Part shown: positions 1-64,000 of the stretch, in pieces
Layout of the letters: the number at the start of each line of letters is the position of its first letter
Numbering within the stretch: the first letter of the stretch is position 1
Origin: Leisingera sp. ANG-M1
GTDB lineage: Bacteria > Pseudomonadota > Alphaproteobacteria > Rhodobacterales > Rhodobacteraceae
Direction: 5' to 3'
Assembly (NCBI RefSeq): GCF_000813745.1
Contig: NZ_JWLC01000020.1
Coordinates: 1-64,000 of the forward strand
Length of the DNA: 64,000 nucleotides
Program-made: the position numbers and the translations under genes
The notes under the pieces: model-generated
The model's database searches: none
Seen by the model: the letters and a program-made list of their open reading frames with translations, nothing else
Told to the model about the DNA's origin: nothing

Positions 1-308
1 TACAAACAGTGAAGCTGACACTCCATCATCGGCCGAAGCCTAAGAGCGCGACATACAGACGTTTGATCCATCGAAAGAACCAAACCGCCCGCATATCTCT
101 TCAGTCATCCATCAATGTCAAAGAGCTTCATCCGGAGGCAAAAATCAGACCGTTGCGCCAATCTCCTCAGCGCGCCCGCCTGCCAAATCTCCAAAATGAC
201 CCGGTCTCTCCCGAGCGTCCAGCCGTCTCTCCGGCCCGTTTCCCGATCTTCGCTGCGTCGCCGCCGCCCCGTCCGGTGTGTCCCCGCTGCGCCTCAGCGC
301 CGCCGGTG
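1..308 (-). other. rRNA operon 5' leader with boxA (16S gene lies left of the window)
   Basis: On the minus strand, positions 126 to 111 read GCTCTTTGACATTGAT, which matches the boxA antitermination element found in bacterial rRNA leaders and spacers. The flanking minus-strand sequence looks like Rhodobacteraceae rrn leader or spacer sequence as I remember it. No rRNA gene body is visible, so the 16S gene would start to the left of position 1. The GC-rich stretch at 130-308 has no believable reading frame and would be transcribed leader. The alternative is an isolated remnant of an rrn leader or a 16S-23S spacer. Confidence 0.55.
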
Positions 309-314
309 AGGGGG

Positions 315-343
315 CTTTTACGGATACCCCCCAACACCCGCAA
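315..343 (-). promoter_or_regulatory. putative rRNA operon promoter
   Basis: Read on the minus strand, TTGCGG (343-338) and TAAAAG (320-315) are separated by 17 bases, followed by a C-rich discriminator. An AT-rich block lies upstream at about 344-430, where an UP element would sit. The spacing and discriminator resemble stringently controlled rrn promoters. The hexamers are only partial consensus matches, so this rests mainly on its position upstream of the boxA leader. Confidence 0.4.
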
Positions 344-705
344 CCCCAAAATCAGCAAAATCGCAAATTTCCAAAAAGAAATATCACAAATCAAACAAAA
401 TCAACAGCTTACACCAAAACAAATCCAGCAGCACAAACCCGAACCAAGCCGCCCCTGCCCGCTCCAAACCGCCGCCCCAGCACCAAATCCCGCTCCAGGG
501 CAACTTACCCACAGACTCAAACAGCTTACCCACAGAACAAACCACCGGAATCGCCGCATCCAGCCAGAATCCCCCCTTCTTCCTGATCAAAAATACCCGC
601 GGAGGGGGGGAGCCGCAGAGCGGCGGGGGAAAAGCACCAATTCGAAAAAGCGGCCCAATAAATGAAGAGACTGCCCCTATCGGGGACGCAGCAGCCGTGC
701 CCGGC
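344..705. other. gene-free stretch upstream of the rrn promoter
   Basis: I see no credible gene here. The open frame that crosses it is proline- and arginine-rich low complexity without a ribosome binding site. The segment at 344-430 is AT-rich. Two direct copies of TTACCCACAG lie at 505-514 and 526-535, 21 bp apart, one mismatch from the DnaA-box core TTATCCACA. A GC-rich imperfect hairpin (GCCGC AGA GCGGC) lies near 611-624. A small CCCC-TATC-GGGG hairpin at about 674-685 could end the minus-strand operon that stops at 706. Confidence 0.4.
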
Positions 706-999
706 TCATTGCCCGCGCGGCAGCGGCAGGCAGCCGGGAAGCCCTGCGGGCAGGACAATCCTTGCGCCGCTGCCATATAATGCCCTGGCAAAACCCTCGC
801 TGCCGGAGGCCAATGTGATGCTGTACCGGGATGCTGCCAGGATGGCGGTGCCCTCCGGCAGATCCAGCAGCAAATCCTTGCCGGGAAAGACCACCACGTA
901 GGCCGGCGCTTCGTCGGTCAGCACCGCAACAGCCAGAAGGACTGAGATCCAGCCCAGGAAAAGCAGCGGCAGCGCCAGTGCGGCTGACCTAATAGTCAT
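706..999 (-). CDS. small membrane-anchored protein, unknown function
   Basis: A 97-residue protein with one hydrophobic segment at residues 6-28 and a short, probably periplasmic, remainder that contains a Val-rich stretch (AYVVVFPGKD) but no domain I recognise. It is the last gene of a five-gene minus-strand operon. Its ATG at 999 lies 11 bases inside the end of the preceding gene, so translation is probably coupled. No cysteine pairs or catalytic motifs are visible. It may be an accessory subunit of the membrane or periplasmic assembly encoded upstream, which is inference from gene order only. Confidence 0.6.
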   Translation of the reverse strand: MTIRSAALALPLLFLGWISVLLAVAVLTDEAPAYVVVFPGKDLLLDLPEGTAILAASRYSITLASGSEGFARALYGSGARIVLPAGLPGCLPLPRGQ

Positions 1000-2041
1000 G
1001 AATATGCTCCAGCGTCAGGCCGGCCCCCTCCATCCGGCGCAGCCGCTCTGCCAGACCGGCCACTTTCACGGTGATCAAATGGCGGTAGTCGCCGAACCCC
1101 TGCCTGCGGCGGCTGAACAGCGCATCCGGCTCCGACGGCTGGCCGGACAAGGCGGTGAACAGGATATCGTCATTGCCGGCGATCTCGGCCACATTCACCC
1201 CGTCCGCTGCCATCTGCTTCAGCAGATGCGTCAGCGCCCGGTAGCGCGGGGTCTCGATCTCAATCCCTTCCGGCCTCTCCTGCAGCACGTCGACGCCCTC
1301 GTATGCCGCCAGCTGTGCCGCACTGGCACCGGTAACGATCATCCGCAGCCTCAGCGCATCCTGCCCCGTCGCGGCAACCGCTTGCGCAATCACATCCGCA
1401 TAGGCGGCCTTGGCCCCGTACTCGAGCCCAAGCGCCAGCCGCCGCTCGCGGTCGCGCAGGGAGGCTCCGGCCTGGCTGCGCAGGTCTGCGGCATCTTCGC
1501 GGAACCGCCACTTGTACCAGGGCACCTGCTGCAGGAATTCAGCATAGTCCGCGGCCTGACGTGCCGACAAATCGTCCAGAGCTGCACGCTGCCCGCCGCG
1601 CAATGCGGCAAAGAGCCGGCCCAGGCTTTCTTCGTAAGCCGCTTTCAGCGCCAGTTCCGCAGTAAAGCTCACCCCGATCACATAGACCATCTGCTTGGTG
1701 GCAGTGTCCGTGCCGCCATAGGCTGCGGCACTGCCTGACAAGGCGCATAGCGCACTCCAGAACCCGCCGATCCCCTGCAGATAGCCATAGTCATGCGGGT
1801 CGCCGTCCCGGATGACTTCCGCATAATCTTCATAAGCATGCACAATGTGCCATTCGGGATAGGTCATCAGGGTGCGGCTTTCCGGCCGGTGATGCCCCGC
1901 GGCAATCAGCGCCTCATATGGCTGCGGGGCGCCCTCGCCGCGGCACATGGTTTCCACATAGCCGACCGGGGCAGCCAGGCCGATGGCCACAAGCAGCAGC
2001 AGCAGTACCAGCCGCTTGGCCCACCGCCACAGAAACCTCAT
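989..2041 (-). CDS. membrane-anchored hypothetical protein (350 aa)
   Basis: An N-terminal hydrophobic segment (about residues 9-26, LVLLLLLVAIGLAAPVGYV) suggests a signal anchor with a large, mostly helical exported domain rich in Ala, Arg and Glu. I do not recognise the family. A short conserved-looking motif TYPEWHIVHAYEDYAEV lies near residue 60. The ATG at 2041 is preferred over an upstream ATG at 2074 because it forms an ATGA overlap (2038-2041) with the stop of the preceding gene, the arrangement also used elsewhere in this operon. It probably works with the neighbouring FAD oxidase and four-helix membrane protein. Confidence 0.65.
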   Translation of the reverse strand: MRFLWRWAKRLVLLLLLVAIGLAAPVGYVETMCRGEGAPQPYEALIAAGHHRPESRTLMTYPEWHIVHAYEDYAEVIRDGDPHDYGYLQGIGGFWSALCALSGSAAAYGGTDTATKQMVYVIGVSFTAELALKAAYEESLGRLFAALRGGQRAALDDLSARQAADYAEFLQQVPWYKWRFREDAADLRSQAGASLRDRERRLALGLEYGAKAAYADVIAQAVAATGQDALRLRMIVTGASAAQLAAYEGVDVLQERPEGIEIETPRYRALTHLLKQMAADGVNVAEIAGNDDILFTALSGQPSEPDALFSRRRQGFGDYRHLITVKVAGLAERLRRMEGAGLTLEHIHDY

Positions 2042-2448
2042 GCCGCCTGGCCCGCATTGCGGAACCCGGCCCAAACCGCAATGCCGCCCAGGGCCAGATG
2101 CGGCAGGTTTGCCAGGAACCGCGGCAGCGACAGGTCTATGCCTGCGGATTCATTGGTAAAGATCCCCAGATCCAGAAAACCGTAGCCGGTGAAGAAGCCG
2201 AACGTCCCGTCGCCGAGATAGGCCAGCCCGAACAGGATCAGAAAGCTGCGCGCGGCGCGGTGCGACAGCAGCCCTGCAATCAGCGCCCACAGCGCTGAGG
2301 CCACATGCAGCGCATCGTCATAGATATCCAGCGCGAAGATGCCAAAGGCCAGCCCGTTTTCATCCGTCAGGCCGGGCACATAGTTCAGCGAGGCGGCGAT
2401 CATCAGCGCCGCGAAATAGCCAAGCGAGAGTTTCTGCAGAAAAGTCAT
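2038..2448 (-). CDS. four-helix integral membrane protein
   Basis: A 136-residue protein with about four hydrophobic helices (approximate residues 3-20, 41-64, 70-92 and 107-128), acidic loops and little else. It could be a small quinone-interacting or scaffold subunit, but no haem-ligand histidine pair is evident. The start at 2448 gives an ATGA overlap (2445-2448) with the upstream FAD oxidase gene. Three of the four junctions in this operon use ATGA, so the products are probably made in fixed proportion. The family was not recognised with confidence. Confidence 0.65.
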   Translation of the reverse strand: MTFLQKLSLGYFAALMIAASLNYVPGLTDENGLAFGIFALDIYDDALHVASALWALIAGLLSHRAARSFLILFGLAYLGDGTFGFFTGYGFLDLGIFTNESAGIDLSLPRFLANLPHLALGGIAVWAGFRNAGQAA

Positions 2449-3932
2449 AGCCGCCCCAAATAGCTGTCCCAAAGATTGTTGCGCAGCACCAGCTGCGGAT
2501 CCAGTTCCCGTTTCGCCTGCGCAAAACTCCCTGCCCCGGCATATGCAGCGGCAAGCTGCTCCAGCGTGGCATGCGGACGGTACGGCAGGTAATAGGCCCC
2601 GCCTAGCGCCACGACCCGGTCAATCAGCTCCCGGGTCATCCGCGCCATGTCCGCTTCGGCCCGCTGCGTCAGCTCCTGGCTGAACGACATAACCGCAGCA
2701 ATCCGGGGACCGGTTGCAAAAGCCAAGGTGCTTTGATCGTCCTGCGCCACATAGCGCAGGGTCACATTCAGGAACTCCTGATACGACGCTGGGATCACTT
2801 CACGGCAGGCCTCCAGGAAGCCATCAAAGGCCTCGAAGCCCACAAAATACTCGTGCAGAATATCGGTGCGGTCCGGGTTGCGGTCATCCAGCGTGACCAC
2901 CGGCTCATTGATCAGCGAGTTACGTGTGGCCTCCCCCGAGCCCAGAACCGGCGCCAGCCGGGTTTCGTTCCACCAGCGGAATGACTTCAAGGTCTCATTG
3001 CCCAGCTGCGCCCGGTAGAGGCGGCTGGCGGCGTGGGACATCCAGCCTGACCCCGCAGCCGCCGACAGCTCGGCCTGGTCCGCAGTCTCGCGGTAAGTCA
3101 CCAGCAGCGCGTTGCGGAAAAACGTCTCGCGTTCGACGTTCAGGCGGCCATAGGCCATGGTGACCTCAGGGTCTTCAATGGCCCTGCGGAACGCTCCGGC
3201 AAACTTCCCGGCCTCCATTACCTCGAAAGACGGCGACAACCGGGTGTTCTTCACCATCTCCACGTCCAGATCGACAATCACGCCGATCAGCCCGTAACCG
3301 CCCATCGCCATATTAAAGAGGCTGGTGTTCTCCGACGGCGAGCAAGTCACCAGATCACCGTCGGGCAGCACCATCCGCAGCGACCTCACCGTCGACCCCA
3401 TCGGTCCAAAGGGCACTGGCCAGCCATGGGCGTTCACCGAATAGGTGGCGGCAACGCCGAAATCATGGTTCGACTGCATCACCTTGGGCGACCAGCCCGC
3501 CGGGTCCAGCGCTGCAATCACCTGCGACCAGCGGGCGCCGGCATGGGCCCGGTAAGTTCCGCTGGCGCTGTCGATCTCCACCGCGCCATTGTCGAACGTC
3601 ACCGCTGTGCCATCCCGCGGGATCGCCTGCCCGCCCATGGAATGGCGCGCCGCGCCCACATTGAACGGCCGGCCCGCCGCTCGGGCCTCATCCAGCTCGC
3701 GGCGGACCGCGGCCACCAGGGCCTCACCCGCGTCTTCCCTGACGATCAGATGCTTATGCACCGGCGTTGCCGACAGCCCGCTGGCATCATTCAGCATATT
3801 GTCACCCGACGGCGCAGCCACCCGCGCCGTGCCGTCGTAAACCGGCAGGTCCGGCCCCAGCCAGCGCGACAGCCCCCATCCCGCGGCGGCACCGGTGCCC
3901 AGCAGGGCGGCTCTTCTGCTGAATGTCTTCAT
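2445..3932 (-). CDS. Tat-exported FAD-linked oxidase (PCMH / aldonolactone oxidase-like)
   Basis: A 495-residue protein. The N-terminus FSRRAALLG followed by a hydrophobic stretch is a twin-arginine signal, so it is probably folded with its cofactor and exported to the periplasm. Residues 60-210 resemble a PCMH-type FAD-binding domain: VGAARHSMGGQ near residue 97, then VNAHGWPVPFG and a GYGLIGVIVDLDVEM strand near 215. The C-terminal end RKxLDPQxVLRNxxW-like (KRELDPQLVLRNNLWDSYL) is typical of L-gulono/D-arabinono-1,4-lactone oxidase relatives. The substrate is unknown. It overlaps the upstream hydrolase gene by ATGA at 3929-3932. Confidence 0.8.
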   Translation of the reverse strand: MKTFSRRAALLGTGAAAGWGLSRWLGPDLPVYDGTARVAAPSGDNMLNDASGLSATPVHKHLIVREDAGEALVAAVRRELDEARAAGRPFNVGAARHSMGGQAIPRDGTAVTFDNGAVEIDSASGTYRAHAGARWSQVIAALDPAGWSPKVMQSNHDFGVAATYSVNAHGWPVPFGPMGSTVRSLRMVLPDGDLVTCSPSENTSLFNMAMGGYGLIGVIVDLDVEMVKNTRLSPSFEVMEAGKFAGAFRRAIEDPEVTMAYGRLNVERETFFRNALLVTYRETADQAELSAAAGSGWMSHAASRLYRAQLGNETLKSFRWWNETRLAPVLGSGEATRNSLINEPVVTLDDRNPDRTDILHEYFVGFEAFDGFLEACREVIPASYQEFLNVTLRYVAQDDQSTLAFATGPRIAAVMSFSQELTQRAEADMARMTRELIDRVVALGGAYYLPYRPHATLEQLAAAYAGAGSFAQAKRELDPQLVLRNNLWDSYLGRL

Positions 3933-4948
3933 GGCTCGAAATCTCCCGCTGCGGATTTGGAAATAGCATGCAGTATTGGAATAAGAGCGTCCCGGAAGGC
4001 CTCCGGGTTCTCGATCTGAGGAATATGGCCAACGCCTTCCAATATGGTGAGCTGCGCCCCGGGTATCAATCCGGCCAGCTCTTCGGCCTGCGCCAGCGGG
4101 GTCACAGTGTCCTCCCGCCCCCAGATCAAAGCCACCGGCAGATCAAGCGCCTGCCAGGGGTCCGCGCGCGTGCTGAGCGCATCTCGCGGCGGCACAAACA
4201 GCTGTGGCAGCCAGTCTGCCAGCGCCTCGGTATACCCCTGCCGCCGCATGGGTTCCTGCAGCAAGGCTACAGTTTCCGCGGTTGCCGCCTGCTTCACATG
4301 CATGAAGCCGCGCAGGAATTGCCGGGTCAGCAGCGGGTTTGAGGCCGTGGCCGCAGTAATGTGTTCAAGCAGGATACGGTTTCGAAGATAAACAGGGACA
4401 CCCTTAGCGGCCTGATGGCTACCAAGCGCAATGGCGCCATCCACAATCACCAGGCCTAACACCAGATCCGGGCGCCGCAGCACCGCCTCAGCCGCCGGGC
4501 CTGCACCAACGGAATGGGCCACCACAACCGGTCTGCTGTCCAGCGCCTCCAGCAAGGCCACCACCCGGTCCGCCTGCCGCAACCGGCTGTAATCACCATC
4601 CACCGGGTGCTGCGACCATCCAAAAGGCACCATGTCATATGCAATCGCGTGAAAGCCTGCCTGGCCCAGCGTCTCCAGCGTCGGCAGCCACAGCCCGGAC
4701 CAGGCCGCCGTGCCATGTGCAAACAGCACAGGCGGGGCCTCAGGCTGGCCTGCCTCCAGCAGGAACACGCCGCCTTCCGCTGTGGCAGCAAAACGCCCCT
4801 GTTGCGGCACGCCAGTGCCGTACCCGGCAGTTTCGCGCCTTTCCGCAGCCCACCGGAAGCCGACAGCGGCAACAATGAGAACAACCAGAGCAGCCAGAAG
4901 AAGCCGCACAGAAAATTTGACAACACGTGCTGAAAATACAGAAATCAT
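3929..4948 (-). CDS. membrane-anchored alpha/beta hydrolase
   Basis: A 339-residue alpha/beta-hydrolase fold protein behind an N-terminal hydrophobic anchor (LLLAALVVLIVAAVGF). Visible landmarks are the oxyanion region FAHGTAAWSG, the nucleophile elbow VAHSVGAGP (Ser), the acid in WGREDTVTP (Asp) and the His in EGVGHIPQIENP, so the catalytic triad is intact. It is the first gene of the minus-strand operon. An upstream in-frame ATG at 5056 would add 36 residues. I prefer 4948 because the anchor then lies at the N-terminus, although neither start has a clear Shine-Dalgarno sequence. The substrate could be an ester or lactone that feeds the FAD oxidase downstream (inference). Confidence 0.75.
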   Translation of the reverse strand: MISVFSARVVKFSVRLLLAALVVLIVAAVGFRWAAERRETAGYGTGVPQQGRFAATAEGGVFLLEAGQPEAPPVLFAHGTAAWSGLWLPTLETLGQAGFHAIAYDMVPFGWSQHPVDGDYSRLRQADRVVALLEALDSRPVVVAHSVGAGPAAEAVLRRPDLVLGLVIVDGAIALGSHQAAKGVPVYLRNRILLEHITAATASNPLLTRQFLRGFMHVKQAATAETVALLQEPMRRQGYTEALADWLPQLFVPPRDALSTRADPWQALDLPVALIWGREDTVTPLAQAEELAGLIPGAQLTILEGVGHIPQIENPEAFRDALIPILHAISKSAAGDFEP

Positions 4949-5060
4949 TGACGCAAACTTGATCACAGCGCCGATGATTGCAAGTTCCGGAAAATATGAC
5001 CCCTGCAGCAGAACCTGGCTTTCGGCTCCGAATTGACGCTTGCTTTGAAATCCCATGCAT

Positions 5061-5076
5061 TGTGAACTTGTTCACA
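5061..5076. promoter_or_regulatory. palindromic operator candidate between divergent operons
   Basis: TGTGAACTTGTTCACA is a perfect 16-bp palindrome in the space between the leftward hydrolase operon and the rightward efflux operon (start 5237). Such a site could bind a dimeric repressor controlling either or both. No obvious partner regulator gene lies next to it. The nearest is the LysR gene at 9387. Confidence 0.4.
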
Positions 5077-5236
5077 GGAAAGTTGCGGCTTGTGACCTAT
5101 ACGCTGCAAATCCCTGATTCCGGTGCTGCGCATTGTCTGTAACCCGCGCACCCCCCGGGATCACCTGCGGAACTGGCAGCAATCACGGACGACGCCGCTT
5201 TGCCGGAAAGCGGGAAACCGTCTGGAAGGAGTAACA

Positions 5237-6280
5237 ATGATGCGTTGGAGCAAACCCCTTGCCCTTGCAGGCGGACTGTCCGTTCTTGCTGCGGCGGCCC
5301 TGGCACAAGAGGTGCTGAAACCCGTAAAACTGCTGCAAACCTCCTCGGACTCCCTGCTTCTGGAGCGGCAGTTCTTTGGCCAGGTGGCCGCCAAGCAAAC
5401 TGTCGATCTGGCGTTTCAGGTCGGCGGCCAGATCCTTGCATTCCCGGTTACCGAAGGCAGCGAAGTCGATCAGAGCGGGCTGATTGCCGAGCTGGACCTG
5501 GAACCGTTCGAGCTGCAGCTGGAGCAGGCCCGCCTGCGCAAGGAGCAGGCCGACCGCACCGTCGCGCGGCTGGAAAAGCTGACCGGCACCGTCAGCCAGG
5601 TCTCCATCGACGATGCCGAGACCGAAGCCGGCCTCGCCCGCGTCGCCCTGCGCGATGCCGAATACGAGCTTGAGCACGCCACGCTGGACGCGCCCTTCAA
5701 CGCTCTGGTCTCCAGCCGCGAGGTCGAGCAGTTCACCACCATCAGCGCCGGCACCCCGGTGGTTCGGCTGCACGACATGTCCGAGCTGCACATCAAGGTC
5801 GATGTGCCGGAAATCCTGTTCCAGCAGGCCGATGAAAGCGACGTGCTGACCATCGTCGCCAACTTCCCAGGCCAGGACACCGACTATCCGCTGGAAATTC
5901 TCGAGTTTGACGCCGAGGCCAGCAGCGTCGGCCAGACCTACCGCGTCACCTTCCGCCTGACCCCGCCCGAGGACCGCCAGATCCTGCCCGGCGCCTCCGC
6001 CACCGTAAATGTGCGCGTCGACACCGGCGACAACGCGATCCGCGTGCCCGGCACCGCTCTGGTTGCCGCAACCGACGGCAGCACCGGCGTCATGGTCTTT
6101 GCCCCGGCAGGTGCCGAGGAAGGCACCGTCACCTGGACCCCGGTTCAGGTCGAAGCCACCCAGAACGGCGATTTCCGAATCGCGGACGGCCTGTCCGGCG
6201 GCGAGGAAATCGTGCTGACCGGCGGCGGTGCGCTGAAGGACGGCCAGCAGGTCAGCCGTTTCACCGGTTTCGGCAACTGA
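5237..6280 (+). CDS. RND efflux periplasmic adaptor (HlyD/AcrA family)
   Basis: A 347-residue adaptor with an N-terminal signal peptide (PLALAGGLSVLAAAALAQ), a lipoyl/barrel-sandwich half near residues 60-90, a helical hairpin (LEQARLRKEQADRTVARLEKL, about 95-150) and a beta-barrel region (RLHDMSELHIKVDVPE). It would link the inner-membrane pump encoded 10 bases downstream to an outer-membrane channel not encoded here. The ATG at 5237 is chosen because AAGGAG lies 6 bases upstream and the signal peptide starts there. The longer upstream frame has no signal peptide. The substrate is unknown. Confidence 0.88.
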   Translation: MMRWSKPLALAGGLSVLAAAALAQEVLKPVKLLQTSSDSLLLERQFFGQVAAKQTVDLAFQVGGQILAFPVTEGSEVDQSGLIAELDLEPFELQLEQARLRKEQADRTVARLEKLTGTVSQVSIDDAETEAGLARVALRDAEYELEHATLDAPFNALVSSREVEQFTTISAGTPVVRLHDMSELHIKVDVPEILFQQADESDVLTIVANFPGQDTDYPLEILEFDAEASSVGQTYRVTFRLTPPEDRQILPGASATVNVRVDTGDNAIRVPGTALVAATDGSTGVMVFAPAGAEEGTVTWTPVQVEATQNGDFRIADGLSGGEEIVLTGGGALKDGQQVSRFTGFGN

Positions 6281-6290
6281 GGGCGGAAGC

Positions 6291-9200
6291 ATGGACATTG
6301 CACGCGGGTCGATCAACCGGCCGCTTTACACCTGGATCATCATGCTGGCTGCCCTGTTGGGCGGCATCTGGGGCTTTCTGAACCTCGGCCGCCTTGAAGA
6401 TCCGGCCTTCACCATCAAATCCGCGGTCATCGCAACCCAGTACCCTGGCGCCAACAGCGAGCAGGTGGCCCGCGAGGTCTCCGAACCGCTGGAATCCGCG
6501 ATCCAGAAGATGGGCGAGGTAAAACTCATTACCTCGATCAACCAGCCCGGCTTCTCGCTGATCGAAGTCGAGATGCAGGACACCTATGACGGCACCGAGC
6601 TGCCCGCCATCTGGACCAAGCTGCGCGCCGAAATCCGCGACGCCGCTGCCGGCCTGCCCGAGGGCGTCAGCCAGCCAATGGTGAATGACGGCTTCGGCGA
6701 CGTGTTCGGGCTGTTCTATGCGGTCACCGCCGAAGGCTACACCGACGCCGAAAAGCATGAGCTCGCCACTTTCCTGCGGCGCGAATTGCTGACGGTGGAC
6801 GGGGTCGCCGACGTTGAAATCGCCGGCCTCCCGCAAGAGGCGATCTTTGTCGAACCCAAGATGGCCGTTGCGGTCAACCAGAACATCCCGATCGACGCAA
6901 TCAACAACGCCCTGGCCACTGCCAACTCGGTCCGTTCGGCTGGCAGCCTTGATGCAGGCCCAGCGGAAACCCGCCTCAGCGCGCCGGAAGGCTCGGACTC
7001 CGTATCTGAAATCCAGGGCCTCACCATCGGGTCGCAGGGCGAGGTGGTCAATGTGATCGACATGGCCGACGTCCACCGCGGCCGCATTACAAACCCGGAC
7101 CTGATCATCCGCTTTGACGGGGTCGAGGCCTTCACTCTCGGCATCGCGGGCCTCGCCACCGAAAACATCGTCGAGGTCGGGCACAACGTCGACGCCAAGC
7201 TGGCCGCATTGGACAGCCAGATCCCCTACGGCGTCGACCTGAAACCGATCTACCAGCAGCATGTGGTGGTCGAACAGGCCTCCAACGACTTCCTGGTGAA
7301 CCTCGCCATGTCGGTCTCTATCGTGGTGGTGGTGCTGGCGCTGTTCATGGGCTGGCGCGCCGCCGTGGTGGTGGGTTCCACCCTGCTGCTGACCGTCGTG
7401 GGCACCCTGTTCTTCATGAACATGTTCTCGATCGAGATGGAGAGGATTTCGCTGGGCGCGCTGATCATCGCCATGGGCATGCTGGTGGACAATGCCATCG
7501 TGGTTGCCGAGGGCATGCAGATCTCCATGCTGCGCGGAAAGACCTCGCGCGAAGCCGCCCATGACGCTGCCTCGAAAACCCAGGTCCCGCTGCTGGGCGC
7601 CACCGTGATCGGCATCATGGCCTTTGCCGGCATCGGCCTCAGCCCGGACTCCTCGGGCGAGTTCCTGTTCTCGCTGTTTGCCGTCATCGCCATCTCGCTG
7701 CTGCTCAGCTGGCTGCTGGCGCTGACCGCGACACCGCTTCTGGGCCATTACTTCTTCAAACAGGGCAAGGGCGGGGACAAGGACGCCTATGACGGCATCC
7801 TGTTCCGCACCTACGGCGCCATCCTGCGCGCCTCGCTGAAACTGCGCTGGCTGGTGGTGGCTGCGCTGATCGGCGTCACCGTGGCCTGCTTTGCTGGCTT
7901 CGGGCTGGTGAAGCAGCAGTTCTTCCCGAATTCCAACACGCCTCTGTTCTTCGTCCACTACAAGCTGCCGCAGGGCACCTCGATCCACACCACCTCAGAC
8001 CATATGCAGGTGTTCGAAAACTGGCTGGCCGAACGCGACGACGTGGTTTCCGTGGCCTCTTTCGTGGGCCAGGGCGCCACCCGCTTCATGCTGACATACT
8101 CGGCGGAAAAGCCGAACCCCAGCTACGGCCACCTGATCATCCGCACCGAAAACCTTGAGGCGATCCCGCCCTTGCAGGCCGACCTCGAGGCCTTCGGCCA
8201 GGCGCAGTTCCCCGAGGGCGAATTCCGCACCAAACGGCTGGTCTTCGGCCCCGGCGGCGGCGACCCGATCCAGGTGCGCTTCTCCGGCCCCGACCCGCGC
8301 GTGCTGCGCGAACTGGGCGAGGAGGCGAAGCAGCGGCTGGCAGCCGCCTCGCCGGATATCCTGATCCCGCGCCACGACTGGCGCGAACAGGAAGCGGTGC
8401 TGAAACCGGTCTATGCCACCGACCGCGCGCAAACCGCCGGCGTCACCCGCGAGAACATCGCCGATGCCCTGCAGTTCTCCACCGACGGGCTGCAGATGGG
8501 CGTGTTCCGCGAGCGCGACCGGCTGATCCCCATCGTCGTCCGCCGCGCGCCGGAAGAGGGCTACAACATCTATGACCAGGTGGTCTTCTCCTCCTCGGCC
8601 GGAAAGTTCGTGCCGCTGGAGCAGATGATCGACGGCGTTGATGTGGAGATCGAAAACACCCTGGTGCACCGCCGCGACCGGCTGCCGACCCTGACCGTCG
8701 GCGCCGACATCCCGCCGGACCTCACTGCCGCCACCGTCTTTGCCGAAATTCAGGAGACCATCGAAGCGATGGAAATCCCGCCCGGCTACATCATGGAATG
8801 GGGCGGCGAGCATGAAAGCTCGGGCGATGCCAATGAAAGCCTTGGCAAGCAGCTGCCGGTGACGCTGCTGATCATGGTGCTGATCTCGGTGCTTCTGTTT
8901 AACGCAATCCGCCAGCCGGTAATCATCTGGCTCCTGGTGCCGATGTCGGTCAATGGCGTGGTGATCGGCCTGCTGGGCACCGGCTTCCCCTTCACCTTCA
9001 CCGCGCTGCTGGGCCTACTCAGCCTGTCGGGCATGCTGATCAAGAACGGCATCGTCCTGGTCGAGGAGATCGATCTGGTCCGCGAGACCGGCAAGCCCTT
9101 GCGCGAAGCGATTGTCGAGGCCTCGGTCTCGCGTCTGCGCCCGGTGATGCTGGCGGCGGTGACCACCATCCTCGGCATGGCGCCGCTTCTGACCGATGCG

Positions 9201-9332
9201 TTCTTCGTGTCTATGGCAATCACCATCATGGGCGGCCTGGCCTTTGCCACCGTGCTGACCCTGGTGGCGGCGCCGGTCTTCTACCTGATCTTCTTCCGCC
9301 GGGTGGAGAAACGGGAACTGGCCCTGGCCTGA
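6291..9332 (+). CDS. RND efflux transporter permease (AcrB-like)
   Basis: A 1013-residue pump of normal length for the family. It has 12 predicted membrane helices in two halves, each preceded by a large periplasmic loop. The helix-4 motif GMLVDNAIVVAEGM carries the proton-relay Asp, though the classical double Asp is Asp-Asn here, and the helix-10 region has the Lys in LSGMLIKNGIVLVEEID. It forms an operon with the adaptor gene just upstream and is followed by a strong terminator. No outer-membrane factor is present, so it would borrow a TolC elsewhere. The exported compound cannot be inferred. Confidence 0.92.
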   Translation: MDIARGSINRPLYTWIIMLAALLGGIWGFLNLGRLEDPAFTIKSAVIATQYPGANSEQVAREVSEPLESAIQKMGEVKLITSINQPGFSLIEVEMQDTYDGTELPAIWTKLRAEIRDAAAGLPEGVSQPMVNDGFGDVFGLFYAVTAEGYTDAEKHELATFLRRELLTVDGVADVEIAGLPQEAIFVEPKMAVAVNQNIPIDAINNALATANSVRSAGSLDAGPAETRLSAPEGSDSVSEIQGLTIGSQGEVVNVIDMADVHRGRITNPDLIIRFDGVEAFTLGIAGLATENIVEVGHNVDAKLAALDSQIPYGVDLKPIYQQHVVVEQASNDFLVNLAMSVSIVVVVLALFMGWRAAVVVGSTLLLTVVGTLFFMNMFSIEMERISLGALIIAMGMLVDNAIVVAEGMQISMLRGKTSREAAHDAASKTQVPLLGATVIGIMAFAGIGLSPDSSGEFLFSLFAVIAISLLLSWLLALTATPLLGHYFFKQGKGGDKDAYDGILFRTYGAILRASLKLRWLVVAALIGVTVACFAGFGLVKQQFFPNSNTPLFFVHYKLPQGTSIHTTSDHMQVFENWLAERDDVVSVASFVGQGATRFMLTYSAEKPNPSYGHLIIRTENLEAIPPLQADLEAFGQAQFPEGEFRTKRLVFGPGGGDPIQVRFSGPDPRVLRELGEEAKQRLAAASPDILIPRHDWREQEAVLKPVYATDRAQTAGVTRENIADALQFSTDGLQMGVFRERDRLIPIVVRRAPEEGYNIYDQVVFSSSAGKFVPLEQMIDGVDVEIENTLVHRRDRLPTLTVGADIPPDLTAATVFAEIQETIEAMEIPPGYIMEWGGEHESSGDANESLGKQLPVTLLIMVLISVLLFNAIRQPVIIWLLVPMSVNGVVIGLLGTGFPFTFTALLGLLSLSGMLIKNGIVLVEEIDLVRETGKPLREAIVEASVSRLRPVMLAAVTTILGMAPLLTDAFFVSMAITIMGGLAFATVLTLVAAPVFYLIFFRRVEKRELALA

Positions 9333-9354
9333 GGCCAGCTGCCGAAACACTTGC

Positions 9355-9386
9355 AAAAGCCCCGGCAAACCCGCCGGGGCTTTTTC
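9355..9386. terminator. bidirectional rho-independent terminator
   Basis: A stem of AAGCCCCGGC and GCCGGGGCTT closes a short AAACC-type loop, with As on the left and a T tract on the right. It separates the rightward RND operon from the leftward LysR gene, whose stop codon begins at 9389, and can serve both. Confidence 0.85.
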
Positions 9387-10277
9387 TTATCCGCCCTGCC
9401 CCGCAGCGTGCTGGCAGATGCGAGTGATAAACGCCTGCACGGTCTGCACCCGCGCGATGCTGCTGGTGTCCGGATGGCTCAGCAGCCACAGCCCGGCCTT
9501 GGACTGCAGCTGTCCGGGCAGCAGCTCCACCAGATCCGGATGCGCCCGCCCCAGATAATGCGGGAAAGGCGCGATGCCCAATCCGCTTTTGACCGCCTCA
9601 AGCTGGGCAAAAATGCTGTCGGTGCTCAGCGCCACATTGCAGCGGCCCGCAATCTCCGCGAACTCCCGGCATTGCACCGTCTGCGCCAGATCCCCTGAGG
9701 CAGCGATGATGTTGTGCCCCTCCAGATCCGCAACCGAGTCAAAGCCCCCGATCTCATCCAGATACAGATGCGAGGCATAGATCCCGAAACTCACCTCGCC
9801 CAGATTGCGGCCCACCAGCCGCTCCTGTTTCGGAGAGCCGATGCGTACCGCAATATCCGCCTCGCGGTTCAGCAGGTTCACCTTGCCGGTGGACAGCAGC
9901 AGCTTGACCCGCAGCTCGGGATGCAGATTGTGCAGTTCGCGCAGCTGCGGCGCCAGCAGGGTCTGGCCCAGTCCGCTGGGCGCCGCCACTGTGACCGTGC
10001 CCGCAAGCTGGCCGTCGCTGCCGGAAATGGCATCGCAGATCTGCAGCACCTGATTTTCCATCTGCTCGGCCCGGCGCAGGATCAGGCTGCCGCAGCTGGT
10101 CAGCTGAACGCCTGAGATGGAACGGTCGAACAGCGTTGCCGACAGCGCCGTTTCCAGCTCGCGCAGCTTGCGCCCCACCGTGGCCGGGCTTTCTGCCAGC
10201 TGCCCCGCCGCCCCGGCAATACTGCCCGCGCGCGCCACCGCCAGGAAGATACGGAACAGATCCCAATTCTGGGTCAT
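9387..10277 (-). CDS. LysR-family transcriptional regulator
   Basis: A 296-residue protein. The N-terminal winged helix (DLFRIFLAVARAGSIAGAAGQL then SPATVGRKLRELETALSATLFDR) is typical of LysR, and a periplasmic-binding-like effector domain follows from about residue 90. The start at 10277 (MTQNWDLF) fits the usual spacing of the family; an earlier in-frame ATG exists at 10325. It lies convergent with the RND operon and divergent from the RTX gene, so it may control either. The usual target is the divergent neighbour, here the RTX gene about 300 bp away, which is inference. Confidence 0.85.
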   Translation of the reverse strand: MTQNWDLFRIFLAVARAGSIAGAAGQLAESPATVGRKLRELETALSATLFDRSISGVQLTSCGSLILRRAEQMENQVLQICDAISGSDGQLAGTVTVAAPSGLGQTLLAPQLRELHNLHPELRVKLLLSTGKVNLLNREADIAVRIGSPKQERLVGRNLGEVSFGIYASHLYLDEIGGFDSVADLEGHNIIAASGDLAQTVQCREFAEIAGRCNVALSTDSIFAQLEAVKSGLGIAPFPHYLGRAHPDLVELLPGQLQSKAGLWLLSHPDTSSIARVQTVQAFITRICQHAAGQGG

Positions 10278-10575
10278 CACGGGGGCGGGCCTCAGGCCCC
10301 GGACTGTCTGCATTGCGCCGGACACTCATCAGAGAACAACAGGAATGCGTCTCCAGCTAATTCCTAGCCCATTGTAATACCAGTCAAATTTACTTGTGCT
10401 GCCGTGAGCTCAAAAAAAATCCGCCGCCTTTCAACGGTTTATGTGAAAATTTCCCATTTCCTCAAAATGACGCGCCGCGCTTCAAATCTGATGCGTTGAG
10501 TTTCCCCAGCCCCTCCACAGGTCAGTCGCGACCGCGCGCAAACGGAGCAGCGCCGGCACAACTGGAGGAAAGACA
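10278..10575. promoter_or_regulatory. intergenic control region of the RTX operon
   Basis: About 300 bases without a gene between the divergent LysR and RTX genes. The middle (about 10360-10470) is AT-rich with A-tracts, suitable for promoters in both directions. TGGAGGAAAG just before the ATG at 10576 is a strong ribosome binding site. I could not identify a convincing LysR box by eye. Confidence 0.4.
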
Positions 10576-13500
10576 ATGACAGAACAGAACAGCATGGGCC
10601 CGATCACAGGGACAGCAGGCCCCGACCTTCTTACCGGGACAAACGGCAGCGATGCGCTGCAGGGCCTTGGCGGCAATGACACCCTGGTGGGCGGCCTTGG
10701 CAAAGACACACTGGACGGCGGTGCCGGGTCCGACACCGCAGGCTTTCGCGACATCGACGTGCCGGTCGAAGCCGATTTGGCAGCTGGCACCGCAACGCGC
10801 GAGACCGGCTTTGCCATCGTGTCCGAGGACCAGCCGCTGGCCTCGCTGACCACCGCCCAGACCCCGGCGGAGCTGGTAGCGCAAGCCGCGGCCGGCAATC
10901 TCTACTATAACATCCACACCAGCGACTTCCCCGGCGGCGAGATCCGCGGCCAGCTGCTGGTAGACAGCGACACAACCGACAACGGCATCCGCACGCTGAC
11001 GCTGATCGCAGCACTGGACAGCGCCCAGGAGCCCGGCGGCGCCAGCGACTCCCAGGCCACCGGCGAAGGCCGGGTGGTGATCGTGGTTGACGGCGATGAC
11101 GTCACCTACAGTTCCGAACTTCAGGTCACCGGCCTGGCGGTTTCCGATCTGCTGCCGGTGGCGGGCGTCAGCGCCATCCACCTGCATAATGCGCCTGCCG
11201 GTCAGAACGGCCCGGTCATCACCGACATCGTGCAGGATGCCGGCGGCGATGCAAACGGCCTCAACCCCGGCACGGAAGACGGCAATGTCTTTGACGAGGT
11301 GGCGGAAACCGACACCCTGATCAGCATCGAAAACCTGGATGGCTCCGATGACGGCGACCGGCTGCTGGGCGACCGGGACGCCAATGTGCTGAACGGCAAC
11401 GGCGGCGATGACCTTATTCGCGGCCGCCGCGGCAATGACGAGCTGAACGGCGGCGAAGGCAACGACGACCTCCGCGGCAACCGCGGTGCCGACACTCTCG
11501 ACGGCGGCGCCGGCGATGACGAATTGCGCGGCGGCCGGGGCAGCGACCAGCTGGGGGGCGGCAGCGGCAACGACCTGCTGCTTGGCGGCGCTGGCAACGA
11601 TATCCTCAGCGGCGGCGGCGGCCGCGACACCATCGACGGCGGCGCAGGCATTGACACCAACTCCTTTGCCAACATCAACCAGGGCGCCGCAGACGCCTCG
11701 ATCGCCGGTGTCACCGTGGTGCTGAACGCCGACGGCTCCGGCACCGCGTCCTACAATGGCGGCGGCGGCAATGGCCCGCTGATTGAGGAAGAGTTCACCG
11801 GAATCGAAAACATCACCGGCTCGTCCAACAACGATGACATCCGGGCGCTGGGAGCAGCTCCGAATGCCATCGACGGCGGTGACGGCGACGACTTCATCGC
11901 AGGCGGCGGCGGTACCGACTTCCTGACCGGCGGCGAAGGCACCGACACCAACAGCTTCATCAACATCGGTGCCGAAGTGGTGGCCGACCTCGGCTCCGGC
12001 AGCGCCTCTTACCAGCCCAATGAAACAACCACCGTGTTCGAAAACTTCAGCGGGTTCGAAAACCTCGACGGCTCGGCCAACAATGACCAGCTGTTCGGCG
12101 ACGGCAGCGCCAATACCCTCACCGGCAACGAGGGCAACGACCTGCTGGTCGGCCGCGGCGGCAATGACGTGCTGGAAGGCGGCGCAGGCAACGATATCCT
12201 GCGCGGCGGCGGCGGCGCCGACACCACCGACGGCGGCGAAGGCATCGACACGGCGGACTTCCAGGACATCGGCGCCGCGGTAATTGCCGACCTGAACACA
12301 GGGACCGCTGTTTACCAGGGCCCGAACGGCGCCGTGGCAGACACGCTCCGCAGCATCGAGAACCTGACCGGCTCCTCCAACGACGACATCCTCGTGGGCG
12401 ACGCGGGCGATAACCTGCTGGCTGGCGGCGCAGGCGCCGACACCATCAACGGCGGCGCAGGCAATGACGTGATCCGCGGCGATGCCATCGGCGACGGCGA
12501 GGCAATCACCGTCACCGTAACCAACACCCTGGACGAAGGCGGCACCTTCCTGACCCCGGTCTGGTTCGGCTTCCACGACGGCGAGAACTTCGACCTCTGG
12601 ACCGATGGCGAGGCCGCCAGCGGCGGGCTGGAACGCATCGCCGAGGACGGCAGCGTCGAGGGCATCGCGGCCGAATTCAACCGGCAGGTGGCAGGCGGCG
12701 GCGTCGATGCCACCCTCATCGGCGCCAATGGTGCGCCGGGGCCGATCGACCCGGGCGAAACCGCCAGCTTCACCCTTAATGTGAACGCCGATCAGGTCGG
12801 CCGCGGCTTCTTCACCTGGGCCACCATGATCATCCCCTCCAACGACGCCTTCCTGGCCTCGCCGGATGATGCGCTGCAGGACTTCATCTTTGACGCCGAC
12901 GGCAACTTTGCCGGCCCGCTGGTGATTGAACGCTTCGGCAGCGATGTGCTGGATGCCGGCACCGAGGTGAACACCGAAGAGGGCGCTGCCTTCCTCAACC
13001 AGACCGCCCGCGACCAGGGCACCGCCGAGAACGGCGTGGTCCGCCAGCACGAGGGCTTCAACGGCTCCGAAGGGCTGCCGGATGGCACCCCGGTCAACAT
13101 CCTCGGCGGCACTACCGCGGCGGGCACCATCGTTGACCCGGTGGAAGGCGACTTCACCCGCAATGGCGGGGAAGAGCAGCTGTTGCGTATCGTGGTCGAT
13201 CTGGCCGAGGGCGGCAATGACGTGCTGTCCGGCGGTGATGGGAACGACCTCATCGACGGCGGCCGCGGCAACGACCTGCTGCGCGGCCAGCGCGGCAGCG
13301 ACACCCTGGAAGGCGGCGACGGCAATGACCTCCTGCTGGGCGGCGGCGGCCGCGACCTGGCCGAAGGCGGCGCGGGCAATGACCGCCTCGACGGCGGCCG
13401 CGGAAGCGACACGCTGGACGGCGGCGCGGGCAACGACCGTCTCGACGGCGGCCGCGGAAGCGACACGCTGGACGGCGGCACCGGCAACGACCGTCTCGAA

Positions 13501-13755
13501 GGCGGCCGCGGCGCCGACACCTTCGTCTTCAACGAGGGCTTCGGAGACGACGTGATCACCGATTTCAACGCCTTTGCGCGCGGCGAGACCGTGGACCTGA
13601 CCGGCGGCGATTTCGGCTTTGCCAGCTTTGACGACCTGTCCGGCTCCATCAGCCAGGACGGCAGCAACGCGGTGATCGACTTGGGCAGCGACGGCACGAT
13701 CACCCTTCTGGGCGTGCAGGCCGCCGACCTGAACGAGGACAACATCCTCATCTAA
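10576..13755 (+). CDS. secreted RTX protein with CHRD and spondin-like domains
   Basis: A 1059-residue acidic protein without an N-terminal signal peptide, as expected for type I secretion. In order: a first RTX block (residues 20-55), a CHRD-like domain (about 80-235, with NLYYNIHTSDFPGGEIRGQL and AIHLHNAPAG), several nonapeptide blocks GGxGxDxLxGG (about 260-360, 430-460, 495-545, 600-635), a spondin_N-like domain (about 640-860, starting TVTNTLDEGGTFLTPVWFGF), a long C-terminal RTX block (880-990) and an aliphatic C-terminus that would carry the secretion signal. The RTX repeats bind calcium outside the cell. It is followed directly by its exporter genes. It is probably an adhesin or matrix protein; no catalytic motif was seen. 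Confidence 0.85.
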   Translation: MTEQNSMGPITGTAGPDLLTGTNGSDALQGLGGNDTLVGGLGKDTLDGGAGSDTAGFRDIDVPVEADLAAGTATRETGFAIVSEDQPLASLTTAQTPAELVAQAAAGNLYYNIHTSDFPGGEIRGQLLVDSDTTDNGIRTLTLIAALDSAQEPGGASDSQATGEGRVVIVVDGDDVTYSSELQVTGLAVSDLLPVAGVSAIHLHNAPAGQNGPVITDIVQDAGGDANGLNPGTEDGNVFDEVAETDTLISIENLDGSDDGDRLLGDRDANVLNGNGGDDLIRGRRGNDELNGGEGNDDLRGNRGADTLDGGAGDDELRGGRGSDQLGGGSGNDLLLGGAGNDILSGGGGRDTIDGGAGIDTNSFANINQGAADASIAGVTVVLNADGSGTASYNGGGGNGPLIEEEFTGIENITGSSNNDDIRALGAAPNAIDGGDGDDFIAGGGGTDFLTGGEGTDTNSFINIGAEVVADLGSGSASYQPNETTTVFENFSGFENLDGSANNDQLFGDGSANTLTGNEGNDLLVGRGGNDVLEGGAGNDILRGGGGADTTDGGEGIDTADFQDIGAAVIADLNTGTAVYQGPNGAVADTLRSIENLTGSSNDDILVGDAGDNLLAGGAGADTINGGAGNDVIRGDAIGDGEAITVTVTNTLDEGGTFLTPVWFGFHDGENFDLWTDGEAASGGLERIAEDGSVEGIAAEFNRQVAGGGVDATLIGANGAPGPIDPGETASFTLNVNADQVGRGFFTWATMIIPSNDAFLASPDDALQDFIFDADGNFAGPLVIERFGSDVLDAGTEVNTEEGAAFLNQTARDQGTAENGVVRQHEGFNGSEGLPDGTPVNILGGTTAAGTIVDPVEGDFTRNGGEEQLLRIVVDLAEGGNDVLSGGDGNDLIDGGRGNDLLRGQRGSDTLEGGDGNDLLLGGGGRDLAEGGAGNDRLDGGRGSDTLDGGAGNDRLDGGRGSDTLDGGTGNDRLEGGRGADTFVFNEGFGDDVITDFNAFARGETVDLTGGDFGFASFDDLSGSISQDGSNAVIDLGSDGTITLLGVQAADLNEDNILI
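13381..13500 (+). repeat. 54-bp tandem repeat inside the RTX gene
   Basis: Units beginning GACCGYCTCGACGGCGGCC start at 13381, 13435 and 13489. The first two are nearly identical over 54 bases and the third is partial. Each unit encodes two RTX nonapeptides, so copy number can change without a frameshift. This is the kind of region where slippage or assembly collapse occurs. Confidence 0.8.
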
Positions 13756-13762
13756 ACCAGCC

Positions 13763-13792
13763 GGCTGCGGCAGTCACTCTACCGCCGCAGCC
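13763..13792 (+). terminator. stem-loop between RTX gene and exporter genes
   Basis: GGCTGCGG and CCGCAGCC form an 8-bp stem around a 14-base loop, followed by a pyrimidine-rich tract. It may act as a partial terminator or stabilise the RTX message, which would let the abundant substrate be made in excess over the ABC exporter encoded downstream. Confidence 0.5.
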
Positions 13793-13835
13793 TCCCCGTT
13801 TACCTTTTTACTCCCGCTGCAGAGAAAGGCCGCAG

Positions 13836-15560
13836 ATGCCCCCGCAAACCGCATCCCGCCCCGAACTGAGGCACGCCTTCCTGCGCTGCCTGCCGGCCCT
13901 GGCCGCCACCGGCGGCTTCAGCCTGATCATCAACCTGACAATGCTGACCGGCCCGGTCTACATGATCCTGGTCTACGACCGCGCCCTGCCCAGCGGCAGC
14001 GTGCCAACCCTGATCGGCCTATCGGTGCTGATGATCGGCCTCTACGCCGTCTTCGGCCTGCTGTCCCAGGTCCGCGCCCGGCTGCTGGTGCGCATCGGCA
14101 ACCGGATTGCCAATCTGCTGCAGGCCCGTGTCTTCTCAGCCCAATTGCAGCAGACCGCCCGCCAGGGCGGCACCAAGGGCCAGGACGCCCTGCGCGATCT
14201 CGCCACCCTGCGCGAATTCATCGGCGGCCCCACACCTGCGGTGCTGTTCGATGCCCCCTGGACCCCGGTCTACCTCGGCTTCGCCTGGCTGCTGCACCCC
14301 TGGCTCGGCTATGCTGGGCTGGCTGGCGTGCTGGTCCTGCTGCTTGCAGCGCTCCTGAACAACGCGCTGGTGCAGCGCGGCGCCCGGCAAACCGCGCCGG
14401 ACCAGGCCCGCGCCGCCCGCATGATGGCCGACATCACCCGCAATCACGAAGTGATCGGCGCCATGAAGATGGGCCGCGACCTTTATGCCCGCTGGAGCAG
14501 CCTGCAAAACCAGGCCATGGTCCGGCAAAGCCGCACCAGCGACCTGACTTCCGACCTCTCCGCCCTGTCCCGCACCCTGCGGCTGCTGCTGCAATCCGCG
14601 GTGCTTGGGCTGGGCGCCTACCTGGCCATCGGCGGCGACCTCAGCGCAGGGTCGATCATCGCCGCCTCGGTGCTGACCGGCCGCGCGCTGGCCCCGGCCG
14701 AGCAGGCGATTTCCGGCTGGCGCCACTGCGTCGCCGCCCGCGGCGCGCAGCAGCGGCTGGAGACCCTGCTGGCCGCAAACCCCGAGGCCGCCAGCAGCAT
14801 CCGGCTGCCGCAGCCCAAGGGCGCCATCGAGCTTAAAAACGTCTTTGCCGCCGCTCCCGGCCAGACCCAGCCGGTTCTTAAGAACGTCAGCCTGTCGCTG
14901 CAGCCGGGCGAAGTGCTGGCGGTGATCGGCCCCAGCGGCTCGGGCAAATCGACCCTGGCACGGGTGATCGCCGGCGCCTGGCCCGCGATGCGAGGAGATG
15001 TGCGCCTCGACCGCGCTGCCATCGCCTATTGGAACGCAGTGCAGCTGCAAAGCGCCATCGGCTACCTGCCCCAGTCGGTAGAGCTGTTCGACGGCAGCCT
15101 GCGCGAAAACATCGCGCGTTTCCACGCGGATGCCAAGGACGAGGACATCATCGCCGCAGCCGCAGCAGCCAACGCCCACGATCTGATCCTCAGCCTGCCC
15201 CAGGCCTACGCCACCCCCTTGGGCGAAGGCGGCAATGCGCTGTCCGGCGGCGAGCGCCAGCGCATCGGCCTCGCCCGTGCGCTCTACGGCAGCCCCGCAG
15301 TTGTGGTTCTGGATGAGCCGAACTCAAACCTCGATGCCGCAGGCATGACCGCTCTGAACATGTCCCTCCAGCACCTGAAAGCCTCCGGCAAAACCGTGAT
15401 CCTGATCGCCCACCGCCAGAACGCATTGGCACTGGCCGACAAGGTGCTGGTGCTCGACAAAGGCCAGGTATCGGCCTTCGGCCCGCGCGAGGATGTGCTC
15501 AACACCTATTCGAAAAACCGCGCCGCCATGACCCGCAAGAAGGAGCAGGAAAATGCCTGA
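13836..15560 (+). CDS. type I secretion ABC transporter (PrtD/HlyB-like)
   Basis: A 574-residue fused exporter: a six-helix membrane domain (residues about 15-300) and one ABC domain. Walker A is GPSGSGKSTL, the signature is LSGGERQRIGLARAL, Walker B is VVVLDEPNSNLD and the H-loop is LIAHR. There is no N-terminal C39 peptidase or C39-like extension, as in PrtD-type exporters of RTX proteins. It overlaps the adaptor gene by 8 bases. Together they would export the RTX protein encoded just upstream through an outer-membrane TolC-type channel not present in the window. Confidence 0.92.
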   Translation: MPPQTASRPELRHAFLRCLPALAATGGFSLIINLTMLTGPVYMILVYDRALPSGSVPTLIGLSVLMIGLYAVFGLLSQVRARLLVRIGNRIANLLQARVFSAQLQQTARQGGTKGQDALRDLATLREFIGGPTPAVLFDAPWTPVYLGFAWLLHPWLGYAGLAGVLVLLLAALLNNALVQRGARQTAPDQARAARMMADITRNHEVIGAMKMGRDLYARWSSLQNQAMVRQSRTSDLTSDLSALSRTLRLLLQSAVLGLGAYLAIGGDLSAGSIIAASVLTGRALAPAEQAISGWRHCVAARGAQQRLETLLAANPEAASSIRLPQPKGAIELKNVFAAAPGQTQPVLKNVSLSLQPGEVLAVIGPSGSGKSTLARVIAGAWPAMRGDVRLDRAAIAYWNAVQLQSAIGYLPQSVELFDGSLRENIARFHADAKDEDIIAAAAAANAHDLILSLPQAYATPLGEGGNALSGGERQRIGLARALYGSPAVVVLDEPNSNLDAAGMTALNMSLQHLKASGKTVILIAHRQNALALADKVLVLDKGQVSAFGPREDVLNTYSKNRAAMTRKKEQENA

Positions 15561-16851
15561 TACCGCACCTGAGCCCACCGGCAGCACCCGCGGCTGGACC
15601 CTGTTCGGCCTGGCGGTCAGCACCGCCATGCTGGGCGGCCTTCTGGCCTGGAGCCTCAGCACCCGCATCGACGGCGCGGTGATCGCGCCCGGGACCGTCG
15701 GCCTGCAAACCAGCCGCCAGGTGATCCAGCATCTGGAAGGCGGCATCCTTGCGGGAATCAGGGTCCGGGAGAACCAGCAGGTTGCCGCGGGCCAAGTGCT
15801 GGCCGAACTCGACACCACCCAGGACCAGGCAGAACTGAACGCGGCCAACAGCCAATTTGCCAGCCTGACCCTCCGCCAGGCCCGCCTCAAGGCCGAACGG
15901 GCCCAGTCCGGAACACCGGATTTTTCCGTTCCGCTGCCGCCGGTGGCCGGAACCGCGGACATCCTCGCCGCCGAGACCGGCCTGTTTGAAAAACGCACCG
16001 CCTCGGCCCGGGCGGAAACCGCGCTGCTGCAGGCCCGCCGTGCCGCCCTTGCAGCGCAGATCAGCGGCCTCACCAGCCAGAACCGCGCCCTGCAGGCCGA
16101 CCTCGCCCTGACCCGGGACGAGCTTGCCACCATCGAAACCCTGGAGGCCAAAGGCCTGGTCCCCGTCACCCGCCTGCTGGAGGTGCGCCGCAGCATTCTG
16201 AACCTCGAGGCCGCAATCTCGGGCAACGCCGCCCAGACCGAAAGCCTGCACGCACAGATCGCCGAGGCAGACAGCGAGCTGACCCGCAACACCGCCCGCT
16301 GGCAGGAGGAGATCTCCGTCAGCCTGGCAGAAACCGGCCAGCAGCTGCGCGAGCTGCAGGAGCAGCGCACATCGCTGCAGGACCGGATCCGCCGCAGCCG
16401 CATCACCGCACCGCGCGCGGGCCGCGTCCTCAACCTCGCGTTCCACACCGCCGGCGGCGTCATTGCGCCCGGCCAGCCGCTGCTGGAGATCGTGCCTGTG
16501 CAGGATGAAACCGTCCTTACCGCCAGTATCCGGGTCACCGACATCGACCGGGTGGCCGCCGGCCAGCCCGCGCGGGTGCGTCTGACCGCCTTCAGCGGCA
16601 ACCAAACCCCGGAACTGCACGGCGAGGTGAAAACGCTGTCTGCCGACACGCTGACCGACCCGGCCACAGGCCAGCCTTACTACAGCGCTGAAATCACTGT
16701 CGCCGCCGCGGAATGGCGCCGGCTCGGCGGCCAGCCCCTGGTGCCCGGAATGCCGGCAGACGTGATGATTTCAACCGGTGAACGGCTTGCCGCCACCTAT
16801 CTCACGCGCCCGCTGCAGGACGCGTTCTCAGGTGCCTTCCGGGACGACTGA
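15553..16851 (+). CDS. type I secretion membrane fusion protein (HlyD/PrtE-like)
   Basis: A 432-residue adaptor with one N-terminal transmembrane helix (FGLAVSTAMLGGLLAWSL), a lipoyl-type half (GTVGLQTSRQVIQHLEGGILAGIRVRENQQV, the family hallmark), a long coiled coil from about 90 to 285, and a C-terminal beta domain starting TAPRAGRVLNLAFHTAGGVI. It bridges the inner-membrane ABC exporter and the outer-membrane channel. The gene starts within the end of the ABC gene, so the two are translationally coupled. Confidence 0.9.
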   Translation: MPDTAPEPTGSTRGWTLFGLAVSTAMLGGLLAWSLSTRIDGAVIAPGTVGLQTSRQVIQHLEGGILAGIRVRENQQVAAGQVLAELDTTQDQAELNAANSQFASLTLRQARLKAERAQSGTPDFSVPLPPVAGTADILAAETGLFEKRTASARAETALLQARRAALAAQISGLTSQNRALQADLALTRDELATIETLEAKGLVPVTRLLEVRRSILNLEAAISGNAAQTESLHAQIAEADSELTRNTARWQEEISVSLAETGQQLRELQEQRTSLQDRIRRSRITAPRAGRVLNLAFHTAGGVIAPGQPLLEIVPVQDETVLTASIRVTDIDRVAAGQPARVRLTAFSGNQTPELHGEVKTLSADTLTDPATGQPYYSAEITVAAAEWRRLGGQPLVPGMPADVMISTGERLAATYLTRPLQDAFSGAFRDD

Positions 16852-16872
16852 CCCCGGTTCAGCCGGGCGGCC

Positions 16873-17346
16873 TCAGCCGTCCAGCCGCTTGGCGCGCAGC
16901 AGCGGCTGGTCAAAGTTATACATGACCAGCTGCCCGTCGGCGCCGATATCCATGCGGTTGACCAGACCGATCTGCTGCAGGAATTCGCGCTCCACAATCA
17001 TCGTCTCTTCGTCGCACAGCCCGCCGCCGATATCGAAGGGCGAGAACATCAGATTTTCCACATCCGGCCCGAAGGTTGTGGTGAAGCTCCTGCAAGGGCC
17101 GGAGCCGTACAGCGTGCCATTGTCGAAATCGAACCGCAGTTCCCCAAAGGGCTGCAGATCAATGTCTTTGACCTCCTGAACGATCCAGGCCCCGTCGAAA
17201 TTCTCTGCCGTAAGTGCCGCCATTGAAGCTCCTCCGTCCTGTCCGTTCCTATCGTCAGATGCAAAGACCAAGACGGCAATACCGCCGGCGCAAACCCCCG
17301 CCAGAACCGCAGCAAAGGCGGTGCGGACAGAGGGCAGACCCATCAT
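16873..17346 (-). CDS. META/HslJ-like exported small protein
   Basis: A 157-residue protein with an N-terminal hydrophobic anchor (FAAVLAGVCAGGIAVLVFA) followed by a domain resembling META/HslJ: LRFDFDNGTLYGSGPCRSFTTTFG, then FSPFDIGGGLCDEETMIVEREFL. The two Cys residues sit where META domains often have them. Function in the envelope is unknown; relatives are linked to stress or antibiotic tolerance. The start is uncertain: two adjacent ATGs at 17346 and 17343 place the anchor at the N-terminus, while the open frame runs back to 17469. It is divergent from the giant gene that follows. Confidence 0.6.
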   Translation of the reverse strand: MMGLPSVRTAFAAVLAGVCAGGIAVLVFASDDRNGQDGGASMAALTAENFDGAWIVQEVKDIDLQPFGELRFDFDNGTLYGSGPCRSFTTTFGPDVENLMFSPFDIGGGLCDEETMIVEREFLQQIGLVNRMDIGADGQLVMYNFDQPLLRAKRLDG

Positions 17347-17533
17347 TTGGCGGTACTGGCTGGCCGGAAAGTCATCAGCGTCTCTCCTTGATGCACATGG
17401 GGAGGTAGTCTGCGCAGCCTGCGGGGATTGACAAGAAAAAAATCTTGCCGGAATCCGCCTTCCATGCAACGCTTAAGGGCAGGCGATGCTAACGTACTCG
17501 TTTTAAATAGTTTTTTATCTCAGGAGTTGCCCC

Positions 17534-20500
17534 ATGCCTCTTGATGGATCTGCCGCTAAAGAAATCAAGCAACAGATGGCCCTCGCGAAGAAGCGGGAAC
17601 TGTCCTTCGGGTTGTGCTTCGGCAAGAAAATCGAAAACTCGGTCTTTCTCACCCATAAAACCAAGGCTGCCAAGATCTTGGGCAAGCAGGCAAAGTCGGA
17701 CGGCGAGACGCCGCAGTTCTCCTTCGGCACGCTGAAACTGGACGGCAAGGAGCTGTCGCTGAAGGTCGAGGGCAAGATCGTGCCCGGCATGGCCCGCAAG
17801 GCCAAGAAGATGTTCATGGTGGTGGGCCTCAAGTACAAGATCCTGATCCTGGATCCCTCCGGCGCCGTTGTTGAAACCGAAGACGACGAGGACGAGGCAG
17901 GCGACGCCCCGCAGGACGCCCCCGCCGCCAGCGGCGACACTGCCACTGAAGCACCGGAGGATGCGCCCGAAGCCGGTTCCTCTGAACCGGACCCGGCCGA
18001 GGCCAAGTGGAAGACCACAGCAACCAAGGTCGAGGCCAACCTGGCCAAGCTGCGCGAGATTGCCGGCATCGACCTCTCCAAGGCGCTGGCGCTGTGGAAA
18101 GCAATCCAGGCCAAGGCCGAAAGCGGCGGCTATGCCGCGGCGCTGGAACATGTTGCCAAACTCTCTGAAGAGATGAAAACCGCAGCCAAGGAAGCTGCAG
18201 CCAATGCCAAGCGGCAGGCGATGCTCGAAGCCAAGTGGCAGCAAGCATCCGCCAAGCTCGAGCCCCTGGTCAGCGAAGTGCTGGCGATGCAGACGCCGCA
18301 GTCCGGGAAGATCGAGGCAGTCTGGACCCAGATCACCGCCCGCGCCGCCGCAACGCCGCCGGATTACGAAGGCGCGCTCAAGGCCGTCGGCCCGCTGGCG
18401 CAAGCGATTTCCAAGGCCCGCCAAGCCGCCGCTGAAGCCGCAGAAGACACTGCCGAAGAGGCATCGCCGTCAGGCGCTCCGGCCTCCGGCGGAGACACAG
18501 CAACAGAGACCAAACAAGAAGCCCCGGCCAAAGCCTCCGGCGCTGAGGCGCCGCCCTCGGGCGATGGCGGCGATGATGCCGCCGAAGTGGACGTGGCCGA
18601 GCAGATCGCCCGCATCGAGGCCGCACTGAAGGCGCTGCGGGACGGGCCGGTCAAATCATACAACACCATGGTACCGGAGGCAGTCAGTACCACGCCTGAC
18701 AAATGGAAAGCGGCGCTCGACAAGGTCGAGGCGCTGGCCGCCCAGGCCAAGGCCAACCCCGAAGCTGCCAGCGGCGCCAAGCTGGATGCCGGCGAAAAGG
18801 CCCTCGGCGCGCTGGAAAAAGCGGTTGCCGCCGACACCGAAGCCAAGACCGCCTTCCAGAAAGCGCTGGAGATCTTCGACCTGCGGATGGTGCCGCTGAC
18901 GAGCCATCCCAAGGCCGCAGCACCTGAAATCGCGCCGGAAATTACCCGCATCAACGGCCTGCGCACGGCGGCCATCGAAAAGGCCAAGACCCACGACCTG
19001 AAAGCCGCCACCGATGACCTGAAGGCGGCCGAAAATGAGATCGCCAAGGCTGAGGTTCTGGCCGATGACTTTGCCCATTTCATGGCGCTCGACCCGGACC
19101 GCAAAGCGCTGGCGGATGCCGACCGCGGCAAGACCACCGGCGATCCGGCCTTGGACGACTCGGCCCGCGAAATGGAGCGGCTATATGATGCCGCGCAGCA
19201 GGACAAGGCTGCCAAGAAGTTCAAGGACGGCGTCAAAAAGCTGGAGCAGATTGCCGACGTCAATGCCAAAACCGCCAAGGTGAAAACCCTGCGCAAACGC
19301 TATGACGACTGGCGCCCGAAGGCCAAGACCTGGGTCGACAGCTGGGCGGGCCTCGCCGTAGCCGTGAAAAACCTGCTCAAGGACAAGCTGGACGAGGCCA
19401 ACGGCTATTATAACGATTCAGACGTGGCCACGAGCAAAGACTACGGCGAGTCGGTCAAATTGCTTGGCAAGTTCTGGAATGTGCGGCCCTTCATCGAAAA
19501 GGAAATTCCCGTCGTCCAGCAATACCCGCCAAAGCTGACAGCCTTCGAGGCCAAGCTGAAGGACTTCAAGGACCACGACGGGGCGTCCGGCATCCAGGTC
19601 ATCATCCTGAAGATGGAAGCGGATCTGGCCTCGGCCAAGTCCGAGGCGGCGCTGCACAAATTCTCCTCGGCGCTGGCTCTGCTTGATGCGACACAAGGCG
19701 ATTGGGCCAAAGCCACAGCCCAGGCGGATGCCTGCAAGGCTTACAAGGAAAAGCGGGTTGCCGTGCAAGGCAAGATCGACGCCCTGAAAAACGTGCCCCC
19801 GGCCGAACCGATGGTGGCCGACGCCAAGGCGCTGATGGCCGAGGCTGCAGCGCTGGCGCTGAAACACGACTACCCGGCCGGCAGCAAGGCGCTGGACGAG
19901 GCCGAAAAGCGCGTCGGCAATGCCAAGGCCGCAGCCGACGCCTCGGTCGAGCTGGACGGCATGACCGACACCGCCGCGCTCGACGATCTCAAGAAAAACT
20001 GGGACCCGGCCTTCAAGGTCTTCACCGGCATCCGCGACAAGGTCGTTGCAGCCGACACCGGCAATGACTTCACCGCGTTGATCGCCAAGGCGCAGCTGCC
20101 CGCGGCCGAAGCGGAAAAGGCAAAGACCGCCAAGAAATGGGACGATGCGCGGGCGCATCTGGACAGCGCCATCTCGAACCTGAAAATGGCCATGGTGCTG
20201 ATCCACCAGCACCGCGCCTATGGCGATCTGAAGACCTCGCTGACCGCCAAGGCCGCCGCCCTGGCGCCGCTGAACGACACCAACTGCATTCAGCCGCATA
20301 TCGACGACATCACCCGGCTGACCGGCGAGGCCGACAATCTGATCAAGCCGGAAGGCTATGACTACAAGGGCGCCGAAGCCAAGCTGGGCGAAGCCCGCAA
20401 GATCGAAGAGCAGGCCCGCGCGGACGGTGCGCTGTTCCAAACCATCAAGGCCGACCGGGCCAAAGGGGCTGCGGTCATCGCCAAGATCGTGACCGAGGGC

Positions 20501-23071
20501 GGAGCGGTCGAAACCCAGCTGACCCACCGCAAGACCGAGATCCAGACGCTGCTGGACGAAAGCACCGCCAAGCAGACGGCCCGCGACTTCAAGGGTGCGG
20601 CCGAAAAGGCCAGCGCGGCTGCGGGCTGGGAAAAGGCTACGGATGAGGATCTGAAGACGCTGAAAACCGTGCTGGGCTGGGAGAACCAGTATTTTGTTAC
20701 GCCGCGCGCAGCGCTGGTCGGCCCCGGCAAGGAGGCCGGGGTGCATCAGATCGCCCGCGCCGATGCGGCTTATGCCAAATACGAGGCGGCCAAGGCCGCC
20801 CATACTTACTCTCTGGCGCTGCGGCTGTTTGAAAAAGCCTATCAGGCGATCCTGGCCTGCCAGCGGCTGATTGCCGCCGCAGACCTGTACAAACCCGCCG
20901 AGACCGATGCCAAGGCAGCGGTGGATGCGCTGGCGCCCGAACGAAACGGCGCCACCGAAGACCGGATCAAAGCGCTGGAGGACCGCTTTACAGCGGCCAA
21001 GATCGACACCGCCAAAACCGACCTGACCGACAACGACTATTCCCAGGCCGAAAAGCTGATGAAGTCGATCACCGCAGATGCCAAGGCCCTGCTCGCCTCG
21101 GTCAAAGGCTCGTCGGACTATGAGCCCGCCCGCGCCGCGGCCGAAGCCAAGCTGACCGAGGCCAAGGCCCACAAACACGCCGATGCGATCCAGGCGCAGC
21201 TCACCCGGCTGTCGAAAAAGTACGAAAACCTCGTCAAACTGGCCCCCAGCGATTACGCAACCGCCAAGACCATGGCCGAAGAGGTAACAGCCTCAGCCGA
21301 GGAGGCGATCAGTTCGGCGGGCACCCAGGGCATTCTGGAGGCGGTGAACGGCGCCATCGGCGGCGACGAAGACAGCGCACCCTGGTGGCCGCAGGTGCAG
21401 GCCGCGAAACTGGCCATCAATGGCGTCGGCCTGCGCGAGAATGCAGCGGTGGCCAAGACCCAGCTGGATCTGGCCAATACCGAGATCGAGAACTGCCAGA
21501 AGGACGGGCTGGACGCCAAAACCGCCAAGGGCCACCTGCTGGCCGCGCTCGAAGCCTGCAACACGGCCAACGAGGTGATCTCGCAATACGCCTTCATCAT
21601 ACAGGAAATCACCCGTGCCCGCGCCGGCATCGGATCGGTCCGCGGCCATGCCGAGGCCGCCTATGTGAAGGATGAGCTGGACGAGGCCGAAAAGCTGCTG
21701 GACGGCGCCGAAACCGCGGCCAAGGCCGGGCAGAACTACACCAAAGTCAGCGCCGACATCGAAAAGGCAATTGCGCTCACCAAGACCGCGCAGGAGCTGG
21801 CCGATCTCTACAAACAATACAAGGAGCTGCGCGCCAAGCCCGAGGTGGAGCCGCGCCTGGCGGTGCTGGAAAAGCACGAGCACCGCTATGCCATCAAAGC
21901 CAGCATCGACACCATGCGCAAAAAACTGGCTGACGCGGCGGCACAGGCGGCCTCCAAGAACACGGCCGAGGCCATCAAGCTCTTGGAAGAGGCCCGCGCC
22001 ATCGGCACCAGCGCCTTTGTCATGGCCGAAATGCGTGCCAACAATCCCCCCAAACCGGAGGACATCAAGGAAATCCTGTCGCGGCCCAATGGCACCGACG
22101 AACTGGACGCGATGATCGACAATCTTGAGCCGGAGGCTCAGCGCGCCGTTGTCAAAGTTGCTTTCAAGGAGCGTTTCGGCTGCGATATCAAAAACTTCAG
22201 CAACGAAAACCTGGCGCCTGCCAGCGAAATTGCCGATGCCGATCTGAAGGGCCCCAACATCGTTGCCTTCTACAAGGCAATGCAGGACCTGCCGCTGGAC
22301 CACACCCTGAACAACGACTCGCTCAAAAGCTTCGCCATCAACGAGGCAGCAAAAGGCGGCTCGATGTACCAGGGCGACAAAAAGCGGATCGTGATGCACG
22401 AAGGCGACGCCGGCCTGTCGCCCAATTACGCCTTCGGCAGCGACGATGCCGTGGGCAGCCTGGACGATGCCGCCACTCCGGAGGAACGGGCCGAGCTGGA
22501 GAAATGCAAACCGGCCAACGACGAGCCGGTCACTTTCTTCAACTGGAACACCCTGCATGAGGTGGGCCATGCGGTGGACGACAAGAAAGGCTTCATGAAC
22601 AGCAACGGCGGCAAGAAGGACTACGGCGGCTGGACCGAACACGGCATGGATATTGCCGGCATCGCCGAGAAGATCGCAACCAAGTTCAGCTACGACAAAG
22701 CCTATGTCACTGAATACATGGCGCATAACAAAAGCGCCCATGTGCCGGACAAGCCCGCGGATGAGACCTGCTCGGACGAAGACTGGGAGGCCCGGCGCAT
22801 CAAGATGCAGGCCTTTGTCGACATGGCCTCGGAGCCGGCCAAGCCCTGGTCCAGCATGGCCACGGCCAAGAAGCTGGCGATTGGCGGGGTGGTCTATCAG
22901 GAAAGCTACACCAATGCCTGGAACTCCTATCTGCTCAGCGAGCGGGCCAAGGGGATCACCGGCTATCAATTCCGGGCCCCGGGCGAATGGTTCTCCGAGC
23001 TCTATGCCGCTTATCATTCGGGCAAGCTGAAACCGAACCATCCGGCGGTTGGCTGGCTGTCAAAACTCTGA
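17534..23071 (+). CDS. giant helical-repeat protein with C-terminal HExxH metalloprotease-like domain
   Basis: An 1845-residue protein with no signal peptide or membrane segment. Residues 1-113 form a compact lead domain (FGLCFGKKIENSVFLTHK... KYKILILDPSG). An acidic Ala/Pro linker follows (114-155), with a second at about 300-350. From 200 to 1490 a helical motif recurs, aromatic or hydrophobic residue then xxAxxxLxxA, at residues 200, 278, 417, 489, 563, 637, 710, 780, 869, 944, 1019, 1092, 1169, 1241, 1326, 1402 and 1477, a period near 75. The C-terminal 330 residues carry LHEVGHAVDD (His1675, Glu1676, His1679) and a later GEWFSELY (Glu1818, Glu1822) that could supply the third zinc ligand, as in gluzincins. 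AGGAG at 17522 fixes the start. The family is not recognised. It could be a cytoplasmic toxin or effector protease, or a structural protein with a protease head. Confidence 0.8.
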   Translation: MPLDGSAAKEIKQQMALAKKRELSFGLCFGKKIENSVFLTHKTKAAKILGKQAKSDGETPQFSFGTLKLDGKELSLKVEGKIVPGMARKAKKMFMVVGLKYKILILDPSGAVVETEDDEDEAGDAPQDAPAASGDTATEAPEDAPEAGSSEPDPAEAKWKTTATKVEANLAKLREIAGIDLSKALALWKAIQAKAESGGYAAALEHVAKLSEEMKTAAKEAAANAKRQAMLEAKWQQASAKLEPLVSEVLAMQTPQSGKIEAVWTQITARAAATPPDYEGALKAVGPLAQAISKARQAAAEAAEDTAEEASPSGAPASGGDTATETKQEAPAKASGAEAPPSGDGGDDAAEVDVAEQIARIEAALKALRDGPVKSYNTMVPEAVSTTPDKWKAALDKVEALAAQAKANPEAASGAKLDAGEKALGALEKAVAADTEAKTAFQKALEIFDLRMVPLTSHPKAAAPEIAPEITRINGLRTAAIEKAKTHDLKAATDDLKAAENEIAKAEVLADDFAHFMALDPDRKALADADRGKTTGDPALDDSAREMERLYDAAQQDKAAKKFKDGVKKLEQIADVNAKTAKVKTLRKRYDDWRPKAKTWVDSWAGLAVAVKNLLKDKLDEANGYYNDSDVATSKDYGESVKLLGKFWNVRPFIEKEIPVVQQYPPKLTAFEAKLKDFKDHDGASGIQVIILKMEADLASAKSEAALHKFSSALALLDATQGDWAKATAQADACKAYKEKRVAVQGKIDALKNVPPAEPMVADAKALMAEAAALALKHDYPAGSKALDEAEKRVGNAKAAADASVELDGMTDTAALDDLKKNWDPAFKVFTGIRDKVVAADTGNDFTALIAKAQLPAAEAEKAKTAKKWDDARAHLDSAISNLKMAMVLIHQHRAYGDLKTSLTAKAAALAPLNDTNCIQPHIDDITRLTGEADNLIKPEGYDYKGAEAKLGEARKIEEQARADGALFQTIKADRAKGAAVIAKIVTEGGAVETQLTHRKTEIQTLLDESTAKQTARDFKGAAEKASAAAGWEKATDEDLKTLKTVLGWENQYFVTPRAALVGPGKEAGVHQIARADAAYAKYEAAKAAHTYSLALRLFEKAYQAILACQRLIAAADLYKPAETDAKAAVDALAPERNGATEDRIKALEDRFTAAKIDTAKTDLTDNDYSQAEKLMKSITADAKALLASVKGSSDYEPARAAAEAKLTEAKAHKHADAIQAQLTRLSKKYENLVKLAPSDYATAKTMAEEVTASAEEAISSAGTQGILEAVNGAIGGDEDSAPWWPQVQAAKLAINGVGLRENAAVAKTQLDLANTEIENCQKDGLDAKTAKGHLLAALEACNTANEVISQYAFIIQEITRARAGIGSVRGHAEAAYVKDELDEAEKLLDGAETAAKAGQNYTKVSADIEKAIALTKTAQELADLYKQYKELRAKPEVEPRLAVLEKHEHRYAIKASIDTMRKKLADAAAQAASKNTAEAIKLLEEARAIGTSAFVMAEMRANNPPKPEDIKEILSRPNGTDELDAMIDNLEPEAQRAVVKVAFKERFGCDIKNFSNENLAPASEIADADLKGPNIVAFYKAMQDLPLDHTLNNDSLKSFAINEAAKGGSMYQGDKKRIVMHEGDAGLSPNYAFGSDDAVGSLDDAATPEERAELEKCKPANDEPVTFFNWNTLHEVGHAVDDKKGFMNSNGGKKDYGGWTEHGMDIAGIAEKIATKFSYDKAYVTEYMAHNKSAHVPDKPADETCSDEDWEARRIKMQAFVDMASEPAKPWSSMATAKKLAIGGVVYQESYTNAWNSYLLSERAKGITGYQFRAPGEWFSELYAAYHSGKLKPNHPAVGWLSKL

Positions 23072-23107
23072 GCGCTGGAAATGGAACAACAAAAGGGCTG
23101 TTGACCG

Positions 23108-23812
23108 ATGTCGTTATTTCACCCCGTCAACCTGGTCTGCCCGCAGTGCGAGGCACCGGTGACCATGATGGCTGTTGGCAGCGTCAATGCCGATCGCCGC
23201 CCGGACCTGAGAGAGGATATTCTCTCGGACCGGTTCCAGGACATGTCCTGCGAGGCTTGCTCCGAAAGCTTCCGCCTGCAGCCGCAATTCAATTACCTGG
23301 ACGCAGGCCGCGGCCAGTGGATTGCAGCCATGCCCGCAAACCGCCTGCGCGATCATCTGGAGCTTGAAGACGAGGCGCGGGAGCTGTTTTCAACCAGCTA
23401 TGGCGACGCTGCACCCGCGGCGGCGCGGGATGTGGGCGGCGGGCTGGCAGTGCGCCTCACCTTCGGCTGGCCGGCGGTTCGGGAAAAGCTGCTGGTGCGG
23501 CAGCTGGAATTGGATGACGTGATCGTGGAGATGATGAAACTGCACATCCTGCGCAGCGTCGAATCCGTGCCTCTGGCCGAAGGCATCGAGCTGCGGCTGA
23601 CCGGCACCGATGACGACACCGGCGGCTATGTCTTTGCCTGGCTGGAAACCGCATCAGAGCAATATATCGAGTATCTGACCGTTCCCGCAGAACTTTACGA
23701 GGCGATCCACGCCAATCCCGACGGGTGGCAGGCGATCAGGGACCGGCTCGAAACCGGGCCGTTTGTCGATATGCAAAAACTCTACATGGGTGAAGGCCGG
23801 GCAGCCGGATAG
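23108..23812 (+). CDS. CpXC-domain zinc-ribbon protein
   Basis: A 234-residue soluble protein. Its N-terminus has LVCPQCEAPV and, about 40 residues later, MSCEACSESF, the paired CxxC layout of a CpXC-type zinc ribbon. The rest is acidic, mixed helix and strand, with no catalytic motif. It begins 37 bases after the giant metalloprotease-like gene on the same strand, so the two are probably cotranscribed. A chaperone, immunity or adaptor role for the giant protein is possible but only inferred from position. Confidence 0.7.
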   Translation: MSLFHPVNLVCPQCEAPVTMMAVGSVNADRRPDLREDILSDRFQDMSCEACSESFRLQPQFNYLDAGRGQWIAAMPANRLRDHLELEDEARELFSTSYGDAAPAAARDVGGGLAVRLTFGWPAVREKLLVRQLELDDVIVEMMKLHILRSVESVPLAEGIELRLTGTDDDTGGYVFAWLETASEQYIEYLTVPAELYEAIHANPDGWQAIRDRLETGPFVDMQKLYMGEGRAAG

Positions 23813-23842
23813 CCCGGCCCGCTGCGGCTCGGCGCTGCGCCG

Positions 23843-24865
23843 CTAGGCGCTCGCCCGGACCACGATTTCGCCAAGGAAACTGCAGTTGTCATCGCGGTTC
23901 TCAGCGTTCTGCAGGATCTCGACCAGCCGCTCTGCCATCCGGGTGATCGGCTGCCGGTACGTGGTCAGCTGATAATTCGGCCGCGCCGCCTGCGGCACGT
24001 CGTCAAAGCCGGTAACGGCAATATCCTCCGGCACCCGCAGGTTCATTTCGTGGCGGATAGCATCGATCGCCCCCATCGCCAGCGCATCGTTCTCGCAGAC
24101 CAGCACATCCGGCAGATCGGCCCGCGCCCGGCCCTTCAGAGTCTGTGTCGCGATGCCATAGGCCAGGTTTGAATCATAGCTTTCCACCCCGATCACCTCG
24201 GGCTGCACCCCTGTCTCCTGCTGCCACAGCTCGACAAAGGTCTCCTTGCGCCGCAAATGCGCTGAGTGCGTATCAGGCCCGGCCAGGAACATCGGCTTGC
24301 GGTAGCCGCGCGACAGCACATAGGCCGTCATCTCCCGCATAGCTTCCCGGTCATCCACCGAGATCGAAATGGTATTGGCGTTTTCCGAGCTGCGGGCAAA
24401 GATGATCAGCTTCTTCACCCGCCGCGCGCCGGTGGCGGCATTCAGCAATGCGTCGCTGAACTGCAGCCCGATCAGGATCGCCGCATCGACACGGCGCTGG
24501 CTGGCCGACAGCAGCGCGTGGTTGGTCTCGGTGCCGTCCAGCGTGTTGACCAGCAGCGTGTCCCAGCCGTTCTTGCGCAAGACCCGGGTCAGCCGCTCCA
24601 GCATCACCAGCTTATGCGGATTATTGAAGTCGTCAATCAGCAGCGCCACAAGGTTCGAACGCTCCGAGGCCAGGCTGGCCGCCTGCAAATCCGGCAGGTA
24701 CCCCACAGCTTCAGCTGCTGCCAGCACCTTGGCCCTGGTCTTGGGGGAGATCGAAGCATCCTTCTTGAACGCCCGGCTCACCGTCCAGCGCGAAACGCCC
24801 GCCGCCTCGGCGACATCATCGGCGGTGACCGTCTGGTCGGCATGGCTGGAATCGGTCTCAGTCAT
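23843..24865 (-). CDS. LacI-family regulator of the inositol locus
   Basis: A 340-residue protein. The N-terminal helix-turn-helix (VTADDVAEAAGVSRWTVSRAFKKDASISPKTRAKVLAAAEAVGYLP) is classic LacI, followed by a sugar-binding-protein-like effector domain with FDDVPQAARPNYQLTTYRQP at the C-terminal side. It is transcribed away from iolG. The twin palindromes between them are almost certainly its operators. The inducer is probably inositol or an early catabolite. Many inositol loci use RpiR- or DeoR-type IolR instead, so a LacI member is a lineage-specific solution. Confidence 0.88.
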   Translation of the reverse strand: MTETDSSHADQTVTADDVAEAAGVSRWTVSRAFKKDASISPKTRAKVLAAAEAVGYLPDLQAASLASERSNLVALLIDDFNNPHKLVMLERLTRVLRKNGWDTLLVNTLDGTETNHALLSASQRRVDAAILIGLQFSDALLNAATGARRVKKLIIFARSSENANTISISVDDREAMREMTAYVLSRGYRKPMFLAGPDTHSAHLRRKETFVELWQQETGVQPEVIGVESYDSNLAYGIATQTLKGRARADLPDVLVCENDALAMGAIDAIRHEMNLRVPEDIAVTGFDDVPQAARPNYQLTTYRQPITRMAERLVEILQNAENRDDNCSFLGEIVVRASA

Positions 24866-24930
24866 CTCTCTCTCCGTGCTGCCTCCCTAATTCAGATTCG
24901 GCGTCAATGGTAGCGGTTCCCTGCTCCTTT

Positions 24931-24944
24931 TGCACGCGCGTGCA
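24931..24944. promoter_or_regulatory. LacI-type operator, copy 1
   Basis: TGCACGCGCGTGCA, a perfect 14-bp palindrome with a central CG step, typical of LacI-family operators. It lies between the divergent LacI gene and iolG. Confidence 0.8.
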
Positions 24945-24953
24945 GAATTTTCT

Positions 24954-24967
24954 TGCACGCGCGTGCA
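24954..24967. promoter_or_regulatory. LacI-type operator, copy 2
   Basis: A second identical TGCACGCGCGTGCA, 23 bp centre to centre from the first, close to two helical turns, so two dimers could bind on the same face. It lies about 52 bases before the iolG start and would block both promoters. Confidence 0.8.
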
Positions 24968-25018
24968 AACCGGTGTTCGTTATGGCCTCAACAGCGATTG
25001 CGGATTCGGGAGAGAGAG

Positions 25019-26011
25019 ATGCTGAAGGTTGGTTTGCTGGGTGCGGGCCGCATCGGGCAGGTGCATGCGGTAAACATTGCCGGGCATACAGGCAGCACCC
25101 TGGCAGCGGTGTCGGACGTGCATGAAGCCGCCGCCGCGCAACTGGCCGGGCAATTTGGCGCCCAGGCCCGGTCCTCGGAAGAGATCCTGGCGGATTCTTC
25201 GATTGACGCGGTGCTGATTGCCACCTCGACCGACACCCACTCGGACCTGATCGAGGCCGCCGCCGCCGCAGGCAAGGCGATCTTGTGCGAAAAGCCGGTC
25301 GATCTGTCGCTGCAACGCGCCCGCGCCTGCCAGGCCGCAACCTCGGACGCCAAGGCGCCGATAATGATCGGCTTCAACCGCCGCTTCGATCCGAATTTCG
25401 CGGCTCTGCAGCAGGCCGCCCAATCAGGCGAAATCGGCAAGGCCGAGCTGCTGTCGGTCACGTCCTTTGACCCGGCGCCGCCGCCGGTCAGCTATATCGA
25501 GGTCTCCGGCGGGCTGTTCCGGGACATGATGATCCACGACTTCGACATGGCCAATTTCATCATGGGAGAAGCCCCGGCCAGCATCGCCGCCACCGCCAGC
25601 GCCATTGTCGACCCGGCCATCGGCGCGGCTGGCGACGTGGACACCGCCGTGGCAACCCTGACCTACGCCGACGGCCGCATCGCCGTCATCAAAAACAGCC
25701 GCCGCGCGGTCTACGGCTATGACCAGCGGGTCGAGCTTCTGGGCTCTGAAGGGCTGCTTTCGGCCGCCAACGTGCTGGAAAACACCGTCTCCAAATCGAC
25801 CGTGGCCGGTGTCACCAGCGCCAAGCCCGAGCATTTCTTCCTGGAACGCTACATGCGCGCCTATGCGGCGGAATGGGATGCCTTCGTCGGCGCAGTGGCA
25901 AACGTTACCGAAGTCCCGGTCACACTGGCCGATGGGGTCACCGCGCTGGCGATGGCCGAAGCCGCAACCGAGGCTGCCAAGACCGGAGCCCCCGTAACAC
26001 TTGCCGAATAA
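25019..26011 (+). CDS. iolG: inositol 2-dehydrogenase
   Basis: A 330-residue Gfo/Idh/MocA-family NAD-dependent dehydrogenase expected to oxidise myo-inositol to scyllo-inosose. The Rossmann motif GLLGAGRIGQVHA is at the N-terminus, the catalytic Lys is in CEKPVDL (Lys92), and MIGFNRRFDPNF and FRDMMIHDFDMANF are characteristic of inositol dehydrogenases. The ATG at 25019 follows GGGAGAGAG, and the frame extends upstream only through the operators. It is the first gene after the LacI operators, followed by an ABC transporter for the substrate. Confidence 0.9.
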   Translation: MLKVGLLGAGRIGQVHAVNIAGHTGSTLAAVSDVHEAAAAQLAGQFGAQARSSEEILADSSIDAVLIATSTDTHSDLIEAAAAAGKAILCEKPVDLSLQRARACQAATSDAKAPIMIGFNRRFDPNFAALQQAAQSGEIGKAELLSVTSFDPAPPPVSYIEVSGGLFRDMMIHDFDMANFIMGEAPASIAATASAIVDPAIGAAGDVDTAVATLTYADGRIAVIKNSRRAVYGYDQRVELLGSEGLLSAANVLENTVSKSTVAGVTSAKPEHFFLERYMRAYAAEWDAFVGAVANVTEVPVTLADGVTALAMAEAATEAAKTGAPVTLAE

Positions 26012-26078
26012 CAGGACCAGAAGCGGGCAAAAGAGACACCGAATTTCGCAATACAATCAAATCAATAGGGAGGAAATC

Positions 26079-26999
26079 ATGAGGAAACTTCTAGCAACAG
26101 CCGCCGCCGTGGCCACCATCGCCACCGCCATGCCGGCGCTGGCTGCCGACATCATCGTGGTCGCGCACGGTCAGGCCAATGACCCGTTCTGGTCGGTGGT
26201 CAAAAACGGCGTCGAAAAGGCGGCCGAGCACACCGGCGCCAATGTCGAATACCGCGCGCCCGAGACCTTCGACATGGTCGCCATGTCACAGCTGATCGAC
26301 GCCGCCGTGAACCAGGAGCCCGACGGACTGGTGGTCTCGATCCCCGATGCCGATGCGCTTGGGCCCTCAATCGAACGCGCGGTCTCGGCCGGCATCCCGG
26401 TGATCTCGATTAACTCCGGCTCGGATGTCTCCAAGGACCTCGGCGCGCTGCTGCACGTCGGCCAGGATGAGTTCGACGCGGGCAAGGCCGCAGGCGCCAA
26501 GCTGGCCGCGATGGGCGGCACCAAGGCGATCTGTGTCAACCAAGAGGTCGGCAACGTGGCGCTTGACCTGCGCTGCGCCGGATTCACCGAAGGCTTTGGC
26601 GGCAATGCCACCGTCCTGCCCACCAGCAACGACCCCGCCGAAGTGGAATCCAAGGTGCGCGCGGCGCTGGAATCCGATCCGGATGTGGACACCGTGATGG
26701 CGCTCGGCGCCTCCACCGCGGGCGAGCCCTCGGTGGCCGCAGCCAAGGCGACCGGCCGGGACGTGAATGTCGCCACCTTCGATCTGTCGGCAGGCTTCCT
26801 GCAGGCGGTTGCCGATGGCGAGGCCGCCTTTGCCATCGACCAGCAGCAGTTCCTGCAAGGCTACATGTCGGTGAACTTCCTGGCGCTGCACGCCGACTAC
26901 GGGCTGATGCCGGGCGGCAATGTGCCTTCGGGCCCGAACCTGATCACCGCCGAAAAGGCGGCGCAGGTTGTCGGCTTGTCGGCTGAAGGCATCCGCTGA
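26079..26999 (+). CDS. sugar/inositol ABC transporter substrate-binding protein
   Basis: A 306-residue periplasmic binding protein with a clear signal peptide ([21 protein letters not shown]). The mature part follows the ribose/galactose-binding fold: [26 protein letters not shown], then [23 protein letters not shown], and [29 protein letters not shown]. The ATG at 26079 has GGGAGGAAATC upstream; the earlier in-frame start lies within iolG and lacks a signal peptide. It sits between iolG and a permease in the inositol operon, so inositol is the probable ligand. Confidence 0.88.
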
Positions 27000-27014
27000 T
27001 CAAACACACCAAAT

Positions 27015-27040
27015 GGAGCGGCGCCCCGGCGCGCCGCTCC
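27015..27040 (+). other. intercistronic stem-loop between binding protein and permease
   Basis: GGAGCGGCG and CGCCGCTCC form a perfect 9-bp stem with an 8-base loop and no T tract. Such hairpins after binding-protein genes protect the upstream message and give the extra binding protein that ABC importers need. Confidence 0.6.
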
Positions 27041-27060
27041 GGCAGACAGGGGAGGCTGCA

Positions 27061-28167
27061 GTGACAGACACAACGACACCCATCGGCGACGAGAGGCTCA
27101 AGCAAGAGACCTTCTTTGCCAAACTCATGAAACGCCCGGAATTAGGGGCCATTGCCGGTGTCATCCTGGTTGTCGCCTTCTTCCTGGCCACTGCCGACAG
27201 CGCCATGTTCACCTTGTCGGGCATCATGAATTTCATGACCCCCGCCGCCCAGCTCGGCATCCTGGCGATCGGCGCCGCATTGCTGATGATCGGCGGCGAG
27301 TTCGACCTGTCGATCGGTTCGATGGTCGCCTTTGCCGGCCTGTTCTTCGGCGTCTGCGTGGTCACCTGGCAATTGCCGCTGATCCTGGCGATCCCGATGA
27401 CCTTTGTCTTCGCCGCCTGCGTCGGCGCGGTGAACGGCTCCATCGTGATCCGCACCGGCCTGCCCTCCTTCATCGTGACGCTCGCCTTCCTGTTCATCCT
27501 GCGCGGCCTCTCGCTGGTCGGACTGAAGCTCGCCACCAACGGCTCCACCCAGCTGCGCGGCGTGCGCGACGCGGTTGAGGGCGATTGGCTTGCCCCCATC
27601 TTCTCCGGCGATGCCTTCGAAGGGCTGTTTGCCGCCCTTGCCCAGGCCGGCCTCATCGACACCTTCAAAAGCGGCACCCCCAAGGTCCCCGGCATCCCGG
27701 TCGAGATCCTGTGGTTCGTCGCAATTGCCCTCCTGGCCACCTACGTGCTGCTGCGCACCCCCGCAGGCAACTGGATTTTCGCCACTGGCGGCGACTCCAA
27801 CGCAGCCACCAACTCCGGCGTGCCGGTGAACAAAGTGAAAATCTCGCTATTCATGCTGACCGCCTGCTGCGCCGCCCTGGTGGCCATCATCACCGTAATG
27901 GACGCAGGCTCCACCGATGCCCGACGCGGCTTCCAGAAAGAGTTCGAGGCGATCATCGCCGCAGTGATCGGCGGCTGCCTGCTGACCGGCGGCTACGGCT
28001 CGGCCATCGGTGCCTTCTTCGGCGCGATCATCTTCGGCATGGTGGTGATCGGCCTCACCTACACCGGATTTGACCAGGACTGGTTCCAGGTCTTCCTGGG
28101 CGGCATGCTGCTGATCGCCGTGCTGTTCAACAACGCCATCCGCAAGCGCGTGACAGGGGAGCGCTGA
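27061..28167 (+). CDS. sugar/inositol ABC transporter permease
   Basis: A 368-residue inner-membrane permease with about ten hydrophobic helices, of the FrcC/RbsC type: [42 protein letters not shown], and [27 protein letters not shown] near the C-terminus. I choose GTG at 27061 because GGGGAGG lies 8 bases upstream. The longer ATG frame at 26968 would start inside the preceding gene. It pairs with the ATPase that begins 1 base after its stop. Confidence 0.88.
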
Positions 28168-28168
28168 G

Positions 28169-28987
28169 ATGACCCAAGACACCACTTTCCATCACGGCGA
28201 CGCCCCAAACGCCGCGCCGATCATCCAAATGACGGATATCGAGAAGCACTTCGGCAATATTATCGCGCTGGCCGGCGTCAGTTTTGATGTGGTGCCTGGC
28301 GAATGCCACTGCCTGCTGGGCGACAACGGCGCCGGTAAGTCCACTTTCATCAAGACGATGTCCGGCGTGCACAAACCCACCAAGGGCACCATCACCTTCG
28401 AGGGGCAGGAGATGAACTTCAACTCCCCCCGCGATGCAATGGAAGCAGGCATTGCCACCGTGTTCCAGGACCTGGCGATGATCCCGCTGATGAGCGTCAC
28501 CCGCAATTTCTTCATGGGCCGCGAACCCACCAAGGGCAGCGGCATCCTGAAACGCTTTGACGCCGAGCGCGCCAATGAGATCACCATGGAGGAGATGCGC
28601 AAGATGGGCATCAACCTCCGCGGCCCGGACCAGGCAGTCGGCACCCTGTCGGGCGGCGAACGCCAGACCGTGGCCATCGCCCGCGCCGTCTACTTCGGCG
28701 CCAAGGTGCTGATCCTGGACGAGCCCACCTCAGCGCTTGGCGTGCGTCAGACCTCCAACGTGCTGGCCACCATCGACCGGGTCCGCAAGCAAGGCGTCGG
28801 CGTGGTCTTCATCTCGCACAACGTCCGCCACGCGCTGGCGGTGGGGGACCGCTTCACGGTGCTGAACCGCGGCAAGACCCTGGGCACCGCCAAACGCGGC
28901 GAAATCACCCCGGAAGCGCTGCAGGACCTGATGGCCGGCGGCCAGGAGATGGCCCAGCTCGAAGGTTCGCTCGGCGGCACCATCTGA
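28169..28987 (+). CDS. sugar/inositol ABC transporter ATPase, single domain
   Basis: A 272-residue ATPase with one ABC domain: Walker [10 protein letters not shown], signature [15 protein letters not shown], Walker [12 protein letters not shown] and H-loop FISHN. The residue after the Walker B SAL is Gly rather than the usual Asp. In RbsA and IatA two ABC domains are fused in about 500 residues; here there is one, as in FrcA of the rhizobial fructose importer, so the working enzyme would be a homodimer. Confidence 0.9.
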
Positions 28988-29175
28988 ACGTTCGCACACA
29001 TAAGCCGGAAAGAAATGTCGCACCAGTTCAAAAGCTCACCGCCTGGCCGAAAGGCCGGGCCGCGCCGACCCGCCCCCGTCAAACCGGAGGTTTGCCTCCG
29101 GCAAAACGGGCGGCGCGATTGCGCCACCCCGCGGGTCTCTGCGGCCCTCACGGCCAAAATCAATTAGAGGCACCC
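28988..29175. repeat. intergenic hairpins and half of an inverted repeat pair
   Basis: This 188-base gap holds a CCGGAGG-TTTG-CCTCCGG hairpin at 29084-29101. It also holds, at 29120-29142, a 23-base sequence (starting TGCGCCACCCCG) whose exact reverse complement occurs at 35919-35941. Similarity extends to 31 bases with two mismatches. No gene is visible. The hairpin may separate the transporter genes from the catabolic genes. Confidence 0.6.
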
Positions 29176-30285
29176 ATGACCGCCCTGCCCCAACCCCCTT
29201 TAAACATCGCCCTGATCGGCACCGGCTTCATGGGCAAATGCCACGCCCTGGCCTGGCGCAATGTCGCCGCCGTCTTTGGCGGCGCGCATCCCAATCTGGA
29301 GCTGCTCTGCGATGCCAGCGAGGACGCCGCCAGCGCTTTTGCCGCCCAATTCGGCTTTGTCCGCAGCACCGCCAGCTGGCAAGAAGCGGTGACCGATCCG
29401 GGCATCGACGTGGTCTCGATCACCCTGCCCAACGGCATGCACCGTCCGGTGGCGGAGGCTGCGCTAAAGGCAGGCAAGCATGTCTGGCTGGAAAAGCCGA
29501 TGGCGCTGACCCTGGCAGACGCGGAAGCCATGGCCGCAACCGCCGCCGCTCACCCCAGTCAGGTGACCTTGCTGGGCTACAATTACCTGCGCTCCCCCGC
29601 CTTCCAGGCCGCCCGCGCCATGGTGCAGGCGGGCGAGATCGGCGACCCCGTCACCTTCCGCGGCGTCTATGACGAGGACTATTCCGCCGACCCGGACCTG
29701 CCCTGGTCCTGGCGCATGACCAAGGAGGCTGGCGGGCTGGGCGCCCTGGGCGATCTCGGCTGCCACCTGATCAGCCACATGCTGGACTTGATGGGGTCGG
29801 TCGAGGAACTCACCGGCCAGACCCAGATCGTGGTGCCCAACCGGCCTTCTCCGGACGGTCCCAAACTGGTCGAAAACGAAGACAGCGCCTTTGCCATGTT
29901 CCGCTTCGCCTCCGGCGCCCAGGGCTCCTTGGCCACCTCCCGCGTAGCGCGCGGCCGCAAATGCCGCCTGCAATGGGAGGTGCACGGCACTAAGGGCACG
30001 CTGGCATTCGACCAGGAAAACATGAATGAGCTCTGGGTCCACCGCGCAGGCGAAGCCGGTTTCACCCGCCACCTGACCGGCCCCGATCAGCCGGACTTTG
30101 CCGCTTTCTGCCCGGCCCCCGGCCACAACTTCGGCTTCAACGAGCAAAAGGTGGTCGAGGCCCGCGACCTGCTGAAGGCCATCGCAGGCAACGGCCCCGC
30201 GGCGCCGGATTTTGCCCGCGGCCTCATTATCGAACGCATCATCCACGGCATCGCTGCCTCAAAAGGGCAGCCGGTAAGGATCTGA
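29176..30285 (+). CDS. Gfo/Idh/MocA-family oxidoreductase, second inositol dehydrogenase-like enzyme
   Basis: A 369-residue NAD(P)-dependent dehydrogenase. The Rossmann motif is [16 protein letters not shown], the catalytic Lys is in LEKPMAL, and the downstream [21 protein letters not shown] is typical of the family. It probably oxidises a different inositol isomer or derivative from the iolG product, for example scyllo-inositol, which is inference. The ATG at 29176 follows AGAGG. It leads the iolC-D-E-B group with 5 bases before iolC. Confidence 0.85.
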
Positions 30286-30290
30286 ACGCT

Positions 30291-32222
30291 ATGAGCAAAT
30301 CTCTGGACGTCATCACCATCGGCCGGGCCGGCGTCGACCTTTATGGCGCGCAGGTCGGCGGGCGGCTCGAAGACATGGGCAGCTTTGAGAAATACATCGG
30401 CGGCTCCCCCGCCAACATCGCCTGCGGCACGTCCCGGCTGGGCCTGAAAACCGGCCTGATCAGCCGCGTCGGAGACGAGCACATGGGCCGCTTCATCCGC
30501 GAGCAGCTGGCCCGCGAGGGCGTCGACACCCGCGGCGTTGCCACCGACCCCGAGCGCCTCACTGCGCTGGTGATCCTCGGCATCCGCGACCAGGAACGCT
30601 TCCCGCTGATCTTCTACCGCGAAAACTGCGCAGACATGGCGCTGAGCGAAACAGACATCGATGAGGCCCTGATCGCCGACACCCGCGCAGTGGTTGCCAC
30701 CGGCACCCACCTCAGCCACCCGCAGACCGAGGCGGCGGTGCTGAAGGCGCTGCAACTGGCCCGCAAACACGGCGCCCGCGCCGCGCTCGACATCGACTAC
30801 CGCCCCAACCTCTGGGGCGTTGCGGGCCACGGCGACGGCGAAAGCCGCTTTGTCGAAAGCCGCAAGGTCACCGACAAGCTGCTGTCGACGCTGCATCATT
30901 TCGACCTGATTGTCGGCACCGAGGAGGAATTCCACATCGCCGGCGGCGCCACCGATACGGTCACAGCCCTGCGCAAAGTCCGCGAAGCCTCAGACGCGGT
31001 GCTGGTCTGCAAGCGCGGCGCCCTGGGCGCGGTGGCCTTTGACGGCGCCATCCCGGACAGCCTGAACGATGGCCAGGCAGGCAAAGGCTTCCCGATCGAA
31101 GTCTTCAACGTGCTCGGCGCCGGTGACGGCTTTTTCTCCGGCCTGCTGAAAGGCTGGATGCAGGCCGAAGACCCCGCGGAAACCGACTGGCCAACCGCCC
31201 TGAAATACGCCAACGCCTGCGGTGCCTTTGCGGTGTCGCGCCACGGCTGCACCCCCGCCTACCCTTCCGCCGAGGAGCTGAAGTTCTTCCTGGAGCGCGG
31301 CATCACACAGCCGGACCTGCGCAACGACCCGGAACTGGAGCAGCTCCACTGGTCCACCACCCGCCAGCGCCGCACGGGCGGCGACTGGTCCGAGATGCGG
31401 GTCTTTGCCTTTGACCACCGGCTGCAGCTGGAGGAAATGGAAGGCTATACGCCGGCAAAAGGCAGCGCCTTCAAGGAATTGTGCCTGAAAGCCGCGCAAC
31501 AGGTGCAAGACCGCAAGCCCGGCTATGGCATCCTCTGCGACAACCGCATCGGCAAAGCAGCACTGCATGCGGCCTCCGGCTCCGGCCTGTGGATCGGGCG
31601 GCCCGCGGAATGGCCCGGCTCCCGCCCGCTGGCACTAGAGCCGGAACTGGGCCCCGACTTTGGCGGCCTCGTCGAATGGGCGCGGGAAAACGTGGTCAAG
31701 GTGCTGTGTTTCTGCCACCCGGACGACGATGCCGAGACCTGGCGGCAGCAGGAACAGACCGTCCTGCGCCTGTTCCACGCCGCCCGCCGTAACAATCTGG
31801 AACTGCTCTTGGAGGTGATCCCCTCCAAATGCGGCCCCGTCGATGACGACACCACCCCGCGGATCATTCAGCGTTTCTATGACCTTGGCGTCTACCCGGA
31901 CTGGTGGAAGCTGGAGCCGTTCAAGACAGAAACCGCCTGGGCCAATGCGGTCGCGGCCATTGAGCGCAACGACCGGCACACCCGCGGCATCGTGGTGCTG
32001 GGCCTGGACGCCCCGCAAGAGGAACTGGCCGCCAGTTTTGAGCGCGCCGCGCGGTTCGATCTGGTCAAGGGCTTCGCCGTCGGTCGCACCATTTTCGGCC
32101 AGGCCGCCCGCGACTGGCTGGCGGGCAACATCAGCGACGAGGAAGCGGTTCAGGTGATGGCCGCCAACTACGCACGGCTCTGCGGCGTCTGGGACGCGGC
32201 CCGCGCCACGGCAAAAGGATAA
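30291..32222 (+). CDS. iolC: 5-dehydro-2-deoxygluconokinase fused to DUF2090 aldolase-like domain
   Basis: A 643-residue fusion. Residues 1-330 are a PfkB-type kinase (GGSPANIACGTSRLGLKTG, then NVLGAGDGFFSGLLKGW with catalytic Asp279) that phosphorylates 5-dehydro-2-deoxy-D-gluconate. Residues from about 355 to 643 match the DUF2090 module (RVFAFDHRLQLEEME, then GYGILCDNRIG and GFAVGRTIFG), expected to act as the 2-deoxy-5-keto-6-phosphogluconate aldolase, the IolJ step. This fusion is known in other Proteobacteria and explains why no separate iolJ is present. Confidence 0.92.
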   Translation: MSKSLDVITIGRAGVDLYGAQVGGRLEDMGSFEKYIGGSPANIACGTSRLGLKTGLISRVGDEHMGRFIREQLAREGVDTRGVATDPERLTALVILGIRDQERFPLIFYRENCADMALSETDIDEALIADTRAVVATGTHLSHPQTEAAVLKALQLARKHGARAALDIDYRPNLWGVAGHGDGESRFVESRKVTDKLLSTLHHFDLIVGTEEEFHIAGGATDTVTALRKVREASDAVLVCKRGALGAVAFDGAIPDSLNDGQAGKGFPIEVFNVLGAGDGFFSGLLKGWMQAEDPAETDWPTALKYANACGAFAVSRHGCTPAYPSAEELKFFLERGITQPDLRNDPELEQLHWSTTRQRRTGGDWSEMRVFAFDHRLQLEEMEGYTPAKGSAFKELCLKAAQQVQDRKPGYGILCDNRIGKAALHAASGSGLWIGRPAEWPGSRPLALEPELGPDFGGLVEWARENVVKVLCFCHPDDDAETWRQQEQTVLRLFHAARRNNLELLLEVIPSKCGPVDDDTTPRIIQRFYDLGVYPDWWKLEPFKTETAWANAVAAIERNDRHTRGIVVLGLDAPQEELAASFERAARFDLVKGFAVGRTIFGQAARDWLAGNISDEEAVQVMAANYARLCGVWDAARATAKG

Positions 32223-32226
32223 TCAG

Positions 32227-34065
32227 ATGTCCACGATCAAACTGACAGCCGCGCAGGCCATGGTGAAATGGCTGAGCGTGCAGATGACCCCCGAAGGAGA
32301 GCGTTTCATCGACGGGATCTGGGCAATCTTCGGCCACGGCAATGTGGCGGGCCTCGGCGAGGCGCTGCAGCAGGCGGATGATGCCTTCCCTACCTGGCGT
32401 GGCCAGAACGAGCAGACCATGGCCCATGCCGCTATCGCCTATGCCAAGGCCTCGAAACGCACCCGGGCGCAAGCGGTGACCTCTTCGATCGGCCCCGGCG
32501 CCACCAACATGGTGACCGCAGCGGCGCTGGCGCATGTGAACCGGCTGCCCCTACTGCTGATCCCCGGCGACGTCTTCGCAAACCGCCGCCCCGACCCGGT
32601 GCTGCAGCAGGTGGAGGATTTCGCCGACGGCACTGTCTCGGCCAATGACTGCTTCCGCGCCGTGTCGCGCTACTTCGACCACATCACCCGGCCCGAACAG
32701 CTGCTGACCGCCCTGCCGCGGGCACTGCAGGTGATGACGAATCCGGCAGACTGCGGACCCGTCACCCTGTCCTTCTGCCAGGATGTGCAGGCCGAGGCCT
32801 ATGACTACCCCGAGGCTTTCTTTGAGCCCAAAGTCTGGCACATCCGCCGCCCGGCGCCCGATGCGCGCGAGCTGGCGGAAGTGGCAGAGCTGATCCGCAA
32901 GGCGCAGAACCCGGTGATCGTCTGCGGCGGCGGCGTGATCTACTCCCGGGCCGAGGAAGAGCTGGCAAGTTTCGCAACCCGGCACGGCATACCGGTGGTC
33001 GAGACCCAGGCCGGCAAATCGGCACTGGCACAAGCGCATGAGATGAACTTCGGCGCGGCGGGCGTGGACGGGTCGGCGGCCGCCAATTCACTTTGCAGCA
33101 CGGCTGATCTGGTGATCGGCGTTGGCACCCGTTTCCAGGATTTCACCACCGGCTCCTGGGCTTTGTTCCAGAATCCGGACCGCCGCATCGTCTCGATCAA
33201 CGTGGCCGCCTATGACGCCGCCAAACACGGCGCCGTTGCGCTGGTCTCGGACGCCAAAGTGGCATTGGAAGGCCTGAGCGCAGCGCTTGGATCGCACAAG
33301 GCGCCTGGTTTTGACGCACAGCCGCGGCTGGACTGGCTGGCCAAGGTCGATGCCCATTGCGCCGACCGCCACGGCGGCGAAGGCTATCTGCCGATGGATG
33401 CCGAGGTGATCGGCGCGGTGCAGCGCACCTCATCCAAGGCCACTGTGGCCATGTGCGCAGCCGGCACTATGCCCGGCGCGCTGAAACTGCTGTGGCAGGC
33501 GCCGAAAGGCGGCTATCACATGGAATACGGCTTCTCCTGCATGGGTTACGAGATTGCCGGCGCCATGGGGCTGAAACTGGCGCAGCCGGACCGCGACGTG
33601 ATCTGCTTTGTCGGCGACGGCTCTTACATGATGGCCAATTCCGAGCTGGCCACCGCGGTGATGCGCCGGGTGCCCTTCACCGTGGTGCTGACCGACAACC
33701 GCGGCTATGGCTGCATCAACCGGCTGCAGATGGGCACCGGCGGCGAGCAGTTCAACAATCTCTACAAAGACTGCCGCGTGGAAGCGCAGCCGCAGATCGA
33801 CTTTGCCGCCCATGCCGCCGCGATGGGCGCGCATGCAGTGAAGGCGCAGGATATTGCCGATCTCGAGGCGCAGCTGCTGGAAGCCAAGGGTGCAGAAATC
33901 CCCACGGTCATCGTGATCGAGACCGACCCGATGCAGGGGCCGGCCGAAGCAGGCGGCAGCTTTTGGTGGGACGTGGCGGTTCCGGAGACCAGCGCCAACG
34001 GCAAAGTCCAGGAAGCGCGGGCAGCCTATGACGCCGCGCAGACCCGCCAGAACCTGGTGAACTGA
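32227..34065 (+). CDS. iolD: 3D-(3,5/4)-trihydroxycyclohexane-1,2-dione acylhydrolase
   Basis: A 612-residue thiamine-diphosphate enzyme that hydrolytically opens the inositol ring after the IolE step. The N-terminal PYR domain includes [20 protein letters not shown]. The cofactor-binding motif of the C-terminal domain is [36 protein letters not shown]. Length and order fit IolD. It starts 4 bases after iolC. Confidence 0.93.
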
Positions 34066-34074
34066 GACAAGGAA

Positions 34075-34097
34075 GCGGGGGCCTCGCCGGCCCCCGC
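34075..34097 (+). other. stem-loop between iolD and iolE
   Basis: GCGGGGGCC and GGCCCCCGC pair perfectly around TCGCC, without a T tract. It may mark an mRNA processing or stabilising point inside the iol transcript. A weaker GCCGG/CCGGC hairpin follows at about 34115. Confidence 0.55.
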
Positions 34098-34166
34098 ACC
34101 CCCGCGCCAGAGAGCCGGTGGGCCCTCCGGCACCTCCCAACCTACGACCACGAAGGACACGCGAAG

Positions 34167-35063
34167 ATGATCCAGTTCGGCACCAACCCGATTGCCTGGG
34201 CCAATGACGACGACCAGACCCTGGGCGCCCATATCCCAACCGCGCAGATCCTGGCGGAAGCGGCAGAGATCGGCTTTGACGGCATCGAGAACGGCCACCG
34301 CTGGCCGGATGATCCGCAAGCGCTGAAAGAACTTCTGGGCAGCCATGGGCTCGCCTTCATCTCCGGCTGGCATTCGCTGAACCTGCTGACCCGTTCGATG
34401 GACGAAGAAAAGGCCGCTATCCAGCCGCATCTGGACAAGCTCAAGCACAACGGCTGCAAGGTCTGCATCGTCTGCGAAACCTCCAACTCAGTGCAGGGGC
34501 TGGACGTGCCGGTCAATGATGCGCCGGTGCTGAGCAGTGATGAAATGGCGTCCTTTGGCGACAGGGTGGAGGAGCTTGCGCAATACTGCGCGGGTCAGGG
34601 CATCGCGCTGGTCTATCACCACCACATGGGCACCGTGGTTGAAACGCCGCAAGAGATCGATGCCTTCATGGCGGCCAGCGGCCCCGCCACCCGGCTACTT
34701 TTCGATGCTGGACACGCCTATTTCGGCAGCAACGGCTCCGATCCGGCAGCAATCCTGCGCAAATACGCCAACCGGGTCAGCCATTTCCACGCCAAAAACG
34801 TCCGCCCCCAGGTGATGGCTGAGGTGCGCAGATCCGGCCTGTCGTTCATGGACGGCGTGCGGGCAGGCGTCTTCACGGTGCCGGGCGACCCGGAAGGCGG
34901 CGTAGACTTTGCGCCGCTGCTGCAGATCCTGAAAGACAGCGGCTACCAGGGCTGGATCGTCATCGAGGCCGAGCAGGACCCCGATGTCCGCAACCCCTTC
35001 GAATACCAGAGCCTTGGCCTGAAGACCCTGAAAACCCTGGCACAGGAGTTGGAACTGGCATGA
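34167..35063 (+). CDS. iolE: 2-keto-myo-inositol (inosose) dehydratase
   Basis: A 298-residue TIM-barrel protein of the xylose-isomerase-like superfamily that dehydrates scyllo-inosose to the diketone used by IolD. Recognisable segments are [13 protein letters not shown] at the N-terminus, [48 protein letters not shown] and [11 protein letters not shown], which hold the metal-binding Glu, Asp and His residues. It overlaps iolB by ATGA (35060-35063). Confidence 0.93.
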
Positions 35064-35866
35064 GCACACTGCTGCGCAAACCCTTCGGCACCCACGGCAA
35101 GGTGCATGAGATCACACCCGCCTCGGCCGGCTGGCGTTATGTCGGCTTTTCCCTCTACCGCCTGCGCCCCGGCGAAACCGCGGAAGAAGCCACCGGCGGC
35201 CGCGAGGTGATCCTGGTGATGGTCGAGGGCAAAGCCGCCCTCACCGCTGCCGGGCAGGACTGGGGCATCTTGGGCGAGCGGATGAGCGTCTTTGAAAAGA
35301 CCCCGCCGCATTGCCTCTATGTCCCCAATGGCGAGACCTGGCAGGCCACCGCAGAAACCGACTGCACCATCGCGGTCTGCTCCGCCCCGGGTAAATCCGG
35401 CCACCAGGCCCGCCGCATCGGCCCGGACGGCATTACTCTCACCAAACGCGGCAAGGGGGTGAACACCCGCTATATCAACAACATCGCGATGGAGAACGAG
35501 GATTATTGCGACAGCCTCTTGGTGACCGAGGTCTTCACGCCCAATGGCCACTGGTCCTCTTACCCCAGTCACCGCCACGACGAAGACGACTTCCCGCGTA
35601 TCACCTATCTGGAAGAGACCTATTACCACCGCCTGAACCCGGCCGGCGGCTTTGGTCTCCAGCGGGTCTATACCGATGACGGCGAGCTGGACGAGACCAT
35701 GGCGGTGAAAGACGGCGACGTGGTGCTGGTGCCGCGCGGCCACCACCCCTGCGGCGCGCCCTACGGGTTCGAGATGTATTACCTCAACGTCATGGCCGGT
35801 CCGCGCCGCAACTGGCGTTTCGTTCCGGCCCCCGAGGTCGAATGGATCATGGAGCGGGACGCTTAG
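35060..35866 (+). CDS. iolB: 5-deoxy-glucuronate isomerase
   Basis: A 268-residue bicupin. The motif [24 protein letters not shown] in the second half holds the metal ligands of IolB, and [27 protein letters not shown] is a family signature. It isomerises 5-deoxy-D-glucuronate to the IolC substrate. Translation is coupled to iolE. Confidence 0.94.
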
Positions 35867-36003
35867 GACCGCCCAAAGGAACCGAGAAACGCCGCCAAGT
35901 ACCGTTGCGCTAAGGGCTGCAGAGACCCGCGGGGTGGCGCAGCCCGGCCAGCAGCCGGGCAGGTGGCTTTTGATATGCCTGGCGAAACTCCGGAGAAAAC
36001 AAA
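35867..36003. repeat. intergenic region with second inverted-repeat copy
   Basis: The 23 bases at 35919-35941 are the exact reverse complement of 29120-29142. A GCCCGG-CCAGCAG-CCGGGC hairpin follows at about 35942-35960. CTCCGGAG near 35990 provides the ribosome binding site of the next gene. The two inverted copies bracket the dehydrogenase-iolC-D-E-B block. Confidence 0.6.
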
Positions 36004-36786
36004 ATGACACACACCTTCCAGCTGGCCGCCTGCGCCGAGATGCTGTGGCAGGACCGTCCCATCGACTGGCGCGCCGCCCGCCTCCGGGAAATGGGCTTTG
36101 GCGTCGGCCTGTGGAACTGGCCGGACCACGATCTGGCCGCGCTGGAGAAAACCGGCGCCGATTTCACCATCATGAACGGCTACCTGGCCGGCCGCCTGGC
36201 CGATGACGAGGGCGCCGAGGAACTGCTGCAGTCAGCCCGGGAAACCGCGCAAGTAGGCAAGCGGCTTGGCGTGGACCGGCTGAACCTGCATGGCACTGGC
36301 CTCGGCAACGGCGGCCTGCCCGTCACCCCATGCGAAACCGTCACCGGCACCATGTGGCTGAAGGCCCGCGACACCCTCGCGCGCATCGCTGACATGGCGG
36401 AAGAGGAAGGCGTCACTTTCACCCTGGAAAACCTCAACCTGCCCGTGGATCACCCCGGCGTGCCCTTCGCCCGCGCCGAAGACACGCTGGCGCTGGTTTC
36501 GGCCGTGGACCACCCGCGCCTGCGCCTGAACCTCGACCTCTACCACGCCCAGATCGGCGAGGGGAACCTGATCGAACTGTGCCGCGCCTGCCTGCCCTGG
36601 ATCGGCGAAATCCAGGTGGCCGACGTGCCCGGCCGCTGCGAACCGGGCACCGGCGAGATCAACTATCCCGGCATTGCCCGGGCGCTGAAAGACATGGGCT
36701 ACCGCGGGCCGGTCGGCATTGAAGCCTTTGCCGCAGCAGACCCGGAAGCGGCGCTGGACGCCTTCCGCACCGCCTTTACGGTCTAA
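36004..36786 (+). CDS. hydroxypyruvate isomerase-like TIM-barrel protein
   Basis: A 260-residue xylose-isomerase-like TIM barrel. The segment GEIQVADVPGRCEPGTGEINYPGIARAL matches the hydroxypyruvate isomerase (Hyi/OtnI) hallmark, with Cys where most members have His (RHEPGTGEINY). Other family marks are FTLENLN and LRLNLDLYHAQIGEGNL. At the end of an iol operon it could isomerise an inosose or a downstream keto sugar, as IolI does, so the name by homology may not give the real substrate. The next feature is a bidirectional terminator. Confidence 0.78.
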   Translation: MTHTFQLAACAEMLWQDRPIDWRAARLREMGFGVGLWNWPDHDLAALEKTGADFTIMNGYLAGRLADDEGAEELLQSARETAQVGKRLGVDRLNLHGTGLGNGGLPVTPCETVTGTMWLKARDTLARIADMAEEEGVTFTLENLNLPVDHPGVPFARAEDTLALVSAVDHPRLRLNLDLYHAQIGEGNLIELCRACLPWIGEIQVADVPGRCEPGTGEINYPGIARALKDMGYRGPVGIEAFAAADPEAALDAFRTAFTV

Positions 36787-36796
36787 CCTTGTAACA

Positions 36797-36826
36797 CCCG
36801 GCGCCATCCAGAAAACAGGCGCCGGG
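36797..36826. terminator. bidirectional hairpin terminator
   Basis: CCCGGCGCC and GGCGCCGGG form a perfect 9-bp stem around 12 bases, between the converging iol and Ehu-type operons. There is no long T tract, so its strength is uncertain. Confidence 0.6.
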
Positions 36827-36840
36827 CCGCCACAGACGCA

Positions 36841-37662
36841 TCAATTCGCTTCCAGCACCGCATTCAGGAACTGCTGGGTACGCTCCCGCTGCGGGTTCTC
36901 GAACAGTTCCGACGGGGCCGCCTGCTCCTCGATCGCGCCGTTGAAGAAGAAACACACCCGGTCCGAGATGTCCTTGGCAAAGCCCATCTGGTGGGTGACC
37001 ATCAGCATCGTCAGGCTATGGGCATCGACCAGCTTGCGGATCACATTGGTCACCTCGCCGATCACTTCCGGATCCAGCGCCGAGGTCACCTCGTCAAACA
37101 GCATCACCTTGGGCCGCATCGCCAGCGCCCGGGCAATCGCCACCCGCTGCTGCTGGCCGCCCGACAGCCGCGACGGGTACTGGTCGCGCTTGTCGGCCAT
37201 CCCCACCATGTCGAGCAGCTCCAGCGACCGCGCCTCCGCCTTCTTGCGCGGCATGCCCAGCACCTGCACCGGACCTTCGATGCAATTCTGCAAGGCGGTC
37301 ATATGCGGAAACAGGTTGAAGTGCTGGAAACACATGCCGATCTTCGAGCGGATGCGGCGGATATGGGCGGGGCTCGCGGGCACCAGAACGCCGTTCTTCT
37401 CCATATGGGTCAGCGGCTCGCCATCCACATAGATCACACCGCCGTTGATCGTTTCCAGCGTCATCAGCATCCGCAGCACCGTGGTCTTGCCGGAGCCGGA
37501 GGGCCCGATGATCGTCACCATCTCGCCCATGTCGATGTCGAGATTGAGGTTATCCAGAACCGTCAGCGCGCCATAGCTTTTGCGCACGTTCTGAAACCGC
37601 ACCATCGGAATGTTGTCCCCCTCCAGTTGCAGGGGGTATTGGCTCATATCTTCGGTCATCAC
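36841..37662 (-). CDS. ehuA: Ehu/polar amino acid-type ABC transporter ATPase
   Basis: A 273-residue ATPase of the polar-amino-acid uptake family: Walker A IIGPSGSGKTTVLRMLMTLE, Q-loop and NLFPHM, signature LSGGQQQRVAIARALAM, Walker B VMLFDEVTSALDPE and H-loop MVTHQM. The VLRxLMTLE and NLFPHM details match EhuA of ectoine/hydroxyectoine importers. The Walker B is unusual in having DEV instead of DEP; the catalytic Glu is kept. It is the last gene of a binding protein-permease-permease-ATPase operon and abuts the permease stop. Ligand identity is not proved, since no ectoine-degradation genes lie nearby. Confidence 0.8.
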   Translation of the reverse strand: MMTEDMSQYPLQLEGDNIPMVRFQNVRKSYGALTVLDNLNLDIDMGEMVTIIGPSGSGKTTVLRMLMTLETINGGVIYVDGEPLTHMEKNGVLVPASPAHIRRIRSKIGMCFQHFNLFPHMTALQNCIEGPVQVLGMPRKKAEARSLELLDMVGMADKRDQYPSRLSGGQQQRVAIARALAMRPKVMLFDEVTSALDPEVIGEVTNVIRKLVDAHSLTMLMVTHQMGFAKDISDRVCFFFNGAIEEQAAPSELFENPQRERTQQFLNAVLEAN

Positions 37663-38325
37663 TTACATTCCCATCTTGCGGCGCACCCATTGCTCAAATC
37701 GGGTGATAAAAAACGCGGTTGGCAGTGAGATGGCGAGGAACAGGATCCCGACCATCGTATAGGGTTCCAGGTAGCGGTAGCTTTGCGCGCCCACGGCATT
37801 GGCAGTGTGCATCAGCTCGGCCACCCCGATCACCGACAGCATCGGTGTGTCCTTGAAGATGCCGACCAGGTAATTGCCCATTCCGGAAATCGCCGGCGGC
37901 AGGGCCTGCGGGATGATCAGCCGCCGGTAGGTCTGGACCGTCGACATGTTGATCGCGGTTGCCGCCTCCCACTGGCCTTTTGGCACACTCTCGATGCCAC
38001 CGCGGTAGACTTCGGACAGATAGGCGCCGTAATGCAGCCCGATCGCGATCAGGCCCGAGGTCCAGGGCGACAGGTTTATCCCGAACTGCGGACCCACATA
38101 GAAGACAAAGAACACCTGCAGCAGCAGCGGGGTCGAGCGGATGAACTCGACCAGCTCGCGCACCACCACAGTCAGCGGGCGGAACGGCGTCCGCTGCGCC
38201 AGAACCAGCACCAGCCCCAGCACCACCGCAATTGCATAGCCGCCGCCCGCGGCCATCAGGGTCTTGCCGGTGGCATCCAGGAACCGCGGCAGCAGCTCCC
38301 ATGTCCATTCCCAACGCCATTGCAT
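37663..38325 (-). CDS. ehuD: Ehu/polar amino acid-type ABC transporter permease
   Basis: A 220-residue HisMQ-type permease with about five membrane helices. The EAA loop is GGIESVPKGQWEAATAINM. The start at 38325 lies 3 bases after the previous permease gene. It forms a heterodimer with that permease and contacts the ATPase. Confidence 0.8.
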   Translation of the reverse strand: MQWRWEWTWELLPRFLDATGKTLMAAGGGYAIAVVLGLVLVLAQRTPFRPLTVVVRELVEFIRSTPLLLQVFFVFYVGPQFGINLSPWTSGLIAIGLHYGAYLSEVYRGGIESVPKGQWEAATAINMSTVQTYRRLIIPQALPPAISGMGNYLVGIFKDTPMLSVIGVAELMHTANAVGAQSYRYLEPYTMVGILFLAISLPTAFFITRFEQWVRRKMGM

Positions 38326-38328
38326 CGC

Positions 38329-38994
38329 TCAGGCCCTCCCAATCTTGAATGCCATCTTGCGTTCAAACGAGCGCATGAAGGGGGTGACGCAGAACCGCGC
38401 GAAAACGTAGTAGAGGATCAGCGCGGTGCCGAAGGTCTGCACCGAGAGGAAGGTCGAGATATTGATCTGGCGCGCCTGGAACATCAGGTCGGTGACCGAA
38501 ATCAGCGCCACCAGCGCAGTGCCTTTCAGGATCTCGATCACCAGATTGCCCCAGGGCGGCAGCATGATCACAAAGGCCTGCGGCAGGATGATCCGCCGCA
38601 TCCGTTGCGCCGGTGTCATGTTGATCGCCTTGGCGGCCTCCCACTGGCCTTTCGGCACAGCCAGGATGGCGCCGCGGACCAGCTCGGCCCCGTAGGCGCC
38701 CATGTTCAGGCCAACGGCGATGAAACCGGCGGTGAACTTGTCCATGGTGATCCCGAACAAGGGCAGCACAAAGAAGATCCAGAACAGCTGCACCAAGAGC
38801 GAGGTGCCGCGGAAGATCTCGACATAGACGGTGGCAAAACCCTTGACCGCGCGGTTCGGCGACAGCCGCATCAGGCCGAAGGCCAGCGCGATGCCAACCG
38901 ATACCACGGTGGCCAGGACAAATTGCACAAGCGTGATCAGCGCGCCGTCTAGCATACGGGGACCATGCGCTTGCAGGAATTCAAGATAAGACAA
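38329..38994 (-). CDS. ehuC: Ehu/polar amino acid-type ABC transporter permease
   Basis: A 221-residue permease of the same family. The EAA loop is GAILAVPKGQWEAAKAINMTPAQRMRRIILPQ, and helices include GALITLVQFVLATVVSVGIALAFGL. It is the first permease after the binding-protein gene, separated from it by a hairpin-containing gap of about 100 bases. Confidence 0.8.
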   Translation of the reverse strand: MSYLEFLQAHGPRMLDGALITLVQFVLATVVSVGIALAFGLMRLSPNRAVKGFATVYVEIFRGTSLLVQLFWIFFVLPLFGITMDKFTAGFIAVGLNMGAYGAELVRGAILAVPKGQWEAAKAINMTPAQRMRRIILPQAFVIMLPPWGNLVIEILKGTALVALISVTDLMFQARQINISTFLSVQTFGTALILYYVFARFCVTPFMRSFERKMAFKIGRA

Positions 38995-39038
38995 GAGGGG
39001 CGCTCTCCGGTTCTGTCCCGGTGCGGGGCGTTAAAGGG

Positions 39039-39068
39039 CCAGCGCCCGCCCGGAAGGCCGGGCGCTGG
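39039..39068 (-). other. intercistronic stem-loop after the binding-protein gene
   Basis: CCAGCGCCCG and CGGGCGCTGG pair over 10 bp between the binding-protein and first permease genes, read on the minus strand, without a T tract. The position matches the stem-loop in the inositol transporter operon and suggests selective stabilisation of the binding-protein message. Confidence 0.6.
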
Positions 39069-39095
39069 TGTCTTGATGCAAAAGAAAGGCCAGGG

Positions 39096-39935
39096 TCAGC
39101 GGTTGGTGCAGGCCCATTCCATCGAGGCATCTTCGGCCGGCACGTTCGACGGCAGATAATCCCACTGCTCCACCGCGGCCAGCATCTTGTCAGACCCCAG
39201 GTAACCGGGCATCGCGGCGTTGAAATCGGCACGGAACTGGTCATCCTCGGGGTGGAAGCCCACCGCAACCCAGTTGAAGGTCCACTTCGGCAGCGCATTG
39301 GTGTCAGTGGCCGAGATGCCCTCGGTCTTGTCCGCCAGATCATAGGCTTCCACCGCCGTCATCGCGCCGATCTCAGCCCGGCCGGCCTTCACTGCTGCCA
39401 GCACTTCGGTGGTGCCCGGCAGCTGCATGATCTTGCTTTCCGGGATGCCGACCTTCAGCGCCTCCTCGACATTCACATATCCCGCCACCGCGGCCATGGT
39501 GACGCCCGCGTTCTTGATGTCCTCATAGGTCTGCAGATTGCCCGGATTGCCGTCCGGCACGATGAACGCATTGCCGAACTGGCCGATCGGCTCGGAAAAG
39601 TCGATGTTGGCGCAGCGCGAGCCCAGGATGTACATACCGCCGGTGATGACATCGACCCGGCCCGCCATCAGGCTGGGGATCAGCCCGGCCCAGTCGGTGA
39701 CCACCGGTTCGATCTCGGTGTGGCCCATCTTCTCCAGCAGATCCAGGGTGATCTGGTTGACGAACCCCAGCGGCTCGCCGTTCTCGCCCGGATGCGCCCA
39801 GGGCGCCGCCGCAGCAAAGCCCAGCCGGATCGGTTCACCGGCGGCAATGCGGTCTTCCAGCGGCCCGGCGATGGCCGAACTGGATGCAAGCGCAAGAATG
39901 GCCGCAACGGCACCGCCCAGAATCTTGGTTTTCAT
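39096..39935 (-). CDS. ehuB: Ehu/polar amino acid-type substrate-binding protein
   Basis: A 279-residue periplasmic protein with a signal peptide (ILGGAVAAILALASSSAIAG). The segment VITGGMYILGSRCANIDFSEPIGQFGNAFIVPDGNPGNL is close to that of EhuB-type ectoine-binding proteins, and the fold is a type II binding protein. AAGGAGGAAAG precedes the ATG. The nearby Rieske and dehydrogenase genes suggest another betaine- or amino acid-like ligand is possible. Confidence 0.78.
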   Translation of the reverse strand: MKTKILGGAVAAILALASSSAIAGPLEDRIAAGEPIRLGFAAAAPWAHPGENGEPLGFVNQITLDLLEKMGHTEIEPVVTDWAGLIPSLMAGRVDVITGGMYILGSRCANIDFSEPIGQFGNAFIVPDGNPGNLQTYEDIKNAGVTMAAVAGYVNVEEALKVGIPESKIMQLPGTTEVLAAVKAGRAEIGAMTAVEAYDLADKTEGISATDTNALPKWTFNWVAVGFHPEDDQFRADFNAAMPGYLGSDKMLAAVEQWDYLPSNVPAEDASMEWACTNR

Positions 39936-40120
39936 AATGACTTTCCTCCTTGTTGCAGAACGTGCTCCGCCATCCGGCCAGACGCGTCTGACGGTGGAAA
40001 AGCGGGTTTCCCCTGCGCTTTTCGCGTCTGTTCGGGGATCGGGCGGCGGGTCTTTCGCAAAAGCCTGGCGCCCGGGGCAATCACACGGCCGGGTCTGTCC
40101 CGCCGCTGATGCAATGCGGA

Positions 40121-41662
40121 TTAGTAAGGGGCGTCTATCCCTCCCATTTCGACATAAACCGATTTGATCTGGCTGTAGTGGTCCAGCGCCGCGCGCGAAT
40201 TCTCGCGCCCTACTCCGGATTTTTTGACGCCGCCAAATGGCATCTCCACCGGCATCACGTTGTGGGTGTTGATCCAGCAGGTGCCCGCCTGGATGCGGTC
40301 GATCACCCGGTGCGCCCGCTGCAGATCGCGGGTGAAAACGCTGGCGGCGAGTCCAAATCCGGTATCATTGGCACGCCGGATCACCTCGTCTTCGTCTTCG
40401 AATTCCAGGATCGACATCACCGGGCCGAAAATCTCTTCGCGGGCGATGCGCATATCGTCACTGACACCGGTAAAAACCGTCGGCTGCACAAAGCTGCCGT
40501 CTTCGAAACCCTCAACTTCGGCCCGTTCGCCGCCGTAAAGCAGCCGCGCGCCCTCCTGCTGGCCCAGCTGCATATAGCCCAGAACCTTGTCCATATGCGC
40601 GGCGGAAATCAGCGGCCCCATCTGGGTTTCCGGGTCCAGCGGGTCGCCCAGCCGGATCGCACGCACCCGCTCGATCAGCCGGGCTTCGAATTCCGCACGC
40701 ATATCCCGATGCACAAACACCCGGGTGCCGTTGGAGCAAATCTGCCCAGTGGAATAGAAATTCCCCAGGATCGCGCCGCTGACCGCGGTTTCGATATCCG
40801 CATCCTCGAACACGATCAGCGGCGACTTGCCGCCCAGCTCCATGGTGACATGCTTGATGTCTTCCCCCGCCGCCGCCATCACCCGGGCGCCGGTCGGCAC
40901 CGAGCCGGTCAGCGAGATCTTCTCGATATCCGGATGCGCCACCAGGGCGGAACCAACATCTCCATAGCCCTGCACCACATTGTAAAGCCCCTTGGGCAGC
41001 CCGGCCTCGACCAGGATCTCGGCAACCTGCAGCGCGCACAGCGGCGTCACCTCGGAGGGTTTGAACACCACCGCGTTGCCGCAGGCCAGCGCCGCGGCGC
41101 CTTTGTAGCAGGCGATCTGCGTCGGATAGTTCCAGGCGCCGATCCCCAGGCACACTCCCAGCGCCACCCGCTTGGTGTAAACAAAACTCTCTCCCAGCGG
41201 AATGCACTCGCCATTGATGCTGCTGGCCAGGCCACCATAGAATTCAAAGGCTTCCGCGCCTGAAAGCGCATCGGCGACGATGGTCTCCTGATAGGGCTTG
41301 CCGGTGTCGAGCGTCTCCAGCACTGACAGATCATGATTGCGTTCGCGCATGATATCCGCCGCGCGCCGCAGGATCCGGCCGCGCTCGGCAGGCACGGTCC
41401 GTTCCCATTCCCCTTGCGCCCGCCTAGCACTCGCCACTGCGCGCTCGATCACCGCAGGCGTCGCCGAATGCAGCCGCGCGATGACCTCTCCGGTCGCCGG
41501 GTAAATACAGTCAATCACCCGGCCGTCCGTGTCCTCCACATAAGCGCCGTCAATGTAATGCGAGGCCTGCGGCTGGGCGCGCGCTTTAACATCCGAACCC
41601 AACGGAACCTGCGCCGCAGCGCCGGCTGAAAGCATGGCTTGTCCGTCGGGTTTGACTTGCAT
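40121..41662 (-). CDS. aldehyde dehydrogenase, betaine-aldehyde type
   Basis: A 513-residue NAD-dependent aldehyde dehydrogenase. The general-base Glu is in [17 protein letters not shown], the nucleophilic Cys is in [16 protein letters not shown], and [16 protein letters not shown] is a C-terminal signature. The sequence around the Cys is like BetB and GabD-related enzymes and unlike methylmalonate-semialdehyde dehydrogenase, so it is not the missing iolA. AAGGAGGGGAG precedes the ATG at 41662. In context it could oxidise an aldehyde made by the TPP-dependent enzyme at 48 kb. Confidence 0.88.
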
Positions 41663-41870
41663 AGACGCTCCCCTCCTTGGCGGAGAAAGGCAGGCGCGAA
41701 AGCACGCCTGATTCGTGGCTGGTCACTAAAAAGGTTACGGCCAGAATAACGTTTTACGCAACACAAATATCGGAACCAGTATTTTTTACTCCCCAAGCTT
41801 CACTTTTCATACGAATTTCGCAGAAATGTGATCTCGCGCCGCCAAAACCCGAAATCTCCCCCTGCAAGCG
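41663..41870. promoter_or_regulatory. AT-rich promoter region of the aldehyde dehydrogenase gene
   Basis: About 208 bases between the Lrp gene and the aldehyde dehydrogenase gene, with an AT-rich core at about 41740-41825. TTTCGCAG at about 41817 also occurs in the Lrp-Rieske gap, hinting at a shared regulator. No gene is visible. Confidence 0.4.
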
Positions 41871-42416
41871 CTAGCCCCAGTTGCTCTTCAGCAGGAACTG
41901 ATTCTTGAAGTTCTTGAGACCGGTCATCACGTCGCAAGCGCCGATGTCCGGGCTGTTGTGGACATGCGCGCTCAGCAGGCTCAAAAAGCTGGCGCGGTCC
42001 TCGCTGACGATCTCGATCAGCAGGTCATAGGCGCCGCTGACCCAGACCACATAAACCACCTCATCCAGCACCGACAGCCGCGCTGCAACGTCCTCAGGCC
42101 GGTGCCCGGGCGCGATTTTCAGCCCCACCATCGCCTCGGTCCGGTATTCGGACACGCCGGGATCGGTAATCGCCACAATCCGCAAACTGCCGCTCGACTT
42201 CAGCGCCCCGACCCGGTTGCGCACGGTGCCTTCCGACACCCCCAGCCGCTGCGCGATTTCGGAATAGGCCATCCGCCCGTCGCGCTGCAGCAGGTCGATG
42301 ATTTCCCGGTTCAGCCGGTCGTCCAGCAAAGACGCGCTGCCGCCGCGCACCGGCGCCTCGGTGCCGGCGCCGCGATTGCCAGGGGTTCCGCCGGAATGTC
42401 CGCTTTGATCTGCCAT
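41871..42416 (-). CDS. Lrp/AsnC-family transcriptional regulator
   Basis: A 181-residue protein with a disordered Gly-rich lead of about 35 residues, an AsnC-type winged helix (LNREIIDLLQRDGRMAYSEIAQRLGVSEGTVRNRVGALKSSG) and a RAM effector domain (VGLKIAPGHRPEDVAARLSVLDEVVYVVWVSGAYDLLIEI). The ATG at 42416 has TGGAGG 8 bases upstream, so the longer frame to 42506 is rejected. It is divergent from the Rieske gene and upstream of the aldehyde dehydrogenase, so it is the likely local regulator, responding to an amino acid-like ligand. Confidence 0.86.
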   Translation of the reverse strand: MADQSGHSGGTPGNRGAGTEAPVRGGSASLLDDRLNREIIDLLQRDGRMAYSEIAQRLGVSEGTVRNRVGALKSSGSLRIVAITDPGVSEYRTEAMVGLKIAPGHRPEDVAARLSVLDEVVYVVWVSGAYDLLIEIVSEDRASFLSLLSAHVHNSPDIGACDVMTGLKNFKNQFLLKSNWG

Positions 42417-42583
42417 AATGCCTCCAATACTTCGAATATCGAAAGTGATAGATGGTTTTCGCAGATTTTGGGAGCTAATTTTTCGTTGACGTATCGCTTT
42501 TCGCAATCAACCTTCGAAATACATCAGATTCACAGTCAGCAGCCTGTCCGCCAGACAGTCACCAAGCAAGGAGGCAGCACCCG
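42417..42583. promoter_or_regulatory. divergent promoter region with repeated TTCGAA / TTTCGCA motifs
   Basis: TTCGAATATCGAA lies at 42431-42443, TTTCGCAG at 42457-42464, TTTTCGCA at 42498-42505 and TTCGAA at 42513-42518. Lrp proteins usually bind several spaced degenerate sites, so this cluster is a plausible target of the adjacent regulator. AAGGAGG precedes the Rieske gene. Confidence 0.45.
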
Positions 42584-43969
42584 ATGACCACCGCGACCGA
42601 ACGCCCGCAAGTCAAAACCTTTGCCGGCAACTTCCAAGGCTACGCGCAATCCCAAGGCCCCGGTATCGACGAGGAGATCTCCCGCGTCGGCCCCGGAACG
42701 CCCGCAGGCGAATACCTGCGCCGTTTCTGGCACCCGGTACATCTCACCCAGGATCTGGGCGAGCTGCCCAAGGCAATTACCATCCTCGGCGAGGAGCTGG
42801 TGCTGTTCCGCTATGGCGAGAACCGCGATCAGATCGGGCTGGTGCACAAATACTGCCCGCACCGCCGTGCCTCGCTGGAATACGGCAAATGCGAAACCAC
42901 CGGCATCCGCTGCTGCTACCACGGCTGGCTGTTTGCCCCCGACGGCGAGATCCTCGAGGCGCCGGCCGAGGACTCCACCGCCCGCGCCGTGGCGATGGTC
43001 AAGGAGCGCACCCGCCTCGGCGCCTATCCGGTGATCGAATACCGCGGCCTGATCTTTGCCTACATGGGCCCGCAGGACAAACAGCCGGAGTTCCCGATCT
43101 ACGACGCGTTTGAGCATGAGGGCATGACCAGCGCCCCCTACCAGGCGCCTTACACTTGCAACTGGATCCAGGTGCAGGACGCGATTATGGATCCGACCCA
43201 CACCACTTTCCTGCACAGCCAGAACAGCCACCCGCAGTTCTCCGAAGGGATGATGGCCAGCGGCCAGCTGAAGTTCTACGAGCGCCACGAGAACCACTTC
43301 CTCGGCTCCTCCACCCGCCGCATCGGCGACAACGCCTGGGTGCGCCTGAACGAGCTGATCCTGCCGAACTTCACCCAGGCCGGTTCTGCCTATGCCGCCG
43401 ACGGCACCGAGCAGCGCTACTTCGGCCGCTCCTGCTTCACCCGCTGGGTGGTGCCGGTCGATGATGAAAACACCATCGTCTACGCCTGGGCCAACTTCGG
43501 CGACCGCTGGGATCCGCATGAATACAACACCAAGGAAGGCCACGAGATGATCGAACAGGGGGAGGTCCTGGACCGCACCCCGGAAGAGAAACAGCGCTAC
43601 CCTGCCGATTCCGAGGCGGTCGAAGGCATGGGCCCGATCTCCACCCACAAAGCAGAGAACCTGATGCCCACCGACCGCGGCATCTCGCTCTACCGCCGCC
43701 GGGTGCGCAAGGCGATCCGTGATCTCGCCAACGACGGCATCGAACCGCCCCAGCCGAAACGCTTCTACGGCCATTCGGTGCGCACCTACGGCCAGGACAC
43801 GGTGCTGACCCTGCCGCCGGTGGAAGGCCGCGACGACGGCGAATACCTGATGGCGATCGGCGAAGCGGTGATGGACATGCAGTTCGAGCACGAGGACTGG
43901 TGCGACGACAACCGCGACGCCGCCATCATCGAGCGCCTCAAAGGCATCGAGGCCAATGGCATCGGCTGA
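42584..43969 (+). CDS. Rieske non-haem iron oxygenase, large subunit
   Basis: A 461-residue oxygenase. The Rieske 2Fe-2S ligands are Cys91-x-His93 and Cys110-x2-His113 (YCPHRRAS and RCCYHGW). The mononuclear iron site shows DPTHTTFLH with His206 and His211. The overall layout fits single-subunit demethylating or ring-hydroxylating oxygenases. It needs a reductase or ferredoxin; a Rieske ferredoxin is at 50.7 kb and a 2Fe-2S ferredoxin at 54.2 kb. The likely first oxidative step of the local pathway is O- or N-demethylation or hydroxylation of a carboxylated substrate, which is inference. Confidence 0.88.
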   Translation: MTTATERPQVKTFAGNFQGYAQSQGPGIDEEISRVGPGTPAGEYLRRFWHPVHLTQDLGELPKAITILGEELVLFRYGENRDQIGLVHKYCPHRRASLEYGKCETTGIRCCYHGWLFAPDGEILEAPAEDSTARAVAMVKERTRLGAYPVIEYRGLIFAYMGPQDKQPEFPIYDAFEHEGMTSAPYQAPYTCNWIQVQDAIMDPTHTTFLHSQNSHPQFSEGMMASGQLKFYERHENHFLGSSTRRIGDNAWVRLNELILPNFTQAGSAYAADGTEQRYFGRSCFTRWVVPVDDENTIVYAWANFGDRWDPHEYNTKEGHEMIEQGEVLDRTPEEKQRYPADSEAVEGMGPISTHKAENLMPTDRGISLYRRRVRKAIRDLANDGIEPPQPKRFYGHSVRTYGQDTVLTLPPVEGRDDGEYLMAIGEAVMDMQFEHEDWCDDNRDAAIIERLKGIEANGIG

Positions 43970-43980
43970 GGCCTGCGCGT

Positions 43981-44001
43981 CCTGCCCGAATGCCGGGCAG
44001 G
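43981..44001 (+). other. intercistronic stem-loop
   Basis: CCTGCCCG and CGGGCAGG pair over 8 bp around AATGC, just after the Rieske gene. No T tract follows, so it is more likely mRNA-stabilising than a terminator. Confidence 0.5.
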
Positions 44002-44045
44002 GCGGCTGCTCTCAATCCGCGCTAATATTCAAGGAAACGCAAATC

Positions 44046-45062
44046 ATGGCTGTGAAAGTACACGTCAAGAACAACCGCTGGGCCGAAGGCTCCTTCCCCA
44101 ACACTCCCGAAGGCGAAGAGGTCTTCACCATCACCCGCGACCGCTTCGAAAGCGCCCTGGCGCAATTCCCGGACATGCAGGGCAAGCTGGTCCCCTTCAT
44201 CGACTGGGACACCGACAACTGGGACAGCTCCATGGCCGAGGCCGAGGTGCTGCTGACCTGGAACCTGCCGACCGAGGATCTGGCCAAGAAAGCGCCCAAT
44301 CTGAAATGGATCCACTGCATCGGCGCCGGGGTCGAGCATATGCTGCCGATGGACTGGCTGCCGGAGCACGTGACGCTCACCAACAACAAGGGGGTGCATG
44401 CGGCCAAAGCGGGTGAGTTCGGACTGATGGCGGTGCTGATGCTGCACTCCCACATGCCCGCAATTGTCACCAACCAGAAACACGCGGTTTATGACTCGCT
44501 TTACTGCTCGCCGATTGCCGGCAAGACGCTGGTGGTGCTCGGCACCGGCTCCCTCGGCGGCTCCGGCGCGCAGATGGTGAAGCCTCTCGGCGTCAACGTG
44601 ATCGGCGTCAATCGCTCGGGCCGCGATGCCGAAGGCTGCGACCGCTGCGTCACCACCGAACAGCTGGACGAGGTGCTGCCGCTGGCCGATTATCTGCTGA
44701 TCGCCACCCCCGACACACCCGAAACCCGCGGGCTGATGGACCGGCGCAGGCTTGATCTGATGAAACCCACCGCCGGCATCATCAACATCGGCCGCGAAGC
44801 GGTGATGGACTACGATGCACTCTGCGACAAGCTGGAGGACGGCTCCCTGGGCGGCGCAATCCTGGATGTCTTCGACCCCGAGCCCATCGCCCCGGAATCG
44901 CGCTTGTGGAACACGAAAAACCTGATCGTGACACCGCATGTCTCGGCCGATGACGGCGACGCCTATATCCCGCTGACCCTGGGACTGTTCTTCCGCAACA
45001 TGGAGCTGTTCCTGGCGGGCAAGCCGCTCTTGAACCCCATCGACCCAAAACTCGGCTACTGA
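44046..45062 (+). CDS. D-2-hydroxyacid dehydrogenase family protein
   Basis: A 338-residue NAD-dependent dehydrogenase. The nucleotide motif is VVLGTGSLGGSGAQMVKPLGVNVIGVNRSG. The catalytic Arg region is INIGREAVMDYDALCDKLEDGSLGGAILDVFDPEP, and the His is in IVTPHVSADD. The ATG at 44046 begins a standard-length protein; the frame to 43956 is spurious. It would interconvert a 2-oxo acid and a D-2-hydroxy acid in the local pathway. Confidence 0.85.
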   Translation: MAVKVHVKNNRWAEGSFPNTPEGEEVFTITRDRFESALAQFPDMQGKLVPFIDWDTDNWDSSMAEAEVLLTWNLPTEDLAKKAPNLKWIHCIGAGVEHMLPMDWLPEHVTLTNNKGVHAAKAGEFGLMAVLMLHSHMPAIVTNQKHAVYDSLYCSPIAGKTLVVLGTGSLGGSGAQMVKPLGVNVIGVNRSGRDAEGCDRCVTTEQLDEVLPLADYLLIATPDTPETRGLMDRRRLDLMKPTAGIINIGREAVMDYDALCDKLEDGSLGGAILDVFDPEPIAPESRLWNTKNLIVTPHVSADDGDAYIPLTLGLFFRNMELFLAGKPLLNPIDPKLGY

Positions 45063-45072
45063 GGAGACAGCC

Positions 45073-45960
45073 ATGAATATCGGATTTATCGGCCTCGGCG
45101 TCATGGGCACGCCGATGGCGGGCCACCTGGCGGATGCCGGCCACAGCATCTTCACCTGTCTGAACCGCTCCCCCCTTCCCCAGGACCTGGCCGACAAAGG
45201 CGTCGAAGTGGTGGCCAGCCCCGCCGAGGTCGCTGCGCGCTGCGACACTGTCATCGTCATGGTCCCCGACACCCCCGACGTGGAACGGGTGATCACCGGC
45301 GAAGGCGGCGTGCTGGAGAATGTCCGCGAAGGCTCGCTGGTGATCGACATGTCCTCGATCAGCCCGATCGCCACGCAGGATCTGGCCGCAGCGGTGAACG
45401 CCAAGGGCGGGCTTTACGTCGATGCGCCAGTCTCCGGCGGCGAGGTTGGCGCCAAGGCGGCAACCCTCACCATCATGTGCGGCGGCCCGCAGGCCGCCTT
45501 TGACCGTGCTGAGCCGCTGTTCGATCTGATGGGCAAGAACATCACCCTGATCGGCGAGGCCAATGGCGCAGGCCAGACCTGCAAGATCGCCAACCAGATC
45601 ATCGTGGCGCTGAACATCGAGGCAGTGGGCGAGGCGCTGGTCTTTGCCTCCAAAGCAGGCTGCGACCCGGCCAAGGTGCGCGAGGCGCTGATGGGCGGCT
45701 TTGCCTCCTCCAAGATCCTCGAGGTGCATGGAGAGCGGATGATCAACCGGAAAATGGACCCGGGCTTCCGCATCAACCTGCACCAGAAGGACCTGAACCT
45801 CGCCCTGCAAAGCGCCCGCGCTCTTGGCGTCAGCCTGCCCAACACTGCCACCGCGCAAGAGCTGTTCAATTCCTGCTCTGCCAATGGCGGCGGCGAGGAC
45901 GACCACTCCGGAATGGTCAAAGCGCTGGAGCGCCTGGCCAACCACCAAGTGGCCGGTTAA
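45073..45960 (+). CDS. 2-hydroxy-3-oxopropionate reductase / 3-hydroxyisobutyrate dehydrogenase family
   Basis: A 295-residue beta-hydroxyacid dehydrogenase. GFIGLGVMGTPMAGHLADAGH is the coenzyme motif, YVDAPVSGGEVGAKAATLTIMCGG is the substrate loop, and the catalytic Lys is in GQTCKIANQIIVALNIEA. The family includes tartronate-semialdehyde reductase (GlxR/GarR). GAGGAGA precedes the ATG. It follows the hydroxyacid dehydrogenase by 10 bases. Confidence 0.85.
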   Translation: MNIGFIGLGVMGTPMAGHLADAGHSIFTCLNRSPLPQDLADKGVEVVASPAEVAARCDTVIVMVPDTPDVERVITGEGGVLENVREGSLVIDMSSISPIATQDLAAAVNAKGGLYVDAPVSGGEVGAKAATLTIMCGGPQAAFDRAEPLFDLMGKNITLIGEANGAGQTCKIANQIIVALNIEAVGEALVFASKAGCDPAKVREALMGGFASSKILEVHGERMINRKMDPGFRINLHQKDLNLALQSARALGVSLPNTATAQELFNSCSANGGGEDDHSGMVKALERLANHQVAG

Positions 45961-45978
45961 CAGCCGTATTTCCACGGT

Positions 45979-46003
45979 GCCGCCCTGCTCCCAGCAGGGC
46001 GGC
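45979..46003. terminator. hairpin terminator between converging genes
   Basis: GCCGCCCTGCT and AGCAGGGCGGC pair over 11 bp around CCC. It separates the rightward reductase gene from the leftward LysR gene. It lacks a clear T tract. Confidence 0.65.
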
Positions 46004-46011
46004 GTCCGGGA

Positions 46012-46911
46012 TCATCCGGTCCCGCGCCCTTCGAATTTCGCCAGCAGCCAGGCCAGGAACCGCTCTGCGTGCGGGTTCTCCGGGTGGTTCTGCACCGCAA
46101 AATAGCGGTCCCGCCCCGGCACTTGGATGCCGAACGGCGCACACAGCTCGCCCCTGCCGATCATCCGCTCCGCCAGGGTTCCGTGCCCCATCGACACCCC
46201 CTGCCCTTCGCGCGCCAGGTTCAGCGACAGCACATAGGTGCTGAAATACTGCCGCTCCGACAGCTGCACCCCCTTCAGCCCGGCCTGCTGCAGCCAGTAA
46301 TCCCAGGCATCGCCGATCCCGGTCAGATCCAGGATCCGCTCCCCCGCCAGATCCTCCGGCGCAGCCAGCCGTTCCGCCACCTCCGGCGCGCAGACCGGGA
46401 ACAGCGCTTCCTGCCCTAAGCTGAAGCTGCGCTCGCCGAAGCTCGCCTCCCGGCCATAATGGATCTCCACATCCGCATTGCTCTCCAGGAAATCCTGCTC
46501 CCACAGCGCCGTCGACACTGTCATCTCGACACCCGGGTTGGCCGCCATGAATTCCCCCAGATGCGGCGTCAGCCAAAAGGTGGCAAAGGCGTAGTTGCAC
46601 TTGATGTGCAAATTCCGCGCCGTGGAGTACCCCAGGAAGCTGCGGGTGCCTTGCTCCAAAGTGCTGAACGCCCGCACCACGGTCGGCAGATAATTCCGCC
46701 CCGCTTCGGTCAGCTGCAGCCCGCGGTGGCCGCGCAGAAACAGCGGCTGGTTCAGATGCTGCTCCAGCAAACGCACCTGCTTGCTGACCGCGGATTGCGT
46801 TATCAACAATTCCTCTGCGGCATCCGTAAAGCTGAGATGACGGGCAGAAACTGCAAAAGCGCGTAGCCAATGCAGCGGAGGTGTGACAAACCTTCTATCA
46901 TTTTCAGACAT
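46012..46911 (-). CDS. LysR-family transcriptional regulator (GcvA-like)
   Basis: A 299-residue protein. The winged helix PLHWLRAFAVSARHLSFTDAAEELLITQSAVSKQVRLLEQHLNQPLFLR is of the GcvA/AmpR type, with a long effector domain after it. It is divergent from the D-2-hydroxyacid dehydrogenase gene at 47058, its probable target. In the gap ATTCC (46932-46936) and GGAAT (46957-46961) form a loose inverted pair that might be part of its site. Confidence 0.87.
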   Translation of the reverse strand: MSENDRRFVTPPLHWLRAFAVSARHLSFTDAAEELLITQSAVSKQVRLLEQHLNQPLFLRGHRGLQLTEAGRNYLPTVVRAFSTLEQGTRSFLGYSTARNLHIKCNYAFATFWLTPHLGEFMAANPGVEMTVSTALWEQDFLESNADVEIHYGREASFGERSFSLGQEALFPVCAPEVAERLAAPEDLAGERILDLTGIGDAWDYWLQQAGLKGVQLSERQYFSTYVLSLNLAREGQGVSMGHGTLAERMIGRGELCAPFGIQVPGRDRYFAVQNHPENPHAERFLAWLLAKFEGRGTG

Positions 46912-47057
46912 TTAACAGCCTCAAAATAGGTATTCCATTTCGTCGCAGCTTGGCACGGAATTGGTCGTTTGAAAACAGATACCGAAACTGCGCCTTATCG
47001 GAATCAGCAACAAAGACGCCGGCAAACGGCCCAGCACCCCGACAAGGAGACCAAGGT

Positions 47058-48029
47058 TTGAAGATCGCTTTCACCGATTTTGTTCAGCCAGACCTCGATC
47101 TGGAAACCGCGCTCATCGATGAGGCCGGTTTCGAGATGGTTGTCGCTGATCCCCACTGCACCACCGAGGATGAGGTGATCGCGCTGGTGAAATCCAGCGG
47201 CGCCGACGCCATCGTGTCGCTCTACGCCCCGATCACCGAAAAGGTGTTTGCCGCCCTGCCCAACCTTCGCATCGTTTCGGTGCCGCTGGTCGGCGTCGAT
47301 GCCATCGACACCGAAGCCGCCGCCCGCCACGGCGTCTGGATCGCCCATATCCCCGACGCCTGGGTCTCTGAGGTCGGCGTGCACGCCGCCGCCATGGCGC
47401 TGTCGCTGGTGCGCCACCTGCCGTTCTACGACCGCTCGGTGCGCGAACGCCGCTGGGACTACGAGGAGCCCGGCGTGCTGCACCGCACCCATGACATGAC
47501 CTTCGGCCTGATGGGCTGCGGCCGCATCGGCCAGCAGGCGGCCCGCAGCGCTGCCCCCAGCTTTGGCAAGGTCATCGCCTATGACCCCTATATGCCCGCG
47601 GGCGCCTGCCCCGAATGGATTGAGCAGGTCGGCACCATCGAAGAGCTGTTCGAACGCGCCCATGTGGTGTCGCTGCACTCGCCGCTGACCGCGGAAACCA
47701 AGCACATCGTCAACGCGAACCTCTTGAACCGCATGCAGCGCGGCAGCTTTATCGTCAACGCCTCGCGCGGCGCGCTGATTGACCCTGCGGCGCTGCTGGC
47801 AGCGCTCGACAGCGGCCAGCTCGGCGGCGCGGGCCTGGATGTGTTTGAGGTCGAGCCGCCCAATCCGGACGACCCGCTTTTGCATCACCCCCACACCGTG
47901 GTGTCGCCGCACGCCGCCTACTACTCAGTCGAGGCCGACGAGGAAGGCCGCAGCCGCGCCATCAAGAACGTCCTCACCTATGCCGCCACCGGCACCCCCG
48001 ATCACTATGTCGTCAAGGGAGAAAAATAG
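47058..48029 (+). CDS. D-2-hydroxyacid dehydrogenase (SerA-like), TTG start
   Basis: A 323-residue dehydrogenase with coenzyme motif GLMGCGRIGQQAARSAAPSFGKVIAYDPY, catalytic Arg in VNASRGALIDPAALLAALDSGQLGGAGLDVFEVEPP and His in VVSPHAAYYS. I choose TTG at 47058 because AAGGAGA lies 8 bases upstream and the protein then begins KIAFTDF, the usual first beta strand. The ATG at 46950 would add 36 residues with no similarity to the family. It starts a six-gene rightward run. Confidence 0.82.
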   Translation: MKIAFTDFVQPDLDLETALIDEAGFEMVVADPHCTTEDEVIALVKSSGADAIVSLYAPITEKVFAALPNLRIVSVPLVGVDAIDTEAAARHGVWIAHIPDAWVSEVGVHAAAMALSLVRHLPFYDRSVRERRWDYEEPGVLHRTHDMTFGLMGCGRIGQQAARSAAPSFGKVIAYDPYMPAGACPEWIEQVGTIEELFERAHVVSLHSPLTAETKHIVNANLLNRMQRGSFIVNASRGALIDPAALLAALDSGQLGGAGLDVFEVEPPNPDDPLLHHPHTVVSPHAAYYSVEADEEGRSRAIKNVLTYAATGTPDHYVVKGEK

Positions 48030-48032
48030 GCC

Positions 48033-49655
48033 ATGCGCGACCTGACCACCGAAAATATGACCTGCGGCGAAGCACTGCTGCATCTGCTCAAGGCCTACGG
48101 GATCGACACCGCCTTTGGCATCCCCGGCTATCACACGGTCGAATTCTACCGGAACTTCGACAAAATGGGCATCCGACAGGTGACCCCGCGCCACGAACAG
48201 GGCTCGGCCTATGGCGCCTATGGCTATGCCGCCGCGACCGGCAAGCCCGGCGTCTGCTTCCTGGTCACTGGCGCCGGCGTCACCAATGGCACAACCGCAA
48301 TTGGAGAGGCATATTCCAACTCGATCCCGATGCTGGTTTTCACCACCATGAACAACATGCATGAGCTGGGCATGAACGGCGGCCGCATGCATGAGTTGCG
48401 GTCGCAAGAGGATATCCTCGGCCAGGTCTCAGCCTTCACCCACACACTGCTGGATGCCAAGAACCTGCCTGAAGTGCTGGCGCGGGCCTTCACCGTGTTC
48501 AACTCGGGCCGCCCGCGCCCGGTGTCGATCCAGATCCCGCAGGACGTGCTGGCAGGCCCGGCCGGCTTTGATATCGAGGCCTGGCCCTCAGCCCCAAAAC
48601 CCGGCCCCGATCCGGATGCAACGGCCAAAGTCACGGACATGCTGGCCGAGGCCAAATCGCCAATGATCGTGGTCGGCGGCGGCGCCATCCCGGCCTCTGC
48701 CGAAGTGCTGAAACTGGCCGAACGCCTCGACGCGCCGGTCGTCAACAGCTGCGCCGGCAAGGGTGTGATCCCCGAGGACCACCCGCTCTGCCTCGGCTTT
48801 GCCCAGGCCTTCGACCCGGTGCGTGACATGCTGCGGGACGCGGATGTGGTGCTGGCCGTCGGCACCGAATTTGCCGAGCCCGACCGTTATTTCACCGCCG
48901 ACTACCCGATCAACGGCCAGCTGATCCGCATCGACATCGACCCCGGCCAGCTGATGCATTACTCCAAACCCGCAGCCTGCCTGCTGAGCGATAGCAAATC
49001 AGCCCTCGCCGCAATCCTGGCAGGCCTGGAGAACCGCAACGGCCCCCAGGTCACCACCGCAGGCGCCGCCCGCGTGGCCGGGGCCGCAGCGCAGTTCAAC
49101 GGCGACCTCTGCAAGGAATCCCCCAAGCACAAAAAGGCTTTGGAGATCATCCACGACGTGCTGCCCGAGGACACCATCATCTCGGCCGACGCCTCGCAGA
49201 TCTGCTACACCGGCCTCTACCACTACCCGATGAAGCAGCCGAACCTGTTCCACTTCCCCAACGGCTATGCCGCCATGGGCTTTGGCATGCCGGTCGCCAT
49301 CGGCATGAAGGTCGGCGCGGGCGACCTCCCCGTGGCCTGCATCACCGGCGACGGCTCCTTCCAGATGACCATCGAGGAACTGGCCGCTGCGGTGGAGCAG
49401 AACCTGTCGATCCCCATCGTGGTCTGGTCCAACGGCGGCTACCAGGAAATCCGTGAATACATGGACAGCAAGGGCCTGCCCACCATCGGCTGCAACATCT
49501 ACAACCCCGATTTCACCAAGATCGCCGAGGCTTTCGGCGCCCGCGGCTTCCGCCCGCAAAGCAGCGATGAGCTGCGCGCGGCCCTGGAAACTGCGCTGGC
49601 GTCCGAAGGGCCCACGATCATCGAAATCGACGAAACAGACGCCTGGCTGCAGTAG
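48033..49655 (+). CDS. thiamine-diphosphate-dependent decarboxylase/acetolactate synthase-like enzyme
   Basis: A 540-residue TPP enzyme. The N-terminal domain has FGIPGYHTVEFYRN and RHEQGSAYGAYGYAAATG, with the cofactor-activating Glu present, which argues against glyoxylate carboligase. The C-terminal cofactor motif is GDGSFQMTIEELAAAVEQNLSIPIVVWSNGGYQEI. The closest flavour is 5-guanidino-2-oxopentanoate decarboxylase and acetolactate synthase large-subunit relatives. It could decarboxylate a 2-oxo acid to an aldehyde for the aldehyde dehydrogenase at 40 kb. Confidence 0.85.
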   Translation: MRDLTTENMTCGEALLHLLKAYGIDTAFGIPGYHTVEFYRNFDKMGIRQVTPRHEQGSAYGAYGYAAATGKPGVCFLVTGAGVTNGTTAIGEAYSNSIPMLVFTTMNNMHELGMNGGRMHELRSQEDILGQVSAFTHTLLDAKNLPEVLARAFTVFNSGRPRPVSIQIPQDVLAGPAGFDIEAWPSAPKPGPDPDATAKVTDMLAEAKSPMIVVGGGAIPASAEVLKLAERLDAPVVNSCAGKGVIPEDHPLCLGFAQAFDPVRDMLRDADVVLAVGTEFAEPDRYFTADYPINGQLIRIDIDPGQLMHYSKPAACLLSDSKSALAAILAGLENRNGPQVTTAGAARVAGAAAQFNGDLCKESPKHKKALEIIHDVLPEDTIISADASQICYTGLYHYPMKQPNLFHFPNGYAAMGFGMPVAIGMKVGAGDLPVACITGDGSFQMTIEELAAAVEQNLSIPIVVWSNGGYQEIREYMDSKGLPTIGCNIYNPDFTKIAEAFGARGFRPQSSDELRAALETALASEGPTIIEIDETDAWLQ

Positions 49656-49698
49656 CAGCCGGGCCCCTGCCCAGCCGGGCCTTCAGGGAGGCGCTGCC

Positions 49699-50712
49699 AT
49701 GATCACCAATGCGCAGTCATCAAACATCCATATGGACAAAAAACAGCTCAAGGCGCTGATGCGGCGCAGCGACCGGCCCGGGCTGACCTACCTGGCCGCC
49801 TGGATCGCGCTGCTGGCCATCACAGGAACGCCGGTGATACTGACCGCAGGCAGCTGGTGGTTCATCCCGGCGATCCTGGTCTACTCCGGCTGCTTTGCGG
49901 TCTCAGCCTATGCGCTCAGCCACGAATGCGCCCATGGCACCGCCTTCCGCACCCGCTGGCTGAACGAAGCTGTGTTCTGGGTGACTTCCCTCCTCTACTA
50001 CGAGGAGCCTCTGCACCGCCGCTACTCCCACGCCAGCCACCACACCCACACCTGGATCGAGGGCGAAGACAATCAGATGCCCTATGCCCCGATCCCGCTG
50101 ACCTTTGCGGGCTGGGTGGAGGAGATCCTCGGACTCGGCCTCTACTGGCACCAAACCAAAATGTTCGTGCTGCACTCGCTGGGGATCTTCTCAGAGAACG
50201 TCAAACGGGTGACCCCCGCCAGCGAACTGCCCCGGATGCAAAGCAATACCCAGATCTGCGTCGCCATTTACCTTGGCCTCGCCGCAATCAGCATGGCTGC
50301 CGGCTGGCTCTGGCCGCTCTATCTGATCGTCATCCCCCGGGTGCTGGGCGGCCCGGTTATGAACGCCTTCATCCTGATGCAGCATGTGGAGATGGCCGAA
50401 AACCAGCCCAACATCGTGCAATCGACCCGCTCGTTCCGCACCAATTGGTTCTTTCAGTTCCTCTATTTCAACATGAACCACCATATCGAGCATCACCTCT
50501 ACCCCACGGTGCCGTTCCACGCCCTGCCGGACCTCAGCGACAAACTGGGCGACCAGCTGCCGCCACCCGACCCAGGGTTCATCAGCACCCATTGGGAAGT
50601 TCTCAAAATCACTATCCGCCGCTCTTTGGGACGGAATGACCGCTCAGCCAAAATCCGCCAAGCCTTCTCCGATGACCTGACAGGAGCACAAAATGACCAA
50701 TCAGTGGCATGA
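49699..50712 (+). CDS. membrane fatty acid desaturase-like di-iron oxygenase
   Basis: A 337-residue integral membrane protein with the three His boxes of the desaturase/hydroxylase superfamily: HECAH, HASHH and NHHIEHH, separated by hydrophobic helices (about residues 30-70 and 180-225). ATG at 49699 follows AGGGAGG. It overlaps the Rieske ferredoxin gene by 20 bases, so the ferredoxin is probably its electron donor. In a catabolic operon it may hydroxylate or demethylate a small substrate rather than desaturate lipids; this is inference. Confidence 0.85.
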   Translation: MITNAQSSNIHMDKKQLKALMRRSDRPGLTYLAAWIALLAITGTPVILTAGSWWFIPAILVYSGCFAVSAYALSHECAHGTAFRTRWLNEAVFWVTSLLYYEEPLHRRYSHASHHTHTWIEGEDNQMPYAPIPLTFAGWVEEILGLGLYWHQTKMFVLHSLGIFSENVKRVTPASELPRMQSNTQICVAIYLGLAAISMAAGWLWPLYLIVIPRVLGGPVMNAFILMQHVEMAENQPNIVQSTRSFRTNWFFQFLYFNMNHHIEHHLYPTVPFHALPDLSDKLGDQLPPPDPGFISTHWEVLKITIRRSLGRNDRSAKIRQAFSDDLTGAQNDQSVA

Positions 50713-51004
50713 CGCCTGCGCAACCGATGATGTGGACGACGAAGACCTCATCACCATGAAACTCGCAGGCCAAACGGTGGCGATCTACAACACCCCCGAA
50801 GGCTTCTTTGCCACTGCCGGCATGTGCACCCACGAGGACGAGTCGCTCGACGGCGGGCTGGTGATGGACGGGGTGATCGAATGCCCGCTGCACCAGGGCC
50901 GCTTCTGCGTCCGCACCGGCAAGGCCCTCAGCGCCCCGGTGGTGGAAAACCTCAAGACGTATGAGCTGCAGGTCCGCGACGGCCGCGTCTGGGTCAAGGT
51001 TTGA
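50693..51004 (+). CDS. Rieske-type ferredoxin
   Basis: A 103-residue soluble 2Fe-2S ferredoxin. Ligands are in MCTHEDESL (Cys-x-His) and ECPLHQGRFC (Cys-x2-His). It starts inside the end of the desaturase-like gene, so synthesis is coupled. It may serve that enzyme, the Rieske oxygenase at 42.6 kb, or both. No reductase gene was found nearby. Confidence 0.9.
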   Translation: MTNQWHDACATDDVDDEDLITMKLAGQTVAIYNTPEGFFATAGMCTHEDESLDGGLVMDGVIECPLHQGRFCVRTGKALSAPVVENLKTYELQVRDGRVWVKV

Positions 51005-51008
51005 CACC

Positions 51009-52274
51009 ATGCGCTATGCGGACATGACCCTGGCCCAGGCCGCCCGCACCACCCCGGTGGCGGAGCTGACCGACACGCTGGAAATGATCGACCTGGCGAA
51101 GATGCGCGCCTACCGCCTGAACCGCCTGCGCGCCGAGATGAAACGCCAGGATGTAGGCGGCTGCGTACTGACCTCGGTCTACTCCATCCGCTACGCCACC
51201 GGCATGCGCGATGCGGGCATCATGCAAAGCCACATCCCACTCAGCTACCTGTTTGTGCCTGCCGAAGGCCCCACCGTCTATTTCGACGGCGAAACCGGCA
51301 AGCAAATCGCACAAGGGCTGGAAACCATCGACGAGCTAGGCGACGAGGCGTTCCAGATCTCCTACATGTTTGCAGGCCAGCGCATGGATGAGATGATCGA
51401 GCGCTGGGTCAACCAGATCGCCGCCCTGATGCAGCGCCACGGCGGCGGCAGCACCCGGCTTGGCGTCGAAAGCCCGGTGCCGCAGGTCGCCGCGCTGTTT
51501 GCAAACAAAGGCCTGGAAGTGGTCCACGCCCACAAGGTCATCGAACCGGCCCGCGCCATCAAATCGGTCGAGGAAATCCTCTGCATGAACTACGCCATTG
51601 CGGTGGCCGAGGACGGCATGTGGCGGATGCGCGAGGCCCTGCGCCCCGGCATGACCGAAATCGAGCTCTGGTCGCACCTGTGGAAAGCCAATGTCGAAGC
51701 CGGCGGCGACTGGATCGAAGGCCGCCTGCTGGCGGCGGGCGACCGCACCAACCCCTGGCTGCAGGAGGCCTCGGGCCGGATCATCCGCCCCGGCGAGCTG
51801 GTGGCCTTTGACACCGACATGGTCGGCCCCTTCGGCTATTCGGCGGATGTCTCGCGCACCTATTTCTGCGGCTCCGGCCGCCCCACCGCCTATCAGCGCG
51901 AGCTCTACAGCCGCGCCTATGAGGAAATTCAGCATAATCTCGAACTGATGAAGCCCGGCATGTCCTTCCGCGAGGTGACCGACCGCGGCTTCAAGCAGCC
52001 GGAACAGTTCCTCGACCAGCACTATGCGGTGATGGCCCATGGCATCGGCATGTCCGACGAATGGCCCTGCATCTACTACCCGCAGGACGAAGGCCTGATC
52101 TACGACGGCGAGCTGCAGCCCGGCATGGCCATGTGCGTCGAAAGCTACGTTGGCGAGGTTGGCGGCAGCGAAGGCGTGAAGCTTGAGGAACAGGTGCTGA
52201 TCACCGAAGACGGCTGCGAACTGCTGTCAAAATTCCCCTTCGAGGACAACCTCTTGGACCAGTCCCGCGCCTGA
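51009..52274 (+). CDS. M24-family enzyme related to DMSP lyase DddP
   Basis: A 421-residue pita-bread-fold protein. Segments GGDWIEGRLLAAGDRTNPW, FDTDMVGPFGYSADVSRTY and MAHGIGMSDEWP align with DddP. All six metal ligands known for DddP have counterparts: Asp268, Asp270, Asp280, His344, Glu378 and Glu393. The proposed catalytic Tyr and Asp of DddP correspond to Tyr339 and Asp350. The N-terminal 30 residues differ. It may be a DddP paralogue that cleaves another sulfonium or betaine substrate, or a true DMSP lyase. The ATG at 51009 is 4 bases after the ferredoxin stop. Confidence 0.8.
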   Translation: MRYADMTLAQAARTTPVAELTDTLEMIDLAKMRAYRLNRLRAEMKRQDVGGCVLTSVYSIRYATGMRDAGIMQSHIPLSYLFVPAEGPTVYFDGETGKQIAQGLETIDELGDEAFQISYMFAGQRMDEMIERWVNQIAALMQRHGGGSTRLGVESPVPQVAALFANKGLEVVHAHKVIEPARAIKSVEEILCMNYAIAVAEDGMWRMREALRPGMTEIELWSHLWKANVEAGGDWIEGRLLAAGDRTNPWLQEASGRIIRPGELVAFDTDMVGPFGYSADVSRTYFCGSGRPTAYQRELYSRAYEEIQHNLELMKPGMSFREVTDRGFKQPEQFLDQHYAVMAHGIGMSDEWPCIYYPQDEGLIYDGELQPGMAMCVESYVGEVGGSEGVKLEEQVLITEDGCELLSKFPFEDNLLDQSRA

Positions 52275-52301
52275 CCGGCCGCTGCAACGACAGGAAAGAC
52301 A

Positions 52302-53126
52302 ATGCGCAATATCTACACATTCAACGGCACCCCGGCCCAACGGAATTTCACCGTTGCCGACCTCCGCGCCCGCAAAGGCGCCAAGGACAAACTGACCATG
52401 GTGAACCCCTCCAGCCCCGAAGAAGCGCAAGCCGCCGCCGAGGCCGGGATCGACCTGTTCACCCTGTGGGACGAGCAGGTGGAAATGGTCCGCAAGACCG
52501 CCCCCACCACCTTTGCAGGCTCCGGCATGGCGTGGGAGGGGCACGTCACCGACGACGACATCCTGCGCGCTGCCATCGGCTCAATGGAGCGCGGTGCGGA
52601 TTTCTTCTACACTAACCGCAGTTATGACGCGATCGAGCTGCTTGCCAAGAACGGCATCCCGGTGCAGGCGCATATGGGGCTGATCCCGCGGCTGTCCACC
52701 TGGGTCGGCGGCCTGCGCGCCATCGGCAAAACCGCCGAAGAAGCCATGGAACTGCACCGGACCTTCAAACGGCTGGAAGATGCGGGGTGTTTTGCCGTCG
52801 AAATCGAATGCGTTGCCGAAGAGGCCCTTCTGGCGCTGAATGACAAAACCAGCATCGTCACCTGCTCGCTCGGCTCGGGCTATGCCGGCGACATCATCTT
52901 CCTGTTCCTGCACGACATCTGCGGCGAGGCGCCGAACAACCCCAAACATGCCCGCGCCTTTGGCGACGTCGGGCGGCTGCACCGGCAGATCCATCGCGAA
53001 CGCGTCGAAGCCATGGGCAGGTTCCGCAAGGCTGTAGACGAAGGATCCTTCCCCGGCCCGAAGGAAACCGTGCACATGCCCCCCGAAGAGGCCGCCAAAC
53101 TGCACGAAGCGCTCGACAAGCTCTGA
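52302..53126 (+). CDS. PanB/PEP mutase-superfamily enzyme
   Basis: A 274-residue TIM-barrel enzyme like 3-methyl-2-oxobutanoate hydroxymethyltransferase: LTMVNPSSPEEAQAAAEAGIDLFTLWD, PVQAHMGLIPRLSTWVGGLRAIGKTAEEA and FAVEIECVAEEALLALN with the likely catalytic Glu. PanB uses methylene-tetrahydrofolate to transfer a one-carbon unit. In a demethylating pathway such an enzyme could handle C1 units or run a retro-aldol reaction, which is inference. It has AGGAAAG upstream and ends the operon. Confidence 0.75.
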   Translation: MRNIYTFNGTPAQRNFTVADLRARKGAKDKLTMVNPSSPEEAQAAAEAGIDLFTLWDEQVEMVRKTAPTTFAGSGMAWEGHVTDDDILRAAIGSMERGADFFYTNRSYDAIELLAKNGIPVQAHMGLIPRLSTWVGGLRAIGKTAEEAMELHRTFKRLEDAGCFAVEIECVAEEALLALNDKTSIVTCSLGSGYAGDIIFLFLHDICGEAPNNPKHARAFGDVGRLHRQIHRERVEAMGRFRKAVDEGSFPGPKETVHMPPEEAAKLHEALDKL

Positions 53127-53219
53127 GCCCCCCGCTGCCCCATGCCCGGGCCTCTGGCACGCCCGGACAACCCCCAGGAGCGCCCTCAGGGCGGGCAAAA
53201 GGCCCGGTGACGGCCCAAC

Positions 53220-53573
53220 CTAGCCCGCAGGCTCCGCAGCAATCTCCGCCGCACCCCAGGCCTCCAGCGCGTCGATTACCGGCTTCAGGCTGTGCCCCTT
53301 GGCGGTCAGCGAATACTCCACATGCGGCGGCACCACGTCATGCACCTCCCGGTGCACCAGCCCTTCTTCCACCATCGCCTTCAACTGCGCCGTCAGCAAC
53401 CGCTGCGAGATCCCGTTCAGGTCCCGTTTCAGCGCGTTGAACCGGCGCGGCTGCACCATCAACTCATGCAGGATCAGCAGCGTCCACTTGCCGCTGATCA
53501 CACTCAGCGTGCGCCGCACCGGACAGGTCAGATGGCCCTCTGGAAATCTCGTTTTGCCGTCCTGCATCGTCAT
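53220..53573 (-). CDS. HxlR-family transcriptional regulator
   Basis: A winged-helix protein of about 117 residues. CPVRRTLSVISGKWTLLILHEL with its N-terminal Cys and RRFNALKRDLNGISQRLLTAQLKAMVEEGLV are the family hallmarks. HxlR proteins often sense electrophiles or quinones through that Cys. The start could be 53585, 53573 or 53567. It is divergent from the SnoaL-like gene at 53691, which is a probable target. Confidence 0.85.
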   Translation of the reverse strand: MTMQDGKTRFPEGHLTCPVRRTLSVISGKWTLLILHELMVQPRRFNALKRDLNGISQRLLTAQLKAMVEEGLVHREVHDVVPPHVEYSLTAKGHSLKPVIDALEAWGAAEIAAEPAG

Positions 53574-53588
53574 CCGCCCCCCCATCGT

Positions 53589-53630
53589 CAGTACCCTTTT
53601 GTGCTCTACTGGCTAAAATAGTGCGTACTG
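53589..53630. promoter_or_regulatory. candidate HxlR operator
   Basis: CAGTAC (53589-53594) and GTACTG (53625-53630) form a 6-bp inverted repeat across the intergenic region between the divergent HxlR and SnoaL-like genes. GTAC half-sites are common in HxlR-family operators. Confidence 0.4.
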
Positions 53631-53690
53631 GACTGATTGTTCCTGCTGTCTATGTAGCAGCCATCGCTTCGAACAGAAAGGATGCGAAAC

Positions 53691-54173
53691 ATGAAACCCC
53701 TGACAACCCTGCTTGCCTCCGGAGCACTGATGATGACTGCAGCAACCGCCGCCCTGGCCAATGACGCGGTGCAAACCATCCGCGAATTCTATGCAGTTGC
53801 GGACGCGCGTCCGATGGATGCCAAAGCCGTGCGCAGCTATTTTGCCGATGCCTTCATTGATCACGACGGCCACCACAACGGCAGCCACGCTGATGCGGTC
53901 GCAGGCGTCTACGGCGCGCTGGCGGATGGCGCTCCGGATTCACGGCATGACTTGGCGATGGTGCTGCCATCGGGCGAGGACAAGGCCATCGTCTACTGGC
54001 GCTACAAGGGCACCAATACCAACAACCTGTTCGGCATGCCCTCCACGGATCCGGCCCGTGCCTTTGACATTGCCGGCATCGAAATCTTCACCGTCCAGGA
54101 CGGCAAGATCACCGAGATGCGGCATGTGGAAGAAATCGCCAAACTGGTCGAAACACTGACCGGCGAGCAATAG
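53691..54173 (+). CDS. exported SnoaL/NTF2-like protein
   Basis: A 160-residue protein with a signal peptide (LLASGALMMTAATAALAN) and a SnoaL-like domain: QTIREFYAVADA, SYFADAFIDHDGHHNGSHADAVAGV and GIEIFTVQDGKITEMRHVEEI. The ATG at 53691 has AGAAAGGA at a good distance; an ATG at 53682 overlaps that site. Such proteins are often isomerases, cyclases or dehydratases, or have no known activity. It probably responds to the adjacent HxlR regulator. Confidence 0.78.
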   Translation: MKPLTTLLASGALMMTAATAALANDAVQTIREFYAVADARPMDAKAVRSYFADAFIDHDGHHNGSHADAVAGVYGALADGAPDSRHDLAMVLPSGEDKAIVYWRYKGTNTNNLFGMPSTDPARAFDIAGIEIFTVQDGKITEMRHVEEIAKLVETLTGEQ

Positions 54174-54186
54174 GCCTTCCAAGGCA

Positions 54187-54215
54187 AGCCCCCTGGGATT
54201 GCACCTCAGGGGGCT
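54187..54215. terminator. bidirectional hairpin terminator
   Basis: AGCCCCCTG and CAGGGGGCT form a perfect 9-bp stem around 11 bases, between the converging SnoaL-like and ferredoxin genes. Only short T or A runs flank it. Confidence 0.65.
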
Positions 54216-54226
54216 AAGGTTTCAGG

Positions 54227-54989
<763 letters not shown>

Positions 54990-55243
54990 TTACCGGTGCG
55001 CGCCGAGCGGCATTTGGCCAGAGGTTTGCGGATATAGTCACCCACCCTCTTATTTGTTACTGTTTTCCAACATATGTCACAACATTTTTTGCGATTTCCG
55101 TTACAAAATACCGATCTCGTTACGAATACAGAACTTTATTGCATCACCCCTTCCCTTTAGGAGAACCCTGCGCACACCCTCCCTCTTGATCTAGTACGAC
55201 ATCGCACAATATAAATTCGATATCGTATCAAATGGAGTCAGCT
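54990..55243. promoter_or_regulatory. AT-rich intergenic region with palindromic operator candidate
   Basis: About 250 AT-rich bases between divergent genes. TACGACATCG (55195-55204) and CGATATCGTA (55218-55227) are inverted repeats with one mismatch and 13 bases between. This is just before the nitroreductase-MarR operon and is the expected position for a MarR autoregulatory site. Confidence 0.5.
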
Positions 55244-56344
55244 ATGACATTGCCGCGAAGAAAGATGATAGCTCTCACTGGCGGCGGCGTGGTTCTTGCC
55301 GCTGCAGCTGCGGCTGGCGGTTTCGTTGCCACCCGCAGCCCGGACACGGCGCTGGCGCCCTGGCAAACCGCCGGGCGCTATGATGATCCCCGGCTGGCGG
55401 CGCTCAGCTGGGCCATCCTCGCGCCCAACCCGCACAACCGCCAGCCCTGGATGGCGCAGCTGCGCGGCAGCGACGAACTGCTGATTTGGCGCGACGGCTC
55501 CCTGAACCTGCCGGAAACCGACCCTTTTGACCGCCAGCTTACCATTGGCATGGGCTGCTTTCTGGAAGTCTTCCGCCAGGCCGCCGCCCAGTTGGGTTTC
55601 GCTGCGAAACCTGTCCTATTTCCTGATGGCGGGGACGGCCCGGTGGCCCGCATCCGGCTTGAGCCCGGCGGACGGCCGGACCCGCTGTTCGCCCAGGTTC
55701 CGGCCCGCCGCACCAACCGCAACGCCTATGAAGACCGCCTGCCTCCATTGGATGCCCTGCGCCCCCTCGCCTCGGCGGTGATCACCGAAGCCAGCAAAGT
55801 CGCTGCCCTGCGCACGCTGACCTGGGAGGCGATGCGGATCGAGATGGCCACGCCCCGCACCCACCTGGAGAGCGTCCGAATGATGCGTTTCGGCAAGCGC
55901 GAGATCGAAGCCAGCCCGGACGGTATTGCCCTCCGGGGCCCGGTGCTCGAAGCACTGATGGCTGCCGGGCTGCTGACCCGCAAAGGCCAGGCCGATCCCG
56001 CCAGCGGTGAATACGCCCAGGCGCTCGCCATGCTGAAATCCGCCATGCTGGCCACCCCGGCCTATGCGGTGATCACCACCCGGGGCAACAGCCGCAGGGA
56101 TCAGATCGAAGCCGGCCGCCGCTGGGTCCGGCTGCACCTGGCGGCAACCGGCCAAGGGCTGGCAATGCAGCCGGTCAGCCAGGCGCTGCAGGAATACCCG
56201 GAACAGGCGGATCTTTATGCCAAAGCCCGCAAGCTGCTGGCCTCCCCGGGCGAAACCGTGCAAATGCTGGGACGTGTGGGCTATGCCCCGCGTGCAGCCC
56301 CCAGCCCGCGCTGGCCTTTGGAGACCCGCCTGATTGATGCCTGA
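55244..56344 (+). CDS. Tat-exported nitroreductase-like (Acg family) protein
   Basis: A 366-residue protein. LPRRKMIALTGGGVVLAAAAAAGGF is a twin-arginine signal. The rest resembles Acg-type nitroreductase-fold proteins: AILAPNPHNRQPW (FMN-contact motif) near residue 60, then PARRTNRNAYEDRL, and HLAATGQGLAMQPVSQALQEYPE near the C-terminus. ATG at 55244 is preferred since GGAG lies 6 bases upstream, overlapping the earlier ATG at 55232. It overlaps the MarR gene. One of the four parS-like palindromes (55596-55610) lies inside it. Confidence 0.8.
   Translation: MTLPRRKMIALTGGGVVLAAAAAAGGFVATRSPDTALAPWQTAGRYDDPRLAALSWAILAPNPHNRQPWMAQLRGSDELLIWRDGSLNLPETDPFDRQLTIGMGCFLEVFRQAAAQLGFAAKPVLFPDGGDGPVARIRLEPGGRPDPLFAQVPARRTNRNAYEDRLPPLDALRPLASAVITEASKVAALRTLTWEAMRIEMATPRTHLESVRMMRFGKREIEASPDGIALRGPVLEALMAAGLLTRKGQADPASGEYAQALAMLKSAMLATPAYAVITTRGNSRRDQIEAGRRWVRLHLAATGQGLAMQPVSQALQEYPEQADLYAKARKLLASPGETVQMLGRVGYAPRAAPSPRWPLETRLIDA
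55596..55610. promoter_or_regulatory. parS-like palindrome, site 1
   Basis: GTTTCGCTGCGAAAC, a 15-bp palindrome, inside the nitroreductase-like coding region. It is one of four copies in 3.2 kb around parAB. Confidence 0.65.
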
Positions 56345-56786
56345 CACCCCGCCTGCCCCCGTTTTCGAAGTCCTGACAGAGGTTGCCATCATCAGCCAGC
56401 TGGCCAACGCCGCTTTGGAGTCCTGCCTGCCGCAGGGGCTGATCGCTGCGCATTTTGCGGTGCTCAGCCACTTGGTCCGCACTGGCGACGGCCAGACACC
56501 GGCAGACATCGCGCGGGCGCTGCAGGTGCCCAAGACCTCCTTCTCCAACACCCTTGCCGGTCTGCAGAAACACGGCCTGGCCGAGGCGCGGCCCAATCCC
56601 AGGGACGGGCGCTCCAAAACCATTTGGATCACCGGACAGGGACGCAAGCTCCGGGAAGACACGGTTGCCGCGCTGGCTCCCGCCCTGCAGGAGCTTGCCG
56701 GCCGCACCGGCCCGGGCACGTTCCATGCGCTGCTGCCGTCATTGCGCAGCCTGCGGGCGGAAATGGACGCGATGCGCAACCCGTAG
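56337..56786 (+). CDS. MarR-family transcriptional regulator
   Basis: A 149-residue protein with a MarR winged helix: LIAAHFAVLSHLVRTGDGQTPADIARALQVPKTSFSNTLAGLQKHGLAEARPNPRDGRSKTIWIT. The ATG at 56337 lies 8 bases before the end of the nitroreductase-like gene, so the two are coupled and probably autoregulated through the palindrome at 55195-55227. A TTG 3 bases earlier is a less likely start. Confidence 0.87.
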   Translation: MPDTPPAPVFEVLTEVAIISQLANAALESCLPQGLIAAHFAVLSHLVRTGDGQTPADIARALQVPKTSFSNTLAGLQKHGLAEARPNPRDGRSKTIWITGQGRKLREDTVAALAPALQELAGRTGPGTFHALLPSLRSLRAEMDAMRNP

Positions 56787-56860
56787 CGGGCAGCCCCGGC
56801 GTATAACCGGCGGAACGGCGAAGCTTGGTCGACCCCGCCCTCTTCCAGCCAGCAGCCGGG

Positions 56861-56875
56861 GTTTCGCTGCGAAAC
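56861..56875. promoter_or_regulatory. parS-like palindrome, site 2
   Basis: GTTTCGCTGCGAAAC in the intergenic region downstream of parB, identical to site 1. Confidence 0.75.
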
Positions 56876-56894
56876 CACCGCCGCCTGCGGAAGC

Positions 56895-56922
56895 AAAAAA
56901 CCCCGGCCCAAACGGACCGGGG
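56895..56922 (-). terminator. rho-independent terminator of the parAB operon
   Basis: On the minus strand CCCCGGTCC and GGGCCGGGG pair (one G-U) around GTTT and are followed by six Ts. It lies just after the parB stop at 56959, between parS-like sites 2 and 3. Confidence 0.85.
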
Positions 56923-56936
56923 TTTCGCAGCGAAAC
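56922..56936. promoter_or_regulatory. parS-like palindrome, site 3
   Basis: GTTTCGCAGCGAAAC, the same palindrome read from the other strand, 61 bp centre to centre from site 2 and touching the terminator stem. Confidence 0.75.
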
Positions 56937-56958
56937 CTGACAGGCGCTCCCTGCCCGT

Positions 56959-58047
56959 TCAGCCGTTTTCCAGCAGATGGCGCACATTGTCCATGACCGC
57001 GTCGACCAGCTCTGCGGTGACTTCGGCGCCGGAAAAGCGGATGGCATAGCCCGCGGGGCCGAACTCCCGTTCGATGGTGATGCCATTGGCAACCTGGGTC
57101 CTGCGGCTGCGCTCCACCTTCTGCCCGGTCTTCGGGCGGCCGCCGCGGCTGAGGTCCTGCGGTGCTCCTTCGCTGTCTTCGATGACCGGCAGCACGGCCT
57201 CCCATTCCTCGACCGCAGACCGCCCCGCGGCTTGCTCCAGCGCGGCCCGGAGCCGGTCCGCCCCGCCGCACCGCAACGCAGACGCCAGGCGCAGGCACTG
57301 CCGCTCGTTGAGGCCGGTGGCATGGGACAGCATGTCGCCAAGCTCTTCATGGATCAGCGCAAAGGAACGGATCTTGGAGCGTTTGGCTTTAGAGGCGTTC
57401 TGAAACAGCACCGCCACGGCTTCGTCAACGGTCGGGAACACACCATCATGCACCGCCGACGCCGCCGCCCGGCCGCGCTCATACTGGCTGAGGCCGGAGC
57501 GGATTTCGTTCTCCTCGATCATCGCCACCATTGCATTGGCAATTGTTCCCGGCGCGCGGATGAAAGCCGGGATCGTTCGGAACCGCTCGCCGCTGAGCGC
57601 ATTCAGCCGCCGCAAAGCCGTCAGGCGGCGATAGCCCGAAACCAGGGCGTATTTGCCCGCCTCCTCGGGATTGAGCGGCTCGAACACCTCAATCGGCAGG
57701 CGCAGCCCGTTCACCGAGATCGAGGTCATCAGCTCTTGAAGCTCTTCCTCGTCCATCACGATCCGGTCGCGGTTCAAGGCGTCGGCGGTGATCTCCTCAA
57801 GCGGGATTTCCACGGCGACCAGGCCTTTTCCCTCGGCGTCGCGCAGGCGTTCGGCGTCGGCCTTGTCGCGGGCAATGGACTCGCGGTCGGCCTGGGGCAG
57901 GGGGCTGGCGTGCTGGGCGGCGTCCGCCACCACATCAGCAATTGGCGGCCGCAGGCCGGGGCTGCGGGCCAGATCCCGGTCGATACCGGCCTCAATCTCC
58001 TTCAGCGCCTCGGGCGAGGGGGTCTCAAGCTGTCTGCGGCGTGCCAT
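56959..58047 (-). CDS. parB: ParB-family partition protein
   Basis: A 362-residue centromere-binding protein. The ParB/Srx-like N-terminal domain runs from about residue 78 to 170 (VEIPLEEITADALNRDRI, then KYALVSGYRRLTALRRLNALSG as the box-II-like arginine patch). A helix-turn-helix region follows (NEIRSGLSQYERGRAAASAVHDGVFPTVDEAVAVLF), then a C-terminal dimerisation domain. It overlaps parA at 58025-58047. With ParA it would segregate the replicon by binding the nearby palindromes. Confidence 0.9.
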   Translation of the reverse strand: MARRRQLETPSPEALKEIEAGIDRDLARSPGLRPPIADVVADAAQHASPLPQADRESIARDKADAERLRDAEGKGLVAVEIPLEEITADALNRDRIVMDEEELQELMTSISVNGLRLPIEVFEPLNPEEAGKYALVSGYRRLTALRRLNALSGERFRTIPAFIRAPGTIANAMVAMIEENEIRSGLSQYERGRAAASAVHDGVFPTVDEAVAVLFQNASKAKRSKIRSFALIHEELGDMLSHATGLNERQCLRLASALRCGGADRLRAALEQAAGRSAVEEWEAVLPVIEDSEGAPQDLSRGGRPKTGQKVERSRRTQVANGITIEREFGPAGYAIRFSGAEVTAELVDAVMDNVRHLLENG

Positions 58048-59449
58048 CTGCTCTGTCCTCTTCGTAGGTTTGCTCTGCCTGCTCCATCTGCTGATCGCGC
58101 CACCAGCTACCGATCAGAAGCTCCTTGAATTCCGCATAGGTGCGGTCGAAGACTTCACGCCCGCGCACATAGGTCTCGCGGTTGAAGTTGCGGTAATCGG
58201 CCTCGTAGATGCCGGAGACGCTTTCGCCGGCCTGGCCGACCATGGCGGTGTAATCCTGCCGGTAGGCGTTCATCATGTCGCCGAAATAGGCCTGGATCAC
58301 ATTGGCCAGATCCGCCTGCTGACTGGCGTCGAAGCGGGTGATCAGGGCGCGCACAACGTCCCATTCGAACTTCATCTCCGGCAGCCCGGCACGGCGGCGG
58401 GCGGCGTTTTCGCCGTCCTCGATCGAGGCAAAGGTGGAGTAAAGCATGTCGAAGAAACGGCCGGTGGAGTCAAACTCCAGGAAGGAGGCGCCAAGCGGCA
58501 CCATCAGGATATCGGCGGCGGCGAGCGCGTTGATCGTCAGATAGCCAAGGGCAGGGGGGGTATCGAGCAGGATGATGTCGTAGTCATCCAGCGCGCCGCC
58601 CTGATCCAGCGAATTTGTCAGCGCGTCCCACAGCGCCCAATTCCTGAGGCCCATGCGCCAGACCGGAATCTGGAACTCGGCCCAGTAGAGATTGAGCTGC
58701 GCGCCAATCAGGTCGATGTTGGGCCAATGGGTCTCCTGAACTACGTTTCGCAGCGAAACCTCTTTGGCCTCGGTTAGAGTCTCATCAAGGGGAATAGAGT
58801 CTAATCCGGAGGCTTCGCGCACCTTATTCTCGGCTTCTACCGCCTCGGCGTAGTCGCGGGCGAGGAGCGGGAAAACGGTTTGCCATTCGTCGGCAACCTT
58901 GCCGCCGAGGATCGAGGTCATAGAGCCCTGGCTGTCGAGGTCAACCACCAGAACCTTGTAGCCGTCGAGCGCGGCTGACATCGCCAGATGCGCTGCGGTG
59001 GAGGTCTTGCCGACGCCGCCCTTGAAGTTGGCAACCGCAACCACTTTGGCGGGCAGGCCTTCGGGGCGGTAGGGGCGGTATTCCTTGGTGCTGATGCCTT
59101 CTTCTGCGAAATGGTCGCGCAGCTTCAGGACCTCCTCCAGCGTGAACCATTTCGAGCCGCTGGCGCCTTCGCCCTGCGGCAGTTCCGGGTTCTTGTTCAG
59201 CACCCGGCGCAGGTGGGCGGGGGCCACCGGGATAAGGTAGCGGCAAACCTCCCAGGTGGAGAAACTGCGCAGGCGTTTCCGGCCGTCCGGCGCATAGCCG
59301 CGTTTGGCCAGGTCGTCACGGCCGCGGCCCGCGAAGGCAGCAGCCTTGGCGAATCTGGCGGTGTCGACGAGTTCGCCCAGCTTAGCTGCGGCTGCCTCGG
59401 GATCCAGGTTGAAATAGGGGGGCAGGGGGGTGTCAGGTTTCTTTGCCAT
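58025..59449 (-). CDS. parA: ParA-family partition ATPase
   Basis: A 474-residue type Ia-like ParA with an N-terminal DNA-binding extension (KLGELVDTARFAKAAAF, then FSTWEVCRYLIPVAPAHLRRVL) and the ATPase core: deviant Walker A AVANFKGGVGKTSTAAHLA, then VLVVDLDSQGS and DIILLDTPPALGYLTINALAAAD. I choose ATG at 59449 (MAKKPDTPLPP) with CCGAGG upstream. The frame to 59614 adds a Cys-rich stretch unlike the family. A parS-like palindrome lies within the gene at 58745. Confidence 0.93.
   Translation of the reverse strand: MAKKPDTPLPPYFNLDPEAAAAKLGELVDTARFAKAAAFAGRGRDDLAKRGYAPDGRKRLRSFSTWEVCRYLIPVAPAHLRRVLNKNPELPQGEGASGSKWFTLEEVLKLRDHFAEEGISTKEYRPYRPEGLPAKVVAVANFKGGVGKTSTAAHLAMSAALDGYKVLVVDLDSQGSMTSILGGKVADEWQTVFPLLARDYAEAVEAENKVREASGLDSIPLDETLTEAKEVSLRNVVQETHWPNIDLIGAQLNLYWAEFQIPVWRMGLRNWALWDALTNSLDQGGALDDYDIILLDTPPALGYLTINALAAADILMVPLGASFLEFDSTGRFFDMLYSTFASIEDGENAARRRAGLPEMKFEWDVVRALITRFDASQQADLANVIQAYFGDMMNAYRQDYTAMVGQAGESVSGIYEADYRNFNRETYVRGREVFDRTYAEFKELLIGSWWRDQQMEQAEQTYEEDRADGTPQTA
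58745..58759. promoter_or_regulatory. parS-like palindrome, site 4
   Basis: GTTTCGCAGCGAAAC within the parA coding sequence, where it encodes part of EVSLRN. It is read in coding context without disrupting the protein. Confidence 0.65.
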
Positions 59450-59701
59450 GTGCCGTGTGCCTCGGGTAGATCGCCTGTTTGACGTGTTATCCCGGTTTTT
59501 GTCGCACATCATGGGGCAAGAGTGAATCATTATCTGGCAGCGCATCTGATTTCCGCTGCCGTCCGTATCCCGCGGAATATATGACTCTTTTCCCCAATTC
59601 TTACTATGGCACAAACAGGTTGAAATGTTGTGAATCTTTGATTCAGTTTAGAATCTTTGGGTCTGTAATATTAAACAATACCAGTATGTTAAATGACTTT
59701 C

Positions 59702-59789
59702 GGTACCTGCTTCCGGTATCAAAGGGACCCGTTTACAGGGGCATAGGTACCTGTCTGCGGGAGCAAGGGTTCCGATTCGCAGGAGCATG
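59702..59789 (+). repeat. four tandem 22-bp iterons
   Basis: Units start at 59702, 59724, 59746 and 59768, each exactly 22 bases, with consensus beginning GGTACCYGTTTGCAGG. A degenerate fifth begins at 59790. A 22-base period keeps all units on one face of the helix, as in iteron plasmid origins that bind Rep monomers. Confidence 0.8.
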
Positions 59790-59899
59790 GGTACCCGCGG
59801 CCCGGGATCGTCAAAACAGGCCATTTCTGGCGGCAGAATACGCGAAAAACAGCAGATTTCAGCCCGGATCGGTCCCCGGCGCCGGGCCTGAACGTGAAA

Positions 59900-59941
59900 G
59901 GTACCCGTTTGCAGGACTGGGTTCTCCTGTATTTGGGTCCC
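59900..59941. repeat. direct plus inverted iteron near the rep promoter
   Basis: A fifth good direct copy (GGTACCCGTTTGCAGGAC) starts at 59900. The 22 bases at 59920-59941 read on the minus strand begin GGGACCCAAATACAGGAG, an inverted copy. Facing iterons before a rep gene commonly serve as the operator where Rep dimers repress their own gene. Confidence 0.65.
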
Positions 59942-60039
59942 CAAAGCAGGATTGAGCCCGGGTGCCTTTTCCGTCATAGTGGCGGCAGAGCAGTCCCCGG
60001 AGAGTCGCAAAGGCCGGAGCGGGGCAGGAGGGCAGGGCG

Positions 60040-61323
60040 ATGGACGCCGACAACATCCCGCACAACAAGCTGTCAGGCCCGCTGCGCCGGGGCTCGGTGA
60101 AGAAGAATGTCGCGGCCATTCATGTCTCGGGCAAGCTGACGCTGCTGCAGCGCAAGCTGTCGAATGTGCTGCTGCTCAATGCCTATGACTCGCTGATCAC
60201 CAAACCCAAGCACCAGATCGACGCCCAGACCCTATGCATGATGGTGGGCTACAACTCCAATGATATGGAGACGCTGAAACAGTCGCTGCGCTCGCTGGCG
60301 GAGACGGTGGCGGAGTGGGATATGCTGGATGAGCAGGGTCGGCAGGAATGGGGCGTGAGCTCGCTGCTGTCTTATGCCAAGCTGGCGGGCGGGGTGTGCG
60401 AATATGCCTACTCTCCGGCGCTGGCCGAGAAGCTGCACGACCCCAAGGTCTTTGCGCTGATCAATCTGAACATCCAGCGGCGGTTCACCAGCGGCCATGC
60501 GCTGGCGCTTTATGAGAACTGCTACCGGTTCGTGCGCACAGGGTCGACCGGCTGGTGGCCGATTGATCTGTTCCGCCGCCTGATGGGGGTGGATGGCAGC
60601 GCTTATTACGAGAGCTTCAAGCATCTCAATGCCAAGATCATCAAGCCGGCGGTTGCGGAGGTGAACAAGACCTCAAACATCCTGCTGACGCCTGAGTTCA
60701 AGAAGATGGGGCGGCAGGTGGCCGAGGTGCGGTTCCTGATCAAGGAGAACCCGCAGCTGGCGATGCTGGACATCGACGACGGTGCCGGGGTGCGGCAGGG
60801 CGCGGTCTACGGCCAGCTGATGGCGCTGGGGGTGAGCGACCGGCTGGCGCGGCAGTGGATTGCCGAGCATGGCGAGGAGTATGTGGCCGAGAAGGTTGGC
60901 TATCTGAAGGGGCGCAAGGGGGTGGACAGCCCGGTGCGTTACCTGAGTGCAGCGCTGCGGGACGATTACAAGGACGCGCCGGCGGACACGGTGAAAGAGG
61001 TGCCGCCAGAAGTGCTGGCCGCTGCGGAGGCGCGCAAGGCGGCGGAAGCGGAGGCCGCACGGGCCGAGGCGGCGGCGGATCAGGCCAAGGCGCGCGAGCG
61101 GTCTTTGCGGGCGCAGAAGCTGGAGCGGATCCGGGAGCTGGCGGCGGGGCGCTCGCCCACCCAGCGGGATGCGGACAAGCGGCTGTTCCTGAGCCGCCTG
61201 GAGGACGAGATCGACCGCGAAGAATTCCGCAACCGCGGCTGGGGCGCGGCGCTGCTGGCCGGTGAGATGGCGGAGTTCTGGGAAGAGCTGATCCCCGGCG
61301 CGCTGGAGGATCTGGCCGGGTAG
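60040..61323 (+). CDS. plasmid replication initiator (Rep_3/RepB-like)
   Basis: A 427-residue initiator. The N-terminal part, VSGKLTLLQRKLSNVLLLNAYDSLI, then LCMMVGYNSNDMETLKQSLRSLAETVAEW and SLLSYAKLAGGVCEYAYSPALAEKLHDP, fits the paired winged-helix Rep_3/RepB fold; a second winged helix is near residues 150-250. The C-terminal 100 residues are a charged coiled coil (AAEARKAAEAEAARAEAAADQAKARER) with a tail. AGGAGGGC precedes the ATG. With the iterons and divergent parAB it is the maintenance module of the replicon. I cannot assign the exact Rhodobacteraceae compatibility group. Confidence 0.85.
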   Translation: MDADNIPHNKLSGPLRRGSVKKNVAAIHVSGKLTLLQRKLSNVLLLNAYDSLITKPKHQIDAQTLCMMVGYNSNDMETLKQSLRSLAETVAEWDMLDEQGRQEWGVSSLLSYAKLAGGVCEYAYSPALAEKLHDPKVFALINLNIQRRFTSGHALALYENCYRFVRTGSTGWWPIDLFRRLMGVDGSAYYESFKHLNAKIIKPAVAEVNKTSNILLTPEFKKMGRQVAEVRFLIKENPQLAMLDIDDGAGVRQGAVYGQLMALGVSDRLARQWIAEHGEEYVAEKVGYLKGRKGVDSPVRYLSAALRDDYKDAPADTVKEVPPEVLAAAEARKAAEAEAARAEAAADQAKARERSLRAQKLERIRELAAGRSPTQRDADKRLFLSRLEDEIDREEFRNRGWGAALLAGEMAEFWEELIPGALEDLAG

Positions 61324-61390
61324 GGCGCCTGTTTGCCCGGGGGGGACTGAACCCGCACCGGCAGCGCTGTGCGGCTGCTTGCAGCCGGGG

Positions 61391-61409
61391 AGGCGGGTTA
61401 TGCCCGCCT
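61391..61409. terminator. small hairpin between converging rep and hydroxylase genes
   Basis: AGGCGGG and CCCGCCT form a 7-bp stem that spans the stop codon of the leftward gene. It may help end rep transcription. No T tract was seen. Confidence 0.4.
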
Positions 61410-62387
61410 GAACGTGCGCCGGATGAACCCGAAGCCGCTGCGCAGGCGCCTGCGGAGGAGCCGCCCGATATCCGCAACCGGCTGCAGGTAGAGAACCTTC
61501 AGGCTGTCTGCTGAGCTGCGTTCCGATGCATCCAGGCCGAAGGTCAGCTCCTGATCGGTCTCGGACAGGTGCAGGGAGTTGAACAGCCAGTCCCAGACCG
61601 CCAGCGCCGCGCCAAAGTTCTTGTCGAAATGGCGCTCGGCCACCGAATGGTGCAGCTGGTGCTGGGCAGGTGAGATCAGGATGTGCTCCAGCCAGGGCCA
61701 GTAGCGGATGCTGATGTGGGAATGGCGCAGGTTGGATCCAGTGACATGGAAGAGGAACACCAGCACGTTGACCCCGACCACCGTGTAAAGGCTCACCGCA
61801 TCGCCGAACAGGTAATAGAACACCGGGATCACCGTTCCCTGCGCGGCAACCCCGCGCAGGGTATACAGCACCCCTTCCAGCGGGTGCACCCGGTAGACGG
61901 TGACCGGGGTCAGCGTGGTGGCAGAGTGATGCACCTTGTGCAGTGCCCACAGCAGCGGAAAGCGGTGCATCCAGCGGTGCACCAGGTATTTCGAGAAGTC
62001 ATCCGCCACAAACAGCGCTGCGGTGAACAATGCCACCACCATTCCTTGGCTCAGACCGCTGAAATGGGCGGGCACCAGGAAATCCTGCCCGTGCAGGAAG
62101 AAATAGATAGCGGTGGCGATGGCCACCTGGCTAAGCAGCAGCGGTGAGATCAGGAAGGTGAACAGCCGGTTGATCACAAAGATCTTGCAGTCCGCCAGCG
62201 ACGATTTGGACAGCAGCACTTTGCGGTCGAACACCCGCGCCAGCGCCGCCCGCAGCGGGGTTTTGCGGATGCAGACCAGCCAGGTGAGCGCAATCAGGAC
62301 GGACAGGGCCAGATAGCCGAAGAACACCCGTTTCTTCGGATTGGCAAAATCCGCGAACACCGCGGCGATCTGGTCAAACAGGTCCAC
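61398..62387 (-). CDS. sterol desaturase/fatty acid hydroxylase-family protein
   Basis: A 329-residue membrane di-iron enzyme of the ERG3/sterol-desaturase superfamily. His motifs are HRWMHRFPLLWALHKVHHSA and HQLHHSVAERHFDKNFG, with about five hydrophobic helices (for example YLALSVLIALTWLVCI and LLSQVAIATAIYFFL). It would hydroxylate a membrane lipid; the substrate is unknown. GAGG precedes the ATG. It is 58 bases downstream of the DUF4856-like gene. Confidence 0.87.
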   Translation of the reverse strand: MDLFDQIAAVFADFANPKKRVFFGYLALSVLIALTWLVCIRKTPLRAALARVFDRKVLLSKSSLADCKIFVINRLFTFLISPLLLSQVAIATAIYFFLHGQDFLVPAHFSGLSQGMVVALFTAALFVADDFSKYLVHRWMHRFPLLWALHKVHHSATTLTPVTVYRVHPLEGVLYTLRGVAAQGTVIPVFYYLFGDAVSLYTVVGVNVLVFLFHVTGSNLRHSHISIRYWPWLEHILISPAQHQLHHSVAERHFDKNFGAALAVWDWLFNSLHLSETDQELTFGLDASERSSADSLKVLYLQPVADIGRLLRRRLRSGFGFIRRTFRRA

Positions 62388-62445
62388 GCTGATGCCTCAA
62401 GCAGAGAGGGCCGGGCGGCGCCTGGGGACGCCGCCCGGACAGGGA

Positions 62446-63843
62446 TTAGTCGGTCTCGGCACCGCCGTCGCCGCTCAGGCTGTCGACCAGGCCGGCCAGC
62501 TCGGCGGTCTGGTCATTGGCGCGCGCTTCGATGCCAAAGCTGTTCGCCAGCAGCTCCTGCACCCGCAGCATGTGCAGCTGGTAGCTGTTCCAGGACATTT
62601 TGCGGTTCTTTTCAAAGTTGCCGTCCGCATCCAGGCCGCTGACAAAGGTGCCGTCCAGGGTCACCGGGCCGTAGCCGATCAGCCGGTTCAGGTGCACCGC
62701 GGTTTTGCCCAGGTTGTTCTTGCCGCTCTGCAGCGCCATGGCAAAGCCCTTCAGCTCGCCCCAGTGCTTGACATATTTGCGGTAGGCCTTGGCGCGGGCG
62801 GCATCATCCGCTGCTTCGGTGAGGGCGCTGATGTCTTTGTAGACGGAACCTGCGTATTTGAAGGTCGCCTCAGCCAGTACCATTTCCCAGTTGTCGGCGA
62901 TGGTCTTGGCATAGCCCTGCAGCTCAGCCCGCTGTGCGTCGGTCAGGTTCTCGCCCGCAGCCGAAGCAATCAGCGACCGACCGTCGATGAACGCCTGGGT
63001 AATGGTCTGCATATAGGCGGTTTTGCCGGACTTGTCGGCGCCTGCGGCGTAGTAGGCGGGGCCAAAGACATATTCGGTCTTCAGGTCGATCACGCCGTCG
63101 CCATTGGCATCGGCCGCAGCGAGATCCTTCATCTTGGCAACGTTATAGTTATCCTCGGCGCTCAGCGTCAGGCTGTGCGCTGCGGCACCGAAGTAGCCGA
63201 AGGCCTCGTCCCAGACGTGCTCTTTGCCGGTGTAATAGGCGCCGTCCTTGTAGGCTTCGCCGTTCGGCTTGGTGCCTGCGCCCAGCTTCTCGTCCAGGTA
63301 GTTGTCGACCGCCTGGCTGAACGGCATCGCGCCCATGGTGAATTTGGAGATCAGCTGTGCGTAATCATAGCCGTTTGCCGCGTCAAAGCCGCCGTCGGCC
63401 TTGGCCGCCTGCGCGATCATGTGCAGCACAACTTCTTTGCCGGTCATATCGCCGGGCCAGGCCGGCATGGCGCCGTCATAGAATTTGCCCGCGATGTTCT
63501 TGCCGCTGGACAGCTCGTTCACAGTGGTCTGCTTGATCGGGAAACCGTCCTTGGAGACCGGCGCGATGATCGGCAGATCCTTGTCCGAACCGTTGAAATA
63601 GCTCAGCATCTGGGCTTCCAGTTCGGCTGCGTTGGCGCCGCCGTTGCCCTTGCCTGCCAGTTTCTTCAGGCTGTCGTGCAGCACATGGCGCGCCACCTGG
63701 CCGGAATAGGCAACCGAGTTGGCTTTTTCGCCGCCGTAGCCTTTTACGGTCACCGGGAACGGGCCGTAAGTGTCCGCTGCAAATGCGGTGCCCGCAGTCA
63801 GCGCTGCCGCCACGATGCAAGTCGTCAGCTTGAGTGAGTTCAT
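62446..63843 (-). CDS. exported DUF4856-like protein
   Basis: A 465-residue protein with a signal peptide (LTTCIVAAALTAGTAFAAD). The mature protein resembles DUF4856 proteins: VKGYGGEKANSVAYSGQVARHVLHDSLKKLAG, GKEHVWDEAFGYFGAAAHSL, and LMxKxxGxxPVTLDGTF-like GYGPVTLDGTFVSGLDADGNFEKN. A loop at residues 245-257, DANGDGVIDLKTE, matches an EF-hand-type calcium loop. GAGGAAGG precedes the ATG. Function unknown; some relatives sit with iron or copper uptake genes, which are not seen here. Confidence 0.78.
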   Translation of the reverse strand: MNSLKLTTCIVAAALTAGTAFAADTYGPFPVTVKGYGGEKANSVAYSGQVARHVLHDSLKKLAGKGNGGANAAELEAQMLSYFNGSDKDLPIIAPVSKDGFPIKQTTVNELSSGKNIAGKFYDGAMPAWPGDMTGKEVVLHMIAQAAKADGGFDAANGYDYAQLISKFTMGAMPFSQAVDNYLDEKLGAGTKPNGEAYKDGAYYTGKEHVWDEAFGYFGAAAHSLTLSAEDNYNVAKMKDLAAADANGDGVIDLKTEYVFGPAYYAAGADKSGKTAYMQTITQAFIDGRSLIASAAGENLTDAQRAELQGYAKTIADNWEMVLAEATFKYAGSVYKDISALTEAADDAARAKAYRKYVKHWGELKGFAMALQSGKNNLGKTAVHLNRLIGYGPVTLDGTFVSGLDADGNFEKNRKMSWNSYQLHMLRVQELLANSFGIEARANDQTAELAGLVDSLSGDGGAETD

Positions 63844-63869
63844 CGTCAGTTCACCTTCCTCGCAAAGGT

Positions 63870-63888
63870 CTTGAGTATTTTTCTCAAG
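63870..63888. promoter_or_regulatory. inverted repeat upstream of the DUF4856-like gene
   Basis: CTTGAG and CTCAAG flank a T-rich 7-base spacer, 27 bases before the start codon. It may be an operator overlapping the promoter. It does not match the Irr or Fur box as I know them. Confidence 0.4.
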
Positions 63889-64000
63889 ATTAAATTCCCG
63901 AGCGAAAAAGTCATATTTCTGCCGGTGATGTCAACAGAAAAGATTGCACCGTGCGCGACGGGGCTGCGGCGGCGCATCAGATGCGGCCGGCCGGATGTCC
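63889..64000. other. window end, no gene visible
   Basis: The last 112 bases hold the likely promoter of the DUF4856-like gene and GC-rich sequence with no recognisable feature. Confidence 0.5.

Follow-up and report, generated by a model that had tools for sequence, protein, structure and literature searches.

The giant protein P0001 of Leisingera sp. ANG-M1 is probably a polymorphic effector of the roseobacter TssCL-type T6SS, in which an N-terminal domain (NT) is followed by a repeat array and a C-terminal domain (CT), with a gene for a CpXC-domain protein downstream. Following this reading, NT would dock the protein on the T6SS projectile, the array may serve as a long spacer or cargo-holding part and, after injection, the M34-like zincin of CT would cleave a target-cell protein, which probably resides in a bacterial cytoplasm. 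The CpXC protein, encoded by the adjacent downstream gene, would guard the producer or act as a chaperone for the peptidase. Relatives have the same peptidase-CpXC unit, either with NT fused to it or with an NT gene just upstream, which is read as an adaptor. Three effector features were found: NT on different C-termini, co-occurrence with a T6SS and an adjacent partner gene.

The window analysed was a stretch of 64,000 nucleotides; its relevant features are collected in Table 1. The single reading frame of 1845 residues announced by the first-pass annotation is indeed open throughout. Within its own 5.37-Mb genome (G000), P0001 gave a single match. A Pfam scan at an E-value of 0.1 detected no domain in P0001, and no long hydrophobic segment was seen (maximum KD19 1.32). 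Divergent upstream of P0001 lies a small gene (16873-17223, -), carrying a META domain according to the annotation in Leisingera thetidis. The cluster of this gene is represented at five CT loci (the window, L045, L051, L052 and L054), and more CT loci show a gene of similar size and strand.

Table 1. Positions in the window of P0001, its parts and the downstream gene.
Feature	Position	Strand	Basis
Giant protein P0001, candidate T6SS effector, 1845 aa	17534..23071	+	Uninterrupted open reading frame
NT domain, residues 1-118, mobile N-terminal module, predicted alpha/beta fold	17534..17887	+	Distribution, model
Array of 17 repeats of ~75 aa, residues 157-1500	18002..22033	+	Matrix and profile scoring
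CT domain, M34-like zincin metallopeptidase, residues 1568-1845	22235..23068	+	Domain search, fold match
HEVGH, residues 1675-1679, predicted two zinc ligands and catalytic Glu	22556..22570	+	Sequence
Y1811, predicted catalytic Tyr	22964..22966	+	Conservation
E1818, predicted third zinc ligand	22985..22987	+	Conservation
CpXC-domain gene (PF14353), 234 aa, candidate immunity protein or chaperone	23108..23812	+	Pfam, conserved position

The zincin-like C-terminus proposed in the first-pass annotation was borne out. HEVGH is the only HExxH in P0001, and the structure predicted for the C-terminal region has a zincin fold around it, resembling the M34 zincins lethal factor and PPEP-2. CT was assigned as an M34-like zincin with predicted zinc-dependent peptidase activity. 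The fitting downstream Glu is E1818, which, by analogy with M34 peptidases, we take to be the third zinc ligand, with Y1811 as the catalytic Tyr. H1675 is kept in all 13 family members (window included) and E1676, H1679, Y1811 and E1818 each in 12 of the 13; the sole exception, L062, is without equivalents of these four residues. In this CT copy (L062:5457-8360, -), which has NT in cis and CpXC downstream, HQLGR replaces HExxH and the peptidase is, judging from sequence, probably inactive. The Pfam family ATLF matched 4 of the 17 CT members (best E-value 5e-4), the window member not being among them.

CT was found in 11 of the 295 genomes of the family. In addition, 84,980 public species genomes were scanned using patterns holding HExxH and WF[SA]ELYAA, yielding 79 CT loci out of 90 relatives; these share some genomes with the 17 earlier CT loci. 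Most belong to Rhodobacterales, the others to Burkholderiales, Planctomycetota, Rhodospirillales, Azospirillaceae and a deltaproteobacterial MAG. HExxH is kept at 78 of the 79 loci, a count that is not independent, the search patterns having contained HExxH; the 12/13 conservation came from a whole-domain search and is independent of the pattern. A Streptomyces plasmid encodes a CT relative (L047:9383-10603) that is distant (27% identity), shorter and not accompanied by CpXC; a polymorphic toxin gene whose product has a HINT domain lies nearby.

The repeat of about 75 residues is real and degenerate. Its 17 sites are 70-89 residues apart, except for a single gap of 139 residues near residues 301-375; the spacing first given was mostly 70-78 residues with a few longer gaps. 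The motif aromatic-xxAxxxLxxA, reported for all 17 positions, is too strict as written: literally, it fits two of them (869 and 944; 0.25 expected from shuffling), while the first residue is aromatic at 13. For a held-out test, a matrix was trained on alternate sites and 1442 positions were ranked; seven of eight held-out sites fell within the top 33 and eight of nine within the top 85, the two failures ranking 317 and 523. A profile of all 17 sites, used for counting copies and therefore circular for the 17 copies of P0001 itself, scored at least 10 bits in 14 of 1070 called proteins, of which 13 were CT proteins. Copy numbers in the 12 of these outside the window were 7-17 in eleven and 4 in one; the CT proteins of L047, L049, L059 and L062 scored under 10 bits. 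We consider the repeat real because of the held-out scoring and because the profile scores in 13 of the 17 CT proteins and in one other of the 1070. Ala makes up 299 of the 1400 residues between 151 and 1550. The repeats may be helical, as first suggested; this part of the description was not borne out by the hydrophobic moment of the array, where a period of 100 degrees was not favoured over 160 degrees (z 3.3 and 4.0).

The N-terminal 113 residues, previously described as conserved-looking, belong to a real domain found elsewhere. The NT model (pLDDT 79, pTM 0.64) predicts an alpha/beta fold. Residues 1-113 of P0001 have a net charge of +12, and all 66 aligned NT copies are net positive (median +8). 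Window NT had no Pfam or NCBIfam match; in a Pfam scan of 72 members, no family matched more than four (best E-value 1e-4). Using the first 120 residues as query, NT was found in 27 of the 295 family genomes, and using a 66-row profile in 28, with 79 matches at an E-value of 0.001 or better, of which 75 reached at least 47 bits. Class-wide, among 385 genomes including G000, just one further genome had NT.

Loci were compared in 60 fetched stretches, covering most NT and CT places, and six annotated plasmid loci. In the fetched loci, NT occurs in 67 proteins of 107-1927 aa, at or near the N-terminus in all except a few (e.g. L066) and doubled in some. Pfam was run on 18 proteins, comprising NT fusions, genes adjoining NT genes and neighbours. 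Toxin-type domains were found in two fusions (DUF4781 with a DNA/RNA endonuclease in L092; VanY, just at the cut-off, in L096) and in two genes following an NT gene (CdiA_C in L098; a protein kinase in L101); 14 of the 18 were without any, and 13 had no meaningful Pfam match. A neighbour in L076 is a caspase-Sel1 protein. On sequence grounds, NT is therefore described as a mobile module on varied C-termini, and the earlier guess of a targeting or docking domain gains support from the nuclease and VanY fusions and from the T6SS tie set out below, docking being the predicted role. T6SS cargo effectors are not known to share a universal signal, and any newly recognised delivery domain therefore gives access to toxins not yet described.

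In one single-contig chromosome (G175:C1; L068, L081, L088, L091, L093, L096, L097, L100 and L105), 14 NT matches are spread around the replicon, apparently a large effector set. The protein L068:11919-15392 and cluster 20 (six proteins) are effector-like, some with NT in cis; by eye, the L068 protein has a papain-like Cys motif. No Pfam match was obtained for L095 and no NCBIfam match for L068 and L095.

Searches with NT and CT separately, combined with a listing of their neighbours, revealed both the T6SS tie and the CpXC pairing. TssC was found in 72 of the 295 family genomes. A genome was called TssCL type when its first TssC was at least 78% identical to that of G000 and a second TssC match of about 30% identity was present; this applied to 32 of the 72, the second match lying in another, mostly larger open frame. 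The second match is read as the additional sheath-like protein that marks the TssCL type described for roseobacters in 2022 (PMC9515649). NT was present in 27/32 TssCL-type genomes, 0/40 other TssC genomes and 1/223 genomes without TssC (Fisher p = 4e-32). Conversely, 27 of the 28 NT genomes have TssC, all of the TssCL type, the single one without TssC (G027) being a 90-contig draft. In 11 of the 40 non-TssCL genomes, TssC is 70-89% identical to the query with no second match; their lack of NT indicates that the presence of NT is tied to the second sheath protein, beyond mere relatedness of TssC. Ten of the 11 family genomes with CT carry a TssCL-type T6SS. NT can thus serve as a simple genome marker for likely effectors of TssCL-type T6SSs in roseobacters.

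The G000 T6SS is located on another contig (G000:C19) than P0001. Its genes include, by Pfam, TssA, TssB, TssC, Hcp, ImpE, TssE, TssF, TssG and a ClpV-like protein and, by eye only, VgrG, a PAAR-like protein, FHA, TssK, TssL and TssM. The second NT gene of G000 (281 aa) stands at the head of this locus, divergent from tssA. At fetched tssA loci, NT is directly divergent upstream in 12 of 14 and within ten genes in 14 of 14, a biased sample fetched for NT or CT; less biased is the count over TssCL-type genomes, where NT lies at most 5 kb from tssC in 14/32 and at most 10 kb in 16/32, the remaining NT-bearing ones having it elsewhere. The second sheath protein (G000:C19:15165-20264, L111-L112; 1699 aa) has a TssB-like start and a TssC-like end, a fusion named by eye, with a linker of about 980 residues, net charge -332 and 31 motif matches about 21 aa apart. 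Between a 415-aa gene of no assigned kind and TssCL, a 284-aa protein is encoded (G000:C19:14318-15172) which by eye resembles a voltage-gated cation channel. By look at the sequences, the T6SS loci L056, L058, L062-L064, L069, L073, L079, L084 and L085 hold ExbB/ExbD/TonB-like genes, and most of them also have, adjacent to the NT gene, one OmpA-like and one caspase-like gene; the caspase domain was Pfam-confirmed solely for a different gene, in L076.

The idea that basic NT docks on the acidic TssCL linker was examined at 20 other second-sheath loci (14 NT-positive roseobacters, 4 NT-negative roseobacters and 2 Burkholderiales), over which linker length and acidity vary widely. These loci weaken the idea and do not support it as generally valid. 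Among the 14 NT-positive ones, four (G077, G219, G244 and G131) have short, linker-less proteins; in the genome with most NT matches (G175), the linker is not a strongly acidic one; and an acidic linker is present at two of the four NT-negative loci (G263 and G272).

The tie extends to the public loci. VipB was found in 46 of the 48 CT genomes derived from the 79 loci (no VipB match in L162 and L182), and a divergent VipB match of 118-176 bits in 41. In the family of Roseateles toxinivorans (G709; 150 genomes), 43 genomes have VipB, 13 a second, divergent VipB and 4 CT, all four among the 13; leaving out the centre genome G709, CT was present in 3/12 genomes with the second VipB versus 0/137 others (p = 4e-4), the CT of G752 being a fragment only. 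CT lies on one contig stretch with sheath genes in G784 (CT at 2.459 and 2.510 Mb, second VipB at 2.477, VipB at 2.538), G709 (CT at 105 and 155 kb, second VipB at 123, VipB at 182) and G752 (CT fragment at 80 kb, second VipB at 76, VipB at 47). In L179 (Roseateles toxinivorans) and L186 (a Burkholderiaceae MAG), CT and CpXC are followed by genes matching tssM, tssL and tssK of G000.

NT is present in cis in 28 of the 79 public CT genes. For 11 others it is found in a co-directional upstream gene, directly adjacent in nine and second upstream in L179 and L186; by analogy, such a separate gene is read as an adaptor in trans. A second N-terminal module of about 75 residues (NT2; LTxxQxxFI...) starts 22 of the 79 CT peptidases and five effector-like proteins of clusters 20, 32 and 39. 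NT is absent from all 33 NT2 entries, at least six of which duplicate another entry; nine of the 33 directly follow an NT gene, nine more have NT in the stretch and 15 are without it. Because no NT2 protein has NT, because NT2 starts both these peptidases and the five other proteins, and because nine entries follow an NT gene, we tentatively propose, at slightly less than even chances, that NT and NT2 are two halves of an effector-docking code of TssCL-type T6SSs. Effectors would either carry NT or start with NT2 and load via an NT adaptor whose gene lies immediately upstream or within the T6SS locus. Code, LF-like peptidase and CpXC would together make up a delivery class not yet described, which extends from roseobacters as far as Burkholderiales and Planctomycetota.

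The pairing of CpXC with CT is an observed one; its role as protector or chaperone is predicted. CpXC is the next same-strand gene after CT at 76 of the 79 public loci, a pattern seen in Alpha- and Betaproteobacteria as well as Planctomycetota. Of the other three, L189 is a real exception, and a contig end truncates both L180 and L183. Among 80 family genomes, CpXC occurs in 4/4 with CT and 1/76 without. An alignment of 76 sequences contains 13 invariant columns (76/76), two of them Cys, and two more Cys are conserved in every sequence reaching them. Two CxxC motifs were counted in 57 of the 76, which is a lower bound: genes were called with a home-made caller that puts the window start at 23165, losing the first CxxC, whereas the ATG at 23108 retains it. 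No function for this Pfam family was found in the open-access literature as far as its text was available. CT and CpXC would form a toxin-partner unit and, if toxicity and protection are true, CpXC would gain a role.

Such high conservation counts against an ordinary immunity role and is one argument for a rather unlikely alternative, in which CpXC is a dedicated chaperone or zinc-handling partner and the effector is aimed at eukaryotes (protists, algae or host animals). Proteins with characterised folds close to that of CT have eukaryotic or extracellular substrates, which also fits this alternative. In the accessible part of PMC10435454, moreover, LF-like/M34 RIX effectors have the entry 'No' in a column that seems to denote immunity. 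On the other hand, CpXC is small, downstream and one-to-one with CT across swapped N-termini, the position of an immunity gene, and other NT-linked proteins carry antibacterial-type domains (VanY, CdiA_C). T6SS chaperones are usually encoded upstream, which speaks against a chaperone at this downstream position.

It is considerably more doubtful that NT serves the T6SS as a structural or regulatory component and that P0001 is a protease internal to the machine, for instance for sheath turnover, that is not injected. The NT genes near tssC and divergent from tssA, the CT genes near sheath genes in Burkholderiales and again the CpXC conservation would agree with it, but just 10 of the 32 TssCL-type genomes have CT, so the machine is kept without it, and NT is linked to unrelated toxin-like domains. 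Similarly, the very large protease scaffold considered in the first-pass annotation is disfavoured by the restriction of CT to so few family genomes, nearly all TssCL-type, while its other suggestion, an effector or toxin, gains from the NT-T6SS tie, the toxin-type NT partners and the position of CpXC. Export of P0001 by the type I secretion genes just upstream (10576-16851) is very improbable: genes for an RTX protein, a T1SS ABC transporter and HlyD do adjoin P0001, and a relative of the ABC transporter (cluster 29) occurs in three other NT loci (L048, L099 and L107), with a T1SS permease/ATPase and HlyD gene directly before the NT gene in L048, but RTX nonapeptide repeats (PF00353) are strong in the neighbour 10576-13755 and absent from P0001, the annotations around the orthologues in Leisingera thetidis and Phaeobacter G2 show no adjacent T1SS gene, and the CT loci L051-L062 all lack cluster 29.

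The favoured reading of P0001 as an injected effector places it in a known kind. Polymorphic T6SS effectors with a shared N-terminal domain, a C-terminal toxin and a downstream partner gene are described, and lethal-factor-like domains already listed for them, in the available portion of PMC10435454; the remark that no described system has this layout thus fails for the general layout and appears to hold for its parts. Among the closest systems is RIX of Vibrionaceae (PMC10435454, seen in part), where the first 60 residues of Tme1 are enough for secretion. Like NT, RIX is an N-terminal module on varied C-terminal toxins and on separate secreted adaptors in adaptor-effector-immunity operons, resembling NT in cis and trans, with some of its C-termini named as anthrax toxin LF-like or as M34 peptidase. 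NT differs in its size (about 115 aa), its predicted alpha/beta fold and its occurrence in roseobacters and few other lineages, its role in secretion being predicted; in P0001, furthermore, CpXC follows the peptidase. MIX, FIX, PIX and WHIX are, in the accessible texts, likewise shared non-toxic domains marking polymorphic effectors (PMC6267618, PMC6688995, PMC12135965, PMC12994826). For NT, the Pfam scan of 72 members showed no recurrent family.

Compared with M34 (anthrax lethal factor catalytic domain, PPEP-2), CT has 139 residues from H1679 to E1818, and differs in its CpXC partner and in the absence of an ATLF match in 13 of 17 members. Polymorphic toxins can also have Tox-ALFMetallopeptidase as a lethal-factor-like toxin at the C-terminus (Zhang et al. 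2012, PMC3482391); in the part of that text available, it is listed for PVC and T2SS with Imm-SuFu and CpXC occurs 0 times, whereas CT is tied to a T6SS and CpXC. According to the consulted part of PMC9515649 (2022), each of its 11 Leisingera squid symbionts has a TssCL-type T6SS, roseobacter T6SSs have no described function, and no effector like P0001 is named. The G000 locus fits this type in its TssB, TssC, 1699-aa fusion, ImpE, FHA and PAAR-like protein. In the open-access literature as far as accessible, a scope leaving preprints and most subscription journals outside, no description of NT, NT2 or the CT-CpXC pair was found. Against this background, what appears to be new is the delivery domain, with its tie to one T6SS subtype, together with the repeat array and the pairing with CpXC.
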